Positions 1 to 64,000 of a stretch of 64,000 bases of DNA are shown here, piece after piece; the first letter of the stretch is position 1, and every line of letters starts with the position of its first letter. Made by a program: the position numbers and the translations under genes. Under the pieces are notes generated by a model. The model searched no databases, was not told the DNA's origin, and was given only the letters and a program-made list of their open reading frames with translations. Source of the stretch: Agromyces seonyuensis (GTDB lineage: Bacteria; Actinomycetota; Actinomycetes; Actinomycetales; Microbacteriaceae); NCBI RefSeq assembly GCF_009789225.1, contig NZ_WSTA01000003.1, positions 26,202 through 90,201 of the forward strand, given 5' to 3'.

Positions 1-304
1 AGATCGCCCCGGTCGCGCCCGGCCGCGTCTGCGCGAGCAGCTGCGCCGGCAGCACGCCGAGGGAGCAGCCGACGTACGCGAGCTCGTCGGGCAGGCCCTC
101 GACGGCGGCCCGGCCGCGCTCGAGGATCGCGCCGAATCCGACCTCGCCGGCGTACGAGACGCCCTCCTCGATCGAGGGGAAGGTGCGCCCCTCGAACAGA
201 TCGGGGACGTGCACGCGATGGCCCGCAGCTTCGAACTGCGCGGCGAGCGAGCGGATGCCCGCCGTCGCGCCGAGCGCGTGATGGAACAGGACGATCTCCG
301 CCAT
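1..304 (-). CDS. Dienelactone hydrolase family protein (partial)
   Basis: The first 101 codons of a minus-strand gene that runs off the left edge. It starts at ATG 304-302. The protein begins MAEIVLFHHALGATAG, a beta-strand-turn typical of alpha/beta hydrolases. Near residue 82 it has the nucleophile elbow VGCSLGV, of the G-x-S-x-G kind. Classical dienelactone hydrolases carry Cys at this point, so here Ser in GCSLG is the likely nucleophile. The family hydrolyses small ester or lactone substrates in the cytoplasm. The C-terminal half, with the catalytic Asp and His, is outside the window, so the substrate cannot be judged. Confidence 0.75.
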   Translation of the reverse strand, partial: MAEIVLFHHALGATAGIRSLAAQFEAAGHRVHVPDLFEGRTFPSIEEGVSYAGEVGFGAILERGRAAVEGLPDELAYVGCSLGVLPAQLLAQTRPGATGAI

Positions 305-458
305 GGCGTCTCCCCTCCGAGGATGTCGGTGGAGCGATGGTGTCACGGACGCAGCGGCGCGGTCACCCCCTTGCACAGTGGCGAGGAGGTGTGCGAGCGT
401 GCGGGCGGGCGCGTTCGGGTCGCGCGCCCGCCCGAGGGATGGATGCCGAGGAGCCGCG

Positions 459-1034
459 TCAGGCGGCGACGGCGAACCCGCCGGTCCAGCCGACCTGCTC
501 GGTGACGGCGAGGGTGAGCTGCAGGAAGCCGACGGCCTCGAGCTCGCGGGCGCGCTTGAGCGAGCCCGCGTCCTTCGCCGCGAGGCCGCCGCCCTGCACG
601 AGGGCGATGAGGGCCGCCTTGGCCTCGGCGTCGTCGCCCGCGACGAGCACGGTCGTCGGCTGGCCGCCGACCTGCTTGGCGCCGAGGGTCGCGGCGAAGT
701 TCGTGTTGAACGCCTTGAGCACGTTCGACTCGGGCAGCGCCGCGGCGAGCTCGGCGGCCTTCGAGGAGTCGGCCGGCACGACGAGCGAGTCGAACGTCTC
801 GAAGTCGAGCGGGTTGGTGATGTCGACGACGGTCTTGCCGGCGAACGCCTCGCCGTAGTTCGCGAGGATGCCCTCGACCGCGGGGTGCGGCACCGCGAGC
901 ACGACGATCTCGCCCGTGACGGGCTGCACCGCGTCGGTGCTGCCGCGGTAGTCGACGTCGGCGCCGGCCTCCGCGAAGACGGCGCCGATGGCCGTGCCCA
1001 TGTTGCCCTTGCCGAAGATGGTGACGTCGGTCAT
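459..1034 (-). CDS. NAD(P)-binding oxidoreductase, F420 reductase-like
   Basis: A 191-residue cytoplasmic protein with an N-terminal dinucleotide-binding fold. The glycine motif is GKGNMG at residues 8-13, in the sequence VTIFGKGNMGTAIG. The family is the NADPH-dependent F420 reductase-like group (NAD-binding 2/F420 oxidoreductase). Conserved features further on are VLAVPH near residue 47, DITNPL near 72 and KAFNTNFA near 107. It is close to the usual length for that family. Whether it uses F420 or only NADP cannot be told from sequence. It is transcribed away from the permease gene on its right, across a gap of about 150 bases. Confidence 0.7.
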   Translation of the reverse strand: MTDVTIFGKGNMGTAIGAVFAEAGADVDYRGSTDAVQPVTGEIVVLAVPHPAVEGILANYGEAFAGKTVVDITNPLDFETFDSLVVPADSSKAAELAAALPESNVLKAFNTNFAATLGAKQVGGQPTTVLVAGDDAEAKAALIALVQGGGLAAKDAGSLKRARELEAVGFLQLTLAVTEQVGWTGGFAVAA

Positions 1035-1186
1035 CCGAGTTCCTTTCGTCGGATCGCCGGCCCCGAATCGGCCGCCGATCGCTTGCCCGCAACGTGCGTT
1101 GCTGCCTGGTCCAACTCACTTGCCGCGACAACTATTCCCGCAGCACCGGAATTCGTCCGGACCTCCCGGCGGGATACCCTCGCCCG

Positions 1187-2347
1187 GTGAAGACGGCGAT
1201 CGTGGGCGCGGCCCTCCTGCTGCTCGGCGGCGTCGCCGTCGCCGCGGGCATCCTCGGGGTCGAGGACGTCGCCGAGCTCGTCGAGCGCGTCGGCCCGATC
1301 CTCGCGTTCGTCCTCGCGATCACCGTCGTGGCCGAGCTCGCCGCCGAGGCCGGTCTCTTCCAGGCCATCGCCGAGCGGCTGGCGATCCTCGGCCGGGGCC
1401 GCGGCCTCGCGCTCTGGCTGCTCGTCGTGCTGCTCGCCGTCGCCGCGACGGTGTTCCTCTCGCTCGACACCGCGGCGGTGCTGCTCACGCCGGTCGTCGT
1501 CGTGCTCGCTCAGCACGTGCGCATCTCGCCCATCCCCTTCGCCCTCACGACCGTCTGGATCGCGAACACCGGTTCGCTGCTCCTGCCGGTCTCCAACCTC
1601 ACGAACCTGCTCGCCGCCCATCGGCTCGGCGATCCCGGACCCGGTGCGTTCGCAGCGCTCACCTGGGCGCCCGCCGTCGCGGCGATCCTCGTCACCGTGG
1701 TCATCGTCTTCGCGACCCGCCCGCGCCAGATCCTCCAGCGCTACACGCCCGACCCGCCGAGCCCCGTCGAGGACCGCACCCTCTTCCTGATCGCGGCCGT
1801 CACGGTCGGCGCGCTGCTGCCCGCGCTCGTCTCCGGCATCGAGGTCTGGATCCCGGCCGCCGTGGCGGCGGTCGTCCTCGTCGTCGCGTTCGCCTTCCGG
1901 CGGCCGGCCGTGCTCCGGTGGAACCTCGTGCCCTGGCCGATCCTCGTGTTCGCGTCGGGCCTGTTCCTCGCCATGGCCGCCGCCCACGCGGCGGGGCTCA
2001 CCCGCTGGCTCGACGACCTCGTCGGCACCGGCACCGGGCTCGGCGACCTGCTGCGGGTCGCCGGCACGGGCGCCCTCGCGGCCAACGCGATCGACAACCT
2101 CCCGGCCTACCTCGCCCTCGAGCCCTTCGCCGACGATCCCGTCCGGCTCATCGCCCTGCTCATCGGCGTCAACGCCGGCGCGATCGTGACGCCGTGGGCG
2201 TCCCTCGCGATCCTGCTGTGGCACGGCCGGCTCACCGCGCTCGGCGTCGAGTTGAGCTGGCGGCGCTACCTCGGCCTCAGCCTGCTCGCCGCGCCGCTCG
2301 TCGTCGGCGCGGCGACGCTCGCCCTCTGGCTCGTGCACGGCACCTGA
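1187..2347 (+). CDS. ArsB/NhaD-type (SLC13-like) membrane permease
   Basis: About 386 residues with roughly ten hydrophobic helices, an integral membrane ion transporter. Motifs that place it in the ArsB/NhaD (ion transporter superfamily) group are SLDTAAVLLTPVVV near residue 88, NTGSLLLPVSNLTNLLA near 128 and NAIDNLPAYLAL near 305. The known family exports arsenite or exchanges Na+/H+, or moves dicarboxylates. I chose the GTG at 1187 because the hydrophobic sequence begins directly after it (VKTAIVGAALLLLGG). The in-frame ATG at 1094 would add a polar leader that does not look coding. No arsR or arsC gene is adjacent, so the ion is unknown. Confidence 0.75.
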   Translation: MKTAIVGAALLLLGGVAVAAGILGVEDVAELVERVGPILAFVLAITVVAELAAEAGLFQAIAERLAILGRGRGLALWLLVVLLAVAATVFLSLDTAAVLLTPVVVVLAQHVRISPIPFALTTVWIANTGSLLLPVSNLTNLLAAHRLGDPGPGAFAALTWAPAVAAILVTVVIVFATRPRQILQRYTPDPPSPVEDRTLFLIAAVTVGALLPALVSGIEVWIPAAVAAVVLVVAFAFRRPAVLRWNLVPWPILVFASGLFLAMAAAHAAGLTRWLDDLVGTGTGLGDLLRVAGTGALAANAIDNLPAYLALEPFADDPVRLIALLIGVNAGAIVTPWASLAILLWHGRLTALGVELSWRRYLGLSLLAAPLVVGAATLALWLVHGT

Positions 2348-2429
2348 GGCCCGTCGGCCGGTGCGACGGGGTGTCGCCGCGCGCCCGTCGAGTGGAAGAC
2401 TCCCCGGAGGGGAACCGAGCGGGGGCGCG

Positions 2430-3410
2430 ATGACCGACGAACGCACGACGACAGCAGGCGGCTCGTCCGAGAGCCTGCTCACGGTGCTCGTCGCGCTCGT
2501 GGCCAACGTCCTCATCGCGATCGCCAAGACGATCGCGGCGATGCTGACCGGCTCGGCGTCGATGGTCGCGGAGTCCGCGCACTCGTGGGCCGACTCCGGC
2601 AACGAGGTGCTCCTGCTCGTCGCGGAGCGCCGCTCGCGCAAGCCCGCCGACGCCCGGCGCCCGCTCGGCTACGGCAAGGACGCCTACATCTGGTCGATGT
2701 TCGCCGCATTCGGCCTCTTCGCCGTCGGCGCCGCCGTGTCGATCACCCACGGCATCACGGAGCTCCTCGATCCCGAGCCCGCGAGCGACTACGTCATCGC
2801 GTACGTCGTGCTCGCGATCTCGTTCGTGCTCGAGGGCGTCTCGTTCACCCGCGCCTACCTGCAGACGCGGCGGAGTGCGCGGGCGCGCGGCGTCTCGACG
2901 CTCGCCCGGGTGCTGCACCACTCCGACCCGACGCTGCGCGCCGTCTTCGCCGAGGATGCCGCGGCGCTCATCGGCCTCCTCATCGCCGGCGCCGGGGTCG
3001 GGCTGCACCAGGCGACCGGTTCCCCCGTGCCCGACGCGATCGGCTCGATCCTCGTCGGCGTGCTGCTCGGCGTCGTCGCGATCATCCTCATCGCCCGCAA
3101 TCGCGACTTCCTCCTCGGCGAATCCGTCGACCTGCCCACCCGGGATGCCGTCCTGGCCGGCCTCCTCGCCAACGAGGGGATCGAGCGCGTCACCTCGCTC
3201 CGCATCCAGTACCTCGGTCCCGGGACCGTCTCGGTCGTCGCGGCAGTCGACCTCGCGGGCAATGCGCCCGAGGACGATGTCGCGTACACGCTCCGACGTC
3301 TCGAGCAGGAGATCGCCGCGAACCCGCACGTCGGACTCGCGGTGCTGACGCTCTCGGCGCCCGACGAGCCCTCGGTGCACCCCGGCGACCCGGTGGTGCC
3401 GCAGCTCTGA
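2430..3410 (+). CDS. Cation diffusion facilitator (CDF) family transporter
   Basis: A 326-residue integral membrane protein with about six transmembrane segments, expected to export divalent metals such as Zn2+ in exchange for protons. Helix 2 carries the metal site ESAHSWADSGNE (H and D spaced as in CDF proteins). Helix 5 carries AVFAEDAAALIG, in which the usual second HxxxD pair is replaced by an E-D pair. This combination resembles the ZnT9-like branch rather than FieF, so transport ability or metal choice may differ. The start is ATG 2430, nine bases after an AGCGGGGG-type purine run; it gives the expected short cytoplasmic N-terminus. A C-terminal cytoplasmic domain follows from about residue 225. 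Confidence 0.85.
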   Translation: MTDERTTTAGGSSESLLTVLVALVANVLIAIAKTIAAMLTGSASMVAESAHSWADSGNEVLLLVAERRSRKPADARRPLGYGKDAYIWSMFAAFGLFAVGAAVSITHGITELLDPEPASDYVIAYVVLAISFVLEGVSFTRAYLQTRRSARARGVSTLARVLHHSDPTLRAVFAEDAAALIGLLIAGAGVGLHQATGSPVPDAIGSILVGVLLGVVAIILIARNRDFLLGESVDLPTRDAVLAGLLANEGIERVTSLRIQYLGPGTVSVVAAVDLAGNAPEDDVAYTLRRLEQEIAANPHVGLAVLTLSAPDEPSVHPGDPVVPQL

Positions 3411-3476
3411 GCGTGCCGCCCACTCCGGCGGACGGGACGGCGGGCCCCTGTCGGCGGACGGCGGTACGGTCGGCGC

Positions 3477-4073
3477 ATGGCGGGCACCGGCGACGACGAG
3501 GATGCCTCGCGGCGGCAGTGCGCCGTGCCCGAGGCATCCGGTGCCGCCTGCCCGAGGCCCGTCCCGTCCGAGTCGCCCTTCCCGCTCTGCGTCGCCCACC
3601 AGCTCGCCGTGCACGAGCACGTCGAGGGCGAGGTCGGCGCGCGCGACCTGCTGCCCGCGCCGTGCGCGGCGTGCGGCTGCCGGGTGGGGGTGCGCTACCC
3701 GAGCGGCTGGGTCTGCGCGGAGTGCGAGTGGCGGCACGGCGAGCAGCCCGACGCGTTCGTCGCCCGCCCGACCCTCGAGGTCGTCTACTACCTCGGCTTC
3801 CGCGACGAGATCAAGATCGGCACGAGCGGCAACCCGCGCCGGCGCATCGCCGCGCTCCCCCACGACGAGGTGCTCGCCTTCGAGCCGGGCGGCCGCACGC
3901 TCGAGCAGCGCCGGCATGCCCAGTTCGGCGAACTCCGGCTCCGCGGGGGCGAGTGGTTCGCCCGCGGCGAGCCGCTGCTCGCGCACATCGCCGACCTCCG
4001 GCTCGGCGTCGACGACCCGTGGGTCGAGTACGGCCGCTGGGTGAGCCGGCGCCGCGCGCGCGACGCATCCTGA
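3477..4073 (+). CDS. Zinc-ribbon plus T5orf172/GIY-YIG-type protein
   Basis: A 198-residue soluble protein with two parts. Residues about 60-90 hold a four-cysteine knuckle (PCAACGC, then VCAECEW), probably a zinc ribbon. Residues about 100-175 match the T5orf172 branch of the GIY-YIG nuclease fold: VYYLGFRDEIKIG in place of GIY...YIG, followed by GNPRRRIAAL, a conserved His-Gln-Phe (RRHAQFGELR) and GEWF. Related proteins occur in phages and actinobacteria, usually without known function. Nuclease activity is inferred from the fold only. The start ATG 3477 is the first ATG; the gene follows the CDF gene by 66 bases on the same strand. Confidence 0.7.
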   Translation: MAGTGDDEDASRRQCAVPEASGAACPRPVPSESPFPLCVAHQLAVHEHVEGEVGARDLLPAPCAACGCRVGVRYPSGWVCAECEWRHGEQPDAFVARPTLEVVYYLGFRDEIKIGTSGNPRRRIAALPHDEVLAFEPGGRTLEQRRHAQFGELRLRGGEWFARGEPLLAHIADLRLGVDDPWVEYGRWVSRRRARDAS

Positions 4074-4094
4074 ACCGGACGGGGCGACGCGGCA

Positions 4095-4667
4095 TCAGCC
4101 GTTCGCCGGCCGGGCCGCGCCCATCCCGGCGTGCAGCAGCGCCCACGCCCGCTCGGCGACGGCGCGGCGATCGGCGGGCGGCGTGCGCGACACGAGCGCC
4201 GCGATGAGCGAGACGGCGAGCAGCACGTCATCGGTCGAGGCGGCCGAGGCGAGGCGGCCGGCCGCACGTTCGTGCTCGACCGCGAGCTCGACGATGGTGC
4301 GGAGCCGGCCGCCGAGGTCGACCACCGCATCGTCGGCGCGCTCGCGCATCATGAAGTCGATGAGCGACGAGTGCGCGATCGACTGCGAGATGAGCTTCGC
4401 GAAGAGGTCGTCGAGCGTGCGGTCGGGGTCCGCGATGAAGGCCTCGAGGTCGGCGAGGTTCTCGTCGAACACGGCGAGCGCGATCGACTGCCGGTCGGGG
4501 AAGTGCCGGTACAGGGATCCCTGGCCGACGCCCGCGCGCTTGGCGATGCGGCTGAGGGGGGCGTCGTAGCCGTCCTCCGCGAAGACCGCGCGCGCGGCGG
4601 CGATGAGCGCCCGCCGGTTCTCCGGGCCGGCGCTCGGTCCGCGATTGGGCTTGCGCTCGACGGTCAC
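4095..4667 (-). CDS. TetR family transcriptional regulator
   Basis: A 190-residue repressor-like protein. The helix-turn-helix lies at about residues 20-65 (ALIAAARAVFAEDGYDAPLS, then VGQGSLYRHFPDRQ), followed by an all-helical ligand and dimerisation domain. It is divergent from the flavoprotein dehydrogenase gene at 4723, and the 55-base gap contains a perfect 8-base-arm inverted repeat. The simplest reading is that it represses both itself and the dehydrogenase until a substrate-like ligand binds. KstR, the known steroid regulator, is also TetR-type, but I cannot say this is an orthologue. Confidence 0.85.
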   Translation of the reverse strand: MTVERKPNRGPSAGPENRRALIAAARAVFAEDGYDAPLSRIAKRAGVGQGSLYRHFPDRQSIALAVFDENLADLEAFIADPDRTLDDLFAKLISQSIAHSSLIDFMMRERADDAVVDLGGRLRTIVELAVEHERAAGRLASAASTDDVLLAVSLIAALVSRTPPADRRAVAERAWALLHAGMGAARPANG

Positions 4668-4681
4668 AGGAGTAGGTTACG

Positions 4682-4701
4682 ACCGGACAGCGTTGTCCGG
4701 T
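4682..4701. promoter_or_regulatory. Probable TetR operator
   Basis: Perfect inverted repeat ACCGGACA-GCGT-TGTCCGGT, 8-base arms with a 4-base spacer. It sits 14 bases upstream of the TetR start (4667) and 21 bases upstream of the dehydrogenase start (4723), so it could control both promoters. The assignment to the neighbouring regulator is inference. Confidence 0.6.
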
Positions 4702-4722
4702 TCGAGGTTCGAGGAGGAACCC

Positions 4723-6462
4723 ATGTCAGACCATTGGGATCGTGAAGTCGACGTGCTCGTCGCCGGGTCGGGGGCGGCCGGCCTGACCGCGGCCATCGCC
4801 GCCGCCGATGCGGGGCTCGAGACGCTCGTCGTCGAGAGCACCGACCGCTGGGGCGGCACCACCATGCGCTCCGGCGGCGGCCTCTGGATGCCGAACAACC
4901 CCGCGATGCGCAAGCACGGCATCGCGGACTCCCGCCAGGAGGCGCTCGACTACCTCGAGGCATCCGTCGGCCCCGTCGCCGACATCGGCCCGGCCTCCTC
5001 GCAGGAGCGCCGCGAGGCGTTCGTCGACGGCGTCACCCCGACCTTCGAACTGCTGCGCCGACTCGGCGTCGTCTGGACCGTCGGCAAGGACTACCCCGAC
5101 TACTACCCCGACCGCCGCGGCGGCAAGATCGGCCGTTCGATCGAGGTCAAGCCGATCGACGCGCACAAGCTCGGCGACTGGCAGGCCACCTCCCGCATCA
5201 GGGACGCCGTGCCGATCCCGATGAAGACCGACGACGTGTGGCTGCTCACCCGCGCCTGGTCCACCCCGTCGGGCTTCGTGCGCGGCGCGCAGTTCGTGTT
5301 CCGCACCCTCGGCGGGCTCGTCACCGGCCGCAAGCTCATGGGCATGGGCGGCGGGCTCATGCTGAGCCTCGGGCTCATCGTGAAGCAGCAGGGCACCGAG
5401 ATCCTGCTGTCCTCGCCGCTCACCGAGCTGGTGCAGGATGCCTCGGGCCGCGTCGTCGGGGCCGTCGTGTCGAGCCCCTCGGGGTCGCAGCGGATCCGCG
5501 CGCGGCGCGGCGTCATCCTCGGGGCCGGCGGGTTCGCCCACCGCACCGAGTGGCGGCAGCGCCACCACGGCATCCCCGGCCACACGTCGGCCGCCGAGGG
5601 CGACCTCGGCACGGCGATCGAAGCGGGTGCGGGGGCCGGCGGCGCCCTCGACCTCATGGACGACGCGTGGTGGGGCGCATCGGTGCCGATCCCCGGCAAG
5701 CAGGCGTCGTTCATCCTCAACGAGCGCAGCGACCCCTTCAGCATCGTCGTCGACCAAACCGGACAGCGCTACCTCAACGAGTCCGAGAGCTACATCGACT
5801 TCGGCCACCACCTGCTCGAACGCGACCGGACCGTGCCCGCGAATCACTCCTGGCTCATCACCGAGCGCCGTCACGCCCAGCGCTACCTCGCCCCCGCCGG
5901 CCTCATCGGCGGCAAGGCGATGCGCACCGAGGGGATCATCGTGGATGCCCCGACGCTCGACGAGCTCGCCGGGAAGATCGGCCTCGACCGCGACACGTTC
6001 CGCGCGACCGTGGCGCGGTTCAACGGCTTCGCGAAGACCGGCGTCGACGCCGACTTCGGGCGCGGCCGCACCGCCTACGACAACTACTACGGCGACCCGC
6101 GGGTGAAGCCCAACCCCAACCTCGGCCCGCTGGAGCGCGGCCCGTTCCGCGCCACCATGATCGTGCCCGGCGACCTCGGCACGAAGGGCGGCCTGCTCAC
6201 CGACGAGCACGCCCGCGTGCTCGATACCGAGGGTGCGGTGATCGAGGGGCTCTACGCCGCCGGCAACACGACGGCGAGCGTCATGGGGCGCACGTACCCG
6301 GGCCCCGGCTCGACCATCGGCCCCGCCGCGGTCTTCGGCTACCTCGCGGCCATGCACGCGGCCGCGCAGACGCCGGTCTCGGTCCAGGCCCCCGCCGCCC
6401 CGGCATCCACGCCCGCCGCCGCTCCGGATCCCGCGCCCGCAGCCGAGGAGTCCCTCGCCTGA
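4723..6462 (+). CDS. FAD-dependent 3-ketosteroid-delta1-dehydrogenase-like
   Basis: A 579-residue flavoprotein of the fumarate reductase/KstD family. The FAD-binding Rossmann motif is VLVAGSGAAGLTAAI at residues 11-25, followed by the adenine-site acid in TLVVESTDRWGGTT. Near the C-terminus are NTTASVMGRTYPGPGSTIGP and AAVFGYLAAMHA, typical of 3-oxosteroid 1-dehydrogenases. KstD enzymes insert the 1,2 double bond in the steroid A ring. The start at ATG 4723 is set by a strong GAGGAGG at 4711-4717. The last 35 residues are Ala/Pro-rich and look unstructured. No other steroid genes are close, so the true substrate may be another cyclic ketone. Confidence 0.8.
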   Translation: MSDHWDREVDVLVAGSGAAGLTAAIAAADAGLETLVVESTDRWGGTTMRSGGGLWMPNNPAMRKHGIADSRQEALDYLEASVGPVADIGPASSQERREAFVDGVTPTFELLRRLGVVWTVGKDYPDYYPDRRGGKIGRSIEVKPIDAHKLGDWQATSRIRDAVPIPMKTDDVWLLTRAWSTPSGFVRGAQFVFRTLGGLVTGRKLMGMGGGLMLSLGLIVKQQGTEILLSSPLTELVQDASGRVVGAVVSSPSGSQRIRARRGVILGAGGFAHRTEWRQRHHGIPGHTSAAEGDLGTAIEAGAGAGGALDLMDDAWWGASVPIPGKQASFILNERSDPFSIVVDQTGQRYLNESESYIDFGHHLLERDRTVPANHSWLITERRHAQRYLAPAGLIGGKAMRTEGIIVDAPTLDELAGKIGLDRDTFRATVARFNGFAKTGVDADFGRGRTAYDNYYGDPRVKPNPNLGPLERGPFRATMIVPGDLGTKGGLLTDEHARVLDTEGAVIEGLYAAGNTTASVMGRTYPGPGSTIGPAAVFGYLAAMHAAAQTPVSVQAPAAPASTPAAAPDPAPAAEESLA

Positions 6463-6604
6463 CGGCCCGACGCCGACGTGCCGATCCACGCGAAGACGGC
6501 CGATTCCACCAGAACCGGCCCGTGTCGCGCCGACGGGTCGCGCGCCGGCGTTGCAGGCCCCGGTGACGGGGTCGGCTGTCGGTGGCTCGCTGGATGATCG
6601 CACC

Positions 6605-7054
6605 ATGAGCGATTTCGACTTCCTCTCCGGCGAATGGAACGTCGCCAACCGCCGGCTACGGCAGCTGTTCGTGGGCAGCGACGAGTGGGAGGAGTTCCCC
6701 GCGACGTCGTGGGCGCGTCCACTGCTCGACGGCGTCGGCAACGTCGATGAGATGCACTGCCCGACGCAGGGCTGGTCGGGTGCGAGCATCCGGTTCCAAG
6801 ACCAAGCGAGCGGCGAATGGTCGATCTACTGGGCGAACAGCAGCACGGGCCGGCTCTTTCCGCCTGTCGTCGGGCGGTTCACCGACGGGCGCGGCGACTT
6901 CTACGGCGACGACACCCACGAAGGCGAGCCCATCAGGGCGCACTTCACCTGGTCCGACATCACCCCGGTTTCGGCGCGATGGCAGCAGGAGTTCTCGCGC
7001 GACGGCGGCGAGACCTGGGAGTGCAACTGGGTCATGGAGTTCACCCGCGCCTGA
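6605..7054 (+). CDS. Conserved hypothetical protein, DUF1579-like fold
   Basis: A 149-residue soluble protein. It opens MSDFDFLSGEWNVANRRL, and the DFxxGxW pattern at the N-terminus is typical of small lipocalin-like beta-barrel proteins related to DUF1579. A second tryptophan-rich stretch (GEWSIYWANSSTGRLFPP) and the ending RDGGETWECNWVMEFTR also fit a barrel. The function is not known. The ATG at 6605 was chosen over the upstream in-frame start at 6551 because the DFDFLSGEW strand normally lies within a few residues of the N-terminus. It converges on the dihydrofolate reductase-like gene. Confidence 0.6.
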   Translation: MSDFDFLSGEWNVANRRLRQLFVGSDEWEEFPATSWARPLLDGVGNVDEMHCPTQGWSGASIRFQDQASGEWSIYWANSSTGRLFPPVVGRFTDGRGDFYGDDTHEGEPIRAHFTWSDITPVSARWQQEFSRDGGETWECNWVMEFTRA

Positions 7055-7183
7055 CCCGCGAAGCACCTCCCGGTGCAACGCTCGAGCGGATCGACGTCCT
7101 GATCGCTCAACAGCGACACGCCGCTGACATCCCCGCGACTTCTGCTCGGCGGGCGGGAGCGACGCGACGCAGTCGGTCGGCGC

Positions 7184-7747
7184 TCAGCGCACGACCCGGT
7201 AGTCCGACGCGATCATGCCCGAGGCGAAGGTGCGGGTGGCGATGAGCTCGAGGTCGAACCGGCGCGCGATCTGCGGGAAGTAGGGCACCCCGCCGCCCAC
7301 GATCACCGGGGAGAAGCGGGGGCGGTAGACGTCGATGAGATCGGCCTCGGCGGCCGCCCGAGCGAGCCCGGCACCGCCGATCGCGATGTCGCCGTCGCCG
7401 GGCTCGGCCCGCAGCCGCTCGATCTCCTCGACGAGACCGCCGTCGAGCAGGCGCGTGTTGCCCACGACGGAGCCGAGGGTGGTCGAGAACACCGTCTTCG
7501 GCATCTCGCGCCAACGCACCGCCCACTCGCGTTCCGGATCGGTCCATTCGGCGGCGTGCTCGTCGCTCTCCCAGTAGACCATCGTCTCGTAGAGCCGCCG
7601 GCCCAGGAGGTGCACGTCGGCTTCGCGGAGCTCGTCGAGGTAGAAGGCGAACTCCTCCTCGCTCGGCGCGCCCCAGTCGAACCCGCCGTCCGGCCCGGAG
7701 ATGTAGCCGTCGAGCGAGCATCCCATCGAGTACGTGACGCGTCGCAT
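7184..7747 (-). CDS. Dihydrofolate reductase family protein (RibD C-terminal domain type)
   Basis: A 187-residue enzyme of the RibD C-terminal/dihydrofolate reductase fold. It begins MRRVTYSMGCSLDGYISGPD, the standard opening of this group, with VHLLGRRLYETMVYW near residue 45 and the NADPH-site element DIAIGGAGLARAAAEADLID near 126. Members of this family are NADPH-dependent reductases of unknown substrate and are usually not the essential folate enzyme. The gene stands alone between two genes on other transcription units; the left neighbour converges on it. Confidence 0.8.
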   Translation of the reverse strand: MRRVTYSMGCSLDGYISGPDGGFDWGAPSEEEFAFYLDELREADVHLLGRRLYETMVYWESDEHAAEWTDPEREWAVRWREMPKTVFSTTLGSVVGNTRLLDGGLVEEIERLRAEPGDGDIAIGGAGLARAAAEADLIDVYRPRFSPVIVGGGVPYFPQIARRFDLELIATRTFASGMIASDYRVVR

Positions 7748-7826
7748 CCGTTCGCCCCCTTCGGCATCCTCGCCGAACCTACTCGCGGCGTCGCCGCGCC
7801 GCGAGGCCTCGGTGACGCGGGTCCGC

Positions 7827-9101
7827 TTAGAGCGTCGGCAGCAGTTGGGCGACCGCGAAGATCGCGAGCCCCGCGAGCGCGCCGACGACCGTGCCGTTCA
7901 AGCGGATGTACTGCAGGTCGCGGCCGACCATGAGCTCGATCTTCTCGGTCGTCTCCGCGGCATCCCAGCGCTCCACGGTGTCGACGATGATCGAGGCGAG
8001 GTCGTGCCGGTAGCGCTCGACGAGGTGCCCGGCGGCGTCGGCGATCCGGGCATCCGCGCGCGCCTGCAGGGCCTCGTCGGTCGCGAGCCGTCCGCCGAGA
8101 TCGGCCACGGCATCCTGGGCCCGTCGGCGCAGGGCGGATTCGGGGTCGGCGAGCGCGGCGAGCAGCCCCGTCTTCGCGGCGCCCCACGCCTGTCCGGCGA
8201 GCTCGCGCACGCGCGGGCTGTCGAAGACGGCCGACTTGGCGTCCTCGAACCGTCCGCCGGTGCCGGGGTCGTGCTGGAGCCGGTCGGCGAGCCGGGCGAG
8301 GTACCCGTCGATCGCCCGGCGCGCGGGATGCGCGGGGTCGGCCTGCACGGCCGCGACGAACTTGACCGCCTCCGAGTAGACGGTGTCGTCGACGAGGCGC
8401 TGCGCGACCCCCGGCACCCACGACGGCAGTCGCCGCGACACGAGTCCCTCGAACGCCGTGCGGTTGCCCGCCAGCCACCCTGCGGCGCTGTCGACGGCGA
8501 GGTCGACGGCACCCTCATGGGCGCGGGCATCCACCACACGCTCGAGCCAACCGCCGAGCGAGGGCGCCCAGTCGGGACCGACGAGGTGCTCGCGCGCGAG
8601 CCGCTCGAGCACGTCCTGCATCTCGTCGTCGCCGAGGGCGCGCAGCACCCCCGATGCCATCGTGGAGGCCTCGTCGACGACCCGCGCGGCGTTCGCCGGC
8701 TGCACGAGCCACTCCCCCGCACGCCGCGCCACCGAGGTCTGCGTTAGCTTGGCCCGCACGACCTCCTCCGAGAGGAAGTTGGTCTCGACGAACTCCCCGA
8801 GGGTGCGGCCGATCTCGTCCTTGCGGGTCGGGATGATCGCGGTGTGCGGGATCGGCAGCCCGAGCGGATGCCGGAAGAGCGCGGTCACGGCGAACCAGTC
8901 GGCGAGCGCGCCGACCATGCCGCCCTCGGCCGCCGCCCGCACGTACGCGAGCCACGGCACCTGCTCCTGCAGCACGAACGCGACGGCGAAGACCACGGCG
9001 AGCGCGACGAGCGCCCCGAGGGCGACGGACTTCATGCGCCGCAGACCGCGCCGCCGCGCCTGGTCGGCGGGGCTCAGCAGTGCGGTCGGGGTGCGCGCCA
9101 T
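7827..9101 (-). CDS. DUF445 domain-containing membrane protein
   Basis: A 424-residue protein of the DUF445 family. There is one membrane helix near the N-terminus (SVALGALVALAVVFAVAFVL) and one at the C-terminus (TVVGALAGLAIFAVAQLL), with a long helical domain between. The family signature GGMVGALADWFAVTALFRHP and IPHTAIIPTRKDEIGRTLGEF lies at about residues 57-105. The role of the family is unknown; YheB of Bacillus is a relative. The start at ATG 9101 precedes a short polar leader (MARTPTALLSPADQARRRG) and fits the family; the upstream in-frame extension is low-complexity. Confidence 0.85.
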   Translation of the reverse strand: MARTPTALLSPADQARRRGLRRMKSVALGALVALAVVFAVAFVLQEQVPWLAYVRAAAEGGMVGALADWFAVTALFRHPLGLPIPHTAIIPTRKDEIGRTLGEFVETNFLSEEVVRAKLTQTSVARRAGEWLVQPANAARVVDEASTMASGVLRALGDDEMQDVLERLAREHLVGPDWAPSLGGWLERVVDARAHEGAVDLAVDSAAGWLAGNRTAFEGLVSRRLPSWVPGVAQRLVDDTVYSEAVKFVAAVQADPAHPARRAIDGYLARLADRLQHDPGTGGRFEDAKSAVFDSPRVRELAGQAWGAAKTGLLAALADPESALRRRAQDAVADLGGRLATDEALQARADARIADAAGHLVERYRHDLASIIVDTVERWDAAETTEKIELMVGRDLQYIRLNGTVVGALAGLAIFAVAQLLPTL

Positions 9102-9230
9102 ACGGGCATCCTCGCACCGACGCCGCCGCGCGCCCCGCCCGCGCCCCGGCCGGCCGCCGGGCCACCCTGAACCGCCGCGCACCCCGGGCCGTCCTCCCGC
9201 ACCCGCCGCTGCCGCTCCACCTCTTCACCT

Positions 9231-9275
9231 GTTGCGCCAGAAATGGTGGCGCAGACACGGAGAAGGTGGCGCAGT
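9231..9275. repeat. Small TTGCGCCA inverted-repeat element
   Basis: GTTGCGCCA at 9231-9239 is followed by TGGCGCA at about 9246-9252 and again at 9267-9273. The first two copies form an inverted repeat with a 6-base loop. The same 9-mer recurs in a 2+2 arrangement at 32652-32716. It lies in the leader of the gene at 9316. Function is unknown. Confidence 0.45.
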
Positions 9276-9315
9276 TGGGAGGCCGACCGCCACGGGCGCG
9301 CGATAGCGTGCCGCC

Positions 9316-9981
9316 ATGCGCGCGAGCGAGGTCGACGGGCGGGATGCCCGGTGGGAGCGGTCGTCCGCGCGGTACCGGCTGCACGTCTACCGCGGGGCGG
9401 GCGGAGCCCTCACCGAGATCGACTTCGAGGATGCCTCGCTCGAGGACGTGCTCGATTCGGGCGCGGTCTTCGGGCGCGACGGTGCGATCTGGTCGCTCGC
9501 GCTCGTCGTGGATGACTCGGCCGACGGCCGTGGGCTGGTCTGGCTCTCGGGCTGGGACTACCACGGGACCCCCGGCACGCCCGTCGAGCGGCGCGGCCGG
9601 GCGCGGATGCAGGACCGCTACCTGATGGCGGAGTCGACGCAGGGGCGGCCGGTCGTGCTGCCCGACGGACGTCGGGTGATCCGCCTGTTCCCGGATGCCG
9701 GGCACGACCAGCCGCTCTGGGAGAGCTTCGCCGACCGGTATACGCTCACCGGGGCCGATCTCGGGGTGTCCGCCGACCTCGAGGCGCGGCTGCGCGCCTG
9801 GCGCGACGACTGGGAGACGGCGGTCGCCCCGGCCTGGCACGGGGTCGACGACTCGGCTGCGCCGGACGACGCCTGGTACGACCGCGGGTACGCGCTCGCG
9901 ACGGAACTCCAGGCTGAACTCGGCGACGGCTTCGAGGTGCGCCCGGACTTCGACCGCCGCAGTCTCCCGCTGGTCGAGTAG
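9316..9981 (+). CDS. Hypothetical protein ending in repeat-encoded VE
   Basis: A 221-residue soluble, acidic protein with no family I recognise. It starts MRASEVDGRDARWERSSARY at ATG 9316 and is rich in Trp, Asp and Gly; there is no signal peptide or membrane segment. The last residues (SLPLVE) and the TAG stop are encoded by the first copy of the repeat element that begins at 9972 (GGTCGAGTAG). The native C-terminus was therefore probably replaced or extended when the element arrived. It converges on the zinc dehydrogenase gene across the repeat block. Confidence 0.65.
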   Translation: MRASEVDGRDARWERSSARYRLHVYRGAGGALTEIDFEDASLEDVLDSGAVFGRDGAIWSLALVVDDSADGRGLVWLSGWDYHGTPGTPVERRGRARMQDRYLMAESTQGRPVVLPDGRRVIRLFPDAGHDQPLWESFADRYTLTGADLGVSADLEARLRAWRDDWETAVAPAWHGVDDSAAPDDAWYDRGYALATELQAELGDGFEVRPDFDRRSLPLVE

Positions 9982-10128
9982 CGACGAAGGAGCGTATCGA
10001 GACCCGGCAACGGACCTTCCGGAGCCCGGAGCACACGTCACCCGGTCTCGATACGCTTCGCTACTCGACCAACGGAGGGGGTTGCTTCGCTACTCGACCA
10101 GCGGAGGGGGTTGCTTCGCTACTCGACC
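9972..10128. repeat. Intergenic inverted repeat element, locus A
   Basis: One full forward copy (GGTCGAGTAG, core CGACGAAGGAGC, GTATCGAGACC) at 9972-10004, then an inverted copy starting GGTCTCGATACG near 10054, then two further half-copies ending CTACTCGACC. The block fills most of the 195-base gap between two convergent genes and can fold as a long hairpin. The upstream gene takes its stop codon from it. Confidence 0.9.
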
Positions 10129-10176
10129 AACGGAGGACGACGGCGACGGGGCATCCTGATTCGGGTCGTCAGGACG

Positions 10177-11196
10177 TCAGTCGAAGACGACCGTGACCTT
10201 GTCGGCGGCGCCGGGGGTCGCGGCGACCTCGAGCGCGTGGAGCACGTCGACAGCCGGGAAGCGGTCGCTGATGATGAGCGCGTACTTCTCCCAGTTGGCG
10301 ATGATGTCGTCGGTGACCTCGAAGATCTCGGTCGGGTAGCCCATCGACATGATGATCTCGATCTCGGTCGTGAGCAGCGTGCCGAAATCGACCTCGACGG
10401 GCTTCTTGTGCACGGCGGGGATGACGAGGCGGGCGCCCTGCTTGGCGAGCCCGAAGACCGTCGTCGGGATGACGGGGGCGCCGGCCGCGTCGATGAACAC
10501 GTCGACGTCGGGACGCACCCCGCGCTGGCCGAGGACGGCGGGGGCCTCGCCGAAGAGTTCGATCAGGCGCGCGGCGACGTCCTCCTCACCGGAGTTCACG
10601 ACTGCGTCGGCCCCGACCTGGAGCGCCTTCTCGAGCCGGCTCGGCAGGAGGTCGACGACGACGACCTTCGCGACGCCCTTCGACTTGAGCCCGAGCAGGG
10701 CGCCGAGGCCGATCGGGCCGGCGCCGAACACCACGGCGTGCTCGCCCGCGGCGGCGCGCGACCGGTTCACGGCGTGGAGGGCGACGGCCATGGGCTCGTT
10801 GAGCGCTGCGACGTCGAAGGGGATGTGGTCGGGGATGACGCGGAACTGCACGCCGGGCTTCGCGTCGTAGATCGCCACGATCGGCGAGAACGCGCCCTGC
10901 GCCCCGCCCGAGCCGAGCAGGCCGTCGGTGAAGCGCATGGTGTCGAGCACGACGTGGTCGCCGACCTTCGCGCCCATCACGTTCTCGCCGACGAACGCGA
11001 TCTCGCCCGCGGGCTCGTGCCCGAGCGGGGTCGCGCCCTGCCGCGGCGGGATGCCGCCGTACATCGTGTACGTGTGGTCGCTGCCGCAGATGCCGCAGGC
11101 GCGGATGCGCACGAGGACGTCGTTCGGGCCGGCCTGGGGCTCGTCGACCTCGACGATCGCGGTGGTGCCGGGGCCGGTGACGTGGACTGCCTGCAT
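10177..11196 (-). CDS. Zinc-dependent alcohol/polyol dehydrogenase (MDR family)
   Basis: A 339-residue medium-chain dehydrogenase. The catalytic zinc region is CGICGSDHTYTMYGG near residue 37 with GHEPAGEIAFVG near 58. The cofactor motif GAGPIGLGALLGLK lies near residue 156, and VVVVDLLPSRLEKA gives the end of beta-2, whose Asp favours NAD+. The four-cysteine structural zinc loop is not evident, as in sorbitol-type or threonine-type dehydrogenases with only a catalytic metal. I chose ATG 11196, preceded by GGAAGGGAAG, instead of the ATG at 11232. It is divergent from a LacI regulator that probably controls it, which suggests a sugar or polyol substrate. Confidence 0.8.
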   Translation of the reverse strand: MQAVHVTGPGTTAIVEVDEPQAGPNDVLVRIRACGICGSDHTYTMYGGIPPRQGATPLGHEPAGEIAFVGENVMGAKVGDHVVLDTMRFTDGLLGSGGAQGAFSPIVAIYDAKPGVQFRVIPDHIPFDVAALNEPMAVALHAVNRSRAAAGEHAVVFGAGPIGLGALLGLKSKGVAKVVVVDLLPSRLEKALQVGADAVVNSGEEDVAARLIELFGEAPAVLGQRGVRPDVDVFIDAAGAPVIPTTVFGLAKQGARLVIPAVHKKPVEVDFGTLLTTEIEIIMSMGYPTEIFEVTDDIIANWEKYALIISDRFPAVDVLHALEVAATPGAADKVTVVFD

Positions 11197-11259
11197 GGTG
11201 CTTCCCTTCCGGGCGACCGGGGCTCCCGGCATCCTCGCCGGTGCTCGAGTCGCTCGATC

Positions 11260-11275
11260 ACTAAATCGAATTAGT
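11260..11275. promoter_or_regulatory. Probable LacI-family operator
   Basis: Near-perfect 16-base palindrome ACTAAATCGAATTAGT with a central CG, the form typical of LacI/GalR operators. It is AT-rich in a GC-rich context and lies between the divergent dehydrogenase (start 11196) and lacI-type gene (start 11331). Confidence 0.6.
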
Positions 11276-11330
11276 AGGAGAGTCTAGTCTGGATGCTGCC
11301 GAGCGTCGGCTGGGAATCGGGGAGAAGCGC

Positions 11331-12278
11331 ATGGCTGCGAAGCGCGTGACGATGAAGGATGTGGCGCGCGCCTCGGGCGTCTCGGCGTCGACCGTGTCGT
11401 TCGTGCTCAACGACGCCCCGGGTCAGACCATCCCGGATGCCACCCGCGAACGCGTGCGGCGGGCCGCCGCGGAGCTCGGCTACGTGCCGCACGGCCTCGC
11501 GCGGGCGCTGCGCGAAGGCTCGAGCCGCATCGTCGTGCTCAACGTCGCCCGCCTCCCCCGCGACGGCGTCGCCCTCGCCGGCTTCATCGGCGGGCTCTCC
11601 GACGAGCTCGCCGAGCACGGGCACACGCTGCTCGTGCGCTACCGCGACGCCCCGGACGACGCCGACCCCGTGCTCGCGGCCATCTCGCCGCGCGCGGTGC
11701 TCGACCTCGACCGCGTCTACTTCGACGACGAGCCCGAGCTCGCCGACGGCGGCTGGGTCGACGGACTCGCGGCCCACACGGCGGTGCAGCTGCGGCACCT
11801 CGTCGGCGCCGGGCACCGGAGCATCGCCTTCGCGCTGCGCGGCGACGAGCGCCTCAGCCGGCTCGGGGCCCTCCGCTTCGACTACGCGCGCGACGCCGCG
11901 GCCGAGGCCGGCCTGCCGGCGCTCGTCCCCGTCGCGGTCGGGCACCCCGCCGCCGCCCACGACCGCGACGCCCTCGCCGCACTGCTCGCCGAGCATCCCG
12001 AGATCACGGCCGTCGCGGGCGTCGACGACGAGGCGGCCATGCGCGTGCTCGCGGCCGCCCGCGCACTCGGCCTCGCGGTGCCCGATCGGCTCGCGGTCAT
12101 CGGCTTCGACGAGACGCCGTTCGCCGAACTCGCCGAGCCCCCGCTGACCACGGTGCGCATCGACACCGCGGCCTTCGGCCGGCGCGCGGCCCGCGAGCTG
12201 CTCGGCCTGCCCGCCGCGACGGATGACCGCGGGTCGGCCTCGCTCGCGGCGACGGTCATCCGGCGCGAGTCGGCCTGA
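11331..12278 (+). CDS. LacI family transcriptional regulator
   Basis: A 315-residue regulator. The N-terminal helix-turn-helix is VTMKDVARASGVSASTVSFV at residues 6-25, followed by the hinge GYVPHGLARALREG. The rest is a periplasmic-binding-protein-like ligand domain; it ends with the usual dimer elements VIGFDETPFAELAEPPLTTV. Members bind a sugar or related effector and release an operator palindrome with a central CG, such as the one at 11260-11275. The divergent dehydrogenase is the likely target. The start is the ATG at 11331, 18 bases before an internal Met. Confidence 0.85.
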   Translation: MAAKRVTMKDVARASGVSASTVSFVLNDAPGQTIPDATRERVRRAAAELGYVPHGLARALREGSSRIVVLNVARLPRDGVALAGFIGGLSDELAEHGHTLLVRYRDAPDDADPVLAAISPRAVLDLDRVYFDDEPELADGGWVDGLAAHTAVQLRHLVGAGHRSIAFALRGDERLSRLGALRFDYARDAAAEAGLPALVPVAVGHPAAAHDRDALAALLAEHPEITAVAGVDDEAAMRVLAAARALGLAVPDRLAVIGFDETPFAELAEPPLTTVRIDTAAFGRRAARELLGLPAATDDRGSASLAATVIRRESA

Positions 12279-12287
12279 AGCCCCGTC

Positions 12288-12426
12288 GGTCGAGTCGGCG
12301 CGCCAGCGCCGTATCGAGACCCGGCACGGCGCCTCACGCGGTCTCGATACGCTTCGCTACTCGACCGACGAGACCTTCGCTACTCGACCGACGAGACCTT
12401 CGTTACTCGACCAGCGCTACTCGACC
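12288..12426. repeat. Intergenic inverted repeat element, locus B
   Basis: Forward copy of the GC-core type (GGTCGAGTCGGCGCGCCAGC, then GTATCGAGACC) at 12288-12322, an inverted copy GGTCTCGATACGCTTCGCTA near 12339, then three more half-copies ending ACTCGACC. It fills the gap between convergent lacI-type and gyrI-like genes. The minus-strand gene ends inside it (PSVE-stop). Confidence 0.9.
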
Positions 12427-13055
12427 GACGGGCGCACCGGCTGGCGCAGGATCGTGCGCAGCTTCTCGGGAGCGGCGCGGCGCGGGTCGCCGAGGTAGAC
12501 CTCGTGGTGGAGGCCGTCGAACGCGAGACCGCGCTCCGGCATGACCTCGTCGTGCAGCCGCGCGAGCGTCGGCGCTTCGTCGTCGTACGGGCCGACGTGC
12601 AGGATCTGGAGCGAGCGCCCCTCAGTCCAGCGCCGCAGTTCGAGGCGTGCGAGCGGTTCGGCGAGCTCGGGCTTCTTCGTCGCGACCGCGGCCACGGCCG
12701 CCTCGAACGCCGCCGCGTCGACGTGCGCCGGTTGCAGGATGAGCATCGTCCAGTCCCACTCGGTCTTGCGTCCCCGGGTGAACACGCTCGGGTCCGCCGC
12801 ATCCCAGAGCCCCTCGAGCGGCGCGACCGTCCAGTCGGGGCCGCCGGAGCGCTTGCTCGTCATCTTCAGCGAGTACGAGACCGCGTAGAGCGCGCCGACC
12901 GCCTCGGCGTACGCGGGAGCCGTGTTGGGATCGCCGTGCCCGGCGAGCGCGAGGTGCGTCAGCTCCGGCACGTCGACCTCGACGAAGTCGGCCGTCGGCG
13001 CCGTGAACAGGGCGCGGTGCTCGCGCGTGAGGTCGAGCTTCGTCGGTGCGGCCAT
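12417..13055 (-). CDS. GyrI-like small-molecule-binding domain protein
   Basis: A 212-residue soluble protein of the GyrI-like/SHS2 ligand-binding group. Family marks are VDVPELTHLALAGHGDPNTA near residue 27, KTEWDWTMLILQPAHVDA near 98 and SLQILHVGPYDDEAPTLARL near 148, with DGLHHEVYLGDPRRAAPEKL near the end. These proteins bind or hydrolyse small organic molecules; the actual ligand is unknown. The last residues, PSVE, and the TAG stop come from the neighbouring repeat element. No DNA-binding domain is fused to it. Confidence 0.75.
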   Translation of the reverse strand: MAAPTKLDLTREHRALFTAPTADFVEVDVPELTHLALAGHGDPNTAPAYAEAVGALYAVSYSLKMTSKRSGGPDWTVAPLEGLWDAADPSVFTRGRKTEWDWTMLILQPAHVDAAAFEAAVAAVATKKPELAEPLARLELRRWTEGRSLQILHVGPYDDEAPTLARLHDEVMPERGLAFDGLHHEVYLGDPRRAAPEKLRTILRQPVRPSVE

Positions 13056-13087
13056 CCTCCGACGCTACTGAGCGGCGGACGAGCCGG

Positions 13088-13486
13088 CTACTCGCCCGGG
13101 TGCGACGCCGGATGGGTCGAGGGCGACGAGTGGAGCGAGAGGATGAGCCCCGCGATGTCGCGCACGAGCTCGAGGGGCAGCGGCTTCGAGTACGGGAGCT
13201 CGACGGTGTCGGTCTTCGAGCGCCAGGGCGCGATCTCCTCCTCGAGCGCTCCCTCGGCACGCGGCACGGGGTAGAGCCCGATGTGGTGCTTCCACCCGGC
13301 GAAGTGCATCCAGTACCGACCCCGCACCTCGATCGCGGGCATCCCGTAGCGGAGCTTCTCGGGCGAACCGGGGAGCACGTCGTGGATCGCGTCGCGCACG
13401 GCGATCAGTCGGCCGGCGACCTCCGGCGGGAACCCGGCGATGTACTCGTCGACGTTGGAGGGCTTGGCGGCGACCATGCGCGTCAC
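13088..13486 (-). CDS. DUF1801 family protein
   Basis: A 132-residue soluble protein of the DUF1801 (YdhG/iron-chaperone-like) family. The pattern is NVDEYIAGFPPEVAGRLIAV at residues 11-30, KLRYGMPAIEVRGRYWMHFA near 44 and KHHIGLYPVPRA near 66, then KTDTVELPYSKPLPLELVRD. Function is unknown despite the chaperone label used for some members. A second Met four codons in (13477) is an equally good start. The gene is downstream of the GyrI-like gene's opposite end and shares its direction, but the 33-base gap and order do not establish an operon. Confidence 0.7.
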   Translation of the reverse strand: MTRMVAAKPSNVDEYIAGFPPEVAGRLIAVRDAIHDVLPGSPEKLRYGMPAIEVRGRYWMHFAGWKHHIGLYPVPRAEGALEEEIAPWRSKTDTVELPYSKPLPLELVRDIAGLILSLHSSPSTHPASHPGE

Positions 13487-13600
13487 CGTAGCCGTCCCGC
13501 GCGCCCGCCGCGAGGCATCCGGCCCGACCCGTCACAACCGGTCGACCGCTGCGGGCCGACCGGGCGATGCGGCGTCGGGCCCGGCGGGTAGGCTCGCGGG

Positions 13601-14122
13601 GTGGCTGAACTGAGCGATCTCTGGCGGGCGCCGCGCCGTGACGTGCGCGGCATGAAAGAGCAGCTCGCTGCCCTCGAACCGGGCACGCTCGTCGCCGCGA
13701 AGTTCGAGAACCCGCGCTACGGACGATGGATCGTCGAGGGCGAGCTCAAGCGCTCGAGCGCCGGCGACTTCACCGTCGCAGGCTCCCCGATCGGCTCCGC
13801 GAAGGCGCCGGACGGCTCCCTCCTCTCGATCACGGTGCTCGAGGAACCCGCTTCGGTGACGCCGAGCGAGCAGGTGCCCGAGCACGGCGCCGTCGTGCGC
13901 GCCGCCGCCTTCAACGACGGCCACGGTCGCTTCTTCCTCACCGGCACCGTCGTGGAGGCGCCCGTGTTCGACGGCGCGCTGGACGGCGCGTCGATGGTCG
14001 GCGGCTGGCTCCTCGGGCATCCCGGCGTCGCCGGCATCGAGGTGCTCGCCGCGCCCGGCGAGCACGACCAACCGGTGCCCCCGCGCATCACCGCCGTCGA
14101 CGCGAGCGCGCTCGAGGTCTGA
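13601..14122 (+). CDS. Hypothetical protein
   Basis: A 173-residue soluble protein starting at GTG 13601. I do not recognise the family. The first 60 residues (ELSDLWRAPRRDVRGMKEQL and LVAAKFENPRYGRWIVEGEL) suggest a small beta-rich domain; the remainder is low in charge, with GAVVRAAAFNDGHGRFFLTG and a hydrophobic GGWLLGHPGVAG that is too short for a membrane span. It converges on the next gene, only four bases away, so the two stops are close and probably share a termination region. Confidence 0.55.
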   Translation: MAELSDLWRAPRRDVRGMKEQLAALEPGTLVAAKFENPRYGRWIVEGELKRSSAGDFTVAGSPIGSAKAPDGSLLSITVLEEPASVTPSEQVPEHGAVVRAAAFNDGHGRFFLTGTVVEAPVFDGALDGASMVGGWLLGHPGVAGIEVLAAPGEHDQPVPPRITAVDASALEV

Positions 14123-14126
14123 CGAC

Positions 14127-14588
14127 TCAGGCCGGGCCTCCCGCGGCCGCGTCGGCCGACGACGGGCGCGAGCGACGTCCGACGGCGAGTCCCGCGGCGA
14201 AGGCCAGCACGAGCGCCCCGAAGCCGAGGCAGGTCCAACCGGCGATCGAGGTCGGCGAGAGCAGCATCGGAACGAAGACGGATTCTGAGAGCGGCTGGTA
14301 CGCGAACCAGCCGAAGGAGCCGACGACGGCGGGCTGCGACTCGGCGAGCAGCACGGCGCCGCCCACTACGAGCAGACCGCCGGCGACGAGCAGCCCTACC
14401 AGCAGCTTCGAACGCGGAGCGGCAGGCCTGGGGGCGACGGAGTCCCTGCTCGGATCCTCCCATCGATCGACCTCCCCCGCGGGCGCTCCCGCGACGCGCC
14501 GCCGGTTCGTCGGGACCCGCCAACGCGGGGCGCCCGGGCGCCGCACGGGTGCGTCGATCAGCACGAAGATCCGGACGGCTCCCGCCAT
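14127..14588 (-). CDS. Hypothetical membrane protein
   Basis: A 153-residue protein with two predicted membrane segments: KLLVGLLVAGGLLVVGGAVL at about residues 61-80 and a second at about 113-136 (SIAGWTCLGFGALVLAFAAG). The first 55 residues are polar, Arg/Pro-rich and probably cytoplasmic; a start further in is possible. The family is not recognised. It is divergent from the alpha/beta hydrolase gene (46 bases between starts), so the two could share a promoter region. Confidence 0.5.
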   Translation of the reverse strand: MAGAVRIFVLIDAPVRRPGAPRWRVPTNRRRVAGAPAGEVDRWEDPSRDSVAPRPAAPRSKLLVGLLVAGGLLVVGGAVLLAESQPAVVGSFGWFAYQPLSESVFVPMLLSPTSIAGWTCLGFGALVLAFAAGLAVGRRSRPSSADAAAGGPA

Positions 14589-14634
14589 CCCGCCTAACGT
14601 CGTCGGGTCGCATCCACTTGGTTCGGGAGGTCAC

Positions 14635-15546
14635 GTGCGCGAGTCCGAGGTCCGCATCGACGCCGGCGGCGCGGTGCTCGTCGGCACGCTGTTCGAGGCG
14701 GAGGAGCCGGCCCTGGCGATCGTCATCCATGCCGCGACCGCGGTGCCGTCGCGGATCTACGCGTCGTTCGCGCGGGCGCTCGTCGAGCGCGGTGCGACGG
14801 TGCTGACCTACGACTACCGCGGTACCGGGCGCTCGGCGCGGACGCCGCGCAGCCTCGACCGCGGCGTGCGGATGCGCGACTGGATCGACCGCGACGCGGA
14901 TGCCGCGACCGACCGGCTCGCCGAACTGGCGCCCGGCCTGCCGCTCCTCGCGATCGGGCACAGCGTCGGCGCCCACGCGATCGCCCTCGGCGCCGGGCGC
15001 GGACGCCTCGACGGAGCCGTCTTCGTCTCGATGCACCTCGCCAACACGAAGCTCATCCCGGACCCGCGCGAGCGAGCGCGCGTGCGACTGCTGCTCGGCG
15101 CCGTCGCCCCCGTCGCGACGCGGGTCGTCGGCTACATGCCGGGACGCCGGTTCGGACTCGGCGAGGACCTGCCTGCCGCCGCGATGCTCGAGTGGTCGGG
15201 CTGGACGCGCAAGACCGAGTACTTCTTCGACGATCCGTCGATGGATGCCCGCCGCCGCGGTGCGGGCTACGCGATCCCGACCCTCTACGTCGGCATCGAC
15301 GACGACCCGTGGTCGACGCCGCACGGGATGGACCGCTTCGCAGCCCACCTGCCGGCGGCCCCCATCGAACGCCTCCAGTTGACGCCCGCACCCGGCTCCC
15401 CCGCCGGCCATCTCGGCTTCTTCAAGCCGACGCAGTCCGACACGCTCTGGCCGCCCGTGCTCGAGTGGGTGCAGCGGCGCGCGGCATCCGCACGCGCCGA
15501 GCGCGCCGCCCGACCTTCCGCCTCGACCGAACGGGACGCCCGATGA
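14635..15546 (+). CDS. Alpha/beta hydrolase
   Basis: A 303-residue cytoplasmic hydrolase. The nucleophile elbow is AIGHSVGAH with Ser110; TYDYRGTGRSAR near residue 58 is the typical strand-3/oxyanion region, and a C-terminal PAGHLGFF carries the likely catalytic His. It resembles the COG4757-type predicted hydrolases of unknown substrate. The start GTG 14635 follows GGGAGG at 14625-14630; frames upstream of it overlap the opposite-strand gene and are not coding. It overlaps the thioesterase gene by ATGA, so the two are translationally coupled and may act on the same acyl ester chemistry. Confidence 0.75.
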   Translation: MRESEVRIDAGGAVLVGTLFEAEEPALAIVIHAATAVPSRIYASFARALVERGATVLTYDYRGTGRSARTPRSLDRGVRMRDWIDRDADAATDRLAELAPGLPLLAIGHSVGAHAIALGAGRGRLDGAVFVSMHLANTKLIPDPRERARVRLLLGAVAPVATRVVGYMPGRRFGLGEDLPAAAMLEWSGWTRKTEYFFDDPSMDARRRGAGYAIPTLYVGIDDDPWSTPHGMDRFAAHLPAAPIERLQLTPAPGSPAGHLGFFKPTQSDTLWPPVLEWVQRRAASARAERAARPSASTERDAR

Positions 15547-16085
15547 ACCTCTACCTCCGCCTGCTGCTGCTGCGCCTGAACGCGGAGCGCCGCGGCCGCC
15601 TCGGCGTCTGGGACACCTCCCGCACGCCGTTCCGCGTCGTGCCGACCGACCTCGACCTGCTCGGGCACATGAACAACGGCAAGTACCTGACGATCATGGA
15701 CGTCGCCCGCATGGACCTCATGATCCGCTCGGGCTTCTGGAAGCGGTTGGAGGATGCCGGGTGGTACCCGGTCGTCGCCGGCCAGACGATCGCCTACCGC
15801 AAGTCGCTGCAGCCGTGGCAGCGGTTCGACGTGTACACGCGCATCCTCGGCTTCGACGAGCGCTGGGGCTACCTCGAGCAGACCTTCGTCGTCGGCTCGA
15901 CGGTCTACGCGCAGGCGATCGTGCGCAGCCGGTTCCTGAAGAAGTCGGGCGGCTCGGTCGACCACGACGAGCTCTTCGCCCTCGCGGGCGAGCACCCCGC
16001 GCACCTCGAGCTGCCCGAGTGGCTCGACGAGTGGACCGCGAACGCGGTCATCCCGAAGGAGTACGTCTCCGCGCGGGTCGAGTAG
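15543..16085 (+). CDS. Acyl-CoA thioesterase, hotdog fold
   Basis: A 180-residue thioesterase of the 4-hydroxybenzoyl-CoA thioesterase/THEM-like hotdog group. The core is FRVVPTDLDLLGHMNNGKYL at about residues 29-48, in which Asp37 and the HMNN turn are family marks, followed by AYRKSLQPWQRFDVYTRILG. It would hydrolyse acyl-CoA esters in the cytoplasm. It starts at ATG 15543, overlapping the hydrolase stop. The protein ends VSARVE-stop, and the last two residues plus TAG are given by the repeat element that starts at 16076. Confidence 0.8.
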   Translation: MNLYLRLLLLRLNAERRGRLGVWDTSRTPFRVVPTDLDLLGHMNNGKYLTIMDVARMDLMIRSGFWKRLEDAGWYPVVAGQTIAYRKSLQPWQRFDVYTRILGFDERWGYLEQTFVVGSTVYAQAIVRSRFLKKSGGSVDHDELFALAGEHPAHLELPEWLDEWTANAVIPKEYVSARVE

Positions 16086-16381
16086 CGAAGCGTATCGAGA
16101 CCGTTCGTTGGTCGAGTACACCCACGTCGGTCGAGTAGCGAAGCGTATCGAGACCCCCCTCCCCGCCGATCGAGTAGCGAAGCGTATCGAGACCCCCCGC
16201 CGGTCGAGTAGCGAAGCGTATCGAGACCCGGCTCCGTCGTACGGTCCCCTGGTCGCGATACGCTCCTTCGTCGCTACTCGACCAACGGTCGGGTCACCGG
16301 GTCTCGATACGCTCCTTCGTCGCTACTCGACCAACGGTCGGGTCACCGGGTCTCGATACGCTCCTTCGTCGCTACTCGACC
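16076..16381. repeat. Intergenic inverted repeat element, locus C
   Basis: The 307-base gap between convergent genes holds nothing else. On the left are four forward copies with the short core CGAAGC (near 16076, 16132, 16170 and 16201); on the right are three inverted copies with the longer core CGCTCCTTCGTCG, two of them joined by a 54-base direct repeat (AACGGTCGGGTCACCGGG between). Left and right halves differ in core type, so the hairpin is not fully symmetric. Confidence 0.9.
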
Positions 16382-16393
16382 AGCGAGGGTGCC

Positions 16394-17608
16394 TCAGACG
16401 CGCTCGAAGACCGCCGCGAGCGCCTGGCCGCCGCCGATGCACATCGTCTCGAGGGCGAGGTTCCCGTCGAGCGCGGGGAGCTCGTGGGCGAGGGTCGCGA
16501 GCATGCGCAGGCCCGTCGCGCCGATCGGATGCCCGATCGAGATGCCCGAGCCGCGGGGATTGAGGCGCGGATCCTCGGCGTCGAGCCCCCAGTCGGCGAG
16601 GCACGCGAGCACCTGCACGGCGAAGGCCTCGTTGAGCTCGATCACGTCGAGGTCGGCGAAGCCGACACCGGCGCGGGCGAGCGCCAGATTCGCCGCGGGC
16701 ACCGGTGCGACGCCGAACAGGGCGGGCTCGTTGCCGGCGACGCCCCAGGACCTGAGCCGCAGCATCGGCGTCAGGCCGAGGGCGGCCGCCCGCTCGGGGG
16801 TCGTGACGATCGCGGCGGCCGCGGCGTCGTTCTGGCCGGAGGCGTTGCCCGCGGTCACGGTCGCATCCGGGTCGCTGCGGCCGAGCATGGGGCGCAGGCC
16901 CGCGAGCGACTCGAGCGAGGTGTCGGCCCGCGGATGCTCGTCGCGATCGACGATCGTGTCGCCCTTGCGGCCGGGCACCGTGACGGGCACAAGCTCGGCG
17001 TCGAACGCGCCGGAGGACTGCGCGGCGACGGCGCGACGGTGGGACTGCAGCGCGAAGGCGTCCTGCGCCTCGCGCGAGATGCCGTAGTCGCGGCGAAGCC
17101 GCTCGGCCGCGCCGACGTTGCCCTCGGGGCTCGGGAAGCGGCGACCGGCGACGGTCTCGCGGCCGCGGGTGAGGGCGTCGTGGAGCATGAGGCCGGCCCC
17201 GACGATGCCGCGGCGGCCCTCGACGGTGTAGAACGGCGCGTTCGACATCGACTCGGCGCCGAGGGCGACGACGACCTCGGAGGCCCCGGTCTGCACCTCC
17301 ATCGCGGCATTGACGACGGCCTGGAGGCCCGAGCCGCAGCGACGGTCGAGCTGATAGCCCGTCGTCGTGACGGGGAAGCCCGCGTCGAGCGCGGCGACGC
17401 GGCCGAAGGCGGGCGCCTCCATGCTCGGGTAGCCCTGCGCGGCGATGACGCCGTCGACCGCGGCCGGGTCGAGGCCGGAGCGCTCGAGCAGCGCGATCAG
17501 CACCGTCTCGGCGAGCTTCGTCGCCGGCACCGCGGCGAGCGCGCCGCCGAAACGGCCGACGGGCGTGCGCAGCGGCGACGCGATCACGACTTCGCGCAGC
17601 TCGGTCAT
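16394..17608 (-). CDS. pcaF: 3-oxoadipyl-CoA/acetyl-CoA thiolase
   Basis: A 404-residue thiolase. The acylated nucleophile is Cys91 in LDRRCGSGLQAV; later motifs are NASGQNDAAAA near residue 242, GIGHP-type ISIGHPIGATG near 350 and CIGGGQALA near 387, giving the His and second Cys. In this setting the reaction is cleavage of 3-oxoadipyl-CoA to succinyl-CoA and acetyl-CoA, the last step of the beta-ketoadipate pathway. The ATG at 17608 overlaps the stop of the CoA-transferase subunit B gene by four bases (ATGA). A general acetyl-CoA acetyltransferase role is possible, but the context favours pcaF. Confidence 0.88.
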   Translation of the reverse strand: MTELREVVIASPLRTPVGRFGGALAAVPATKLAETVLIALLERSGLDPAAVDGVIAAQGYPSMEAPAFGRVAALDAGFPVTTTGYQLDRRCGSGLQAVVNAAMEVQTGASEVVVALGAESMSNAPFYTVEGRRGIVGAGLMLHDALTRGRETVAGRRFPSPEGNVGAAERLRRDYGISREAQDAFALQSHRRAVAAQSSGAFDAELVPVTVPGRKGDTIVDRDEHPRADTSLESLAGLRPMLGRSDPDATVTAGNASGQNDAAAAAIVTTPERAAALGLTPMLRLRSWGVAGNEPALFGVAPVPAANLALARAGVGFADLDVIELNEAFAVQVLACLADWGLDAEDPRLNPRGSGISIGHPIGATGLRMLATLAHELPALDGNLALETMCIGGGQALAAVFERV

Positions 17609-18321
17609 CGGACTTCCTCCTTCGTGCGGGCGCCGCCCGAGGCATCCGGCGACGAACCCTGCGTCGCGTCGACGAGCGCGAGCCCGGTGAGCTCGGCGAG
17701 CGAGTCGATCGTGTTGTCGCCGAACGCCTGCCGCACGGCGAACCCGTCGGGCGTGACGTCGAAGACGGCGTGGTCGGTGTAGACGCGCGTGACGCAGCCG
17801 ACGCCGGTGAGCGGGTACGAGCAGGATGCCACGAGCTTCGACTCCCCCGTCTTCGTCAGCAGGTCGGTCATGACGTAGACGGACTTCGCGCCGATGGCGA
17901 GGTCCATCGCACCGCCGACCGCCGGGATCGCGCCGGGCGCACCCGTCGACCAGTTGGCGAGGTCGCCGTGCTCCGAGACCTGGAAGGCGCCGAGGACGCA
18001 CACGTCGAGGTGACCGCCGCGCATCATCGCGAACGAGTCGGCGTGGTGGAAGTACGCGGCGCCCGGCAGCTCGGTGACGGCCTGCTTGCCGGCGTTGATG
18101 AGGTCGGGATCGATCCGGCCGGGCTCGGGCGCCGGACCCATGCCGAGCATCCCGTTCTCGGTGTGGAGGATGATCTCGAGCCCCTCGGGGAGCGCGTTGG
18201 CGACGAGCGTCGGGGCGCCGATGCCGAGGTTGACGATCGAGCCCTCGGGGATGTCCGCCGCGATGACGGCGGCGAGCTCGTCGCGCGAGATGCGGGTGCC
18301 GGCGGTGCGCTGCGCGCTCAT
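17605..18321 (-). CDS. pcaJ: 3-oxoadipate CoA-transferase subunit B
   Basis: A 238-residue CoA-transferase beta subunit. Near the N-terminus is NLGIGAPTLVANALPEG, and Glu55 in HTENGMLGMGP is the catalytic glutamate of the succinyl-CoA:3-ketoacid CoA-transferase family. GGAMDLAIGAKSVYVMTDLL and the KLV...CSYPLTG element follow as expected. With subunit A it moves CoA from succinyl-CoA to 3-oxoadipate. The last 20 residues are a Ser/Gly-rich tail. ATGA overlaps on both sides (18318-18321 and 17605-17608) tie it to pcaI and pcaF in one operon. Confidence 0.9.
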   Translation of the reverse strand: MSAQRTAGTRISRDELAAVIAADIPEGSIVNLGIGAPTLVANALPEGLEIILHTENGMLGMGPAPEPGRIDPDLINAGKQAVTELPGAAYFHHADSFAMMRGGHLDVCVLGAFQVSEHGDLANWSTGAPGAIPAVGGAMDLAIGAKSVYVMTDLLTKTGESKLVASCSYPLTGVGCVTRVYTDHAVFDVTPDGFAVRQAFGDNTIDSLAELTGLALVDATQGSSPDASGGARTKEEVR

Positions 18322-19076
18322 GCGGCTGCCTCCTCGGCGGTCGCGGCGGCGAGCGGCCGCCCTTCGAGGTCGACCCCGCCGACGAAGGCGCCGTCGGCGT
18401 CGAGCCAGGACCGGATGCCCACCGGGACGACCCGGTCGACGAAGATGCCGGGGGTGACCACGGTCTCGGGGTCGAGCGAGCCGAGCGGCACGAGTTCGTC
18501 GACCTGCACGATCGTGGTCGTCGCGGCCGACGCCATGATCGGACCGAAGTTGCGGGCTGTCTCGCGGTAGACGAGGTTGCCCCAGCGGTCGGCGGCGCGC
18601 GCCGCGATGAGCGCGAAGTCGGCGCGGATCGGGTACTCGAGCACGTAGTCGCGGCCCTCGATCGTGCGCGCCTCCTTGCCCTCGGCGAGCTCGGTGCCGA
18701 CGCCGGTGGGCGAGAAGAACGCGCCGATGCCGGCGCCCGCGGCCCGGATGCGCTCGGCGAGGTTGCCCTGCGGCACGAGCTCGAGCTCGATCCTCCCGTC
18801 GCGGTAGAGGCCGTCGAAGACCCACGAGTCGGACTGGCGCGGGAAGGAGCAGACGATCTTGCGCACCCGGCCGGCGGCGAGCAGCGCCGCGAGGCCGGTG
18901 TCGCCGTTGCCGGCGTTGTTGTTGACGATCGTCAGGTCGGCCGCGCCGTGGGCGATGAGCGCGTCGATGAGCTCGACGGGCTGTCCCGCGCGGCCGAAGC
19001 CGCCGATCATGACCGTCGCGCCGTCGGGGATGTCCGCGACCGCAGCGGCGGCGTCCGGCGTGGTCTTGTCGATCAC
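18318..19076 (-). CDS. pcaI: 3-oxoadipate CoA-transferase subunit A
   Basis: A 252-residue CoA-transferase alpha subunit. The CoA-binding loop is TVMIGGFGRAGQPVELIDAL near residue 21, followed by NNNAGNGDTGLAAL, and EGKEARTIEGRDYVLEYPIR near 130. It pairs with PcaJ. The start is GTG 19076, set by GAGGAGG in the 15 bases upstream; the in-frame sequence further upstream crosses the operator array. It is the first gene of the pcaIJF operon and divergent from an IclR regulator. Confidence 0.9.
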   Translation of the reverse strand: MIDKTTPDAAAAVADIPDGATVMIGGFGRAGQPVELIDALIAHGAADLTIVNNNAGNGDTGLAALLAAGRVRKIVCSFPRQSDSWVFDGLYRDGRIELELVPQGNLAERIRAAGAGIGAFFSPTGVGTELAEGKEARTIEGRDYVLEYPIRADFALIAARAADRWGNLVYRETARNFGPIMASAATTTIVQVDELVPLGSLDPETVVTPGIFVDRVVPVGIRSWLDADGAFVGGVDLEGRPLAAATAEEAAA

Positions 19077-19115
19077 GGCGCCTCCTCGCGTGTGTTCGGG
19101 TGTCCCGTCGAACCC

Positions 19116-19142
19116 TGTTCGCATTGCGAACACGTGTTCGCA
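19116..19142. promoter_or_regulatory. Three-half-site operator array for the IclR/PcaR-type regulator
   Basis: Three exact copies of one 8-base half-site in alternating orientation: TGTTCGCA at 19116-19123, TGCGAACA at 19125-19132 and TGTTCGCA at 19135-19142. The last two form the 18-base perfect palindrome TGCGAACACGTGTTCGCA. PcaU and PobR, IclR-type regulators of Acinetobacter, are known to bind three-repeat operators. The array is 40 bases upstream of pcaI and 45 bases upstream of the regulator gene. Confidence 0.75.
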
Positions 19143-19186
19143 GGGTGGATACTCGGATGCTAGCACCGACGATCGGAGGACACCCC

Positions 19187-19978
19187 ATGCCGCAGACGGA
19201 TGACCCGGCGCCCCGCGACCCCGACTTCGTGCAGTCCCTCGACCGCGGGCTCGCGGTCATCCGCGCCTTCGGACCCGACCGGCCCGTGCTCACGCTCAGC
19301 GAGGTCGCCCGCGAGACGGGCATGAGCCGTGCCGCGGCCCGGCGCTTCCTGCACACGCTCGTCGACCTCGGCTACGTCGGCACCGACGGCCGCGAGTTCC
19401 ACCTGCGCCCGCGCCTGCTCGAGCTCGGCTACGCGTATCTCTCGGGCCTCTCGCTCCCCCAGGTCGCGCAGCCGCACCTCCAGCACCTCTCCGACGAGGT
19501 GCACGAGTCCTCCTCCGCGGCGATCCTCGACGGCCACGACATCGTCTACGTCGCGCGCTCCGCGGTCTCGCGCATCATGTCCGTCGCGATCGGCGTCGGC
19601 ACCCGCTTCCCCGCCTACGCGACCTCGATGGGCCGAGTGCTGCTCGCCGGCCTCGACGACGATGCCCTCGACGAGTTCCTCCGCACGGCCGACCTCGCAC
19701 CGCGCACGACCGCCACGATCACCGACCCAGCCGAACTCCGCGCGGAGCTCACCCGGGTGCGCGAGCGAGGGTGGGCCCTCGTCGACCAGGAGCTCGAGGC
19801 GGGCGTGCGCTCGGTCGCCGCACCCGTGCGCGACGCCGCCGGTCGCGTCATCGCGGCTGTCAACGTCGCCGCACCGGCCCGCCGCAGCGCCGACGACGAG
19901 GCGTTCGTCCTCCCGCTGCGGCGCGCGGCGGCGGCGATCTCCGAGGACCTCGCGCGCACGGGCATCCGCCTGACCTGA
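19187..19978 (+). CDS. IclR family regulator, PcaR-like
   Basis: A 263-residue regulator. The N-terminal winged helix is SLDRGLAVIRAFGPDRPVLT and VARETGMSRAAARRFLHTLV (about residues 15-62); the rest is an IclR effector domain with SSSAAILDGHDIVYVARS near 115 and the ligand-pocket loop FPAYATSMGRVLLA near 145. The sequence matches the PcaR/PcaU/PobR branch, which responds to 3-oxoadipate or protocatechuate. The start ATG 19187 follows CGGAGGA. It is divergent from pcaI and almost certainly acts on the operator array between them. Confidence 0.88.
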   Translation: MPQTDDPAPRDPDFVQSLDRGLAVIRAFGPDRPVLTLSEVARETGMSRAAARRFLHTLVDLGYVGTDGREFHLRPRLLELGYAYLSGLSLPQVAQPHLQHLSDEVHESSSAAILDGHDIVYVARSAVSRIMSVAIGVGTRFPAYATSMGRVLLAGLDDDALDEFLRTADLAPRTTATITDPAELRAELTRVRERGWALVDQELEAGVRSVAAPVRDAAGRVIAAVNVAAPARRSADDEAFVLPLRRAAAAISEDLARTGIRLT

Positions 19979-19983
19979 ACGTC

Positions 19984-20232
19984 GGTCGAACAGCGCGGAG
20001 CTGCCATCCGTCGGTCGAGTAGCGCGGAGCGGCCATCCGTCGGTCGAGTAGCGCGGAGCGGCCATCCGTCGGTCGAGTAGCGCGGAGCGCGTATCGAGAC
20101 CGGTCGCTGGGTCTCGATACGCTCCTGCGTCGCTACTCGACCGACGAACGGGGTCGCTACTCGACCGACGAACGGGGTCGCTACTCGACCGACGAACGGG
20201 GTCTCGATACGCTCCTGCGTCGCTACTCGACC
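19984..20232. repeat. Intergenic inverted repeat element, locus D, with tandem expansions
   Basis: The left part has four tandem units of about 29 bases (GGTCGAGTAGCGCGGAGC, then GGCCATCCGTC), the last running on into GTATCGAGACC. The right part has an inverted copy, three 23-base tandem units (GGTCGCTACTCGACCGACGA type) and a final full inverted copy. It separates convergent genes; the minus-strand Dabb gene ends inside it. Confidence 0.9.
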
Positions 20233-20525
20233 GACGGCACTTCGAAGTCGACCGTCGCGAGCGCCGTCTTCACGGGCGCGGAGATGCGCAGCACCTCCTG
20301 ATGCGCCGGATACGCGGTGTACCGCTCGAGCGCAGCCACGTCGTCGAAGTCGGCCACGATCGCGAGCTCCCACGCTGCGGCGCCCCCGACCACGTCGACG
20401 CCGGCCGTGAGCGAGCGCAGCCCCTCGACCTGGCCGGGCAGCGCCCGCAGCAGCCCCATCCAGTGCTCGCGGTCGGCCGCGGTGAACTCGGGCGCGAACC
20501 GGAACACCGCGACGTGACGGATCAC
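20223..20525 (-). CDS. Dabb (stress-responsive alpha/beta barrel) protein
   Basis: A 100-residue dimeric ferredoxin-like protein of the Dabb family. It opens VIRHVAVFRFAPEFTAADRE, has VEGLRSLTAGVDVVGG in the middle and YTAYPAHQEVLRI near residue 77, all standard for the family. Known members include olivetolic acid cyclase and stress proteins, so a catalytic or binding role in aromatic metabolism is possible but not shown. The GTG start at 20525 overlaps the dehydroquinase stop (GTGA), placing it last in the dctQ-dctM-aroQ operon. Its final residues (PSVE) and TAG come from the repeat element. Confidence 0.8.
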   Translation of the reverse strand: MIRHVAVFRFAPEFTAADREHWMGLLRALPGQVEGLRSLTAGVDVVGGAAAWELAIVADFDDVAALERYTAYPAHQEVLRISAPVKTALATVDFEVPSVE

Positions 20526-20977
20526 GCCGCCTCGCTCGCCCGCGGCACGAGCTGATCGATCGCACGGATCGCGAGCTCGTAGCCGAAGGCGCCCGCGCCG
20601 GCGATCACCGAGGTCGCGACCGTCGAGACGAGCGAGTCCTGGTGCAGCGCGTCGCGGCGGTGGATGTTCGTGAGGTGGATCTCCACGATCGGGGTGCGCA
20701 GCATGAGCAGCGCGTCGAGCAGCGGGATCGAGCGGAAGCTCAGCCCCGCCGGATTGATGACCACGGCGGCATCCTCGCGGTACGCGTCGTGCAGCCAGTC
20801 GATGAGCTGCGACTCCGCGTTGGACTGGCCGAAGAAGAGCTCGAAGCCCGCCTCCGCCGCGAGGCGCGCGCACGAGTCGCGGATGTCGTCGATCGTCGTG
20901 GTGCCGTACAGCTCGGGCTCGCGGTGGCCGAGCATGTTCAGGTTGGGTCCGTTGAGCACGAAGAGCTTCCGGGTCAC
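20522..20977 (-). CDS. aroQ: Type II 3-dehydroquinate dehydratase
   Basis: A 151-residue type II dehydroquinase, the usual length. It opens with the family signature NGPNLNMLGHREPELYG (residues 9-25), with Tyr24 the catalytic residue; NPAGLSFRS near residue 75 and HLTNIHRRD near 99 give the substrate site and catalytic His. It interconverts 3-dehydroquinate and 3-dehydroshikimate. Here it follows the TRAP permease genes by 28 bases, so a catabolic role in quinate use is likely rather than aromatic amino acid synthesis. A second copy is at 32769. Confidence 0.9.
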   Translation of the reverse strand: MTRKLFVLNGPNLNMLGHREPELYGTTTIDDIRDSCARLAAEAGFELFFGQSNAESQLIDWLHDAYREDAAVVINPAGLSFRSIPLLDALLMLRTPIVEIHLTNIHRRDALHQDSLVSTVATSVIAGAGAFGYELAIRAIDQLVPRASEAA

Positions 20978-21005
20978 GGCGGTTCCTTTCTGATGGAGCG
21001 GGTGC

Positions 21006-22283
21006 TCAGAGCCCGAGCAGGTCCGGCACGACGGTGACGATCCCCGGGAACAGCGTCAGGGCGAGCAGCACGACGCCGAGCGGGATGAGGAAGGGCAGGA
21101 TGCCGCGGAAGAGCTGCCCCATCGGCCGCCTCGTGATCGAGCCGACGACGAAGAGCACCGCGCCCACCGGCGGGGTCAGGGAGCCGATCATGAGGTTGAG
21201 GATCATGATGACGCCGAGCTGCACGGGGTCGATGCCGAACTGCGCGGTGATCGGGATGAGGATCGGCGCGAGCACGAGGATGACCGGTGCGGCCTCGAGG
21301 AAGATGCCGAGCAGGATCAGCAGCACGTTGAGCAGCAGCAGGAACACGACCGGGTTGTCGGTGAGCCCCGTCAGCCACTCGCCGAGCGCCCGCGTGACCT
21401 GCTCGCGGGCGAGCACCTGGCCCATGAGGTTGGAGGCGCCGAGGATGAGCAGGATGCCGCCGGAGATGATCACCGTCTCCTTGACGGCGGCGAGCAGGCC
21501 CTTCCAGGTGAGCGTGCGGTAGGCGGCGCCGAGCACGAGCATGTACGCCGCGGCGATGCCGGCGCTCTCGGTCGGGGTGAACCAGCCGCTGAAGATGCCG
21601 CCGAGGATGATGACGGGCAGCACGATCGGGCCGAGCACGCGCACGATCGATCTGCGGAACATCCCGCCGTCGAACGGCTGCCGGCCCGCGACCTTCGGGT
21701 GCAGCTTCACCCAGATGAAGACGTAGAGGCCGAGGCCGAGCGCCATGAGCAGCGCCGGGAGGATCGAGCCCGCGAACAGCGCGCCCGTCGAGATGGATGC
21801 CGTCGCGGCGAAGAGCACCGCCGGGATGCTCGGCGGCATGACCGTGCTCATGAGCGAGCCCGAGGCCGTGAGGCCGGCCGAGAAGCCGTAGGGGTAGCCC
21901 GCCTTCAGCATCTGCGGGATCTGCACCTTGCTGGTCGAGGCCGCGTCGGCGAGCGCCGAGCCGCTGATCCACGAGAAGCCGATCGCGGTGCCGAGGTTCA
22001 CGAACGCGAGGTTGCCGGGCAGCCACGACAGGGCCGCGCGGGCGAAGTCGTAGAGCCGGGTGGCGATGCCGAGGTGGTTGGCGATCGTGCCGACGAAGAT
22101 GAACAGGGGCACGGCCAGCAGGGGGAAGCTGTTGACGCCGTTCACGATCGACTGCAGCGCGTAGCCGGAGGAGAGGCCGTGGCTGTAGAAGTACAGCATG
22201 CTCGGCCCGATCATCGCGAAGGCGACGGGCACGCGCAGCAGCAGCAGGATGACGATGAGGGCGATGTAGAGCCAGAGGTCCAT
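21006..22283 (-). CDS. dctM: TRAP transporter large permease (DctM)
   Basis: A 425-residue membrane protein with about twelve helices, the transport subunit of a tripartite ATP-independent periplasmic carrier. Typical features are LLRVPVAFAMIGPSMLYF at the N-terminus, SGSALADAASTSKVQIPQML near residue 107, and the C-terminal GSLTPPVGAVLFVVGSIT. It uses the Na+ or H+ gradient with a solute-binding protein. ATG 22283 was chosen, five bases after the dctQ stop; upstream in-frame sequence is antisense to dctQ. The pathway around it suggests a hydroxylated cyclic acid such as quinate, shikimate or protocatechuate as substrate. Confidence 0.88.
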   Translation of the reverse strand: MDLWLYIALIVILLLLRVPVAFAMIGPSMLYFYSHGLSSGYALQSIVNGVNSFPLLAVPLFIFVGTIANHLGIATRLYDFARAALSWLPGNLAFVNLGTAIGFSWISGSALADAASTSKVQIPQMLKAGYPYGFSAGLTASGSLMSTVMPPSIPAVLFAATASISTGALFAGSILPALLMALGLGLYVFIWVKLHPKVAGRQPFDGGMFRRSIVRVLGPIVLPVIILGGIFSGWFTPTESAGIAAAYMLVLGAAYRTLTWKGLLAAVKETVIISGGILLILGASNLMGQVLAREQVTRALGEWLTGLTDNPVVFLLLLNVLLILLGIFLEAAPVILVLAPILIPITAQFGIDPVQLGVIMILNLMIGSLTPPVGAVLFVVGSITRRPMGQLFRGILPFLIPLGVVLLALTLFPGIVTVVPDLLGL

Positions 22284-22288
22284 GGGGG

Positions 22289-22939
22289 TCAGACGTCCAT
22301 CTCGCCGAGTTCGAGCTTGCGCTCGGGGCGGTTCGCGTAGGGGATCTTCCAGGCGGAGTTGAGCGCGCCGGAGACGAAGCCGATGAGGGCGAAGACGTAG
22401 ATCGCGCCTTGGGGGATGCGCATCGCCGCGCTCGCGCGCGCCCACTCGGAGTCGATCTTGATGACCGCCTCGTACGAGAGCGCGAGGCAGATGAGCACCA
22501 TGATGACCGCCGAGACGACGCGCAGCGCGACGAAGAGCTTCGTGCCCGCGAGGAGGCCGTCGAAGATCTCGAGCACGATGTGCCCGTTGCGCCCGACGAG
22601 GTAGCCCGTCGTGATGAAGGTCAGGGCGATCATCGAGAGCAGCGCGGCCTCGCCGGCGCCGATCCAGGCGGCCTGCGGCACGTAACGGCCGAGCACCTGG
22701 TACATGACGCCGATGAACACGATCGCGAAGAGCACCATGGCGATCGCGAGCTCGCCCTTGGAGATCCAGCGCAGCGCGAGGGGGTCGCGCGGGGCGTCGC
22801 GGTTGAGCTCCGGCACGGCGTAGAACGAGTCGGTGTGGCCGAAGATCGACTGATCGGTGTCGTTGGGGGTGCCGGCACCCCCGCCGTCCGGCGGCCTGGT
22901 GCGCTCCGGTTCCTCGGGCTCGACGGGCTCATCGGGCAT
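22289..22939 (-). CDS. dctQ: TRAP transporter small permease (DctQ)
   Basis: A 216-residue protein. A 60-residue polar N-terminal extension rich in Pro/Glu/Asp is followed by four membrane helices, the DctQ fold: LAIAMVLFAIVFIGVMYQVL at about 64-83, then GAGEAALLSMIALTFITTGY with the conserved RNGHIVLEIF loop. The extension is longer than in most DctQ proteins. It is the first gene of dctQ-dctM-aroQ-Dabb. The solute-binding subunit is not here but 2 kb away at 24805, separated by two IclR genes on the other strand. Confidence 0.85.
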   Translation of the reverse strand: MPDEPVEPEEPERTRPPDGGGAGTPNDTDQSIFGHTDSFYAVPELNRDAPRDPLALRWISKGELAIAMVLFAIVFIGVMYQVLGRYVPQAAWIGAGEAALLSMIALTFITTGYLVGRNGHIVLEIFDGLLAGTKLFVALRVVSAVIMVLICLALSYEAVIKIDSEWARASAAMRIPQGAIYVFALIGFVSGALNSAWKIPYANRPERKLELGEMDV

Positions 22940-23030
22940 GTTCCACCTCCGTGTCGGGCGCGGCCACTGCGTCGTGGGCGCGGATCGCCCGTGGGTATTG
23001 CATCCGCCTCGGGCCGCGCGTGGAAGGAGC

Positions 23031-23047
23031 GTCCCACGGAGTGGGAC
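23031..23047. promoter_or_regulatory. Operator-like palindrome GTCCC-N7-GGGAC upstream of dctQ
   Basis: Inverted repeat GTCCCACGGAGTGGGAC, arms of 7 bases around GGA. It lies between dctQ (start 22939) and the divergent IclR gene (start 23099). A site of the same outer form, GTCCC-N7-GGGAC, lies at 26031-26047 in front of dctP, suggesting one regulator for the split TRAP genes. Confidence 0.6.
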
Positions 23048-23098
23048 AGCCGAGACGGAGGCTTGCCGACGACAATGTACCGGTTGGATACTTACGGC

Positions 23099-23836
23099 AT
23101 GAGGTCAGCGCAGACTGCAGCGACGATCTCGGTGCTCGACCGCTACCTGGCGATCTTGGATGCCGTCAAGGAATCGGAGCGATCGACGTCGATCACCGAG
23201 CTCGCAACGCGAACGAACATGCCCAAGTCGACCGTCTCGCGGCTCGCCGCCGGGCTCGTCGATCAGCGATTCCTCGTCCGGAACGCCGACGGCACCGTCG
23301 GCCTCGGACTCCGCGTCTTCGAGCTCGGCGCCCGCGCCGGGCTCCCCCGCCGTCTCATGACCGCCGCGGCCCCCGTCATGCGGGAGCTGTGGGAGGCCAC
23401 GGGCGACCGTGTCGGCATCTGGGTGCACCACGGCGCCGAGATGGTCTCCCTCGCCGCCGTCGCCGGCCGGCTCCCGATGCTGCCGACGCGCGCCGGGATG
23501 CGTTCCCCCGCCCTCACGACCGCGAGCGGCAAGGCCTTCCTCGCCTTCTGCGCCGACCGCACGGTCGTCGACCGGCTGAGCGCCGAGCTCGTCCCGGATG
23601 CCGCGAGCGGCTTCCGCCATGAGCTCGACCTCGTGCGCGCCTCGAACGTCGCGACGGATGCGGGGGTCGCGTACCCGGGCATCGTCGCCGTCGCGAGCCC
23701 CGTCTTCTCCGCCGACCGCACCGTGATCGGCGCGGTCTCCCTCGCCGGGCCGGCGGACTCGATGAACGCCCAGCACGCCGCGCCCCTCGTGCGCGCGGCC
23801 GGGCTCAGCATGTCCCGTCGGCTGTCGGCGGCCTGA
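23099..23836 (+). CDS. IclR family transcriptional regulator
   Basis: A 245-residue regulator. The winged helix is SVLDRYLAILDAVKESERST and ATRTNMPKSTVSRLAAGLVD (about residues 10-58); the effector domain has DRVGIWVHHGAEMVSLAAVA and RSPALTTASGKAFLAFCADR, the pocket loop. The ATG at 23099 or an in-frame ATG at 23075 could start it; 23099 leaves the normal short leader before the DNA-binding helix. It is divergent from the dctQM operon and likely controls it through the palindrome at 23031-23047. A second IclR gene follows directly. Confidence 0.85.
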   Translation: MRSAQTAATISVLDRYLAILDAVKESERSTSITELATRTNMPKSTVSRLAAGLVDQRFLVRNADGTVGLGLRVFELGARAGLPRRLMTAAAPVMRELWEATGDRVGIWVHHGAEMVSLAAVAGRLPMLPTRAGMRSPALTTASGKAFLAFCADRTVVDRLSAELVPDAASGFRHELDLVRASNVATDAGVAYPGIVAVASPVFSADRTVIGAVSLAGPADSMNAQHAAPLVRAAGLSMSRRLSAA

Positions 23837-23840
23837 CGGG

Positions 23841-24503
23841 ATGGCGAGCGACGGAGCCGACGCCACCGGCGTGCTCGATCGGGTGACCGCGATCCTCGAG
23901 GCGTTCGTGGACGGCGACGACGACGGCCTCGGCGTCTCGGAACTGGCCCGTCGGGCCGGCCTGCCGAAGTCCACCGTCTCGCGCATCGCGGCCGACCTCG
24001 TGCGCCGCCGCTACCTCGACCGCGTCGGCGACCGCCTGTTCCTCGGCCTGCGGCTCTTCGAACTCGGCCAGTCCGTCGAGCGCCCGCGGGCGCTCCGGCA
24101 CGCCGCCGTGCCCATCGCGACCGCACTCCGCGACGCCACCGGCCTCGCGGTGTGCATCGCCCTCGTCGACGGGGACGACGCGCTCGTCGTCGCATCGATC
24201 CGGGGCATCGGCGGGGTGGCGGCCGACCTCGCGATCGGCGAGCGCTTCTCGGTGGGAGAGGTGGCGGAGCCGGAGCCCTCGCTCGCAGCTGCCCTCGCCG
24301 CCGCGATCCGGGCCGGCGCGGGATCGGAGTCGGTCGACCCGGAGGCCGGGGTCGAGCACCTCGCCGTTCCCGGGCTCGGGGTCGAGGGCCGTGCGGTCGC
24401 CGCGATCGCCGTGACCCGCTCGGCCGCGGCCGGTTCCTCCGACCCGATCCGGGCCGCGCTGCGCGAGGCGTCAGTCGCACTGCAGCACCGCCTCGCGGGC
24501 TGA
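23841..24503 (+). CDS. IclR family regulator with shortened effector domain
   Basis: A 220-residue IclR-type protein, four bases after the preceding IclR gene and on the same strand. The helix-turn-helix region (GVLDRVTAILEAFVDGDDDG, LARRAGLPKSTVSRIAADLV) closely resembles its neighbour, but the effector domain is shorter: the pocket loop with conserved Thr/Ser-Gly-Lys is not present, and ERFSVGEVAEPEPSLAAALA is in its place. It may have lost normal ligand binding, or form a mixed dimer with the first protein. Duplication followed by divergence is the simplest origin. Confidence 0.75.
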   Translation: MASDGADATGVLDRVTAILEAFVDGDDDGLGVSELARRAGLPKSTVSRIAADLVRRRYLDRVGDRLFLGLRLFELGQSVERPRALRHAAVPIATALRDATGLAVCIALVDGDDALVVASIRGIGGVAADLAIGERFSVGEVAEPEPSLAAALAAAIRAGAGSESVDPEAGVEHLAVPGLGVEGRAVAAIAVTRSAAAGSSDPIRAALREASVALQHRLAG

Positions 24504-24508
24504 CCGCC

Positions 24509-24753
24509 GGTCGAGCAGCGACGCAGGAGCGTCTCGAGACCCCGCAGGCCGACCCACGAAGGTCTCGATACGGCGCTGGCGCGCCTACTCGACCAACACC
24601 CCGTCGGTCGAGTAGCGACGAAGGAGCGTCTCGAGACCCCCCACGAAGGTCTCGATACGGCGCTGCGCGCCTACTCGACCGACGCCCCGTCGGTCGAGTA
24701 GCGACGAAGGAGCGTATCGAGACCACGCGGGCCGACCTGCCGAGGTCTCGACC
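24509..24753. repeat. Intergenic inverted repeat element, locus E
   Basis: The 300-base gap between the second IclR gene and dctP holds three forward copies with the CGACGAAGGAGC core (near 24509, 24606 and 24691) alternating with inverted copies having the GGCGCTGGCGCGCC-type core near 24561 and 24648. It is a mosaic of two core types. A separate terminator hairpin follows at 24760-24788. Confidence 0.9.
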
Positions 24754-24759
24754 GACGGA

Positions 24760-24788
24760 ACGGGGCGGGCGCATCGCGCCCGCCCCGT
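24760..24788 (-). terminator. Hairpin terminator downstream of dctP
   Basis: Perfect 13-base arms (ACGGGGCGGGCGC and its complement) with a 3-base loop, 17 bases past the dctP stop. No U-tract follows, as is common in high-GC actinobacteria. Confidence 0.7.
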
Positions 24789-24804
24789 CATCCTGCTCGG
24801 CCGA

Positions 24805-25860
24805 TCAGCCCGCCAGTTCGCGGATCGCCTGGTAGTACTCGAGCGACTCGCCCGTGAAGTGGCCCTCGAAGTACTCCTCGGACTGGTCGATGAAGGCATC
24901 CATGTCGATGTCCTCCGTCTCGATCACCGTGAAGGCGTCGTTCGCCCGGTACTCGTCGAGGATCTCCTCGGTCGCCTCGTCGACGCACGTGGCGTTCTCG
25001 GGGCGGATCTCGTGGATCGTCTCGTCGAGGAGGGCGGCCTGCTCGTCGCTGAGCTTGTCGTAGGTCGCGTCGCTCACGATGATCCAGTGGATGCCGACGT
25101 TGTGGTTGTTCAGGATCGCAGTGTTGAGCACCTCGTCGTAGCTCGAGGAGCGCGTCGCGACGATGGGGTTCTCCTGACCGACCGCGATGCCCTGCTGGAG
25201 CGCCGTGTAGACCTCCTCCACTGCGACCGACACGGGGTTCGTGACCCCCAGCGCCTCGGCGTTGGCGAGGAACGCCGGCGAGTTCGGGAAACGGATCGGC
25301 ACGCCGGCGAGGTCCTCGGGGCTCCTCACCTCGACGTCCTTCGTGGTGAAGGTGCGGTTGCCGAAGAACCAGCCGTCGACGATCGTGACGCCCGTGGCAT
25401 CGTGGAACGCCGCGAACAGATCCTCGGAGCCGTTGTCGATCCAGTCGAACGCGTGGTCGACGTCGTCGAACGCGTAGGCGGCGTCCACGACGCCGATGGG
25501 CTCGAACGTCGAGCTGAGCGCCGAGGCGCCCTGCAGGTCGATGTCGATGTCGCCGGCCTGCACGAGCGGGAAGCGGTCGGCGTCGGGGCCGAGCTGGCTC
25601 GCGGGGTAGAGCTCGACGGTGAAGCCGATGTCGGCGCCTTCGAGCCGCTCCTGCAGCAGTTCGACGCCGCAGTAGTAGTTCGGGGTCTCCTCGTTCTGGC
25701 TCGTCGCGACCGAGATCGTGACGTCCTCGTTCTCCGAGGCGCCGCCGGAGGCGCTCGGCTCGGGGTCGGCGCTGCTCGAGCATCCCGCGAGGACGAGCGC
25801 GCTTGCTGCGAAGACCGACGCGACCGCGATGCGGCGTCGCGCCGGGTGGGATGTGACCAT
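24805..25860 (-). CDS. dctP: TRAP transporter substrate-binding protein (DctP-like)
   Basis: A 351-residue lipoprotein. The signal peptide IAVASVFAASALVLAGCSSS ends in a lipobox (LAGC), then a Ser/Glu-rich linker. The binding domain has LYPASQLGPDADRFPLVQAG near residue 88, FGNRTFTTKDVEVRSPEDLA and VPIRFPNSPAFLANAEALGV near 180, matching TAXI/DctP-type solute-binding proteins, where an Arg in the RxP element binds the substrate carboxylate. The start is ATG 25860. It lies after pcaC on the same strand but behind its own palindromes, and apart from its permease genes dctQM. Confidence 0.87.
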   Translation of the reverse strand: MVTSHPARRRIAVASVFAASALVLAGCSSSADPEPSASGGASENEDVTISVATSQNEETPNYYCGVELLQERLEGADIGFTVELYPASQLGPDADRFPLVQAGDIDIDLQGASALSSTFEPIGVVDAAYAFDDVDHAFDWIDNGSEDLFAAFHDATGVTIVDGWFFGNRTFTTKDVEVRSPEDLAGVPIRFPNSPAFLANAEALGVTNPVSVAVEEVYTALQQGIAVGQENPIVATRSSSYDEVLNTAILNNHNVGIHWIIVSDATYDKLSDEQAALLDETIHEIRPENATCVDEATEEILDEYRANDAFTVIETEDIDMDAFIDQSEEYFEGHFTGESLEYYQAIRELAG

Positions 25861-26000
25861 GTGACCTCTCCTCGTGCGTCGGCACCCGTCCCGGCCGGGA
25901 CGGGTGCGCCTGGATGGGCGAGTCGGTGATTCCCGTGTCGGCTCTTGCGAAGGTTCGTCGACAGCGCTGTCAATGAATCGGCCCGGTGGCGATCCGACTC

Positions 26001-26016
26001 TGTACTGAACAGTACA
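26001..26016. promoter_or_regulatory. Palindrome TGTACTGAACAGTACA upstream of dctP
   Basis: 7-base arms TGTACTG and CAGTACA around AA. AT-rich for this genome, 141 bases upstream of dctP and 42 bases past the pcaC stop. Likely a regulator site or part of a promoter; no matching copy was found elsewhere in the window. Confidence 0.5.
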
Positions 26017-26030
26017 TTTCCGGAAGACCC

Positions 26031-26047
26031 GTCCCGGGGAATGGGAC
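26031..26047. promoter_or_regulatory. Operator-like palindrome GTCCC-N7-GGGAC upstream of dctP
   Basis: GTCCCGGGGAATGGGAC, extended outward to CCGTCCC and GGGACGG. Same arm sequence and spacing as the site at 23031-23047 in front of dctQ. It lies 10 bases past the pcaC stop. Confidence 0.55.
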
Positions 26048-26057
26048 GGCGCCCGAT

Positions 26058-26459
26058 TCAGGCCTCGGCGTCGAAGACCTCGCGCGCGATGCGGAAGGCC
26101 GTGTTGGCCGCCGGCACGCCGGCGTAGATCGCGGACTGCAGGATGACTTCGCGGATCTCGTCCACGGTCAGCCCGTTGCGCAGCGCGGCGCGGCAGTGCA
26201 TCGCGAACTCCTCGTGGTGGCCGAGCGCGATGAGGGTCGAGAGCACCGCGACCGAGCGCGAGCGACGGTCGAGTCCGGGCCGCGACCAGACGTCGCCCCA
26301 CGCGGTGCGCGTGATGAAGTCCTGGAAGTCGGCGGTGAACTCGGTGGTGCCCGCGACGGCGCGGTCGACGTGGGCGTCGCCGAGCACCTCGCGGCGCACC
26401 GCCATGCCCTGGTCGTAGCGCTCGCCGTCGCTGAAGCCGTCGCCGTCGGGCCGGGTCAT
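26058..26459 (-). CDS. pcaC: 4-carboxymuconolactone decarboxylase
   Basis: A 133-residue enzyme of the carboxymuconolactone decarboxylase family, the usual length for a stand-alone PcaC. Conserved regions are RYDQGMAVRREVLGDAHVDR near residue 14, RSRSVAVLSTLIALGHHEEF near 66 and HCRAALRNGLTVDEIREVIL near 87. It decarboxylates 4-carboxymuconolactone to 3-oxoadipate enol-lactone. The ATG at 26459 overlaps the pcaD stop (ATGA), making it the last gene of pcaHGBDC. Confidence 0.92.
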   Translation of the reverse strand: MTRPDGDGFSDGERYDQGMAVRREVLGDAHVDRAVAGTTEFTADFQDFITRTAWGDVWSRPGLDRRSRSVAVLSTLIALGHHEEFAMHCRAALRNGLTVDEIREVILQSAIYAGVPAANTAFRIAREVFDAEA

Positions 26460-27250
26460 CGGGATGCTCCTTCCCTGCGCGAGTGCGCATCGAAGAACGC
26501 GCCGAGCACGGCGGCGGTCGCGGCCGGGCGCTCGGCGGCCGGTAGGTGGGCGGCATCCTCGATCTCGACGAGCTCGGCGTTCGCGACGCCCGACGCGATC
26601 TCGCCGGCCTTCTCGACCGGAGCGACCTGGTCGTGCTCGCCCCACACGACGAGCAGCGGCGCCTCGATCCCGCCGAGCTGCTCGCGCACGTCGTACGCGG
26701 CGAGCGCCTCGCACGCGAGGGCGTAGCTCTCATCGTCGGCGTCCTGCAGCACGTGCAGCAGCCGACCGGTCAGCTCGGGACGGTCGGCGACCGACGTCGG
26801 CCCGAACCAGCGCTGCGCCGACCCGCTGATGAGGCTCGACGTGGACTGCGCCCGCACCTGCGCGGCGCGCTCGCGCCAGGATTCGGGGGTGGCGAGGCTC
26901 GCGCCGGACGCGAGGACCGCCGCCGCGTCGACGAGGTCCGGATGCCGGAGCAGCAGCTCGAGGCCGGTCGCGCCGCCGATGGAGATGCCGGCGTAGAACG
27001 CCTGGCCGCCGAACTCGGCGATCGCCGCCGCAACGGCGTCGGCGAGCTCGCCGATCGTGAAGGAGTCGGTCGTCGCGGGCGCGGCCCCGTGGCCGGGCAG
27101 CTCCCACGCGGTCACGCGGTAGCGGTCGGCCAGGAGCGGCACGACGTCCTCCCAGAGGATCGCCGAGGTGCCGAGCGAAGGCCCGAGCACGAGCAGCGGC
27201 GCGCCGGCGGGGCCGACGGGTTCGGTGAAGCGCAGCACGGGGACGGTCAC
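26456..27250 (-). CDS. pcaD: 3-oxoadipate enol-lactonase
   Basis: A 264-residue alpha/beta hydrolase. The opening VLGPSLGTSAILWEDVVPLL (residues 21-40) is characteristic of PcaD, Ser90 in AGISIGGATG is the nucleophile, VVWGEHDQVAP near 211 supplies the acid and AAHLPAAERP near 236 the His. It hydrolyses 3-oxoadipate enol-lactone to 3-oxoadipate. The start GTG 27250 overlaps the pcaB stop (GTGA) and follows GGAGGAACC. In some actinobacteria pcaD and pcaC are fused into pcaL; here they are separate, overlapping genes. Confidence 0.92.
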   Translation of the reverse strand: MTVPVLRFTEPVGPAGAPLLVLGPSLGTSAILWEDVVPLLADRYRVTAWELPGHGAAPATTDSFTIGELADAVAAAIAEFGGQAFYAGISIGGATGLELLLRHPDLVDAAAVLASGASLATPESWRERAAQVRAQSTSSLISGSAQRWFGPTSVADRPELTGRLLHVLQDADDESYALACEALAAYDVREQLGGIEAPLLVVWGEHDQVAPVEKAGEIASGVANAELVEIEDAAHLPAAERPAATAAVLGAFFDAHSRREGASR

Positions 27251-28833
27251 GGTTCCTCCAGCGGTTCGGGTTCCAGGATGCCCGATGCGGCGGTGCCGAC
27301 GGCATCGTCGACGAGCGCTCCGGCGAGGCCGGTGTAGCCCGCGGGGTCGGCGAGGGCTGGGTCGAGGCCGCGCGCTTCGAGCACGGCGGCGAGGTCCCGC
27401 TCCGTCGGTCGAGTCGGCGCGCCGGCGCCGTCTCGAGACGCTCCTCCGGCGCCGCGCGACCGGCGGGTCAGGTCGTCGAGCACCTCGCGAGCCGTGTCGG
27501 CGCCGAGCACGAGCGAGAGCCGTTCGGCGAGGATCGCGCCGTGCGTGGCATCCAGGTTGCGGGCGACGGCTGCGTCGTCGACGCGCAGCCCCTCGGCCAG
27601 CCGTCGGCCGTTCGCCGCGGCACCGAGCGCGAGGCGCAGCAGCTCCCGCAGGGTCGGCCACTCGGCGTGCCAGGCGCCGTCGGGGCGCTCGTCGCCCGCG
27701 AGGGCCGCCGCGAGGTGCAGCGTCGACGCGAGGCCGGGGGCGCGCAGCGCGGCGGAGCGCAGCAGCACCGATCCGGCGGGGTTGCGCTTCTGCGGCATCG
27801 CCGACGAGCCGCCGCCCGCGCCTTCGGCGAGCTCGCCGATCTCGGTGCGGCTGAGGGTCGCGACATCCGTGCCGATCGCACCGAGGGCGTCGAGCACGCC
27901 GGTGAGCGCGTCGCCGAGTTCGGTGACGGGCCAGCGGGTCGTGTGCCACGGCGCATCGGGCACGGCGAGGCCGAGTTCGGCGGCGAAGGCGGCGGGCAGT
28001 TCGGCGGCGCCCTCCGGTCCCGCGAGCTCGACGAACGACGCCAGCGTGCCGCCCGCGCCGGCGAGCTGGGCGGGCAGGGCGAAGCGGGCGTCCTCGAGGC
28101 GCGCGGCCGCACGGCGGAGCCCGCGGAGCCGGTTCGCGATCCGCAGGCCCATGGTCATCGGCACGGCGTGCTGGGTCAGCGTTCGCGCCGCGCCCACGGT
28201 GTCGCGGTGGGCCGCGGCGAGCCGCGCGAGCGCCCCCTCGACGGCCCGGAGGTCGTCGAGCACGAGCCCGGCCGCGCGCGCGGCGACGACCATGAGGGCC
28301 GAGTCGAGCACGTCCTGCGAGGTCGCGCCGCGATGCACCCAGCGTCGGCCGTCCTCCGGAACGGCGGCCTTGAGCGCGCCGACGAGCGGGATGACGGGGT
28401 TGCCGCCGGCGACGGCCTCGCGCGCGAGCACGGCGGGGTCGAATCCCGCCGGTCGAGTCGGCGCCCCGGGGTCGATTCCCGCCGGTCGAGTCGGCGCGCC
28501 GGGGTCGATTCCCGCCGGTCGAGTCGGCGCGCCAGGGTCGACTCCCGCCGGTCGAGTCGGCGCGGCAGCGCCGTATCGAGACCCCTGAAGGTCCGCTGCG
28601 GGGTCTCGAGACGCTCCTTCGTCGCTCCTCGACCGGCGGAACCGGGCGAGTCCGTCCTCCACCGCAGCCACCTCATCCGCGGGCGCGAGCCCGATGCGCT
28701 CGTACGAGCGCGCGAGCGCGATCTCGACGGCGACGAGCGCGTCGAGCACGGCCGCATCCGAGACGGCGTCGTCGTGGCCGGCCGTCACGGGCGACAGCAG
28801 GCCGACGTCGATCGGGGCGGGCTCAGAAGGCAA
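27247..28833 (-). CDS. pcaB: 3-carboxy-cis,cis-muconate cycloisomerase with repeat-encoded insertion
   Basis: A member of the fumarase/aspartase superfamily, with GATSQDVLDSALMVVAARAA near residue 169 and the signature SSAMPQKRNP near 327. It closes 3-carboxymuconate to 4-carboxymuconolactone. It is about 528 residues, against roughly 450 usual. The excess is explained by the repeat element: residues about 66-130 are encoded by one copy plus four 33-base tandem units (GAPTRPAGIDP type), and residues about 457-480 by a second, shorter copy. Reading frame is kept in both. The start is taken as TTG 28833, overlapping the pcaG stop by 11 bases; no ATG or GTG fits. Activity of the product is uncertain. 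Confidence 0.85.
   Translation of the reverse strand: MPSEPAPIDVGLLSPVTAGHDDAVSDAAVLDALVAVEIALARSYERIGLAPADEVAAVEDGLARFRRSRSDEGASRDPAADLQGSRYGAAAPTRPAGVDPGAPTRPAGIDPGAPTRPAGIDPGAPTRPAGFDPAVLAREAVAGGNPVIPLVGALKAAVPEDGRRWVHRGATSQDVLDSALMVVAARAAGLVLDDLRAVEGALARLAAAHRDTVGAARTLTQHAVPMTMGLRIANRLRGLRRAAARLEDARFALPAQLAGAGGTLASFVELAGPEGAAELPAAFAAELGLAVPDAPWHTTRWPVTELGDALTGVLDALGAIGTDVATLSRTEIGELAEGAGGGSSAMPQKRNPAGSVLLRSAALRAPGLASTLHLAAALAGDERPDGAWHAEWPTLRELLRLALGAAANGRRLAEGLRVDDAAVARNLDATHGAILAERLSLVLGADTAREVLDDLTRRSRGAGGASRDGAGAPTRPTERDLAAVLEARGLDPALADPAGYTGLAGALVDDAVGTAASGILEPEPLEEP
27407..27461. repeat. Repeat element copy inside pcaB, 3' part
   Basis: GGTCGAGTCGGCGCGCCGGC, then GTCTCGAGACGCTCC and a decayed end GCGCGACCGGCGG. 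It is a GC-core copy fused to part of an inverted copy. In the pcaB frame it encodes RRSRGAGGASRDGAGAPTRP, about 24 extra residues with no stop. Confidence 0.8.
28438..28634. repeat. Repeat element block inside pcaB, 5' part, with 33-base tandem units
   Basis: Four tandem 33-base units (GGTCGAGTCGGCGC, then CCGGGGTCGATTCCCGCC) lead into a complete GC-core copy ending GTATCGAGACC. An inverted copy, GGTCTCGAGACGCTCCTTCG to CTCCTCGACC, follows at 28601-28634. This is the same hairpin arrangement as in intergenic loci, but it lies within an open reading frame. Confidence 0.9.
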
Positions 28834-29401
28834 GGAAGACCGTCTCGTGCTCGCCCTGGAGGCGGAAGTCGTGGCGCAGGCCCTCGGGGGTGCGGGTCGC
28901 GATGAGGCTCGCCCGCTCGTCGTCGTCGAGCGAGGCGAGGAACGGGTCCGCGGCGAGCGCGGCCTCGTCGTCGGGCAGGTAGATGCGCGTGTGCAGCTTG
29001 CTCGGCAGGCCGCGCGCGTAGACGATGACGGCGAAGAAGGCCGGCCTGCCGGGCTCGGTCGCGCCGGGCGCGCGGGTCCAGAACTCCCAGTGGCCCTCGT
29101 CGTCAGTGAAGGTGCGGCCGTAGCCGGTGAACGTGTGCCCGTCGCGCTTGCGCGAGCCCCGCGCACGGGGGATGGAGCCGTCGACGTCGGCTCCCCACAC
29201 CTCGATGATCGCGTCGGGGATCGGCGCCCCGTCGCCCTGGAAGACGGTGCCGCCGAGCACGATCGCGCCGGGCGAATGCGGGAAGGCGATCTCGTTCATG
29301 CGCTCGAACTCGGTGCCGTAGGCGAAGAACGGGCCGACGGTCTGCCCGGCGGTCGCGTCGTGGGTCTTCGGGCCCCAGTGGGCGGGTGCGACGGCGGCCA
29401 T
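28823..29401 (-). CDS. pcaG: Protocatechuate 3,4-dioxygenase alpha subunit
   Basis: A 192-residue intradiol dioxygenase alpha subunit. It begins with TAGQTVGPFFAYGTEFERMN at about residues 17-36, has GTVFQGDGAPIPDAIIEVWG near 50 and GYGRTFTDDEGHWEFWTRAP near 90, and LPSKLHTRIYLPDDE near 129. As usual for the alpha chain it lacks the Tyr/His iron ligands and serves to shape the active site with PcaH. ATG 29401 overlaps the pcaH stop. With PcaH it opens protocatechuate to 3-carboxy-cis,cis-muconate. Confidence 0.93.
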   Translation of the reverse strand: MAAVAPAHWGPKTHDATAGQTVGPFFAYGTEFERMNEIAFPHSPGAIVLGGTVFQGDGAPIPDAIIEVWGADVDGSIPRARGSRKRDGHTFTGYGRTFTDDEGHWEFWTRAPGATEPGRPAFFAVIVYARGLPSKLHTRIYLPDDEAALAADPFLASLDDDERASLIATRTPEGLRHDFRLQGEHETVFLAF

Positions 29402-30213
29402 CAGTGCTCCCCTGCTTCCGGTTCGAACCAGGTGGCGTCGGGGCCGTCGACGACGATGTCCCAGCGGTAGCCGGTCGAGAACTCCGGCGTGGTCAGGTCG
29501 TGGTCGTAGGTCGCCACGAGGTTGTCGCGATCGCGCTGCCGGTGGATCGTGTTGTAGATCGGGTCGAGGGCGAACAGCGGGTCGCCCGGGAAGTACATCT
29601 GGGTGACGATGCGCTGCGTGAAGCCCGTGCCGAACACCGAGAAGTGGATGTGGGCGGGCCGCCAGGCGTTGACGTGGTTCTTCCACGGGTAGGGCCCGGG
29701 CTTGATCGTCGTGAACTTGTACTCGCCGCGCTCGTTCGTGACGATGCGGCCGGCGCCGGTGAAGTTCGGGTCGAGGGGCGCCGGATGCTGGTCGCGCTGG
29801 TGGATGTAGCGTCCGGCCGCGTTGGCCTGCCAGATCTCGACGAGCTGGTTGGCGACGGGACGCCCCCAGGAATCGAGGAGCCGGCCCTGCACGGTCATCC
29901 GTTCGCCGAGCGGCTCGCCCGCGTGCTGGATCGTGAGGTCGGATTCGATCGCCGCGACGTCGCGCTGGCCGTAGGCCGGCGAGCGCAGCTCGATCGTCTC
30001 GGGGTCGACGAGCTTCGGGTTCTTGGTGGGGTGGCGCAGCACGCTCGAGCGGTACGGCGCGAAGTCGAGCATCGTCGCCGGGAGCGTCTCGCCGGCGGCC
30101 TCGCGGGCCGCGAAGGCGGCGTGAAGGTCGACGATCTCCTGGGTGATCTCGCGCTGCGTGAGCTGGTCGGGCGAGGCGAGCAGGCTTTCGGGGGCCGCTG
30201 CAGGTTCGGTCAT
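29401..30213 (-). CDS. pcaH: Protocatechuate 3,4-dioxygenase beta subunit
   Basis: A 270-residue beta subunit carrying the ferric centre. By spacing with the Pseudomonas enzyme, the ligands are Tyr136 (GRYIHQRD), Tyr175 (GPYPWKNH), His188 and His190 (RPAHIHFSVFG): 39 residues between the tyrosines and 13 from the second Tyr to the first His, as in the known structure. The N-terminal dioxygenase domain (LTQREITQEI, KNPKLVDPETIELRSPAYGQ) is present. It is the first gene of pcaHGBDC. Start ATG 30213. Divergent from an IclR gene, with two palindromes in between. Confidence 0.94.
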   Translation of the reverse strand: MTEPAAAPESLLASPDQLTQREITQEIVDLHAAFAAREAAGETLPATMLDFAPYRSSVLRHPTKNPKLVDPETIELRSPAYGQRDVAAIESDLTIQHAGEPLGERMTVQGRLLDSWGRPVANQLVEIWQANAAGRYIHQRDQHPAPLDPNFTGAGRIVTNERGEYKFTTIKPGPYPWKNHVNAWRPAHIHFSVFGTGFTQRIVTQMYFPGDPLFALDPIYNTIHRQRDRDNLVATYDHDLTTPEFSTGYRWDIVVDGPDATWFEPEAGEH

Positions 30214-30272
30214 GGGTCTCTTCCGTCTTCGTCGACGTCGTCGGGACCCGCATCGGGGCTCCGGATGACTCG

Positions 30273-30285
30273 TGGAACGGTTCCA
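30273..30285. promoter_or_regulatory. Palindrome TGGAACGGTTCCA between pcaH and iclR
   Basis: 6-base arms TGGAAC and GTTCCA around one G, located 59 bases upstream of pcaH. The half-site TGGAAC resembles IclR-family sites. A second, looser site with the same GGAAC end lies at 30318-30336. Confidence 0.55.
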
Positions 30286-30317
30286 TGGTGCGCCCGAACC
30301 CGGCCCGCCGCCCAATC

Positions 30318-30336
30318 GTTCTCACTCAATGGGAAC
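30318..30336. promoter_or_regulatory. Imperfect palindrome in front of the pcaH-linked IclR gene
   Basis: GTTCTCACTCAATGGGAAC: outer arms GTTC and GAAC match exactly, with further matches inside (CA and TG). It lies 28 bases upstream of the regulator start at 30365, suited to autoregulation. Confidence 0.45.
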
Positions 30337-30364
30337 GGGATGCCCGCCGTGCGAGAATCCCGCC

Positions 30365-31117
30365 ATGGCGAACTCCACCTCGGGCGACTCGGTCACCGAT
30401 CGGCTCGTGCGGGTGCTCTCGACGTTCACCCCGACGCGCACGGTGCAGACCGCCGCCGAGATCGGCCGACGCGCCGACCTGCCGTCCTCGACCGCGCATC
30501 GCCTCGTCGGCGAGCTCGTGGACTCGGGGCTGCTCGAGCGCGACGACGACCGGCGCATCCGCATCGGGGTGAAGCTGTGGGAGCTCGCGACCCGCTCTTC
30601 GCACGCCCTGCGCCTGCGCCAGGCGGCGATGCCCTCGATGGAACGGGTGCAGGCGCGCATCCGCGAGCACACGCAGCTCGCGATCCTCGAGCAGGACGAG
30701 GCGCTGTTCCTCGAACGGCTCTCGGGCCCGGAGTCCGGCTCGAACGTGACGCGCATCGCCGGCCGCCTGCCGCTGCACGCCGCCTCGTCGGGGCTCGTCC
30801 TCCTCGCCTTCGGCGACCGGGAGCTCCGCGAACGCATCCTCGCCGGCCCGCTCGTGCGCACCGCCGCCGAGACCCTCACCGACCCGGCGGCCCTCCGGCG
30901 CAAGCTCGCGGAGGTCGCGGCCCTCGGCTACGCGGTCGCGCCCGGTTACATCGAGGCCGTCTCGACCGGCGTCGCCGTGCCCGTCCGCGACGAGACGGGC
31001 ACGGTCGTCGCGGCCCTCTCGGTCGTGCTGCGCCGCGACGCGGTCATCGAGCCCGCCCTCGTCGAGCTCCACCGCGCCGCCCGCGAGATCGGCGCCGCGC
31101 TGGGCTACCGCCGCTGA
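30365..31117 (+). CDS. IclR family transcriptional regulator
   Basis: A 250-residue regulator, divergent from pcaHGBDC and its probable controller. The winged helix is SVTDRLVRVLSTFTPTRTVQ and GRRADLPSSTAHRLVGELVD (about residues 9-60); the effector domain contains TQLAILEQDEALFLERLSGP near 104 and RLPLHAASSGLVLLAFGDRE near 135, where the usual pocket loop lies. The ATG at 30365 gives the expected short N-terminus; the upstream in-frame ATG at 30272 falls inside the operator region. Effector is unknown; protocatechuate is a reasonable guess. Confidence 0.87.
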   Translation: MANSTSGDSVTDRLVRVLSTFTPTRTVQTAAEIGRRADLPSSTAHRLVGELVDSGLLERDDDRRIRIGVKLWELATRSSHALRLRQAAMPSMERVQARIREHTQLAILEQDEALFLERLSGPESGSNVTRIAGRLPLHAASSGLVLLAFGDRELRERILAGPLVRTAAETLTDPAALRRKLAEVAALGYAVAPGYIEAVSTGVAVPVRDETGTVVAALSVVLRRDAVIEPALVELHRAAREIGAALGYRR

Positions 31118-31127
31118 CCAGTCCGTT

Positions 31128-31335
31128 GGTCGAGTAGCGACCCACAGCCGGTCGAGTAGCGACCCACCGCCGGTCGAGTAGCGACGAAGGAGCGTATCGA
31201 GACCCCGCCACCCGGTCTCGATACGGCGCTGCGCGCCTACTCGACCAACGCCCGCCGGTCGAGTAGCGACGAAGGAGCGTATCGAGACCCCCGACCCGCC
31301 CAGGTCTCGATACGGCGCTCCGCGCCTACTCGACC
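31128..31335. repeat. Intergenic inverted repeat element, locus G
   Basis: Lies in the 316-base gap between two co-directional genes (iclR and pobA). It contains truncated half-copies (GGTCGAGTAGCGACCCAC) twice, two full forward copies and two inverted copies with GC-type cores. The remaining 98 bases to pobA carry no gene and presumably hold its promoter. Confidence 0.9.
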
Positions 31336-31433
31336 GACAACACGGAATCCCGATCAACGGGAGTCGGTGCGCGGAGCGGGCGACCCCGTCGCATCCTGTC
31401 GTCGCCCCGGTTCCCCGTCGAAGGAGACGCCCC

Positions 31434-32612
31434 ATGACCACCGTCCGCACCCGCGTCGCGATCATCGGCGCCGGCCCCGCCGGGCTGCTGCTCGCCCACC
31501 TCCTGGATGCCGCCGGCATCGAGTCGATCGTCGTCGATGCGCGCAGCCGCGAGCAGATCGAGACCACGATCCGCGCGGGCATCCTCGAGCAGGGCACCGT
31601 CGAGACGCTCGCCGAGACCGGCGCCTCGGCGCGCGTGCTCGCCGAGGGGCATCGGCACGACGGCATCGAACTGCGCTTCGACGGCGCCGGGTACCGCATC
31701 GACTTCGCCGGCCTCGTCGGCCGCGCCGTCTGGCTCTACCCGCAGCACGAGGTGCTGCGGGACCTCATCGCCGCTCGACTCGCCGCCGGTCAGGACCTCC
31801 GGTTCGGCGTCCGCGCCGAGCGGGTCGAGGATGCCTCGGGCGCGCGGCCCCGGGTCATCCTGACGGATGCCGACGGGCAGCCGCTCACCATCGAGGCCGA
31901 CTTCGTCGTCGGCGCCGACGGCTCCCGGTCGGTCGTCCGCGAGGCCGTGACGGGCTCGTCGACGGGCGGCTACTTCCGCGAGTACCCGTTCGCGTGGTTC
32001 GGCATCCTCTGCGAGGCGCCCCCGAGCGCCCCCGAGCTCATCTACTCGAACTCGCCCGACGGCTTCGCGCTCATCAGCCAGCGCTCCGAGTCGGTGCAGC
32101 GCATGTACTTCCAGTGCGACCCCGAGGTCGACGCCGCGTCGTTCTCGGAGGCCGAGCTCTGGGACGCCCTCCAGCGCCGCGTCCCCGGCACGACGCTGCG
32201 GGAGGGTCCGATCTTCCAGCGCGACGTGCTGCGCTTCCGCAGCTTCGTCGCCCACGAGCTGCGCCGCGGCCGGGCCGCCCTCGTCGGTGACGCCGCCCAC
32301 ACCGTGCCGCCCACCGGCGCGAAGGGCATGAACCTCGCCGTCGCCGACGTGCGGCTGCTCGCCCCCGCGTTGCAGGCGCTGCTGCTCGAGGGCGACGAGC
32401 GGCTCATCGACGCGTTCGCCGAGACTGCGCTCGAGCGCATCTGGAAGGCCCAGCACTTCTCCTGGTGGATGACGAGCCTGCTGCACGTCGCCCCGGGCGC
32501 GAGCGAGTTCGACCGGCGCCGCCAGCTCGGCGAACTCCGCTCCGTCGTCGGCTCGGCCCACGGCGCCGCCTACCTCGCCGAGGCCTACACGGGCTGGCCC
32601 CTCGCCCGCTGA
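31434..32612 (+). CDS. pobA: 4-hydroxybenzoate 3-monooxygenase
   Basis: A 392-residue flavoprotein hydroxylase, almost the length of the Pseudomonas enzyme. The FAD motif is AIIGAGPAGLLLAHLL (residues 9-24), the second FAD contact is LVGDAAHTVPPTGAKGMNLA near 283, and RAGILEQGTV near 43 is a family mark. It adds a hydroxyl at the 3 position of 4-hydroxybenzoate using NADPH (or NADH) and O2, giving protocatechuate for PcaGH. It stands alone downstream of a repeat block; the start ATG 31434 follows GAAGGAGAC. No dedicated PobR gene is adjacent. Confidence 0.92.
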   Translation: MTTVRTRVAIIGAGPAGLLLAHLLDAAGIESIVVDARSREQIETTIRAGILEQGTVETLAETGASARVLAEGHRHDGIELRFDGAGYRIDFAGLVGRAVWLYPQHEVLRDLIAARLAAGQDLRFGVRAERVEDASGARPRVILTDADGQPLTIEADFVVGADGSRSVVREAVTGSSTGGYFREYPFAWFGILCEAPPSAPELIYSNSPDGFALISQRSESVQRMYFQCDPEVDAASFSEAELWDALQRRVPGTTLREGPIFQRDVLRFRSFVAHELRRGRAALVGDAAHTVPPTGAKGMNLAVADVRLLAPALQALLLEGDERLIDAFAETALERIWKAQHFSWWMTSLLHVAPGASEFDRRRQLGELRSVVGSAHGAAYLAEAYTGWPLAR

Positions 32613-32651
32613 CCCCTCACGCGGCGACCGGCCCGGCCGGCCGGCGCGCGC

Positions 32652-32716
32652 GTTGCGCCACTCCTTCGCAGGTTGCGCCACTCTTGCTGGCGCAACGGGC
32701 GAACAGGTGGCGCAAC
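32652..32716. repeat. TTGCGCCA repeat, 2+2 inverted arrangement
   Basis: GTTGCGCCACT occurs twice (32652-32662 and 32672-32682) and TGGCGCAAC twice (32688-32696 and 32708-32716), so two nested stems can form. It sits between convergent pobA and aroQ, the place where other convergent gaps carry the larger repeat element. A relative is at 9231-9275. Confidence 0.7.
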
Positions 32717-32768
32717 GGCCGACGCAGCGGGATGTCTGCCCGGCAGCAGACGCGAAGGCGGTCGCCGG

Positions 32769-33314
32769 TCAGCGCGCGAGGCGCGTGATCGAGGCGACGC
32801 CGGGGGCGGCGGAGGCGGGAGCGGACGGGCGCGCCGCGCGCGGAGCATCCGGGGTCGAGGTGCGCGGCGCGGCCGCGAGCAGCCGCACGAGGTGGCGGAT
32901 CGCGAACTCGTAGCCGTCGAGGCCGGCGCCCGCGAAGACCGCCGTCGCGGCGAGCGAGACGTACGAGTGCCGGCGGAACTCCTCGCGTCGGTGCACGTTC
33001 GTCACGTGCACCTCGACCACGGGCGTGTCGATCGCGAGCAGGGCGTCCATGAGCGCGATCGACGTGTGCGTGTAGCCGCCCGGGTTGATGACGACGGCGT
33101 CGAAGTCGGTACGGGCGGTCTGCACGAGGTCGATGAGCACGCCCTCGTGGTTGGACTGGTGGAAGTCGATCCTCGCGCCGGTCTCCTCCGCGACGGCGCG
33201 GCAGCGCGCCTCGACGTCGGCGAGCGTCTCCGCGCCGTAGAGGTGGGGCTGCCGGGTGCCGAGCAGGTTCAGGTTCGGGCCGTTGAGCACGAGGATGCGG
33301 TGGGACGTCGTCAT
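32769..33314 (-). CDS. aroQ: Type II 3-dehydroquinate dehydratase, second copy with long tail
   Basis: A 181-residue dehydroquinase. Signature NGPNLNLLGTRQPHLYG at residues 11-27 with catalytic Tyr26, NPGGYTHTS near 77 and HVTNVHRREE near 101. The usual Arg-Glu-Pro of the signature is RQP here, which changes a conserved Glu. The first 145 residues match the family; the last 35 are an Ala/Pro/Arg-rich tail absent from the other copy at 20522. It is divergent from the dehydroshikimate dehydratase gene and probably supplies its substrate, 3-dehydroshikimate, from 3-dehydroquinate. Confidence 0.88.
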   Translation of the reverse strand: MTTSHRILVLNGPNLNLLGTRQPHLYGAETLADVEARCRAVAEETGARIDFHQSNHEGVLIDLVQTARTDFDAVVINPGGYTHTSIALMDALLAIDTPVVEVHVTNVHRREEFRRHSYVSLAATAVFAGAGLDGYEFAIRHLVRLLAAAPRTSTPDAPRAARPSAPASAAPGVASITRLAR

Positions 33315-33685
33315 CGGGGATCCGTTCTCGAGGGGCCGCGTCGACTGCGGCGAGAAGCGCCGGAGCGGGGCGGAGGGGGCGCCGCCCCGGCTCCGGCTGC
33401 GACGACTCCGGGGTTCGGCCGTCGCGGGAGGCGGAGCGTCGGGGACAGGTGCTCCGCGGTCGGGTCGGGGGTGGCCGGGTCCGCCGTTCCGGGGCGGATG
33501 ACGCGCCCGGACCTCCGGGGAGGTTCGGCTGGGCTCGTCATCGAGGATGCTCCGTGCGGTCGGTTCCGGTTGCGGTCGAACGTACTGGTTAGTTACCGTA
33601 TCCGCAACGACGGAACGCACGGGTCCCGACCCCCGTCGGCGCCGCACACCGGAGTGACGGCGAATGCGGGAGAAGGAGCATCCAC
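33315..33685. promoter_or_regulatory. Divergent intergenic region aroQ/qsuB
   Basis: No convincing gene in these 371 bases; the short open frames here have very GC-rich, repetitive codons. The only AT-rich part is 33580-33605, with GGTTAGTTACC (33587-33597) as an imperfect palindrome and a possible -10-like TACCGTAT region. This is the best place for promoter and operator of the quinate genes, perhaps bound by the TetR protein at 36598. Confidence 0.4.
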
Positions 33686-35599
33686 GTGCGCACCTCGATC
33701 GCGACCGTCTGCCTGAGCGGCACCCTCGACGAGAAGCTGCGCGCCGCCGCGCATGCCGGCTTCGACGGCGTCGAGATCTTCGAACCCGACTTCCTCGCGT
33801 CGCCGCGCTCCCCCGAGGACATCCGGGGCATCGCCGCGGACCTCGGCCTGAGCCTCGACCTCTACCAGCCGTTCCGCGACTTCGAGGGCGTCAGCCCCGA
33901 GCTGCATCGCGCGAACCTGCGCCGCGCGGCCGCGAAGTTCGACCTCATGACCCGCTTCGGCATCGACACCCTGCTGCTCTGCAGCAACGTCGCGACCGCG
34001 AAGAGCGGCGACGACCAGCTCGCCGCCTCCCAGCTGCGCGACCTCGGCGACCTCGCCGCCGCCCACGGGGTGCGCGTCGCCTACGAGGCGCTGGCCTGGG
34101 GCCGATTCGTCGACGGCTACGAGCACGCCGCGCGGCTCGTGCGCCTCGCCGATCACGACGCGATCGGCATCTGCCTCGACTCGTTCCACATCCTCTCGAA
34201 GGGCCACGACCCCGAGGCCATCGAGACGATCCCCGGCGACAAGGTCTTCTTCGTCCAGATGGCCGACGCCCCGCAGCTCTCCCTGGACGTGCTCTCGTGG
34301 AGCCGTCACTACCGCGTCTTCCCCGGCGAGGGCGCGTTCGACCTCGGCCGCTTCCTCGGCCACCTCCTGCGCACGGGCTACGACGGACCGATCTCGCTCG
34401 AGGTCTTCAACGACACGTTCCGCCAGTCCGACCCCGAGGAGACCGCAATCGACGCGATGCGTTCCCTCGTGCTCCTCCAGGAGCAGGGGCGCGACTGGCT
34501 CGACCGGCACGGCGGGCTCGGCTCGGCGGGCGGGGCGCTCGCGGCGCGCGAACGGCTCGACCTCGACGTCGCCCCGGCCGCCGCTCCCCCGGTCGACTTC
34601 AACTACGTCGAGGTGCGCTCCGACGACCTCGACGCCCTGCGCACCGCGCTCGCCCAGCTCGGCTTCGCCGACCGCGGGGTGCACCGCTCGAAGCCCGTCG
34701 AGCTGTGGACGCAGGGAGCCGCCCGGCTCGTCCTCGGCCCGACCGGCGGCGTCGGCTCCGCCCCGGCCGTCGCGGGGCTCGGCTTCGGCGTCGTCGATCA
34801 GGATGCCGCCGCGGCCCGCGCGCTCGCCTTCCGCGCCGCGCCGGTCGCTCGCGAGCAGGCCGTGGGCGAGGAGCGGCTCGTCGGCTTCCGGGCGCCCGAC
34901 GGCTCGGAGGCGTTCTTCGGCGACGCCGGGGACGGGGAGCCGCACTGGATCGGCGAGTTCGGCACGGCGGGGGCCGCCGACGGGCAAGTCGACGAGGATG
35001 CCGCCGGCACCGGAATCCTGCGGGTCGACCACGTCAACCTCGCCCAGCCGTGGCAGCACTTCGACGCCGCGGTCCTCTTCTACTCGACGGTCGTCGGCCT
35101 CGCAGCGACCCCCTCGACGGAGGTCGCCGCCCCCATCGGCCTCGTGCGCAGCCAGGTGCTGCGGACCGCCGACGGCGGCGTTCGCGTCGCCCTGAACCTC
35201 GCGCCCTCCGGCGACACGGGCGGCGCGATCCTGCCGCAGCACCTCGCGTTCGCGACCGACGACGCGCTCGGGGTCGCCCGGGCCGCCCGCGCCCGCGGCC
35301 TGGCCCCCCTGCCGATCCCGGCGAACTACTACGACGATCTCGACGCCCGCTACGAACTCGATCCCGGCCTCCTCGCCTCGCTGCGGGAGCTGAACGTGCT
35401 CTACGACCGCGACGCGGCGGGCGAGTTCCTGCACTTCTACACGGGCGCGATCGGCTCGGTCTTCTTCGAGGTCGTGGAGCGGCGCGGCGGCTACGAGGGG
35501 TACGGCGCGGGCAACGCACCGGTGCGCCTCGCGGCGCAGTACGAGCGTCGCCGCGCCGGTTCCGCCGCCGACGCGGCGGTCGTGGCCGGGCCCCGATGA
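33686..35599 (+). CDS. qsuB: 3-dehydroshikimate dehydratase fused to HPPD-like domain
   Basis: A 637-residue two-domain protein. Residues 1 to about 285 form a xylose-isomerase-type TIM barrel (IATVCLSGTLDEKLRAAAHA, GFDGVEIFEPDFL, VAYEALAWGRF, GICLDSFH, PISLEVFND) with the metal-binding Glu/Asp/His/Glu set of sugar-phosphate isomerase/AsbF-like dehydratases. Residues about 300-620 form a 4-hydroxyphenylpyruvate dioxygenase-like tandem VOC domain (FNYVEVRSDDLDALRTALAQ, RVDHVNLAQPWQHFDAAVLF). The same fusion is known as QsuB of Corynebacterium glutamicum, which dehydrates 3-dehydroshikimate to protocatechuate. Start GTG 33686 after AGAAGGAG; overlaps the next gene by ATGA. Confidence 0.87.
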   Translation: MRTSIATVCLSGTLDEKLRAAAHAGFDGVEIFEPDFLASPRSPEDIRGIAADLGLSLDLYQPFRDFEGVSPELHRANLRRAAAKFDLMTRFGIDTLLLCSNVATAKSGDDQLAASQLRDLGDLAAAHGVRVAYEALAWGRFVDGYEHAARLVRLADHDAIGICLDSFHILSKGHDPEAIETIPGDKVFFVQMADAPQLSLDVLSWSRHYRVFPGEGAFDLGRFLGHLLRTGYDGPISLEVFNDTFRQSDPEETAIDAMRSLVLLQEQGRDWLDRHGGLGSAGGALAARERLDLDVAPAAAPPVDFNYVEVRSDDLDALRTALAQLGFADRGVHRSKPVELWTQGAARLVLGPTGGVGSAPAVAGLGFGVVDQDAAAARALAFRAAPVAREQAVGEERLVGFRAPDGSEAFFGDAGDGEPHWIGEFGTAGAADGQVDEDAAGTGILRVDHVNLAQPWQHFDAAVLFYSTVVGLAATPSTEVAAPIGLVRSQVLRTADGGVRVALNLAPSGDTGGAILPQHLAFATDDALGVARAARARGLAPLPIPANYYDDLDARYELDPGLLASLRELNVLYDRDAAGEFLHFYTGAIGSVFFEVVERRGGYEGYGAGNAPVRLAAQYERRRAGSAADAAVVAGPR

Positions 35600-36480
35600 C
35601 GCACTACCTGGTCGGCCTCATCGGCGAGGGCATCGGCGCCTCCCTCACGCCGCCCATGCACGAACGCGAGGCCGCGGCGCTCGGCCTCGACTACGAGTAC
35701 CGCATCCTCGACCTGCTCGAACTCGGCGCGGAGCCGAGCGACGTCGGGCGGCTGATCGCCGACGCGGAGGCAGCCGGCTTCGCCGCCCTCAACATCACGC
35801 ACCCGTGCAAGCAGCTCGTCATGGAGGTCGTCGACGAGCTGCACCCCGCGGCCGAGCGACTCGGCGCCGTGAATCTCGTGCTGCTGCGAGACGGCCGCCG
35901 CATCGGCTGCAACACCGACTGGGAGGGCTTCCGCGACGGCTTCGTCGACGGGCTGCCCGGGGCGGCGACGGGCTCCGTCGTGCAGCTCGGCGCCGGCGGC
36001 GCCGGTGCGGCGACCGCCTACGCCCTGCTCGACCTCGGCGTCGACGAACTGCGGCTCTTCGACTACGACGTCGGCCGTGCGGCCGAACTGGCCGACCGCC
36101 TCGCCGTCGCCTTCCCGGATGCCCGCATCGCGGCGATCCCTGGCGTCGACGCCGCGCTGCGCAGCGCCGACGGCGTCGTGCACGCGACCCCCGTCGGCAT
36201 GGCGCACCACCCCGGCGTCGCGTTCGACCCGGCCGTGCTGCGGCTCGACGCCTGGGTGTCCGACGTCGTCTACCGGCCGCTGGAGACCGAGCTCCTCCGC
36301 CGCGCGGCGGCGACCGGCCACCGGGTGCTCGACGGCGGCCGGATGGCGGTCGGCCAGGCCGTCTCGAGCATCCGCTTCATCACCGGACTCGACCCGGATG
36401 CCGAGCGCATGCGCGCCCACTTCCTCGAGCTCGTCGAGGCCGAGGAACGCCTCGCGACGGCCGAACGCGGTGAACCCTGA
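35596..36480 (+). CDS. Quinate/shikimate dehydrogenase
   Basis: A 294-residue member of the shikimate dehydrogenase family. Substrate-site residues are SLTPPMHE near residue 16, Lys72 in NITHPCKQ and Asp108 in NTDWEGF. The cofactor loop QLGAGGAGAATAYAL near residue 133 is followed by FDYDVGRAAELADRL; an Asp rather than the NADPH-type Arg pair after beta-2 suggests NAD+, as in catabolic QsuD-type enzymes. It would oxidise quinate to 3-dehydroquinate and shikimate to 3-dehydroshikimate. It overlaps qsuB by four bases, so it is a catabolic rather than biosynthetic copy. Confidence 0.85.
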   Translation: MTHYLVGLIGEGIGASLTPPMHEREAAALGLDYEYRILDLLELGAEPSDVGRLIADAEAAGFAALNITHPCKQLVMEVVDELHPAAERLGAVNLVLLRDGRRIGCNTDWEGFRDGFVDGLPGAATGSVVQLGAGGAGAATAYALLDLGVDELRLFDYDVGRAAELADRLAVAFPDARIAAIPGVDAALRSADGVVHATPVGMAHHPGVAFDPAVLRLDAWVSDVVYRPLETELLRRAAATGHRVLDGGRMAVGQAVSSIRFITGLDPDAERMRAHFLELVEAEERLATAERGEP

Positions 36481-36597
36481 CCGGGTGTTCCACTGAGCGG
36501 GCCGAGAGCCCCTCGGCACCGCGGAACGCCGTCCCCCTCGCCTAGGATTCCGAATGGAACGACGGGGAAGGGCGGAGCGCCCGGGAAGGCTGGGGCG

Positions 36598-37251
36598 ATG
36601 ACCGCCGAAGCGCAGGCGCAGACCCGCAATGCGGCGCAGACCCGCCTCGACATCCTCGACATCGCGACCGCGGAGTTCGCCGCGAACGGCCTCGCCGGTG
36701 CGCGCGTCGACGAGATCGCCGCTCGCACGCGCACGACGAAGCGCATGCTCTACTACTACTTCGGCTCGAAGGAAGGGCTGTTCCTGGCCGTCCTCGAGCG
36801 GGCGTACGCGACGATCCGCAGCCTGGAATCGGGGCTCCACGTCGACGATATGGACCCGGTGGACGCGCTCCGCGCCCTCGCCGAGGCGACCTACGACCAC
36901 CACACCACGCACCGCGACTTCATCCGGCTCGTGAGCATCGAGAACATCCACCGCGCCGAGCACCTGCTGCAGTCCGAGACCATCCTCGACCTCAACGCGA
37001 CGGCGATCTCGACGCTCGAGCAGGTCATCTCGCGCGGCGTCGCCGAGGGGCGATTCCGCGACGACGTGGATGCGGTCGAGACCCACGCCATGATCAGCGC
37101 TTTCGCCGTCTTCCACGTGGCGAACCGCGACACGTTCAACGCGATCTTCCGCCGCGACCTGCTCGACCCGGAGCGCCAGGACCACTACCGCCGGCTCATC
37201 GGCGACATGATCGTCGCCACCCTGACGACGAAGCCGTCGCTGGTCGAGTAG
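36598..37251 (+). CDS. TetR family regulator of the quinate cluster
   Basis: A 217-residue TetR-type regulator. The helix-turn-helix is ILDIATAEFAANGLAGARVD and TRTTKRMLYYYFGSKEGLFL (about residues 18-60), and the C-terminal domain has the TetR_C-type DHHTTHRDFIRLVSIENIHR. It follows the shikimate dehydrogenase gene by 117 bases on the same strand and is the likely regulator of qsuB and aroQ. In Corynebacterium the corresponding regulator QsuR is LysR-type, so this cluster uses a different control. The protein ends PSLVE, where LVE and the TAG stop come from the repeat element. Confidence 0.82.
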   Translation: MTAEAQAQTRNAAQTRLDILDIATAEFAANGLAGARVDEIAARTRTTKRMLYYYFGSKEGLFLAVLERAYATIRSLESGLHVDDMDPVDALRALAEATYDHHTTHRDFIRLVSIENIHRAEHLLQSETILDLNATAISTLEQVISRGVAEGRFRDDVDAVETHAMISAFAVFHVANRDTFNAIFRRDLLDPERQDHYRRLIGDMIVATLTTKPSLVE

Positions 37252-37458
37252 GGAGCGGAGCGACCGTATCGAGACCCGGCAGGATGCCGCTCCCGGCCCG
37301 GAAAGGGCCGTGCGGGGTCTCGATACGCTCCGCTACTCGACCAACGGGAGCTCCGCTGGTCGAGTAGGGAGCGGAGCGACCGTATCGAGACCCGGCAGGA
37401 TGCCGCTCCCGGCCCGGAAAGGGCCGTGCGGGGTCTCGATACGGTCCGCTACTCGACC
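37242..37458. repeat. Intergenic inverted repeat element, locus H, 116-base duplication
   Basis: A whole hairpin unit, forward copy (GGTCGAGTAG, core GGAGCGGAGCGACC) plus spacer plus inverted copy, is present twice in direct orientation with a period of 116 bases (starts 37242 and 37358) and only a few differences. Even the unrelated-looking spacer (GGCAGGATGCCGCTCCCGGC) is duplicated, so the unit of duplication is the complete hairpin. It separates convergent genes. Confidence 0.92.
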
Positions 37459-37481
37459 GACGGGAGCTCCGACCGACGGGG

Positions 37482-38522
37482 TCAGACCTCGCCCTTGCGG
37501 GCGGAGTCCCAGAGGTCGACGCCCTCCGTCGTGCCGGCGAGGCGGTCGATCTCGGCGAGCTCGGCGTCCGAGAACTCGAGGTTGCCGAGGGCGGCGACGT
37601 TCTGCTCCAGCTGCTCGACGCGCGAGGCGCCGATCACGAGCGAAGTCACGCGCGGGTCGCGCAGCGCCCACGCGAGGGCGAGCTGCGCGAGCGACTGCCC
37701 GCGGGACGCGGCGATCTCGTCGAGGCCGCGAAGCCGGTCGACGAGTTCGGGCGTCAGCACGTCGCGGTCGAGCGAAGTGCCCGCCGCGGCGCGCGATCCC
37801 TCGGGCACGCCGTCGAGGTACTTGTCGGTCAGCATCCCCTGGGCGAGCGCGGTGAAGCCGATGACGCCGAAGCCGAGGTCGCCCGCGGCATCCAGGAGGC
37901 CTTCGGTCTCGATCCAGCGGTTGAGCATCGAGTACGAGGGCTGGTGGATGAGGAGCGGCGTGCCGAGGTCGGCCAGGATGGCCGCGGCCTCCCGGGCGCG
38001 ATCGGCGTCGTAGGACGAGATGCCGACGTAGAGCGCCTTGCCCTGCTGCACGGCCGTGTGCAGCGCGCCCATCGTCTCCTCGAGCGGCGTCGTCGCGTCG
38101 AGCCGGTGCGAGTAGAAGATGTCGACGTAGTCGAGGCCCATGCGGGTCAGCGACTGGTCGAGCGAGGCGAGCACGTACTTGCGGCTGCCGCCGCCCTGCC
38201 CGTACGGGCCCGGCCACATGTCCCACCCGGCCTTGGTCGAGACGATGAGCTCGTCGCGGTACGGGGCGAAGTCCTCGCGCATGAGCTTGCCGAAGTTGAG
38301 TTCGGCGGCGCCGTAGGGCGGCCCGTAGTTGTTGGCGAGGTCGTGATGGGTGATGCCGAGGTCGAAGGCGCGGCGGCTGATGGCGCGCTGCGCCTCGAAC
38401 GGGCGGTCGTCGCCGAAGTTGTGCCAGTAGCCGAGCGAGAGTGCGGGGAGGTCGAGGCCGGAGCGGCCCGTTCTCCGGTACACCATCGAGTCGTAGCGGT
38501 CATCGCGCGCGAGGTACGTCAT
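37482..38522 (-). CDS. mgrA: Aldo/keto reductase, L-glyceraldehyde 3-phosphate reductase type
   Basis: A 346-residue aldo/keto reductase of the YghZ/MgrA group. Catalytic residues are Asp62 and Tyr66 in HHDLANNYGPPYG, with the Lys in STKAGWDMWPGPYG and the His in FYSHRLDATTPLEET. The opening YRRTGRSGLDLPALSLGYWH and long WPGPYGQGGGSRKYVLASLD loop are typical of the subgroup that reduces L-glyceraldehyde 3-phosphate and methylglyoxal with NADPH. Subunits of this group resemble potassium-channel beta proteins. It stands alone between two repeat loci. Confidence 0.82.
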   Translation of the reverse strand: MTYLARDDRYDSMVYRRTGRSGLDLPALSLGYWHNFGDDRPFEAQRAISRRAFDLGITHHDLANNYGPPYGAAELNFGKLMREDFAPYRDELIVSTKAGWDMWPGPYGQGGGSRKYVLASLDQSLTRMGLDYVDIFYSHRLDATTPLEETMGALHTAVQQGKALYVGISSYDADRAREAAAILADLGTPLLIHQPSYSMLNRWIETEGLLDAAGDLGFGVIGFTALAQGMLTDKYLDGVPEGSRAAAGTSLDRDVLTPELVDRLRGLDEIAASRGQSLAQLALAWALRDPRVTSLVIGASRVEQLEQNVAALGNLEFSDAELAEIDRLAGTTEGVDLWDSARKGEV

Positions 38523-38548
38523 GGGACCAGCCTGTCAGCCGCTCCGCT

Positions 38549-38906
38549 GGTCGAGTAGCCCGGAGGGCGTATCGAGACCCGGTAAACCGCAGTGCGAGGT
38601 CTCGATACGCGGCTTCGCCGCTACTCGACCAGCGAGGGGTGCTCCTCGACCGCCGATCGCGGCTTCGCCGCCCGGACTTCGCGACGGCGGCCTGACGTCC
38701 TCGGCGGTCGAGCAGCGACGACCCCGTCGGTCGAGCAGCGACGACCCCGTCGGTCGAGTAGCGACGACCCCGTCGGTCGAGTAGCGACGACCCCGTCGGT
38801 CGAGTAGCGACGGCCTCGTCGGTCGAGTAGCGACGAAGGAGCGTATCGAGACCCCGTCAGCCGACCTGCCGAGGTCTCGATACGGCGCTGACGCGCCTAC
38901 TCGACC
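38549..38906. repeat. Intergenic repeat element, locus I, with 23-base tandem array
   Basis: This 411-base gap between divergent genes carries a forward and an inverted copy at the left (38549-38632). It then has five tandem 23-base units starting at 38706, 38729, 38752, 38775 and 38798 (GGTCGAGTAGCGACGACCCC). A full forward copy follows at 38821 and a GC-core inverted copy ends at 38906. It is the only intergenic locus between gene starts instead of gene ends, so it may lie in a promoter region. No gene is present. Confidence 0.9.
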
Positions 38907-38933
38907 ACCGGGTTCCCTCTTACGATTGAGCCC

Positions 38934-39419
38934 ATGACCTACCGGGTGCCGCGCATGGACGATCTCGAGTCGCGCGCCTGGCTCTCGTTGCTCTCGACGA
39001 TGCGGCTCCTGCCGAACGCCCTCGACTCGCAGTTGCTCGCCTCGGCGGGGCTCACCGAGTTCGAGTACGCCGTGCTCGTCGTGCTCAACCAGGCCGACGA
39101 GTCGAAGCTCGCGACGAGCCGCCTCGCCGAGCAGGTGGATGCCTCGCTGCCGCGCCTCTCGAAGGTGCTGACCCGGCTGGCGAAGCGCGGCCTCGTGGAG
39201 CGTTCGACGAATCCCGCCGATCGCCGCGTGACCGACGTGCACCTGACGCAGGACGGCCGCCGCACGATGATCCTCGCGACCCCCGGCCACGTCGCGCGGG
39301 TGCGCGAACTCGTGATCGACACGCTCAGTCGCGAGCAGCTCGCGGCCCTCGCCGACGCGCTCGAACCGGTCGTCGCGACGCTCGACCCGCACGGCCGCAC
39401 GGGCCTCGCTCGCGGCTGA
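38934..39419 (+). CDS. MarR family transcriptional regulator
   Basis: A 161-residue winged-helix regulator. The DNA-binding part is TEFEYAVLVVLNQADESKLA, SRLAEQVDASLPRLSKVLTR and the wing STNPADRRVTDVHLTQDGRR (about residues 42-105), with dimerisation helices at both ends. MarR proteins usually repress efflux or detoxification genes in response to phenolic ligands. It is divergent from the aldo/keto reductase but separated by the repeat locus, so its target is unclear. ATG 38934 lies just 28 bases past the repeat. Confidence 0.85.
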   Translation: MTYRVPRMDDLESRAWLSLLSTMRLLPNALDSQLLASAGLTEFEYAVLVVLNQADESKLATSRLAEQVDASLPRLSKVLTRLAKRGLVERSTNPADRRVTDVHLTQDGRRTMILATPGHVARVRELVIDTLSREQLAALADALEPVVATLDPHGRTGLARG

Positions 39420-39425
39420 GCCGGC

Positions 39426-40001
39426 TCAGGCCCGGCGCCACCGACGGCGCTTCGGCCGGGCGTCCTGCTCGGCGGCCGCGGCGATGGCGGCGGCCTCCCG
39501 CCGCGCCGCACGACGCGAGGTCCAGTCCGCCGCTTCCGCGTCGACGTCGCGTGTGGGCGTGATGACGGGCGGTCCGCCCTGGAGCTGCCGCCGCGCCTCG
39601 ATCACGCGCCGGTTGAAGTCCTCGACGGCGGCCCGCACGTCCGCCTCGCGGTGGAGCCGATCGAGCGTCGCATGCAGATCGCGATCCTCGACGCGCAGGC
39701 TCAGCGCGGGCGGCCCGAGGCCGGTGAGCCGCTCGGTCTCGATCTTCCGGCGGATCCACCAGTCCGGGTCGTTCCCGCCTCCGAGGTTCGCGAGGGGCTT
39801 GCCGGCGCCCGGGAGGCCGTCGAAGTCGCCCCGGCGGATGGCCTGCTGGATCTCGGTCTCGATGACGGCCGACCGGTCGACGGCGGAGAACGCCGCACCG
39901 GGCGCCCTCCCGCTCTCGGGGGCGGGCTCTCCCGCCCGGCGGGCATCCTCGGCGTCCCGGTATCGCGCCGCGCGCAGGCGCGGGTCCTCCTCGTCCGACA
40001 C
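39426..40001 (-). CDS. DUF1992 (DnaJ-associated) family protein
   Basis: A 191-residue soluble protein. The DUF1992 signature is AVIETEIQQAIRRGDFDGLP and GAGKPLANLGGGNDPDWWIR at about residues 45-85; the C-terminus is basic (DARPKRRRWRRA). The family is often named DnaJ-homologue subfamily C member 28-like, but no J domain is present. GTG 40001 is preferred because AGGAGG ends six bases before it; GTG 40007 abuts the same ribosome site too closely. Function unknown. Its stop is seven bases from the convergent marR-type stop. Confidence 0.72.
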   Translation of the reverse strand: MSDEEDPRLRAARYRDAEDARRAGEPAPESGRAPGAAFSAVDRSAVIETEIQQAIRRGDFDGLPGAGKPLANLGGGNDPDWWIRRKIETERLTGLGPPALSLRVEDRDLHATLDRLHREADVRAAVEDFNRRVIEARRQLQGGPPVITPTRDVDAEAADWTSRRAARREAAAIAAAAEQDARPKRRRWRRA

Positions 40002-40067
40002 GTGCACCTCCTGGATTCGGCTCCTCCTCCGATCCTCGCACCGGGCCGGATGACCCGGCCTCCGCGA

Positions 40068-40538
40068 TCAGAAGTCGTCGAAGTCGGGCGGCGCGATCGG
40101 GTCGACGATCTGCTCGATGCCGGGCGTCGCGGGATCGGCCATAGGGGCTTCCGCCCCGCCGCTCGCGACCGTCGCCGCGAGCGCGATGCCCGCGACGACG
40201 AGCGTCGCCACCCCCAGCGCCGCGCCGACCCGCAGCACGACGCGCAGTTCGTCGGCCCACCCGGCGATGCCGGCGGCGGCTCGGGCGGACGGGGCCGTGC
40301 GCCTCGACTCCGGTGCCGGCTCCGTCGCCGCTGTCGCTCCCTCCCCGCGCGCCGACGACGGCTCCGACCCGTCCGCCGCGTCACCCTCCAGGGCCGCGAC
40401 GAGCACGTCGAACTGGCCCGGCGTCAGCCGGTCGAACTCGTCGGCGAGCCGCGCGTCGAGGCCCTCGCTGTCGCGCGAGGCGACGAGGAAGCGTGCGACC
40501 GCCTCGCGATCCGCCCGGCCGACGCCCTCGCCGCTCAT
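40068..40538 (-). CDS. Hypothetical single-span membrane protein
   Basis: A 156-residue protein. Residues 1-50 are charged (VARFLVASRDSEGLDARLAD, EFDRLTPGQFDVLVAALEGD), followed by a Ser/Pro/Glu-rich stretch. One membrane helix lies at about 105-127 (VVLRVGAALGVATLVVAGIA) and a short acidic extracytoplasmic tail ends PPDFDDF. It resembles no family I can name; the layout, a cytoplasmic head with one span, recalls anti-sigma-like proteins but no sigma gene is nearby. It overlaps the 72-residue gene upstream by ATGA. Confidence 0.55.
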   Translation of the reverse strand: MSGEGVGRADREAVARFLVASRDSEGLDARLADEFDRLTPGQFDVLVAALEGDAADGSEPSSARGEGATAATEPAPESRRTAPSARAAAGIAGWADELRVVLRVGAALGVATLVVAGIALAATVASGGAEAPMADPATPGIEQIVDPIAPPDFDDF

Positions 40539-40753
40539 CGCTCGACCTGCACGATGCGGTAGCCGGCGGCGCTCACGGCGTCGGCGAGGAACTCGGCGTA
40601 CCAGTGCGGCCATTCCTCGTCGTAGACGCCGCCGAGCTCTTCGGCCTCGTGCACGCCGTGCGCGGCCGCCGTGGCGACGAGCAGCCGTTCGAGCAGCTCG
40701 GCGCGTGCGGTCCGATCCAGTGCTGCCGGCTCCGCCGGCGTCGATGCGGTCAT
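40535..40753 (-). CDS. Small hypothetical protein
   Basis: A 72-residue soluble acidic protein that starts MTASTPAEPAALDRTARAEL and ends GYRIVQVER. The middle part VHEAEELGGVYDEEWPHWYA and EFLADAVSAAGYRIVQ looks like a compact helical domain. Translationally coupled to the single-span membrane protein downstream (ATGA overlap), so the two probably work together. No known family recognised. Confidence 0.5.
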   Translation of the reverse strand: MTASTPAEPAALDRTARAELLERLLVATAAAHGVHEAEELGGVYDEEWPHWYAEFLADAVSAAGYRIVQVER

Positions 40754-40780
40754 CCGCCCGTCCCCTGTTCTCGGCTCGGC

Positions 40781-41224
40781 TCAGCGCCCGGGCAGGCGGT
40801 CGACGATCTGCTGGATGACCCACGTGTTGCCGTCCGGGTCCGCGAAGGAGGCGAACGACGCGTAACTGTCGTGGTCGGGGTTCGGGCCGGCGACCCGGTT
40901 GGCATCGCCCGCCCAATGGAAGACGCCGTCGGCGTCGTGCCACGGCCCGCTGACGTCGGCGCCGCGTTCGCGCAGTTCGGCGACCGTGCCGGCGAGGTCG
41001 CCCGTCACGAGCATCAGCTCGCGCACCGATCCCGGCGCGGCGTGCGTCAACTGCTCGCCGAAGATCACCGAGGCCGACGACCCGGGCGGGGTGACCTGCA
41101 CGACACGGAGTCCGCGAGGCGTCGAGAAGTCGGCGTCGAGGCGGAATCCGAGCCCCTCGTAGAAGGTCTTCGCGCGGTCGACGTCGCCGACGGGGAGGAC
41201 GACGACTTCGAGCTTGAGTTCCAT
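40781..41224 (-). CDS. VOC (glyoxalase/bleomycin resistance) family protein
   Basis: A 147-residue protein of the vicinal oxygen chelate fold with two beta-alpha-beta-beta-beta units: VEVVVLPVGDVDRAKTFYEG-like LEVVVLPVGDVDRAKTFYEG at the N-terminus, then LMLVTGDLAGTVAELRERGA, and SFASFADPDGNTWVIQQ at the end. The substrate is unknown. ATG 41224 is preferred to 41236 and 41290 because GGAGCAG lies six bases before it. It is divergent from the CGNR gene, and three copies of an operator-like repeat lie between or just beside the starts. Confidence 0.82.
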   Translation of the reverse strand: MELKLEVVVLPVGDVDRAKTFYEGLGFRLDADFSTPRGLRVVQVTPPGSSASVIFGEQLTHAAPGSVRELMLVTGDLAGTVAELRERGADVSGPWHDADGVFHWAGDANRVAGPNPDHDSYASFASFADPDGNTWVIQQIVDRLPGR

Positions 41225-41246
41225 GATCTGCTCCATTCGATCAAGC

Positions 41247-41267
41247 GTTACCGGTCGGAACAGTGAC
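41247..41267. promoter_or_regulatory. Operator-like repeat 1 (imperfect)
   Basis: GTTACC-N9-AGTGAC, a degenerate version of the two exact sites to its right (GTCACC-N9-GGTGAC). It is 23 bases upstream of the VOC gene start. Confidence 0.5.
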
Positions 41268-41285
41268 GATTGTTCCCGCCGTGTC

Positions 41286-41306
41286 GTCACCTGTCAAGAT
41301 GGTGAC
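41286..41306. promoter_or_regulatory. Operator-like repeat 2
   Basis: GTCACC-N9-GGTGAC, 21 bases, followed by GA. The arms are exact. It lies between the VOC and CGNR genes; the probable binding protein is the CGNR protein. Confidence 0.65.
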
Positions 41307-41337
41307 GAATGGCTCGTCCGAGTTGCGCCTTCGCCAG

Positions 41338-41358
41338 GTCACCACTCAGCATGGTGAC
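41338..41358. promoter_or_regulatory. Operator-like repeat 3
   Basis: GTCACC-N9-GGTGAC with arms extended to 7 bases (GTCACCA and TGGTGAC). It ends three bases before the chosen CGNR start at 41362, so binding would block transcription or translation initiation there. Confidence 0.65.
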
Positions 41359-41361
41359 GTG

Positions 41362-41910
41362 ATGCACGCCTTCCCCTGCGGGACCCTCCCCCTCGACTTC
41401 GTCGGCACCCTGCGTGCGCGCAGCACGGACGCTCCGACCGAACTGCTCCCCTCACCCGACGCCCTCGACGCCTGGTTCGTCGAGTCCGGACTCCTGGCCC
41501 ACGCGCCGGGAGCGGACGCGGCGGACCTCGCCCACGCGATCGAGCTCCGCGAGACGATCGCCGCACTCGTCTACGCCCGTGCCGCGGCCGCCCCACTCCC
41601 CCGCGACGCCGTCGACGCGCTCAATGCCGCCGCGATCGAGGCGCCGCTCGTGCCGAGACTCACCCCGGACGGCTGGCGGCGGCAGGGCACGCCGGCGCAG
41701 GCCCTGGCCGACCTCGCCCGCGGGGCCGTCGAGATCATCGGGGGCGAGGATGCCGCGCTCCTGCGCGAATGCGGCCGTCCCGGGTGCACCCAGATCTACC
41801 TCGACCGCTCCCGCGGGCACCGCCGCGAGTGGTGCTCCATGCAGACGTGCGGCGCCCGCGTGAAGGCGGCCGCGTACCGGGCGCGCAAGCGCGACGGCGT
41901 CCCGGTCTGA
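41362..41910 (+). CDS. CGNR zinc finger domain protein (ABATE-type regulator)
   Basis: A 182-residue protein. The N-terminal stress-sensing-type domain (DFVGTLRARSTDAPTELLPS, AIELRETIAALVYARAAAAP) is followed by a C-terminal zinc finger: CGRPGCTQIYLDRSRGHRRE, then WCSMQTCGARVKAAAYRARK. The hallmark motif is CGNR in the family; here it reads CGAR, with the Asn lost. Such proteins are predicted DNA-binding regulators. ATG 41362 was chosen since the conserved start of the domain follows it, and because the earlier in-frame start at 41263 would translate through two operator repeats. Confidence 0.78.
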   Translation: MHAFPCGTLPLDFVGTLRARSTDAPTELLPSPDALDAWFVESGLLAHAPGADAADLAHAIELRETIAALVYARAAAAPLPRDAVDALNAAAIEAPLVPRLTPDGWRRQGTPAQALADLARGAVEIIGGEDAALLRECGRPGCTQIYLDRSRGHRREWCSMQTCGARVKAAAYRARKRDGVPV

Positions 41911-41997
41911 TCGGAGGGGCGCCGCCGTCCCCGGCGGGGTTCCCTTCGTCCGAGCCTGCGCCTAGCGTCGGAGTGCCACTCGGAGAGGAGCCCGCAC

Positions 41998-42132
41998 ATG
42001 ACCGACTTCATCGACCCGCTCGAGGAACCGTTCGACCTCGACCGCCTGCCGACCCCGACCTACGAGGAGGACACGGCGCTGCCGGACGAGTTCCGCGACG
42101 CGGAGCTGCGCGAGGAGGAGGACGAGGGCTGA
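41998..42132 (+). CDS. Small acidic protein, 44 residues
   Basis: A short open frame starting at ATG 41998, with a good ribosome site GAGAGGAG eight bases upstream, ending TGA 42130-42132. The product begins MTDFIDPLEEPFDLDRLPTP and ends DAELREEEDEG; about a third of its residues are Asp or Glu. Codon use has the same high GC third position as neighbours, which supports coding. Function is unknown; a regulatory or ribosome/RNA-polymerase-associated role is speculative. Confidence 0.6.
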   Translation: MTDFIDPLEEPFDLDRLPTPTYEEDTALPDEFRDAELREEEDEG

Positions 42133-42147
42133 CCGGCCCGGATCAGC

Positions 42148-42921
42148 TCAGCGTCCGCGGGCCCCGATCTTCGCCGCGAGGCCCGCGGGCGCGAACTTCG
42201 TGAGGCCCACGAGGGTCTTGTAGCGCTTCGACGGGATCGAGACGGCGGTGCCGCGTGCCGCATCCCGCAGTCCTTCGCGCACGACGCGAGGCGCGTCGAG
42301 CCACATCCAGCCGGGCACGCCCTCCTGCCCGGGCGGGAGCCCGAGCCGCTCGTGGAAGTTCGTGTGCGTGTAGCCGGGGCAGACCGCCGTCACGGTGACG
42401 CCCCGCGGACCGTAGTACCCGTTCGCCCACCGGCTGAAGTTCACGACCCACGACTTGACCGCGCCGTACGTCGAGCGCGGGATGAACGCCGCAACGCTGG
42501 CCACGTTGATGATGCGGCCGCTGCCGCGCTCGAGCATCCCGGGCAGTGCGGCGTGCATGAGCCGCAGCGGCACCTCGTTGTGGAGTCGGCCGTGGCGCAC
42601 CTCGGCATCGACGTCATTCGCCTCGAAGGCGAGCGGCAGGCCGATGCCCGCGTTGTTGACGAGCAGTTCGATCGGATGCTCCGCGTCCGCGATGCGGGCG
42701 ACGACGGCGTCCAGTTCGGACGGCTCGAGGAGGTCGGCCACGAGCACTTCGACTTCTCGGCCGTGGGCCCGACGCAGTTCGGCGGCGAGCGCGGCGAGCG
42801 CCTCTCGGTCGCGGGCGACGAGCACGAGGTCGGAGCAGCGGGCGGCCAGTTGGCGGGCGAACTCGGCGCCGAGGCCGGAACTCGCGCCGGTGATGAGGGA
42901 CGTCGTCGTCATGCGGGGCAT
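42148..42921 (-). CDS. Short-chain dehydrogenase/reductase
   Basis: A 257-residue SDR. The cofactor motif is TGASSGLGAEFARQLA at about residues 11-26, VNNAGIGLPL near 89, and the catalytic Ser-Tyr-Lys is in NVASVAAFIPRSTYGAVKSW near 138-157. The Arg-Asp after beta-2 (VARDREALAAL) suits NADP(H). The substrate is unknown; it is similar to the acyl-reductase/ketoreductase-like SDRs found in actinobacteria. The third-codon ATG at 42912 is another possible start. It is divergent from the DHA2-type exporter. Confidence 0.82.
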   Translation of the reverse strand: MPRMTTTSLITGASSGLGAEFARQLAARCSDLVLVARDREALAALAAELRRAHGREVEVLVADLLEPSELDAVVARIADAEHPIELLVNNAGIGLPLAFEANDVDAEVRHGRLHNEVPLRLMHAALPGMLERGSGRIINVASVAAFIPRSTYGAVKSWVVNFSRWANGYYGPRGVTVTAVCPGYTHTNFHERLGLPPGQEGVPGWMWLDAPRVVREGLRDAARGTAVSIPSKRYKTLVGLTKFAPAGLAAKIGARGR

Positions 42922-42955
42922 CCTATGTCCCCGGAATCACGGACCTGTCATCCAC

Positions 42956-42967
42956 CCCTCAAGAGGG
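42956..42967. promoter_or_regulatory. Short palindrome between SDR and exporter genes
   Basis: CCCTCAAGAGGG, 5-base arms around AA, 13 bases upstream of the exporter start at 42981. It may be an operator; no regulator gene adjoins it. Confidence 0.3.
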
Positions 42968-42980
42968 TTACGCTGCGGGA

Positions 42981-44915
42981 ATGACGGCCGAACGGGCATC
43001 CGAGCCACTCATGACGCACCGCCAGATCATGCTGGTGATCATCGGCCTGATGGCGGGCATGTTCCTCTCCGCGCTCGACCAGACCGTCGTCGGCACCTCG
43101 ATCCGCACGATCGGCGACGATCTCGGTGGACTCAGCCAGCAGGCGTGGGTGACGACGGCGTACCTCATCACGTCGACCATCGCGACGCCGCTCTACGGCA
43201 AGCTCTCGGACATCTTCGGCCGACGGCCGCTCTTCATCATCGCGATCGTCATCTTCATCGTCGGGTCGCTGCTGTCCTCGTTCTCGCAGAGCATGGGGCA
43301 GCTCGCCGCGTTCCGCGCGATCCAGGGCCTCGGCGCGGGCGGCCTCATGTCGATGCCGCTCGCGATCATGGGCGACATCCTCGCGCCCCGGGAGCGCGCG
43401 AAGTACCAGGGCTACTTCCTCGCCGTCTTCGGCGTCTCGAGCGTCATCGGCCCGCTCATCGGCGGCCTCTTCGCCGGCGCGGACGAGATCCTCTGGATCA
43501 CCGGCTGGCGCTGGGTCTTCCTCATCAACGTGCCGATCGGGATCGTCGCGTTCGCGATCGTGCTGCGCTTCCTGCACCTGCCGAAGCACGCCTCGGCACG
43601 GGTCCGCATCGACTGGTGGGGCGCCTCGCTCGTCATCGTCGCCCTCGTGCCGCTGCTGCTCGTGGCCGAGGAGGGGCGCGACTGGGGCTGGGGCAGCCCG
43701 ATCGCGATCGCCTGTTACGTCGTCGGCGTGCTCGGCATCGCGGCCTTCGTGATCGTCGAGCGGGCGATGGGCGACGATGCGATCATCCCGCTCAAGCTGT
43801 TCCGCTCCCCCACGTTCTCGATGGCGACCGTCATCGGCGTCTTCGTCGGCTTCGCGATGTTCGGCGCGATGCTGACGCTCCCGCTCTACCTCCAGCTCGT
43901 GTTCGGCTCGACGCCCGCCGAGAGCGGCATCCAGACGCTGCCGATGATCCTCGGACTCATGACCGCCTCGATCGTGAGCGGGCAGTTCATCTCCCGCACC
44001 GGGCACTACCGGATCTTCCCGATCCTCGGCACCCTCCTGCTCACGCTCGGCTTCCTCGAGCTGACCTTCCTCCAGTACGACTCGTCGTACTGGTATCTCG
44101 CCGGCGGCATGCTGCTCATCGGCCTCGGCCTCGGCCAGCTCATGCAGACCCTGACGATCGCGAGCCAGAACTCGGTCGGCCTCCGCGACATGGGCGTCGC
44201 GACGAGCGCGTCGACATTCTTCCGCCAGATCGGCGGCACCGCCGGCACCGCGGTGCTGCTCTCGCTGCTGTTCACGCTCGTGCCGCAGAACGTGTCGACG
44301 GCGCTCTCCGACGAGGACACGCTGACGTCCGCGCTCGACGCCGCACTCGACCCGTCGGTCGCCGGTGCGCCGGAGAACGCGAAGATCATGGCGACGATCT
44401 ACGAGCCCATCGTCACACCCATCACCGCCGCGCTGCCGCCGGGCACCGACCTCTCCGACGACGCGGTGCGCGCGCAGGTCGTCGACCAGGTCGCGCCCGA
44501 GCTCCTCTCGGCGTTCTCGGATGCCTCCTCCGGCGCCTCGAGCGAGGAGGACGGGGCGTCGAGCTCGGCGCTCGACGACAGCTCGTTCCTCGTCGGCGCC
44601 GACGAGCGACTGGCCAAGCCGTTCCTCGTGGGGTTCAACGCCTCGACGATCCGGGTCTATTGGATCGCGATGATCGTCGCCGCGATGGCCTTCGTGCTCG
44701 CGCTGTTCTTCCGCACTCCGCCGCTGCGGGCGAAGTCGGCGATGCAGGAGGCGGCCGACGAGCGGGCGAGCGCGGCCGGTGCCGGCGCGGGTGCCGGGGC
44801 AGGTGCCGCCGGCGACGACGACGACTACCCCGACACGGGCTCGATCGCGGCGATCGCGGCGGCCGAAGCCGGGGCGATGATCGAGCCGGGCGGCGACGAC
44901 CGGCGACGCTACTAG
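42981..44915 (+). CDS. MFS drug efflux transporter, DHA2 (EmrB/QacA) type
   Basis: A 644-residue transporter with about 14 membrane helices. The DHA2 signatures are LDQTVVGTSIRTIGDDLGGL in helix 1 and GKLSDIFGRRPLF between helices 2 and 3, with the helix 5 motif GVSSVIGPLIGGLF. Between about residue 430 and 560 there is a long extracytoplasmic or linker region rich in Asp and Ser (SDASSGASSEEDGASSSALD). The C-terminal tail is Gly/Ala/Asp-rich. It exports hydrophobic or cationic drugs using the proton gradient. The TAG stop is one of the few not provided by a repeat element. Confidence 0.88.
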   Translation: MTAERASEPLMTHRQIMLVIIGLMAGMFLSALDQTVVGTSIRTIGDDLGGLSQQAWVTTAYLITSTIATPLYGKLSDIFGRRPLFIIAIVIFIVGSLLSSFSQSMGQLAAFRAIQGLGAGGLMSMPLAIMGDILAPRERAKYQGYFLAVFGVSSVIGPLIGGLFAGADEILWITGWRWVFLINVPIGIVAFAIVLRFLHLPKHASARVRIDWWGASLVIVALVPLLLVAEEGRDWGWGSPIAIACYVVGVLGIAAFVIVERAMGDDAIIPLKLFRSPTFSMATVIGVFVGFAMFGAMLTLPLYLQLVFGSTPAESGIQTLPMILGLMTASIVSGQFISRTGHYRIFPILGTLLLTLGFLELTFLQYDSSYWYLAGGMLLIGLGLGQLMQTLTIASQNSVGLRDMGVATSASTFFRQIGGTAGTAVLLSLLFTLVPQNVSTALSDEDTLTSALDAALDPSVAGAPENAKIMATIYEPIVTPITAALPPGTDLSDDAVRAQVVDQVAPELLSAFSDASSGASSEEDGASSSALDDSSFLVGADERLAKPFLVGFNASTIRVYWIAMIVAAMAFVLALFFRTPPLRAKSAMQEAADERASAAGAGAGAGAGAAGDDDDYPDTGSIAAIAAAEAGAMIEPGGDDRRRY

Positions 44916-44942
44916 GTCGCGGCCGCCGTCGCCCGGCTCGGA

Positions 44943-47057
44943 TCAGTTGAGTTCGGCCTCCGCCCGCTCCTCGGCGGCTTCGAGCAGCCGCGCGGTCGGG
45001 TCGGCGCTCTCGGGCGCCGGCGTGATGATCGGCGAACCCTCCGCATCGAGGTCGGCCGCGGCCTGCTCGAACTGCGAGTTGTACAGGCGCCGGTAGGCGC
45101 CGTTCGCGGCGATGAGCTCGTCGTGGGTGCCCTGCTCGACGATGTCGCCGTGCTCCATCACGAGGATGAGGTCGGCGTCGCGGATCGTCGAGAGCCGGTG
45201 CGCGATCACGAACGAGGTGCGCCCCTCGCGGAGTGCCGCCATCGCGTGCTGGAGCAGCAGCTCAGTGCGGGTGTCGACCGAGCTCGTCGCCTCGTCGAGG
45301 ATGAGCACGCTCGGGTCGGCCACGAACGCGCGGGCGATCGTGATGAGCTGCTTCTCGCCCGCCGACACGTTCGACGCGTCCTCGTCGAGCACGGTGTCGT
45401 ACCCGTCGGGCAGCGAGTGCACGAACCGGTCGACGTAGGTCGCCTTCGCGGCGTCGAGCAGTTCCTCGTCGGTGGCATCCGCCCGCCCGTACCGGATGTT
45501 CTCGCGGATCGTGCCGGCGAAGAGCCACGGGTCCTGCAGCACCATGCCGGTGCGCGCGCGGACGTCGTGCCGGGTGAGCGCGGCGATGTCCTGCCCGTCG
45601 ACGCGGATCGCGCCGCCGTCGAGCTCGTAGAACCGCATGAGCAGATTGACCAGCGTCGTCTTGCCCGCGCCCGTCGGCCCCACGATCGCGACCGTCTGGC
45701 CAGGCTCGACGCGGAACGAGAGGTCGGTGATGAGCGGGTGGTCGGGGTGGTAGGCGAACGCGACCCGGTCGAACTCGATCGTGCCGGAGCCGTCGACGGG
45801 CTTCGGCGCATCGACCGCGTCGGCCTCCTGCTCGTCCTGGTCGAGGAGCTGGAACACGCGCTCGGCCGACGCCGTGCCGGACTGCACGACCGCGACCATG
45901 CCGCCGAGCTCCGAGAGCGGCTGGGTGAACTGCTGCGAGTACTGGATGAACGCCTGCACGTCGCCGAGCCGCAGCTGGCCGGTGGCGACCATGAGCCCGC
46001 CGAGCACGGCGATGCCGACGTACATGAGGTTGCCGATGAACATCATCGCGGGCATCATCACGTTGCCGAGGAACTGCGCCTTGAACGACGCCTCGTACAG
46101 TTCGTGGTTCTCGGCCTTGAACGCCTCGCGGCTGGAGGCCTCGCGGCCGTAGACCTTGACGAGCGCGTGGCCCGAGAACGACTCCTCGACACGGGCGTTG
46201 AGGCGGCCGACCTTCTTCCACTGCACGCCGAAGGCGGCCTGCGACTTCGGGCCGATGACGCCGAAGACGACCGCCATGAGCGGCAGTGAGACGAGGGCGA
46301 CGAGCGAGAGCTGCCACGAGATCGAGAACATCATGACGAGCACGCCGACGACGGTGAGCACCGCGGTGAGCGCGCCCGAGAGCGACTGCTGCATCGTCTG
46401 GGTGATGTTGTCGATGTCGTTCGTGACCCGCGAGATCACCTCGCCGCGCTGCACCTTGTCGAAGTAGCTGAGCGGCAGGCGGTTGATCTTCGCCTCGACC
46501 GACTCGCGGAGCCGGTACATGGTGCGCACCATGATGACGTTGATCACGTAGCCCTGCAGCCACGTCAGGATCGAGGCGACCGTGTAGAGCGCGAGCACCG
46601 TCAGCAGCACCTGGGCGAGCCGCTGGAAGTCGATGCCGGCGCCGGGCACCAGGTCGTCCATGGCCCGCACCATGTTGGCGAGGTCGTTCTGGCCGGATGC
46701 CTCGAGTCCGGCGACGACCTGGTCCTTCGTCGCACCCTCGGGCAGCTGGGACGAGACGACGCCCTCGAAGATGAGGTTCGTGCCCTCGCCGAGCACCTTC
46801 GGGGCGAGCACCGTCAGCACGACGCCCAGGGCGCCGAGCAGCGACACGAACCCGAACGCGAGCGCGTGCGGCTTGAGCAGCCCGATCAGCCGCCGGAAGC
46901 TCTTGCCGAAGTCCTCGGCCTTGCCGGGTGCGACGGCGCCGCTCCAGTCGTCGGCGGAGATGCGCGCCTGCTCGGCGAGCTCGAGTTCGAGCTTCTCCTC
47001 CTCGGACGGCTCCACCGGTGTCGTGGCACCGCGGCGGCCCGGCTTCTCGGCGCTCAT
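44943..47057 (-). CDS. ABC exporter subunit, canonical ATPase site half
   Basis: A 704-residue half-transporter: 60-residue polar leader, six membrane helices, then the ATPase domain. Walker A is VGPTGAGKTT, the signature is degenerate (NVSAGEKQLITIARAF), Walker B is LILDEATSSVD with the catalytic Glu, and the switch His is in FVIAHRLST. Pairing with the upstream gene product gives one working and one degenerate ATP site, as in TmrAB- or LmrCD-like heterodimeric multidrug exporters. A large extracytoplasmic loop (about residues 100-150) separates helices 1 and 2. The ATG at 47057 overlaps the partner's stop. Confidence 0.9.
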   Translation of the reverse strand: MSAEKPGRRGATTPVEPSEEEKLELELAEQARISADDWSGAVAPGKAEDFGKSFRRLIGLLKPHALAFGFVSLLGALGVVLTVLAPKVLGEGTNLIFEGVVSSQLPEGATKDQVVAGLEASGQNDLANMVRAMDDLVPGAGIDFQRLAQVLLTVLALYTVASILTWLQGYVINVIMVRTMYRLRESVEAKINRLPLSYFDKVQRGEVISRVTNDIDNITQTMQQSLSGALTAVLTVVGVLVMMFSISWQLSLVALVSLPLMAVVFGVIGPKSQAAFGVQWKKVGRLNARVEESFSGHALVKVYGREASSREAFKAENHELYEASFKAQFLGNVMMPAMMFIGNLMYVGIAVLGGLMVATGQLRLGDVQAFIQYSQQFTQPLSELGGMVAVVQSGTASAERVFQLLDQDEQEADAVDAPKPVDGSGTIEFDRVAFAYHPDHPLITDLSFRVEPGQTVAIVGPTGAGKTTLVNLLMRFYELDGGAIRVDGQDIAALTRHDVRARTGMVLQDPWLFAGTIRENIRYGRADATDEELLDAAKATYVDRFVHSLPDGYDTVLDEDASNVSAGEKQLITIARAFVADPSVLILDEATSSVDTRTELLLQHAMAALREGRTSFVIAHRLSTIRDADLILVMEHGDIVEQGTHDELIAANGAYRRLYNSQFEQAAADLDAEGSPIITPAPESADPTARLLEAAEERAEAELN

Positions 47058-48787
47058 CGTGCCGCCTCCACACCGAGCTGGGATTCGACGATCTCCCGGT
47101 AGGTCTGATTCGACTCGACCAGTTCGTCGTGGGTGCCGATGCCGACCATTCGGCCATCGTCGAGCACGACGATGCGGTCGGCGTCGGTGATCGTGGACAC
47201 GCGCTGGGCGACGACGATCTTCGTCACGTCGGGCAGTTCCTTCCAGAGCGCCTGGCGGAGCCGGGCATCCGTCGTGAGGTCGAGGGCGGAGAACGAGTCG
47301 TCGAAGACGAGGATGTCGGGGCGGTGCACGATCGCGCGCGCGATCGCGAGCCGCTGCCGCTGGCCGCCGGAGACGTTCGTGCCGCCCTGGGCGATGCGGG
47401 CGTCGAGCCCGCCCTCCATCTCGGCGACGAAGTCGCGGCCCTGCGCGATCTCGAGCGCGTGCCACAGCTCCTCGTCGGTCGCCTCCTCGCGTCCGAACCG
47501 CAGGTTCGAGGCGACGGTGCCGCTGAAGAGGAACGGCCGCTGCGGCACGAGGCCGATGGTGTGCCAGAGCGCGTCGAGGTCGGCGCGGCGCACGTCGACG
47601 CCGTTCACGAGCACGTCGCCGCCGGTGACGTCGAAGAGCCGCGGGATGAGCGAGATCAGCGTCGTCTTGCCGGCGCCCGTCGAACCGACGACCGCGACGG
47701 TCTCGCCGCGACGCGCCTCGAACGTGATGCCCGCGAGCACGGGGTGCTCGGCGCCGGGGTAGGTGAACTCCACGTCGCGGAATCCGACGGTGCCCGGCTC
47801 GGGGAAATCGACGACCCCGTCGACCGGGCGCTCGAGGCTCGTCTCGGCGTCGAGCACCTCGCCGATGCGGCCCGCGCTCACCGCGGCTCGCGGGATCATG
47901 ATCGTCATGAAGCTGGCCATGAGCACGCCGCTCAGGATGGTCATGACGTACTGCATGAAGGCGAAGAGCGTGCCGACCTGCACGCCGCCGGCCTCGACCT
48001 CGATCGCGCCGAACCAGATGACGCCGACGACCGTGACGTTGAGCACGAGCATGACGAGCGGGAACAGCAGCACGAACAGCGAGCCGACCTTGCGGCCGAC
48101 GATCATGATGTCGGCGTTCGCGTCGGCGAAGCGGGCCTCCTCGATCGGCTCGCGGACGAAGGCGCGGATGACCCGGATGCCCGTGAGCTGCTCGCGCATG
48201 ACGCGGTTCACGTTGTCGAGCCGGTGCTGGTAGCTGCGGAAGAGCGGCACCATGCGGCTGATGATGAGGCCGGCGAGCACGAGCAGCGTCGGCACCGACA
48301 CGGCGATGAGCCAGCTCAGCCCGACGTCCTGCTGCAGGGCCATGATGACGCCGCCGATGGCGAGCAGCGGAGCGGTGACGAGGAACGTCGCCGCCATCAT
48401 CGCGAGCATCTGCACCTGCTGCACGTCGTTGGTGTTGCGGGTGATGAGGGAGCCCGGCCCGAACTTGGAGACCTCGCGCTCGGAGAACGTCGAGACGCGC
48501 TCGAAGACGTCGTCGCGGATGTCGCGACCGGCGGCCATCGCGGCCTTCGCCGCGAACCAGGTGGCGATGATCGCGGCCGTGATCTGGCCGAAGGAGATGA
48601 GGAGCATGAGCCCGCCGCGCGACCAGATGTAGTCGGTGTCTCCGGTGGAAACGCCCTGGTCGATGATGTCGGCGTTGATGCTGGGCAGGTACAGGCTCGC
48701 GAGCGCGGACAGGAACTGGAAGACCAGCACGCCGAGCAGCAGCCACTTGGACGGTTTCAGGTATCTGATCAGGAGTCGAGTGAGCAT
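47054..48787 (-). CDS. ABC exporter subunit, degenerate Walker B half
   Basis: A 577-residue half-transporter with six membrane helices and an ATPase domain. Walker A is VGSTGAGKTT and the signature is intact (NVSGGQRQRLAIARAI), but the catalytic Glu after Walker B is Asp (LVFDDSFSALD) and the switch His is Gln (IVVAQRVST). These changes, together with the degenerate signature of the partner, fall in the same composite site, the normal asymmetric design of heterodimeric exporters. The start ATG 48787 begins directly with the membrane domain (MLTRLLIRYLKPSKW). Confidence 0.9.
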   Translation of the reverse strand: MLTRLLIRYLKPSKWLLLGVLVFQFLSALASLYLPSINADIIDQGVSTGDTDYIWSRGGLMLLISFGQITAAIIATWFAAKAAMAAGRDIRDDVFERVSTFSEREVSKFGPGSLITRNTNDVQQVQMLAMMAATFLVTAPLLAIGGVIMALQQDVGLSWLIAVSVPTLLVLAGLIISRMVPLFRSYQHRLDNVNRVMREQLTGIRVIRAFVREPIEEARFADANADIMIVGRKVGSLFVLLFPLVMLVLNVTVVGVIWFGAIEVEAGGVQVGTLFAFMQYVMTILSGVLMASFMTIMIPRAAVSAGRIGEVLDAETSLERPVDGVVDFPEPGTVGFRDVEFTYPGAEHPVLAGITFEARRGETVAVVGSTGAGKTTLISLIPRLFDVTGGDVLVNGVDVRRADLDALWHTIGLVPQRPFLFSGTVASNLRFGREEATDEELWHALEIAQGRDFVAEMEGGLDARIAQGGTNVSGGQRQRLAIARAIVHRPDILVFDDSFSALDLTTDARLRQALWKELPDVTKIVVAQRVSTITDADRIVVLDDGRMVGIGTHDELVESNQTYREIVESQLGVEAAR

Positions 48788-48937
48788 GGGAGGCTCACGG
48801 TACCCGCGACCCCGGACATCCGCAGGGTCATCCCGGACGAGGTATCCCTCCGCTGCGCGCAACGACGCGGCCCCGTCGGTAGGGTGGCCCCGACGCGCCT
48901 CGGGCGAGGCGCTCGGTTCCGCGGACTGGGGGGTCTG

Positions 48938-50191
48938 ATGACGGGTGCGGCGAGGCCGGCCGTGCGGCTCGGCGGCGGCGAGGCATGGCTGATCTGGGTG
49001 CTCGCGACGAGCTTCGTGGTCTGGTTGTTCGCGATCCAGACCGGGTACGCGGTCGTCTCGCCGGAGATCCAGGACACTGCGGGGCTCTCGATCGCCCAGG
49101 TCGGGCTGGCGGCATCGATCTACACGTGGGTCTTCGCACTCTGCCAGTTCTTCTCGGGCTCGCTGCTCGATCGGTTCGGCACCCGCCCGCTGCTCGCGAT
49201 CGCCGTCGCGCTCGTCGCGGTCGGCGCATTCCTCTACGCCGGCACGACCGACTTCACGACCCTCGCGATCGCGCAGGCGGTGCTGGCGCTCGGCGCCTCG
49301 TTCGGGTTCGTCGGCGCTGGCTACGTCGGCGGCAAGTGGTTCGAAGCGGCGAAGTACGGCCTCATGTTCGGACTCGTGCAGGCCTTCGCGAGTCTCGGCT
49401 CGGCCGTCGGCCAGCCGGTCATCCTCGCCCTGCTGCAGGCGATGACCTGGCAGCAGCTGCTCGTGGCATTCGGGGTCTTCGGGATCGTCCTGACGATCCT
49501 GTTCCTCGCGATCGTGCGCGATCCGGCACCGGTCGTCCCTCTCATGGATGCCGCGGGTCGCCGCTCGAACGTCCTCGGCGACATCCTGCGCGACCTCGGC
49601 CGGTGCTTCGCGAACCGCGACGTCGTGCTCGCCGCCCTCATCGGCGGCGCGTCGTTCGGCACCATGCTCGCGGTGGGCACGCTGTGGGGCCCGCGGATCA
49701 TGGAAGCGCGCGGCGCCTCGACGGAGTTCGCGACGGTGCTGACGGCGATCGCCTGGCTCGGCCTCGCCGCCGGCGCGCCGCTCATCAACATCGTGTCCGA
49801 CCGTTGGAAGAGCCGCCGCGCACCGGCGATCTGGTGGCTGCTCCTGCAGGCGGTCTCGATCGCCCTGGTGATCTACCTGCCGCGCGAGGGCAATGGGGCC
49901 GCGATCGGGCTCATGTTCGCGGTCGGCCTCTTCTCGGGCGTGCAGATGCTCGGCTTCACGATCGCCGGGGAGGCGGTCGACGGCTCGCTCATCGGCAGTG
50001 CGTCGGCGATCGTCAACGGCGTGTGCTTCCTCGTCGGCGGGCTCTTGACGTCGGTCCCGTCGGTGTTCCTGCCGACGGAGCCGGCGCTCGACGACTACCA
50101 GGCCGCGCTGTGGCTCATGCCCGCCGTGCTGCTCGGCGGCGCCGGAGCAGCGGCGCTCTTGAGGAAACCTTCCGTTTCGGCTGCACGGTGA
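48938..50191 (+). CDS. MFS transporter, paralogue 1 next to guanine deaminase
   Basis: A 417-residue MFS carrier with 12 helices. It starts with an unusual EAWLIWVLATSFVVWLFAIQ helix, then the motif FSGSLLDRFGTRPLLA between helices 2 and 3 and FGFVGAGYVGGKWFEAAKYG. It is highly similar along its whole length to the carrier at 51603, and the guanine deaminase gene lies between them. A role in purine (guanine, xanthine) or related uptake is inferred only from position; the fold also resembles organic acid carriers. Start ATG 48938. It is divergent from the ABC exporter operon. Confidence 0.82.
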   Translation: MTGAARPAVRLGGGEAWLIWVLATSFVVWLFAIQTGYAVVSPEIQDTAGLSIAQVGLAASIYTWVFALCQFFSGSLLDRFGTRPLLAIAVALVAVGAFLYAGTTDFTTLAIAQAVLALGASFGFVGAGYVGGKWFEAAKYGLMFGLVQAFASLGSAVGQPVILALLQAMTWQQLLVAFGVFGIVLTILFLAIVRDPAPVVPLMDAAGRRSNVLGDILRDLGRCFANRDVVLAALIGGASFGTMLAVGTLWGPRIMEARGASTEFATVLTAIAWLGLAAGAPLINIVSDRWKSRRAPAIWWLLLQAVSIALVIYLPREGNGAAIGLMFAVGLFSGVQMLGFTIAGEAVDGSLIGSASAIVNGVCFLVGGLLTSVPSVFLPTEPALDDYQAALWLMPAVLLGGAGAAALLRKPSVSAAR

Positions 50192-50239
50192 TCTAGTGTC
50201 GGGTGCGAGGGGTCTGGGGGGATCCCGTGAGGGGGCGTC

Positions 50240-51577
50240 ATGCCGTACCACCTTCCGACCGGGTCGGGATCGCATGCGATCCGCGGGCACATCGTCACGC
50301 TGACGGGAGATCCGTTCTTCGATTCCGACGCGCTCGTCGAACACACCGACGGCGTCGTGATCGTGGCGGACGGCATCATCACCGCCGTCGGCCCGTGGAG
50401 CGAGCTCGGGAGCTCGGTGCCCGAGGGCGTGCCGGTCGACCGCTATCCCGACGGCCTCATCACGGCGGGGTTCATCGACACGCACGTCCACTACGTGCAG
50501 ACGGGCATCATCGCCGCGTTCGGCGCCCAGCTCATCGACTGGCTGAACACCTACACGTTCGTCGCCGAGCAGAAGTTCGTCGATCCGGCCTACGCGTCCG
50601 CCGTGGCATCCGTGTTCTTCGACCAGCTCCTGGCGAACGGCACGACGACGGCCCTGACGTTCGCCGCCGTCTACCCGCAGTCGGTCGACGCCTTCTTCGA
50701 GGAGGCGACGAAGCGCAACATGCGCATGGTCGGCGGCAAGGTCATGATGGACCGCAACGCGCCGGAGCACTTGCTCGACACCGCCCAGTCGGGCTACGAC
50801 GAGTCGAAGGCGCTCATCGAGCGGTGGCACGAGCAGGGCCGCAACCACTACGCGGTCACCCCGCGCTTCGCGCCGACGTCGACACCCGACCAGCTCGCCG
50901 CGGCGGCGACGTTGCTGCGCGAGCATCCGACGACCCTCATGCACACGCACGTGAGCGAGAACCTCGGCGAGATCGCCTGGGTGCGCTCGCTGTTCCCGGA
51001 GTCGAAAGGCTACCTCGACGTCTACGACCGGGCCGGCCTGCTGCGACCCGGCTCGGTGCTCGCGCACGGCGTGCACCTCACTCCGCAGGAGCGGATCCGC
51101 GTGCACGAGACCGGCGCCGCGATCTCCCACTGCCCGACGTCGAACCTCTTCCTCGGCAGCGGGCTCTTCCACGTGCATCAGGCCAAGAACCACACCCACC
51201 CGATGAAGGTCGGACTCGGCACCGACATCGGCGCCGGCACGAGCTTCTCGCTGCTGTCCACGATGAACGAGGCGTACAAGGTGGCCCAGCTCGTGCAGTA
51301 CCCGCTCGATGCGGTGAAGATGCTCTACCTCGCCACCCTGGGCGGCGCCGAGGCGCTCGGGCTCGACGACCGGATCGGCTCCGTCGAGGTGGGCAAGGAG
51401 GCCGACCTCGTCGTGCTCGACAAGCAGGCCACGCCGCTGCTCGAGTTCCGCAGCGAGCAGGTGGCCTCGCTCGACGAGCAGCTCTTCGTGCTCGCCGTGA
51501 TGGGCGACGACCGGGCCGTCCAGACCACCTACATCGCCGGCGAGGTCGCGTACTCGCGCGACGGCCACCAGCACTGA
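50240..51577 (+). CDS. guaD: Guanine deaminase
   Basis: A 445-residue zinc amidohydrolase. Metal ligands are His82 and His84 in FIDTHVHYVQ, the His in MHTHVSENLGEI, the His in LAHGVHLTPQERIRVHETGA and Asp in GLGTDIGAGTSFSLL. The motifs SHCPTSNLFLGSG and GTDIGAGTS are characteristic of guanine deaminases, which turn guanine into xanthine and ammonia. It follows the first MFS carrier by 48 bases and is followed by the second carrier 25 bases later, so the three are probably co-transcribed. Confidence 0.9.
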   Translation: MPYHLPTGSGSHAIRGHIVTLTGDPFFDSDALVEHTDGVVIVADGIITAVGPWSELGSSVPEGVPVDRYPDGLITAGFIDTHVHYVQTGIIAAFGAQLIDWLNTYTFVAEQKFVDPAYASAVASVFFDQLLANGTTTALTFAAVYPQSVDAFFEEATKRNMRMVGGKVMMDRNAPEHLLDTAQSGYDESKALIERWHEQGRNHYAVTPRFAPTSTPDQLAAAATLLREHPTTLMHTHVSENLGEIAWVRSLFPESKGYLDVYDRAGLLRPGSVLAHGVHLTPQERIRVHETGAAISHCPTSNLFLGSGLFHVHQAKNHTHPMKVGLGTDIGAGTSFSLLSTMNEAYKVAQLVQYPLDAVKMLYLATLGGAEALGLDDRIGSVEVGKEADLVVLDKQATPLLEFRSEQVASLDEQLFVLAVMGDDRAVQTTYIAGEVAYSRDGHQH

Positions 51578-51602
51578 CCGACCGAGACGAAGCGGAGCAC
51601 CC

Positions 51603-52949
51603 ATGTCGACCGAAGCGCCCACGTCCCAGCCCGCACCCGCACCGGTCCCGCAATCGGCGGGTTCCTCGACCGGCCACGCCGCGTACTTCCACGGCGCCCA
51701 CAACTGGTTCGAGGGCGGCCACCGCCGCATCGGAGGACCCGAGGCCTGGCTCATCTGGGTGCTCGCCACGACGTTCGTCGTCTGGCTCTTCGCGATCCAG
51801 ACCGGGTACGCGGTGGTCTCGCCCGACATCCAGCAGGACGCCGGGCTCACCATCGGACAGATCGGCCTCGCGGCCTCGATCTACACGTGGGTCTTCGCCC
51901 TCGTCCAGTTCTTCTCCGGGGCGCTGCTCGACCGGTTCGGCTCGCGGCCGCTCATGGCGATCGCGGTCGCGCTCGTCGCGATCGGCGCCTTCCTCTATGC
52001 GGGCACCACGAACTTCGGCACCCTCGCGGCGGCGCAGGCGGTGCTGGCGATCGGCTCGTCGTTCGGCTTCGTCGGTGCCGGGTACCTCGGCGGCAAGTGG
52101 TTCGACGCGGCCAAGTACGGCCTCATGTTCGGGCTCGTGCAGACGTTCGCGAGCCTCGGCTCGGCGATCGGGCAGCCGCTCATCCTCGCGACCCTCGACA
52201 ACCTGTCGTGGCAGCAGCTGCTCGTCGCGTTCGGCTCGTTCGGCGTCATCCTCGTCGTGCTCTTCATCGCCTTCGTGCGCAACCCCGCCCCCGAGCAAGG
52301 CGCCCCCGCCGCGAAGCATGAAGGCAACGTCCTCGTCAACATCCTCCGCGACCTCGGCAAGGGCTTCTCGAACGTGCGGGTCGTGCTCTCGTCGATCCTC
52401 GCCGGCGCTTCGTTCGGCGCGATGCTGGCGGTCGGCACCCTGTGGGGCCCGCGGGTCATGGAAGCCCGCGGCGCCGAGACCGACTTCGCGACCGTCCTGA
52501 CGGCGCTCGCCTGGCTCGGCCTCGCGGTGGGCGCCCCGCTCGTCAACGTCGTCTCGGACCGCTGGGGCAGCCGGAAGTGGCCCGCGTTCTACGCGCTCGT
52601 GCTGCAGGCGCTCGCGATCGCGCTCGTGATCTACCTGCCGAAAGAGGGGCAGGGCGCCGCGCTCGTGCTGATGTTCGCGATCGGCTTCTTCGCGGGCGGC
52701 CACATGCTCGGCTTCACGATCGCGGGCGAGGCCGTGCCGGGGCGGCTCATCGGCAGCGCATCGGCGATCGTCAACGGCGTCTGCTTCATCATCGGCGGCC
52801 TGCTCCAGTCGATCCCCGGTCAACTCCTGCCGGACGACGCGGACCTCGCGGACTTCCAGGCCGCACTCTGGCTCATCCCGGCGGTCGTCGCGGTCGGGGC
52901 GATCGCCGCGCTGCTCATCTCCGAGAAGAAGCCGGTGCCGGCGGCGTGA
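51603..52949 (+). CDS. MFS transporter, paralogue 2 next to guanine deaminase
   Basis: A 448-residue MFS carrier, a close paralogue of the one at 48938 but with a 45-residue polar N-terminal extension (TSQPAPAPVPQSAGSSTGHA, then AYFHGAHNWFEGG). Helix 1 again reads EAWLIWVLATTFVVWLFAIQ and the helix 2-3 motif FSGALLDRFGSRPLMA. The strong match over all helices, with guaD between, indicates a tandem duplication. The two may differ in substrate or regulation. Its 3' end overlaps the convergent DHA2-type gene by 35 bases, an unusual tail-to-tail overlap. Confidence 0.82.
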   Translation: MSTEAPTSQPAPAPVPQSAGSSTGHAAYFHGAHNWFEGGHRRIGGPEAWLIWVLATTFVVWLFAIQTGYAVVSPDIQQDAGLTIGQIGLAASIYTWVFALVQFFSGALLDRFGSRPLMAIAVALVAIGAFLYAGTTNFGTLAAAQAVLAIGSSFGFVGAGYLGGKWFDAAKYGLMFGLVQTFASLGSAIGQPLILATLDNLSWQQLLVAFGSFGVILVVLFIAFVRNPAPEQGAPAAKHEGNVLVNILRDLGKGFSNVRVVLSSILAGASFGAMLAVGTLWGPRVMEARGAETDFATVLTALAWLGLAVGAPLVNVVSDRWGSRKWPAFYALVLQALAIALVIYLPKEGQGAALVLMFAIGFFAGGHMLGFTIAGEAVPGRLIGSASAIVNGVCFIIGGLLQSIPGQLLPDDADLADFQAALWLIPAVVAVGAIAALLISEKKPVPAA

Positions 52950-54420
52950 TCGTGTGCGAGATCGAGGCCGTCGCCTGCGCGACCTCGAGTTCGCCGGTCC
53001 GGCCCTTGCCCGAGTTCCGGCCGACGAGCACGACGAGCGCGACGCCGAGCGCGCACCAGATCGCCATCGAGATCGACGACCAGGAGAAGCCCGCGGCGAG
53101 CGCGGCCGAGTCGGAGAGCCCGGCATCCTCGCGGCGCGCGGTCACGCCGGCGTAGACCGAGGCGACGATCGCCGTCATCACCGCGGATCCGACGTAGCGC
53201 GCCATATTCGAGAGGCCGGAGGCCGCGCCGACCTCGCGGGGCTCGACCGAGGAGGTCGAGAGCGAGGAACAGGGCCCGTTCTGCAATCCCATCCCCGCGG
53301 CGAGCGCGACGAGCGGGAGCACGAACATCCCGTACGACCACTGCTCGGTGACGAACGCGAGCACGACGAGCGAGACCGTCATGGCGAGGAAGCCGACGGT
53401 GATCGTGGTGCGCGCCCCGATGCGCCCGACGATCGGCGTGATGAGGGGGGCGATCACCACGGCGGCGGCGGCGACGGGGAGCGTCGCGAGGCCGGCTTGG
53501 AAGGAGTCCATGCCGAGCGCCGACGGGTCCTGGAAGTAGAGGCTGACGACGTACATGATCGCGTTGATCGTGCCGGCGCCGAGCAGGATCGAGAGCGTCG
53601 CGCCGACGAGCACCTTGTTCGTCAGCAGCCGCAGGTCGAGCATCGGGGCCGCGATGCGCCGTTCGACGACGACGAAGCCGATCGTCGCGGCGATCGTGAT
53701 CGCGAAGCACAGGATCGTGCGCCACGACAGCCAACCCCAGGCGCTGCCCTCGGTGAGGGCGAAGATGAGCGGCGCGAGGATGAGGGCGATGAGCACGGTG
53801 CCCGCGAAGTCGATGGACTTCGGTCGCGTCGGGTCGTTCGACTCGGCGACCGCGGCGAGGGTGACGGGGATGCACGCGGCGGCGATCGCCGCGTCGATCC
53901 AGAACAGCCCCTGCCAGCCGAGCGTCGATGCGAGCAGTCCGCCGACGAGCGGGCCCGCGGCGGCGCCGACGGCCGACGCGGCGCCCCACAGCGTGACGGC
54001 CCGCAACTGCGCCTTGCCCGTGTTGGACGCCGAGATGAGGCTCATGCCGCACGCGAGGATCGTCGCGCCCGCGGCGCCCTGGATGCACCGGCCGAGGATG
54101 ACGCCGAGGCCCTCCTGCGAGAGCGCGATGAGCGCGCACGACGCGATGAACAGCAGGATGCCCCAAAGGAAGATCTTGCGGCGCCCGAAGACGTCGCCGA
54201 GGGAGCCGGAGGTGACGATGACCGCGGCGCCCACGAGCGAGTAGCCCGTGACGGCCCACTGCAGGGTCGAGGTCGGCGTGCCGGTGTCGGCCGAGATGGC
54301 GGGGATGAGGATCGAGACCGCCGAGGTGTTCGCGTTCACCACGAGCGCGGTCACGCACGTCGCGATGAGCGCCCCCATCGCGTTGCGCCTCGCGGTCGCC
54401 GTCGTCGCCGTGTCGCTCAT
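52915..54420 (-). CDS. MFS transporter, DHA2-type
   Basis: A 501-residue carrier with 14 helices. Helix 1 has VVNANTSAVSILIPAISADT, helix 4-5 the GRCIQGAAGATILACGMSLI and WGAASAVGAAAGPLVGGLLA elements, and the loop GSLGDVFGRRKIFLWG is the drug/H+ antiporter motif A. Substrate is unknown. The last 12 codons are antisense to the end of the paralogous MFS gene at 51603. Start ATG 54420; the next gene is divergent, with 166 bases between that hold no gene. Confidence 0.85.
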   Translation of the reverse strand: MSDTATTATARRNAMGALIATCVTALVVNANTSAVSILIPAISADTGTPTSTLQWAVTGYSLVGAAVIVTSGSLGDVFGRRKIFLWGILLFIASCALIALSQEGLGVILGRCIQGAAGATILACGMSLISASNTGKAQLRAVTLWGAASAVGAAAGPLVGGLLASTLGWQGLFWIDAAIAAACIPVTLAAVAESNDPTRPKSIDFAGTVLIALILAPLIFALTEGSAWGWLSWRTILCFAITIAATIGFVVVERRIAAPMLDLRLLTNKVLVGATLSILLGAGTINAIMYVVSLYFQDPSALGMDSFQAGLATLPVAAAAVVIAPLITPIVGRIGARTTITVGFLAMTVSLVVLAFVTEQWSYGMFVLPLVALAAGMGLQNGPCSSLSTSSVEPREVGAASGLSNMARYVGSAVMTAIVASVYAGVTARREDAGLSDSAALAAGFSWSSISMAIWCALGVALVVLVGRNSGKGRTGELEVAQATASISHTITPPAPASSRR

Positions 54421-54586
54421 GCCGTCCCCCCAGACCCATGGATGCTCCGCTCGGACGGTATCCCCCGCGGACGGCGCCGGTCAATGGCTCGGCAGGCCGA
54501 CCGCACCGCGGTGCGGTCGGCTCGCGACCGTTGCGGCGACGCCGTGCGAGCGTCAGCATCGTGCTGACGGGCGTTGGGGGGCGATC

Positions 54587-55477
54587 GTGACGAAGGAGCA
54601 GGCGCCTGGACGCGCCGGGCGCGACGTCCGGCGACCGACGCGGCTGGTCGAGCGCTGGACGAGCATCGACGGCGGTCGCGTGTTCTACCGGGAGTCCGTC
54701 AGCCCGCCGGACGCCCCGGCGATGCTGCACGTGCACGGCTTCGGCCTCTCGGGGCGCTACCTGCTGCCGACCGCCGAGCGCCTCGCCGACGAGTTCCACA
54801 CGCTCGTGCCCGACCTGCCCGGCTTCGGCCGCAGCGCGAAGGCGGCCGACGCCCTCGACGTCCCGGACCTCGCCGACGCGGCCGCGCGATTCCTCGACGA
54901 CCGGGGCGTGGAGCGCGCGACGCTCATCGGCAACTCCATGGGCTGCCCCGTCATCTGCGAGTTCGCCTATCGGCATCCGGATCGGATCGACCGCGCCGTG
55001 CTCGTCTCCCCGGCCGGCGGCATCCACAACCAGCCGTTCCGCCGGGCCGCGGGCCAGCTCGCTCGCGACGGCGTCCGGGAGCCGACACGGCTCGTCGGCG
55101 TGGTCACGCCCGACTACCTGCGCTTCGGCGTCCCGAGCACGGCGAAGATGTTCCGCTCGCTGACGAAGTACCCCTCGCTCGAGCGCCTGCTCGAACTGGA
55201 GGTGCCGACGCTCGTCGTGCTCGGCTCGCGCGATCCGCTCATGCCGGGCCCGGCCCGCGTGCAGGAGGTCGCGTCGCAGACGGAGAACCACGTGCTCGTC
55301 GTGCGCATCGAGGGGGCCGCCCACGCGATCAACTTCAGCCATCCCGGCGAGCTGGCGCATCTCGTCCGGCTGTTCATGGCCGACCGGCCCATCGTGGACG
55401 ACCCCGACTCGCCGGGCCTCGCGAGCGTCGTCGAGATCTACCGCGGCGTGCACCACCCGCCCGAGCGCACGGACTGA
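54587..55477 (+). CDS. Alpha/beta hydrolase
   Basis: A 296-residue hydrolase of the lipase/meta-cleavage hydrolase type. The oxyanion strand is MLHVHGFGLSGRYLLPTAER, the nucleophile elbow is LIGNSMGCPVICEFA (Ser near residue 125), VVLGSRDPLMPG provides the acid and GAAHAINFSHPGELAH the His. Start GTG 54587 follows GGGGGG with good spacing; the in-frame sequence before it runs antisense to the transporter gene. The substrate is unknown; it is followed by an MFS gene on the same strand after 107 bases. Confidence 0.8.
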   Translation: MTKEQAPGRAGRDVRRPTRLVERWTSIDGGRVFYRESVSPPDAPAMLHVHGFGLSGRYLLPTAERLADEFHTLVPDLPGFGRSAKAADALDVPDLADAAARFLDDRGVERATLIGNSMGCPVICEFAYRHPDRIDRAVLVSPAGGIHNQPFRRAAGQLARDGVREPTRLVGVVTPDYLRFGVPSTAKMFRSLTKYPSLERLLELEVPTLVVLGSRDPLMPGPARVQEVASQTENHVLVVRIEGAAHAINFSHPGELAHLVRLFMADRPIVDDPDSPGLASVVEIYRGVHHPPERTD

Positions 55478-55584
55478 ATCCAGGCCGCTCCGGGCCGCTC
55501 CGGGCCGCTCCGGGTCGCCGCCGGCCCGATCCGGCCCCGGTCGAGTCGGATGCCGCGTCGCGACGACCCCGGATACTGGAGACG

Positions 55585-56793
55585 ATGACTTCCACCACCG
55601 TGCCCGGCCGCGCCGAGCGTCGCGCCCGCGTCGCCGTGTCGGCGCTCTTCTTCACCAACGGGGCGATCTACGCGAACGTCATCCCCCGCTTCCCCGAGAT
55701 CAAGGCCGCGCTCGGGATGAGCGACGTCTTCTACGGGGTCTCGGTCGCGGCGGTGCCGCTCGGCGCACTGCTCTCCGGGCTCGCCGCGGCGACGCTCATC
55801 CGCCGGTTCGGCTCGGCCCGCCTCGCGGCGGTCGGGTCGGTGCTGCTCGCGTTCGCGATGCTCGCGGTCGGCCTCTCGCCGGCGCCGTGGGCGTTCCTCG
55901 CCGCCCTCTTCGTCGTCGGCCTGCTCGACTCGGTGACCGACGTCGCGCAGAACGCGCACGGCCTGCGGGTGCAGCGCCGATACGGGCGCTCCATCCTCAA
56001 TTCCTTCCATGCGATCTGGTCGCTCGGGGCCGTCGCGGGCGGGCTCATGGCGACCGCGGCGATCGCGCTGGCGCTGCCGCTCGGCATCCATCTCGCGATC
56101 ACGGCGGTGCTCTTCTCGACGACCGCGCTGGTCGCGCTGCGCTTCTGCCTGCCGGGACCGGACGAGACGGGCGCCGAGGAGGTCCAGGAAGCAGGCTCCG
56201 CCGTCGCCGACGCCGCCGAGACCGCGAAGGCCGGGATCCCCCCGCGGCTCGTCGCCGTCATGCTCGGTCTCGCCCTCATCGCGATCGCGGGCACGATCGT
56301 CGAGGACGTCGGCAACTCGTGGGCGACCCTCTACCTCGGCGATTCGCTCGGCGCCCCGGCGGCGCTCGCCGCCACGGGCTACCTCTCGCTCATCGGCTTC
56401 CAGTTCCTCGGCCGCATCGTCGGCGACCGCATGGTCGACCGGTTCGGGCAGCGCGCGGTCGCGCGCGCCGGCGGCGTCCTCGTCGCGCTCGGCATGGGAC
56501 TCGCGCTCGCGTTCCCCTCGATCCCGTCGACGCTCGTCGGCTTCGCCGCCGCCGGCTTCGGCGTCGCGACGCTCGTGCCCGCGACGATGGCCGCCGCGGA
56601 CCGCCTGCCGGGCCTCCGACCCGGCACGGGCCTCACCGTCGTGACGTGGCTCATGCGGCTGGGCTTCCTCGTCTCGCCGATCGTCATCGGCGCGGTCTCC
56701 GAGGCGACGGAGCTCCGGGGGAGCCTCCTGATCGTGCCCCTCGCCGGCATCCTCGTGATCGCGCTGTCGGGCTTCCTGCCGAAGCGACGCTGA
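55585..56793 (+). CDS. MFS transporter, YbjJ/fucose permease-like
   Basis: A 402-residue carrier with 12 helices, starting MTSTTVPGRAERRARVAVSA. It has VIPRFPEIKAALGMSDVFYG and the pattern DVAQNAHGLRVQRRYGRSIL plus FHAIWSLGAVAGGLMATAAI, features of the YbjJ-type inner-membrane MFS family. Substrate unknown. A polar loop of about 40 residues (near 190-215) separates the two halves as in most MFS proteins. Transcribed in the same direction as the hydrolase before it and the NADH dehydrogenase after it. Confidence 0.82.
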   Translation: MTSTTVPGRAERRARVAVSALFFTNGAIYANVIPRFPEIKAALGMSDVFYGVSVAAVPLGALLSGLAAATLIRRFGSARLAAVGSVLLAFAMLAVGLSPAPWAFLAALFVVGLLDSVTDVAQNAHGLRVQRRYGRSILNSFHAIWSLGAVAGGLMATAAIALALPLGIHLAITAVLFSTTALVALRFCLPGPDETGAEEVQEAGSAVADAAETAKAGIPPRLVAVMLGLALIAIAGTIVEDVGNSWATLYLGDSLGAPAALAATGYLSLIGFQFLGRIVGDRMVDRFGQRAVARAGGVLVALGMGLALAFPSIPSTLVGFAAAGFGVATLVPATMAAADRLPGLRPGTGLTVVTWLMRLGFLVSPIVIGAVSEATELRGSLLIVPLAGILVIALSGFLPKRR

Positions 56794-56824
56794 GGCCGGC
56801 CCGCGCCCCGAGTACCGTTGAGGG

Positions 56825-58237
56825 GTGACGAAGAACCAAGCGACGGATGCCTCGCTCCCCCACGTCGTGATCATCGGCGGCGGGTTCGCCGGCATCAACG
56901 CCGCCAAGGCGCTGAAGCATGCGCCCGTGCGGGTGACCCTCGTCGACCGACGCGTGTACAACACCTTCCAGCCGCTGCTGTACCAGGTGGCCACGGGCGG
57001 CCTGAACCCGGGCGACGTCACGCACTTCCTGCGGAGCCTGCGCATGGACCAGCCGAACCTCGACGTCCTGCACGAGCACCTCATGGAGATCGACACCGAC
57101 GAGCGGTGGGTGCGCATGCTCGACGGCCAGCGCCTCGACTACGACTACCTCGTGCTCGCGAACGGCGTCACGACGACCTTCTTCGGCACGCCCGGCGCGA
57201 AGGAGCACGCCTTCTCGGTGTACTCGCGCTCCCAGGCGATCACGATCCGCGACGAGCTCTTCACGCGTCTCGAGCGCGCCACGCAGCAGCCCGGCCGCAC
57301 CCGCGGCCTCAAGGTCGTGGTCGTCGGCGGCGGCCCCACGGGCGTCGAGATGGCGGGCTCGCTCGCCGAGCTGCGCGACCAGGGCCTGAAGCCCGCGTAC
57401 CCGGAGCTCGAAGGCGACGCGTTCACGATCACGATCGTGCAGCGCGGCACCGAACTGCTGAAGCCGTTCCAGCCGAGCCTGCGCCGCTACGCCGCGCTGC
57501 AGCTCCAGCGCCGCGACGTCGAGCTGTGCCTCGGCACGGGCGTCGCCGAAGTGTGCTCCGACTCCGTGAAGCTCACCGACGGCCGGGTCATCGAGTCGGA
57601 TCTCACGATCTGGGCGACCGGCGTCGCCCCGCACGACGAGGTCACGTACTGGTGCCTGCCGCTCGACGAGCACCACCGCATCAAGGTCGGCGCCGACCTC
57701 CAGGTCGAGGGCCTGCCGGGCGTGTTCGCGGCGGGCGACGTCGCGATCGCACCGCAGGACCTGCCGCAGCTCGCGCAGCCGGCGATCCAGGGCGGCGCCC
57801 ACGTCGGCCGCCAGATCGCCCGCATCATCGCCGGCCAGTCCACCGAACCGTTCGAGTACTACGACAAGGGGCAGCTCGCGATCATCGGCCGCCGCTCCGC
57901 CGTCGGCGAAGTGCCGGGCATCGCGAACCTCCCGGTGCTGCACTCGCTGCGCTTCCTCCGCAAGATCCCGCTGCTGCGCAAGACCATCGGCCTGCGCTCG
58001 CTCGCGGCCTGGTGGGCGTGGCTGTTCATCCACATCGCGAGCCTCCTCGGCCCTCGAAACCGCCTCGCGGTCATGTTCGGCCTCATCGCCCGCTACGGGT
58101 ACCACGTGTACCGCAAGCCGGTGCCGATCGTCGGCGACGTCCCCGCGATCCGCCCCTCGAAGGCCCAGCGCCTGCGACTCACCCCGGCCGAACTCGAGGC
58201 CGAGGCCGTGGCCGAGGAGGCCGAGGCCGAGGCGTAG
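56825..58237 (+). CDS. ndh: Type II NADH:quinone oxidoreductase
   Basis: A 470-residue flavoprotein of the NDH-2 family. The FAD motif is VIIGGGFAGINAAKAL at about residues 13-28, and the NADH motif is VVVVGGGPTGVEMAGSLAEL near 164. Further family elements are NTFQPLLYQVATGGLNP near 45 and the FAD-contact VFAAGDVAIAPQ near 300. After residue 380 an amphipathic region (LAAWWAWLFIHIASLLG) attaches the enzyme to the membrane. It passes electrons from NADH to menaquinone without pumping protons. Start is GTG 56825. The C-terminal tail is Glu/Ala-rich. Confidence 0.9.
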   Translation: MTKNQATDASLPHVVIIGGGFAGINAAKALKHAPVRVTLVDRRVYNTFQPLLYQVATGGLNPGDVTHFLRSLRMDQPNLDVLHEHLMEIDTDERWVRMLDGQRLDYDYLVLANGVTTTFFGTPGAKEHAFSVYSRSQAITIRDELFTRLERATQQPGRTRGLKVVVVGGGPTGVEMAGSLAELRDQGLKPAYPELEGDAFTITIVQRGTELLKPFQPSLRRYAALQLQRRDVELCLGTGVAEVCSDSVKLTDGRVIESDLTIWATGVAPHDEVTYWCLPLDEHHRIKVGADLQVEGLPGVFAAGDVAIAPQDLPQLAQPAIQGGAHVGRQIARIIAGQSTEPFEYYDKGQLAIIGRRSAVGEVPGIANLPVLHSLRFLRKIPLLRKTIGLRSLAAWWAWLFIHIASLLGPRNRLAVMFGLIARYGYHVYRKPVPIVGDVPAIRPSKAQRLRLTPAELEAEAVAEEAEAEA

Positions 58238-58262
58238 TCCGCGGGGGCGCGCGACGCCCGCG

Positions 58263-58892
<630 letters not shown>

Positions 58893-58945
58893 CGGTCGAT
58901 GATCGCCGATCGCGGCCGCGCGCGCGAATCGGCGCGCTCGCGCCG

Positions 58946-59755
58946 TCAGTCGACCCGCTGAGCCGCCCGCTCCTCGAGCCAGACCGCGACGCCGTCGTCG
59001 TGCCCGCGCGCGGTGACCTCCGTGGCGGCGGCGAGCACGGCATCCTTCGCATTGCCGACGGCGACGGCCGTGCCGACGACCTCGAACGCCGGGAGGTCGT
59101 TGAAGTTGTCGCCGAAGAAGACGACGTCGGCGAGCCGGATGCCGAGCGACTCGGCGACCGCGCGGATGCCCGTCGCCTTGGAGACCGCCGTATTCGCCAT
59201 CTCGAGGTACGTGGGCTTCGGCCGGTAGGCGACGACGCCCGGCATCGGCGCGACGAGCGCCTCGAGCCCGTCGATGAGCTCGGGCTCCCCCATCGCCATG
59301 ATCTTGTGCGGCGGCTGCGCGTCGACGCGGCCGTTCGCCGCGTACGCGCGGGCATCCATCGCGTCGGGGTGCACGCCCGTGTTGGCGATCTCGCGATCGG
59401 TCCAGCGGTCGGCGCCCCAGGCGTGCCAGCGCTCCCCGGCGAAGCAGCTCGCGTGCAGGTCGACCGCCTCGCAGTGCTCGACGACCGCCCGGGCGTCCGC
59501 CGCGGCGATCGGCACGTCGACGACGATCGCGCCGGAGCGATCGATCACGAGCCCCCCGTTGTACGCGATGAGCGACTCCCCCGCCCCGCCGTACTCGGCC
59601 TCGAGCAGCCGCAACGAGGCGGGCGGGCGCGACGAGCACAGCACGAACGGATGCCCCTCCGCGCGGGTCGCAGTGATCGCGGCGACCGTGCGCGCCGACA
59701 GTCTCCGCCCGGAATCGAGGAGGGTGCCGTCGACGTCGGAGCAGAACAGGATCAC
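58946..59755 (-). CDS. HAD-superfamily phosphatase, Cof type
   Basis: A 269-residue member of the Cof/YidA subfamily of haloacid dehalogenase-like phosphatases. The nucleophile motif is SDVDGTLLDSGRRLS with Asp7 and Asp9, motif II is VLCSSRPPASL-like FVLCSSRPPASLRLLEAEYG, and the metal motif is VVFFGDNFNDLPAF near residue 218. The type IIB cap domain occupies about residues 85-190. Such enzymes remove phosphate from sugar phosphates, nucleotides or cofactors such as FMN. The substrate is not predictable. Confidence 0.85.
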   Translation of the reverse strand: MILFCSDVDGTLLDSGRRLSARTVAAITATRAEGHPFVLCSSRPPASLRLLEAEYGGAGESLIAYNGGLVIDRSGAIVVDVPIAAADARAVVEHCEAVDLHASCFAGERWHAWGADRWTDREIANTGVHPDAMDARAYAANGRVDAQPPHKIMAMGEPELIDGLEALVAPMPGVVAYRPKPTYLEMANTAVSKATGIRAVAESLGIRLADVVFFGDNFNDLPAFEVVGTAVAVGNAKDAVLAAATEVTARGHDDGVAVWLEERAAQRVD

Positions 59756-59841
59756 CGGGGCAGGCTACCCGTTCGGGCTCGGGGGTGCCGGGAGTCGGCG
59801 GTCGGGGGTAGCTTCGGCCGGGACCTCGGGAGGAGGCAGCC

Positions 59842-61101
59842 ATGCGCGTCGAACTGCGCCGGTGGGACGCGGGCGATCTGCCCGTGCTCGAACGCGCCAA
59901 CACCCCGGAGATGACCCGGCACCTCGGCGGTCCGGAGACGGCCGAGCAGGTGCTCGACCGGCACGAGCGGTACCTCCGGTACTGGCAGACCGGCGAGGCG
60001 CAGATGTACCGCATCGACGTCGACGGCGCCCCGGCGGGCGGCATCGGCTTCTGGCAGGTCGAGCACGACGGCGAGCCCGCGTACGAGACCGGGTGGGAGG
60101 TCGAGCCGGCGTTCCACGGGCGCGGCGTCGCGCGCGAGGCGCTGCGGCAGGTGACCCGGCTCGTCGCCGAGGTCGGCGATCGCCGCCTGCTCGTCGCCTA
60201 CCCCGGCGTCGACAACCCGGGCTCGAACGCCCTCTGCGCTGGCGCCGGCTTCGAACGCACCCGCACGGGCACGATGCCGTGGCGCGGCGGCGAGCTGACG
60301 TGCAACGTGTGGGAGCTCGACGTCTCGCCGCTGAACCTCGCCGGTCGGGAGACCCTCGTCGACGAGCGGTTCGCCCGCGAGCTCGACCGCTCGCGCTGGC
60401 TGCCGTTCTACAACCCGCACTGGGCCTCGCGGGCGAGCACCGCAGCGCGCTGGTCGACCGACGGTCCGGGGCTCGAGCTCCGCATCGACGCCGACACCGC
60501 GCCCTGGTCGCCGGAATGGGACGGCGACAACCGGGTGTCGCACCTCCAGACCGGCCAGCACTCGGGGCCGATCGGCAGCGGCGTCGGGCAGCACCGCTTC
60601 CGCGACGGGCTCGTCGTACGCGAGGAGCAGCCCGACTTCCGCGGCCTGCTCGTGCACCACGGCGTCATCGAGGTGCGGCTCGCAGCGATCCGGCACCCGC
60701 AGGCGATGGTCGCGTGCTGGCCCATCGGGTTCGAGGAGCGTCCCGACGACTGCGGCGAGATCTGCCTCGCCGAGATCTTCGGCAGCGAGCTCGACGAGTC
60801 CGGCGGCCTCGTCGGCATGGGCGTGAAGCCGCAGCGCGATCCGCGCCTGCGCGCCGATTTCGCGAAGGTGCGCGTCGAGGGCGATCTGACCGAACCGCAC
60901 GACTACGCGGTCGACTGGGATGCCCGACGCCTCCGCTTCTTCGTCGACGGCCGCTGGGTGAAGACCGTCGTGCAGACGATCGACTACCCCGTGCAGCTCA
61001 TGCTCGACGTCTACGAACTGCCCTCGCCGGAGCCGCGCGACACCTCGCGGCATCCGCTGCGGATGCCCGTCGAGCGGGTGCGGGTCTTCGCACCGGGCTG
61101 A
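59842..61101 (+). CDS. GNAT acetyltransferase fused to GH16/laminarinase-like domain
   Basis: A 419-residue soluble two-domain protein. Residues 1 to about 160 form a GNAT fold: MRVELRRWDAGDLPVLERAN, the acetyl-CoA loop AFHGRGVAREALRQVTRLV near 90 and NPGSNALCAGAGFERT near 125. Residues about 180-419 form a concanavalin-like jelly roll resembling family 16 glycoside hydrolases, ending YAVDWDARRLRFFVDGRWVK and TIDYPVQLMLDVYEL. The GH16 catalytic motif ExDxxE appears as EICLAE (Glu306, Cys308, Glu311): both glutamates kept, Asp replaced by Cys. No signal peptide, so it acts inside the cell. It may bind or modify a sugar rather than cut a polymer. Confidence 0.7.
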   Translation: MRVELRRWDAGDLPVLERANTPEMTRHLGGPETAEQVLDRHERYLRYWQTGEAQMYRIDVDGAPAGGIGFWQVEHDGEPAYETGWEVEPAFHGRGVAREALRQVTRLVAEVGDRRLLVAYPGVDNPGSNALCAGAGFERTRTGTMPWRGGELTCNVWELDVSPLNLAGRETLVDERFARELDRSRWLPFYNPHWASRASTAARWSTDGPGLELRIDADTAPWSPEWDGDNRVSHLQTGQHSGPIGSGVGQHRFRDGLVVREEQPDFRGLLVHHGVIEVRLAAIRHPQAMVACWPIGFEERPDDCGEICLAEIFGSELDESGGLVGMGVKPQRDPRLRADFAKVRVEGDLTEPHDYAVDWDARRLRFFVDGRWVKTVVQTIDYPVQLMLDVYELPSPEPRDTSRHPLRMPVERVRVFAPG

Positions 61102-61130
61102 CCCGGCGACGCCCCTGCGCCGCCGGGTCA
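61099..61130. terminator. Bidirectional hairpin terminator
   Basis: 10-base arms TGACCCGGCG and CGCCGGGTCA with a 12-base loop. The left arm includes the stop codon of the GNAT fusion gene, and the hairpin lies 22 bases past the convergent aldo/keto reductase stop. Confidence 0.6.
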
Positions 61131-61151
61131 CCGGGTCGGATCGGCCGCGCG

Positions 61152-62488
<1,337 letters not shown>

Positions 62489-62614
62489 GTCGACCTCCCC
62501 TGTCGTCGTCCGGGATCCAGTCCACACCGACTCCCCCGGAAGTGGGAGGGCCCGGGAGTGCCCCCGTGGGCGACTCGGCTGCTGCATCGCGGCCCGGCGG
62601 GCGGCGCGGCGTGC

Positions 62615-63799
62615 TCAGCCGCCCGCCCGCACCCCGCGTCGGTGGCGTTCGACGGTCTCGCCGACCGCGGTCGCGAGCAGCACGGCGCTGCCGAGCACGC
62701 CGGTCGAGACCGGCTCGAGCAGTGGGCTGACCGCCGCCGCGACGACGAGCGCCGCCAGCCCGCACGCCTGTGCGATCACGAGCCGGTGCTCGAGCACCCA
62801 GCGGAAGAGCAGGGTGCCGACGAGGAACAGGGCGGGCCCGCCGAGCACGAGGACGACCGCCGGCGGCGACTGCTCGTCCGGATGCCCGAGGACCTCCTTG
62901 TCGCCGACGCCGAGCAGCACGATGCCGCCGACGATGGCCAGGTGCACCCAGGTGTAGGCCGTGCGGGCGAGCCGGGCGGGGGCCTCGGCGGCCTCCATCG
63001 CCTCGGAGCCGACGCGTTCGCCGTGGTCGAAGTAGATCCACCAGCACGCGGCCGCGGCGACGAATGCGCTGACGAACGACACGATGGTCTCCGGGGTCGT
63101 CTCCGCGGCGGCGAGCTCGAATCCGGTCACGAGCAGTCCCTCGCCGAGCGCGATGAGCACGAAGAGGGCCGCCCGCTCCGCGATGTGCGGGCCCGAGGCG
63201 TCCCGGCCTGCGAGTTCGATGCGCCCGGCGCCGGGCACCGGGTAGCCGAGGATGCTCCCGAGCAGCTCGATGCCGATGGCGGCGGCCCAGCAGGCGACCT
63301 GCGCCGGCAGCGGCAGGAACGCCCCGCCGATCCAGAGCGCCGATCCGACGAGCGTCCACGAGAGCACCTGCCGGAACTCGCGCGACGCCGCCGGCTCGTG
63401 GGCGCGGGTCGCGAGCACGAGGAAGACGGCCCGCCCGACCTGCAGTCCCGTGTAGGCGACCGCGAACACCCACGCGCGTTCGCCGAAGGCCTCGGGGATG
63501 GCGACGCTCGCCGTGAAGACGACGAACGCGAGCAGGATCACGAACGCCCGCACGGGCACCGCGGTCGGGTCGAGCCAGTTGGTCAGCCAGGTCGTCGAGA
63601 CCCACGCCCACCACAGGGCGCAGAGCAGGATGACCCCCTCGATGGCCCCGAGGAGCGTCTGCTGCTCGTACAGGACGGCGCCGAGTTGGGTGAGCGCGAA
63701 GACGAAGACGAGGTCGAAGAACAGCTCGACGTACGTGACGCGGTCGGCGTCGGGCGTGCCGGTGGGCCGGAGCAGGTTCGCACGGGGTTGCGCGGGCAT
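62615..63799 (-). CDS. Low temperature requirement protein A (LtrA) family
   Basis: A 394-residue membrane protein with about ten helices. It opens with the LtrA signature VTYVELFFDLVFVFALTQLG (about residues 21-40) and has WWAWVSTTWLTNWLDPTAVP near 65, HIAERAALFVLIALGEGLLV near 205 and WWIYFDHGERVG near 250. LtrA was named from Listeria, where it is needed for growth in the cold; its transport or enzymatic function is unknown. Start ATG 63799. The gene stands alone. Confidence 0.87.
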   Translation of the reverse strand: MPAQPRANLLRPTGTPDADRVTYVELFFDLVFVFALTQLGAVLYEQQTLLGAIEGVILLCALWWAWVSTTWLTNWLDPTAVPVRAFVILLAFVVFTASVAIPEAFGERAWVFAVAYTGLQVGRAVFLVLATRAHEPAASREFRQVLSWTLVGSALWIGGAFLPLPAQVACWAAAIGIELLGSILGYPVPGAGRIELAGRDASGPHIAERAALFVLIALGEGLLVTGFELAAAETTPETIVSFVSAFVAAAACWWIYFDHGERVGSEAMEAAEAPARLARTAYTWVHLAIVGGIVLLGVGDKEVLGHPDEQSPPAVVLVLGGPALFLVGTLLFRWVLEHRLVIAQACGLAALVVAAAVSPLLEPVSTGVLGSAVLLATAVGETVERHRRGVRAGG

Positions 63800-63860
63800 G
63801 CGGTCATCCTGGCGGGCTCGGAGCCCCCGCGCGCCGTCCCGCGCCGGAGCCGTGACGGCG

Positions 63861-63894
63861 ACGGGGCCCGACTCGTACGCGAGTCGGGCCCCGT
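63861..63894 (-). terminator. Strong hairpin terminator
   Basis: Perfect 15-base arms (ACGGGGCCCGACTCG and its complement) with loop TACG. It lies downstream of the minus-strand gene that enters from the right edge and before ltrA. No U-tract. Confidence 0.7.
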
Positions 63895-63900
63895 TGGGGG

Positions 63901-64000
63901 ATGCGGATGCCTCAGGCGGCCCGGGCGGCCGGCGCGGCGAGCTCGCGCCCGGCGATGCGGATGCCTCAGGCGGCCCGGGCGGCCGGCGCGGCGAGCTCGC
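63901..64000. repeat. 54-base tandem duplication at a gene 3' end
   Basis: The sequence beginning ATGCGGATGCCTCAGGCGGC at 63901 recurs at 63955 with a period of 54 bases, and the match extends to the right edge. Both copies contain the same in-frame stop on the minus strand (63912-63914 and 63966-63968). Confidence 0.75.
63966..64000 (-). CDS. C-terminus of a gene entering from the right edge (partial)
   Basis: On the minus strand the last ten codons before TGA (63968-63966) read ELAAPAARAA, a plausible Ala-rich C-terminus. Too little is present to name a family. The same ten codons and stop recur at 63912 through the 54-base duplication, so the original gene may have ended at 63912 before a duplication introduced an earlier stop, or the reverse. 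Confidence 0.35.
   Translation of the reverse strand, partial: ELAAPAARAA

What the first reader, a model, noticed from the sequence alone, without database searches (positions are those of the whole stretch)
28438..28634. Intergenic repeat element inserted in-frame inside pcaB
The hairpin element found between genes elsewhere also lies inside the pcaB reading frame: a forward copy, an inverted copy and four 33-base tandem units encode about 65 residues including four 11-residue repeats (GAPTRPAGIDP type). A second short copy at 27407-27461 encodes about 24 more. Both insertions keep frame with no stop. The protein is about 528 residues against roughly 450 for the family, and PcaB is required for the pathway around it. 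Protein-coding use of intergenic palindromes is known from Rickettsia (RPE); I know of no description for this family.
Basis: partly seen in the sequence, partly recalled or inferred. Interest (0 to 1): 0.78.

Follow-up and report, generated by a model that had tools for sequence, protein, structure and literature searches.

The report
Hairpin repeats written into bacterial enzymes
In a bacterium of the genus Agromyces, a short hairpin DNA repeat that is scattered through the genome also sits, in the correct reading frame, inside a gene for breaking down aromatic compounds and inside several unrelated genes of its relatives, where it would add floppy, repetitive stretches that these proteins likely tolerate.

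Summary
Confirmed and extended. The lyase gene of the pca operon (PcaB by context) carries a typical copy of a genome-wide hairpin element: a head-to-head pair plus three extra 33-nt half-site units, about 65 codons, and a second, degenerate copy of about 18 codons. None of the 119 best-listed homologous proteins has the main insert. Both flanks have coding composition, the inserts do not. AlphaFold2 gives the main insert as disordered on a well-folded lyase. It is not isolated: of 76 element clusters in 630 kb of this genome, 3 lie in frame inside genes (this lyase, CcsB, an ECF transporter ATPase). Other Agromyces carry such inserts in MetH (3 of 20 species), IucA/IucC, a CysN-like GTPase and a Snf2-type ATPase. 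Arrays inside these genes have 33- or 39-nt periods; 56 of 101 arrays elsewhere are not multiples of three. REP elements' Y1 transposase is absent (0 of 60 Agromyces genomes), so the mover is unknown. Protein-coding palindromes are known from Rickettsia, and intragenic REPs from other bacteria; my searches found no description of this family. Whether the long protein is made, active or better for its insert is untested; it departs from conserved positions more than most homologues.

The parts
27247..28833 (-). Lyase gene of the pca operon (PcaB by context), 528 codons, TTG start
   Evidence: Open frame; Pfam Lyase_1 92.1 bits, cut-off 27; fold closest to CreD and 3-carboxy-cis,cis-muconate cycloisomerases; neighbours PcaHG-, PcaD- and PcaC-type
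28444..28638 (-). Main insert, about residues 66-130, absent from 119 listed homologues
   Evidence: Alignment; codon-position GC 0.81/0.80/0.66 inside against 0.84/0.48/0.91 and 0.84/0.57/0.94 in the flanks; AF2 pLDDT under 50 at residues 77-127
28550..28583 (+). Forward element of the head-to-head pair (34-nt type)
28584..28601 (+). 18-nt spacer of the pair
28602..28634 (+). Inverted element of the pair (33-nt type)
   Evidence: the same variant occurs at 10 further places in the genome
28434..28564 (+). 33-nt half-site array, 4.0 copies, read on the - strand as 11-residue repeats (VDPGAPTRPAG / IDPGAPTRPAG)
   Evidence: Tandem Repeats Finder; codon listing
27407..27461 (+). Second, degenerate copy of the element, about 18 codons of the lyase gene
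24606..24680 (+). Head-to-head pair outside the predicted genes, same two element types as in the lyase gene
   Evidence: gene prediction
31172..31246 (+). Head-to-head pair outside the predicted genes, same two element types
   Evidence: gene prediction

Best explanation
The extra roughly 65 residues of this pca-operon lyase are encoded by a copy of a genome-wide hairpin element, a head-to-head pair plus three further half-site units, that lies in frame inside the gene, was likely inserted there by an unidentified enzyme, and would be translated as a predicted disordered surface loop that the enzyme likely tolerates. Shown: the element, its frame, its absence from the examined homologues, the non-coding composition of the insert between coding flanks, and recurrence of in-frame elements in other genes and species. 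Inferred: a mobile unit, probably the pair, lands at many places; insertions inside genes persist where the element is open in the local frame, the net length is a multiple of three and the site is a variable loop or linker; half-sites with a piece of neighbouring sequence then duplicate in tandem, and inside genes only periods divisible by three (33 or 39 nt seen) are kept. Neutral tolerance rather than benefit is the default reading.
For: Element in the genome: 178 exact copies, control 0. Pairs in 55 of 76 clusters; the lyase pair is of the class (34,18,33), the most frequent with 7 occurrences against 6 for each of the next three. Absent from 119 homologous proteins, from 80 named relatives' loci and from 24 other loci. 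Flanks coding, insert not. AF2: mean pLDDT 80.6, insert under 50 at 77-127, surroundings mostly over 85. Recurrence in frame: CcsB and a double ECF ATPase in the same genome; MetH in 3 of 20 species, ECF ATPase in 2 of 30 loci, CcsB in 1 of 30; IucA/IucC and the C-terminus of a Lys/Orn monooxygenase; Snf2-type ATPase with two 39-nt arrays inside the Pfam SNF2 domain, and a GTP_EFTU protein, from a survey not selected by the lyase peptide. Arrays in genes: 33, 33, 33, 33, 39, 39 nt; elsewhere the first period is divisible by three in 15 of 41 and 30 of 60.
Against: No transcript or protein data. The lyase mismatches 8 of 170 columns that are at least 95% conserved, and only 3 of 119 homologues do as badly, which fits weak relaxation or plain distance. 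The public gene call starts inside the repeat. No mobilising enzyme found. My test keeps only open frames, so it cannot show that insertion prefers frames, and the multiples of three in genes are partly a consequence of that test; arrays outside genes are themselves enriched for them in one survey (30 of 60). MetH of G008 and G015 and the G027 genes were found because their inserts resemble the lyase peptide.
Confidence: 0.8

Rival explanations
1. The insertion has broken the gene: translation starts at or after the repeat (as the public 420-residue record has it) and the product is inactive.
For: P0002 begins within the array. The lyase departs from conserved columns more than 116 of 119 homologues.
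Against: The frame is open throughout; residues 7-64 upstream keep median 56% identity to homologues and coding composition; 86 of 88 columns identical in all 119 others are kept; no second copy of this lyase was found (next own-genome full-length match 35 bits against 1,082). Losing residues 1-108 would remove two confidently predicted helices.
Confidence: 0.12
2. The sequence is an assembly or sequencing artefact in a repeat.
For: The genome is a draft of 169 contigs with hundreds of copies of the element, and this contig carries several.
Against: The insert sits inside a 90 kb contig with unique flanks in frame on both sides; 33-nt units differ at single bases; frame-keeping inserts recur in genomes of 1 to 50 contigs (G188, G008, G015, G181).
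Confidence: 0.04
3. The loop grew by ordinary replication slippage of native codons and resembles the element only because GC-rich linkers look alike.
For: Linkers of CcsB, the ECF ATPase and MetH vary widely in length in this genus without any element, and one MetH has an unrelated short repeat (L109). Part of each 33-nt unit repeats the native F-D-P codons.
Against: The insert contains a complete pair of the frequent class; 4 half-sites with no mismatch in the MetH of G008; the short copy scores 27 against at most 14 in 3,543 coding windows.
Confidence: 0.03
4. The inserted peptides are useful: the element supplies new linkers or interaction segments that selection keeps.
For: The same MetH linker holds elements in 3 of 20 species and arrays expanded in several unrelated genes.
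Against: No conservation test of the inserts was possible; they keep non-coding composition and sit in linkers that vary anyway.
Confidence: 0.1

Closest known systems
Rickettsia palindromic elements (RPE) in protein-coding genes
   Same: Palindromic repeats found between genes and also in frame inside unrelated genes (passages of PMC10969869 and section 15 of PMC3733652 seen; the original Ogata papers not held)
   Different: Other host, GC-rich unrelated-looking sequence (not compared by alignment), smaller unit of 27-34 nt used in pairs, half-site arrays inside genes
GTAG and CGTC REP families, BIMEs and REPINs
   Same: 27-34 nt stem-loops in high copy, inverted pairs, arrays that include flanking DNA, TAG of the repeat used as stop codon, some copies inside genes coding for 43-82 residues in clusters (PMC3733652, section 15 and passages)
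   Different: No Y1 transposase in 60 of 60 Agromyces genomes; GTAG lies at the foot of an inner stem but inside a further GGTC/GACC arm; the terms Actinobacteria, Microbacterium, Clavibacter and Leifsonia do not occur in that paper's main text

Membership tests
GTAG REP / BIME | Short (20-40 nt) stem-loop in high copy | tested here: met
   27- to 36-nt forms, 178 exact copies; RNA folds of four forms -6.7 to -17.7 kcal/mol; as single-stranded DNA the 27- and 33-nt forms fold no better than shuffles
GTAG REP / BIME | GTAG tetranucleotide at one end of the repeat | tested here: inconclusive
   GTAG is next to the inner stem, but six bases from the outer end of the element
GTAG REP / BIME | Associated RAYT (Y1 transposase, PF01797) | tested here: not met
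   0 of 60 Agromyces genomes; 5 of 14 control genomes ring; 1 of 40 in the mixed sample
GTAG REP / BIME | Mostly outside genes, often as inverted pairs | tested here: met
   73 of 76 clusters lack coding signal on both sides in one frame; pairs in 55 of 76
Rickettsia palindromic element (RPE) | In-frame presence inside unrelated protein genes | tested here: met
Rickettsia palindromic element (RPE) | Sequence relationship to an RPE family | not tested
   No RPE sequence was fetched; the claim is works like, not is, an RPE
3-carboxy-cis,cis-muconate cycloisomerase (PcaB) | Fumarase/aspartase-type fold and Lyase_1 domain | tested here: met
3-carboxy-cis,cis-muconate cycloisomerase (PcaB) | TIGR02426 curated cut-off (355.75 bits) | tested here: not met
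   318.5 bits; four homologues without insert also fall short, 329.2 to 345.9, so the shortfall is shared with relatives. NF052556 (nitrosuccinate lyase) scores 335.5, cut-off 650. I therefore call it PcaB by operon context only
3-carboxy-cis,cis-muconate cycloisomerase (PcaB) | Position in a pca operon | tested here: met
   Dioxygenase_C twice, alpha/beta hydrolase, CMD and IclR-type neighbours by Pfam; pathway roles recalled

The most novel reading that the evidence does not exclude
A hairpin family without the Y1 transposase keeps writing peptide into the proteins of a whole genus: pairs land in linkers and loops of unrelated enzymes, and their half-sites then grow by frame-keeping duplication into 11- and 13-residue tandem repeats, so that selfish palindromes are a running source of new disordered repeat segments in proteins.
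Probability: 0.35. Interest if true: 0.72.

Novelty: new variant of a known kind. Interest (0 to 1): 0.52.

Why it matters
It carries protein-coding palindromes from Rickettsia and a few REP-rich bacteria to a family of actinobacteria, with natural comparisons at hand: the same MetH linker with no element, a perfect pair, or an expanded array in different species. That makes the origin of tandem-repeat and disordered protein segments from mobile DNA directly testable, asks what moves a REP-like element when no Y1 transposase is there, and warns annotators: the public record of this gene starts inside the repeat and drops its conserved N-terminus.

Tried and rejected
REP of the ordinary RAYT kind: rejected because no Y1_Tnp was found in 60 Agromyces genomes. 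Loss of GTAG as a sign of life inside a gene: all six main half-sites in the lyase gene lack GTAG, and so do the MetH copies of G015, but the same variants occur outside genes (11 GGAG/GTCTC copies in the genome, one of them the lyase's; CGACTCGACC arrays), and copies in MetH of G008 and CcsB keep GTAG, so I draw nothing from it. Exact 33-nt period as a rule: rejected, since the Snf2 arrays have 39 nt and the first four were partly selected by resemblance to the lyase peptide. Shared descent of the MetH inserts of G008 and G015: left open. In the survey of 60 stretches (74 clusters) a third hit (L242, score 8.7) has only 20 codons before it and may be upstream of its gene, and the N-terminal pair of the CysN-like gene may also precede the true start; neither is counted. 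Cut-off for 'in gene' was set after seeing a gap between 16.5 and 5.1. Two half-site pairs in L078, L082 and L053 with high scores look like chance matches in ordinary codons and were dropped. First scan used another clustering and reported 75 clusters with 2 in genes, missing the lyase; the corrected scan is. Two regex look-ups of linkers and one alignment gave partial or wrong rows because loci were not oriented; replaced. Literature: searches found no description of this family; four 10-11-base pieces of the element hit 10 papers, none of which has a title about such repeats, and none of those papers was opened. Seen: PMC3733652 section 15 and passages; passages of PMC12306157, PMC10969869, PMC5217419 and PMC2817692 (the last gave no occurrence); the rest as listings.

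Full report
What is there. The gene at 27247-28833 (-) has one open frame of 528 codons from a TTG. Its product matches Pfam Lyase_1, and its predicted fold is closest to CreD and to 3-carboxy-cis,cis-muconate cycloisomerases. It lies among two Dioxygenase_C genes, an alpha/beta hydrolase, a CMD-family gene and an IclR-type regulator, a pca operon by recalled pathway knowledge. It misses the curated PcaB cut-off (318.5 of 355.75 bits), but so do four homologues without the insert (329.2-345.9), so I call it PcaB by context. The genus is Agromyces by two matches of contig length: G008 with Agromyces sp. CF514 and G035 with Agromyces sp. H66.

The element. GGTCGAGTAGCG...CGTATCGAGACC occurs 178 times exactly in the 3.9 Mb draft, control 0, and in 25 of 120 genomes sampled from the family. 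In an alignment of 20 forms the outer 12-base arms are fixed, while three inner pairs change on both sides in 8, 6 and 7 sequences. Copies usually form head-to-head pairs (55 of 76 clusters) and carry tandem half-sites with periods from 9 to 54 nt. No Y1_Tnp (PF01797) was found in 60 Agromyces genomes, with 5 of 14 control genomes positive.

The insert in the lyase. On the + strand, 28550-28634 is a pair of the class (34,18,33), the most frequent in the surveyed stretches with 7 occurrences, the next three classes having 6 each. Three extra half-site units make a 33-nt array read as 11-residue repeats. Part of each unit repeats the native F-D-P codons, as if a half-site had been duplicated with neighbouring sequence; arrays that include flanking DNA are described for REPs (passage of PMC3733652). 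Between residues 62 and 130 the window protein has 69 residues and 119 homologues have 1-17, without the element's peptide signatures; these 119 are the best listed of 6,820 matches. No element cluster was found in 80 named relatives' loci, nor in the 24 other loci. GC by codon position is 0.84/0.48/0.91 before, 0.81/0.80/0.66 inside and 0.84/0.57/0.94 after the insert. AlphaFold2 (120 sequences) gives mean pLDDT 80.6 with residues 77-127 under 50. The coding-strand RNA of the pair folds at -50.9 kcal/mol, z -3.9. The second copy (27407-27461) is real by score, but its region is hardly longer than in the longest homologue (33 against 32).

Recurrence. A coding-potential scan of 35 stretches of the own genome (630,092 bases, chosen because they hold exact elements or matches to the insert peptide) found 76 clusters. 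Three have coding signal in one frame on both sides: the lyase, CcsB and a double ECF ATPase (names). Against relatives, the ECF linker holds at least two half-sites in 2 of 30 loci and the CcsB loop in 1 of 30; the MetH linker in 3 of 20 species, G008 with a perfect pair, G015 with a degenerate pair and four half-sites, and G032 with one inverted element in another frame. G027 has arrays in an IucA/IucC gene and at the C-terminus of a Lys/Orn monooxygenase. A survey of 60 stretches chosen by intact arrays only gave 74 clusters and two clear cases: a Snf2-type ATPase with two 39-nt arrays inside the SNF2 domain match, and a GTP_EFTU protein (CysN by recall).

Frame. The six arrays in genes have periods 33, 33, 33, 33, 39 and 39 nt; elsewhere the first period is divisible by three in 15 of 41 and 30 of 60. 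The second figure is itself above one third. The six were selected for open frames, and four were found by resemblance to the lyase peptide, so I read this as frame being kept, not as a test of it.

Against the reading. The lyase mismatches 8 of 170 columns conserved at 95% or more; 3 of 119 homologues do as badly. It keeps 86 of 88 columns identical in all 119 others. The public gene call starts in the repeat. Nothing here shows expression.

Mechanism. I take it that a mobile palindromic pair inserts widely, that copies inside genes survive where frame and fold allow, and that half-sites then multiply by slippage or unequal exchange. The enzyme is unknown. Benefit is not needed to explain the pattern.

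Known or new. Frame-keeping palindromes are known from Rickettsia (passages of PMC10969869) and intragenic REPs from other bacteria, with clusters coding 43-82 residues (PMC3733652, section 15). The family, the lack of a Y1 enzyme and the expanded coding arrays in several unrelated enzymes make this a new variant of a known kind.

Noticed in passing
34 stretches of the own genome plus the window: The TAG of the element serves as stop codon of a predicted gene for 30 of 239 exact half-sites, as reported for GTAG REPs.
   Followed up: partly
window 27247-28833: The public protein record P0002 starts inside the repeat and lacks the conserved N-terminal part.
   Followed up: yes
   Followed up: partly
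   Followed up: partly
L109 (MetH of G187): The MetH linker carries an unrelated short peptide repeat (SSSLSP type), so this linker also grows without the element.
   Followed up: no
G116, listing: Elements with fixed outer arms and long inner stems that vary but stay complementary, as if the inner hairpin were selected for shape only.
   Followed up: partly
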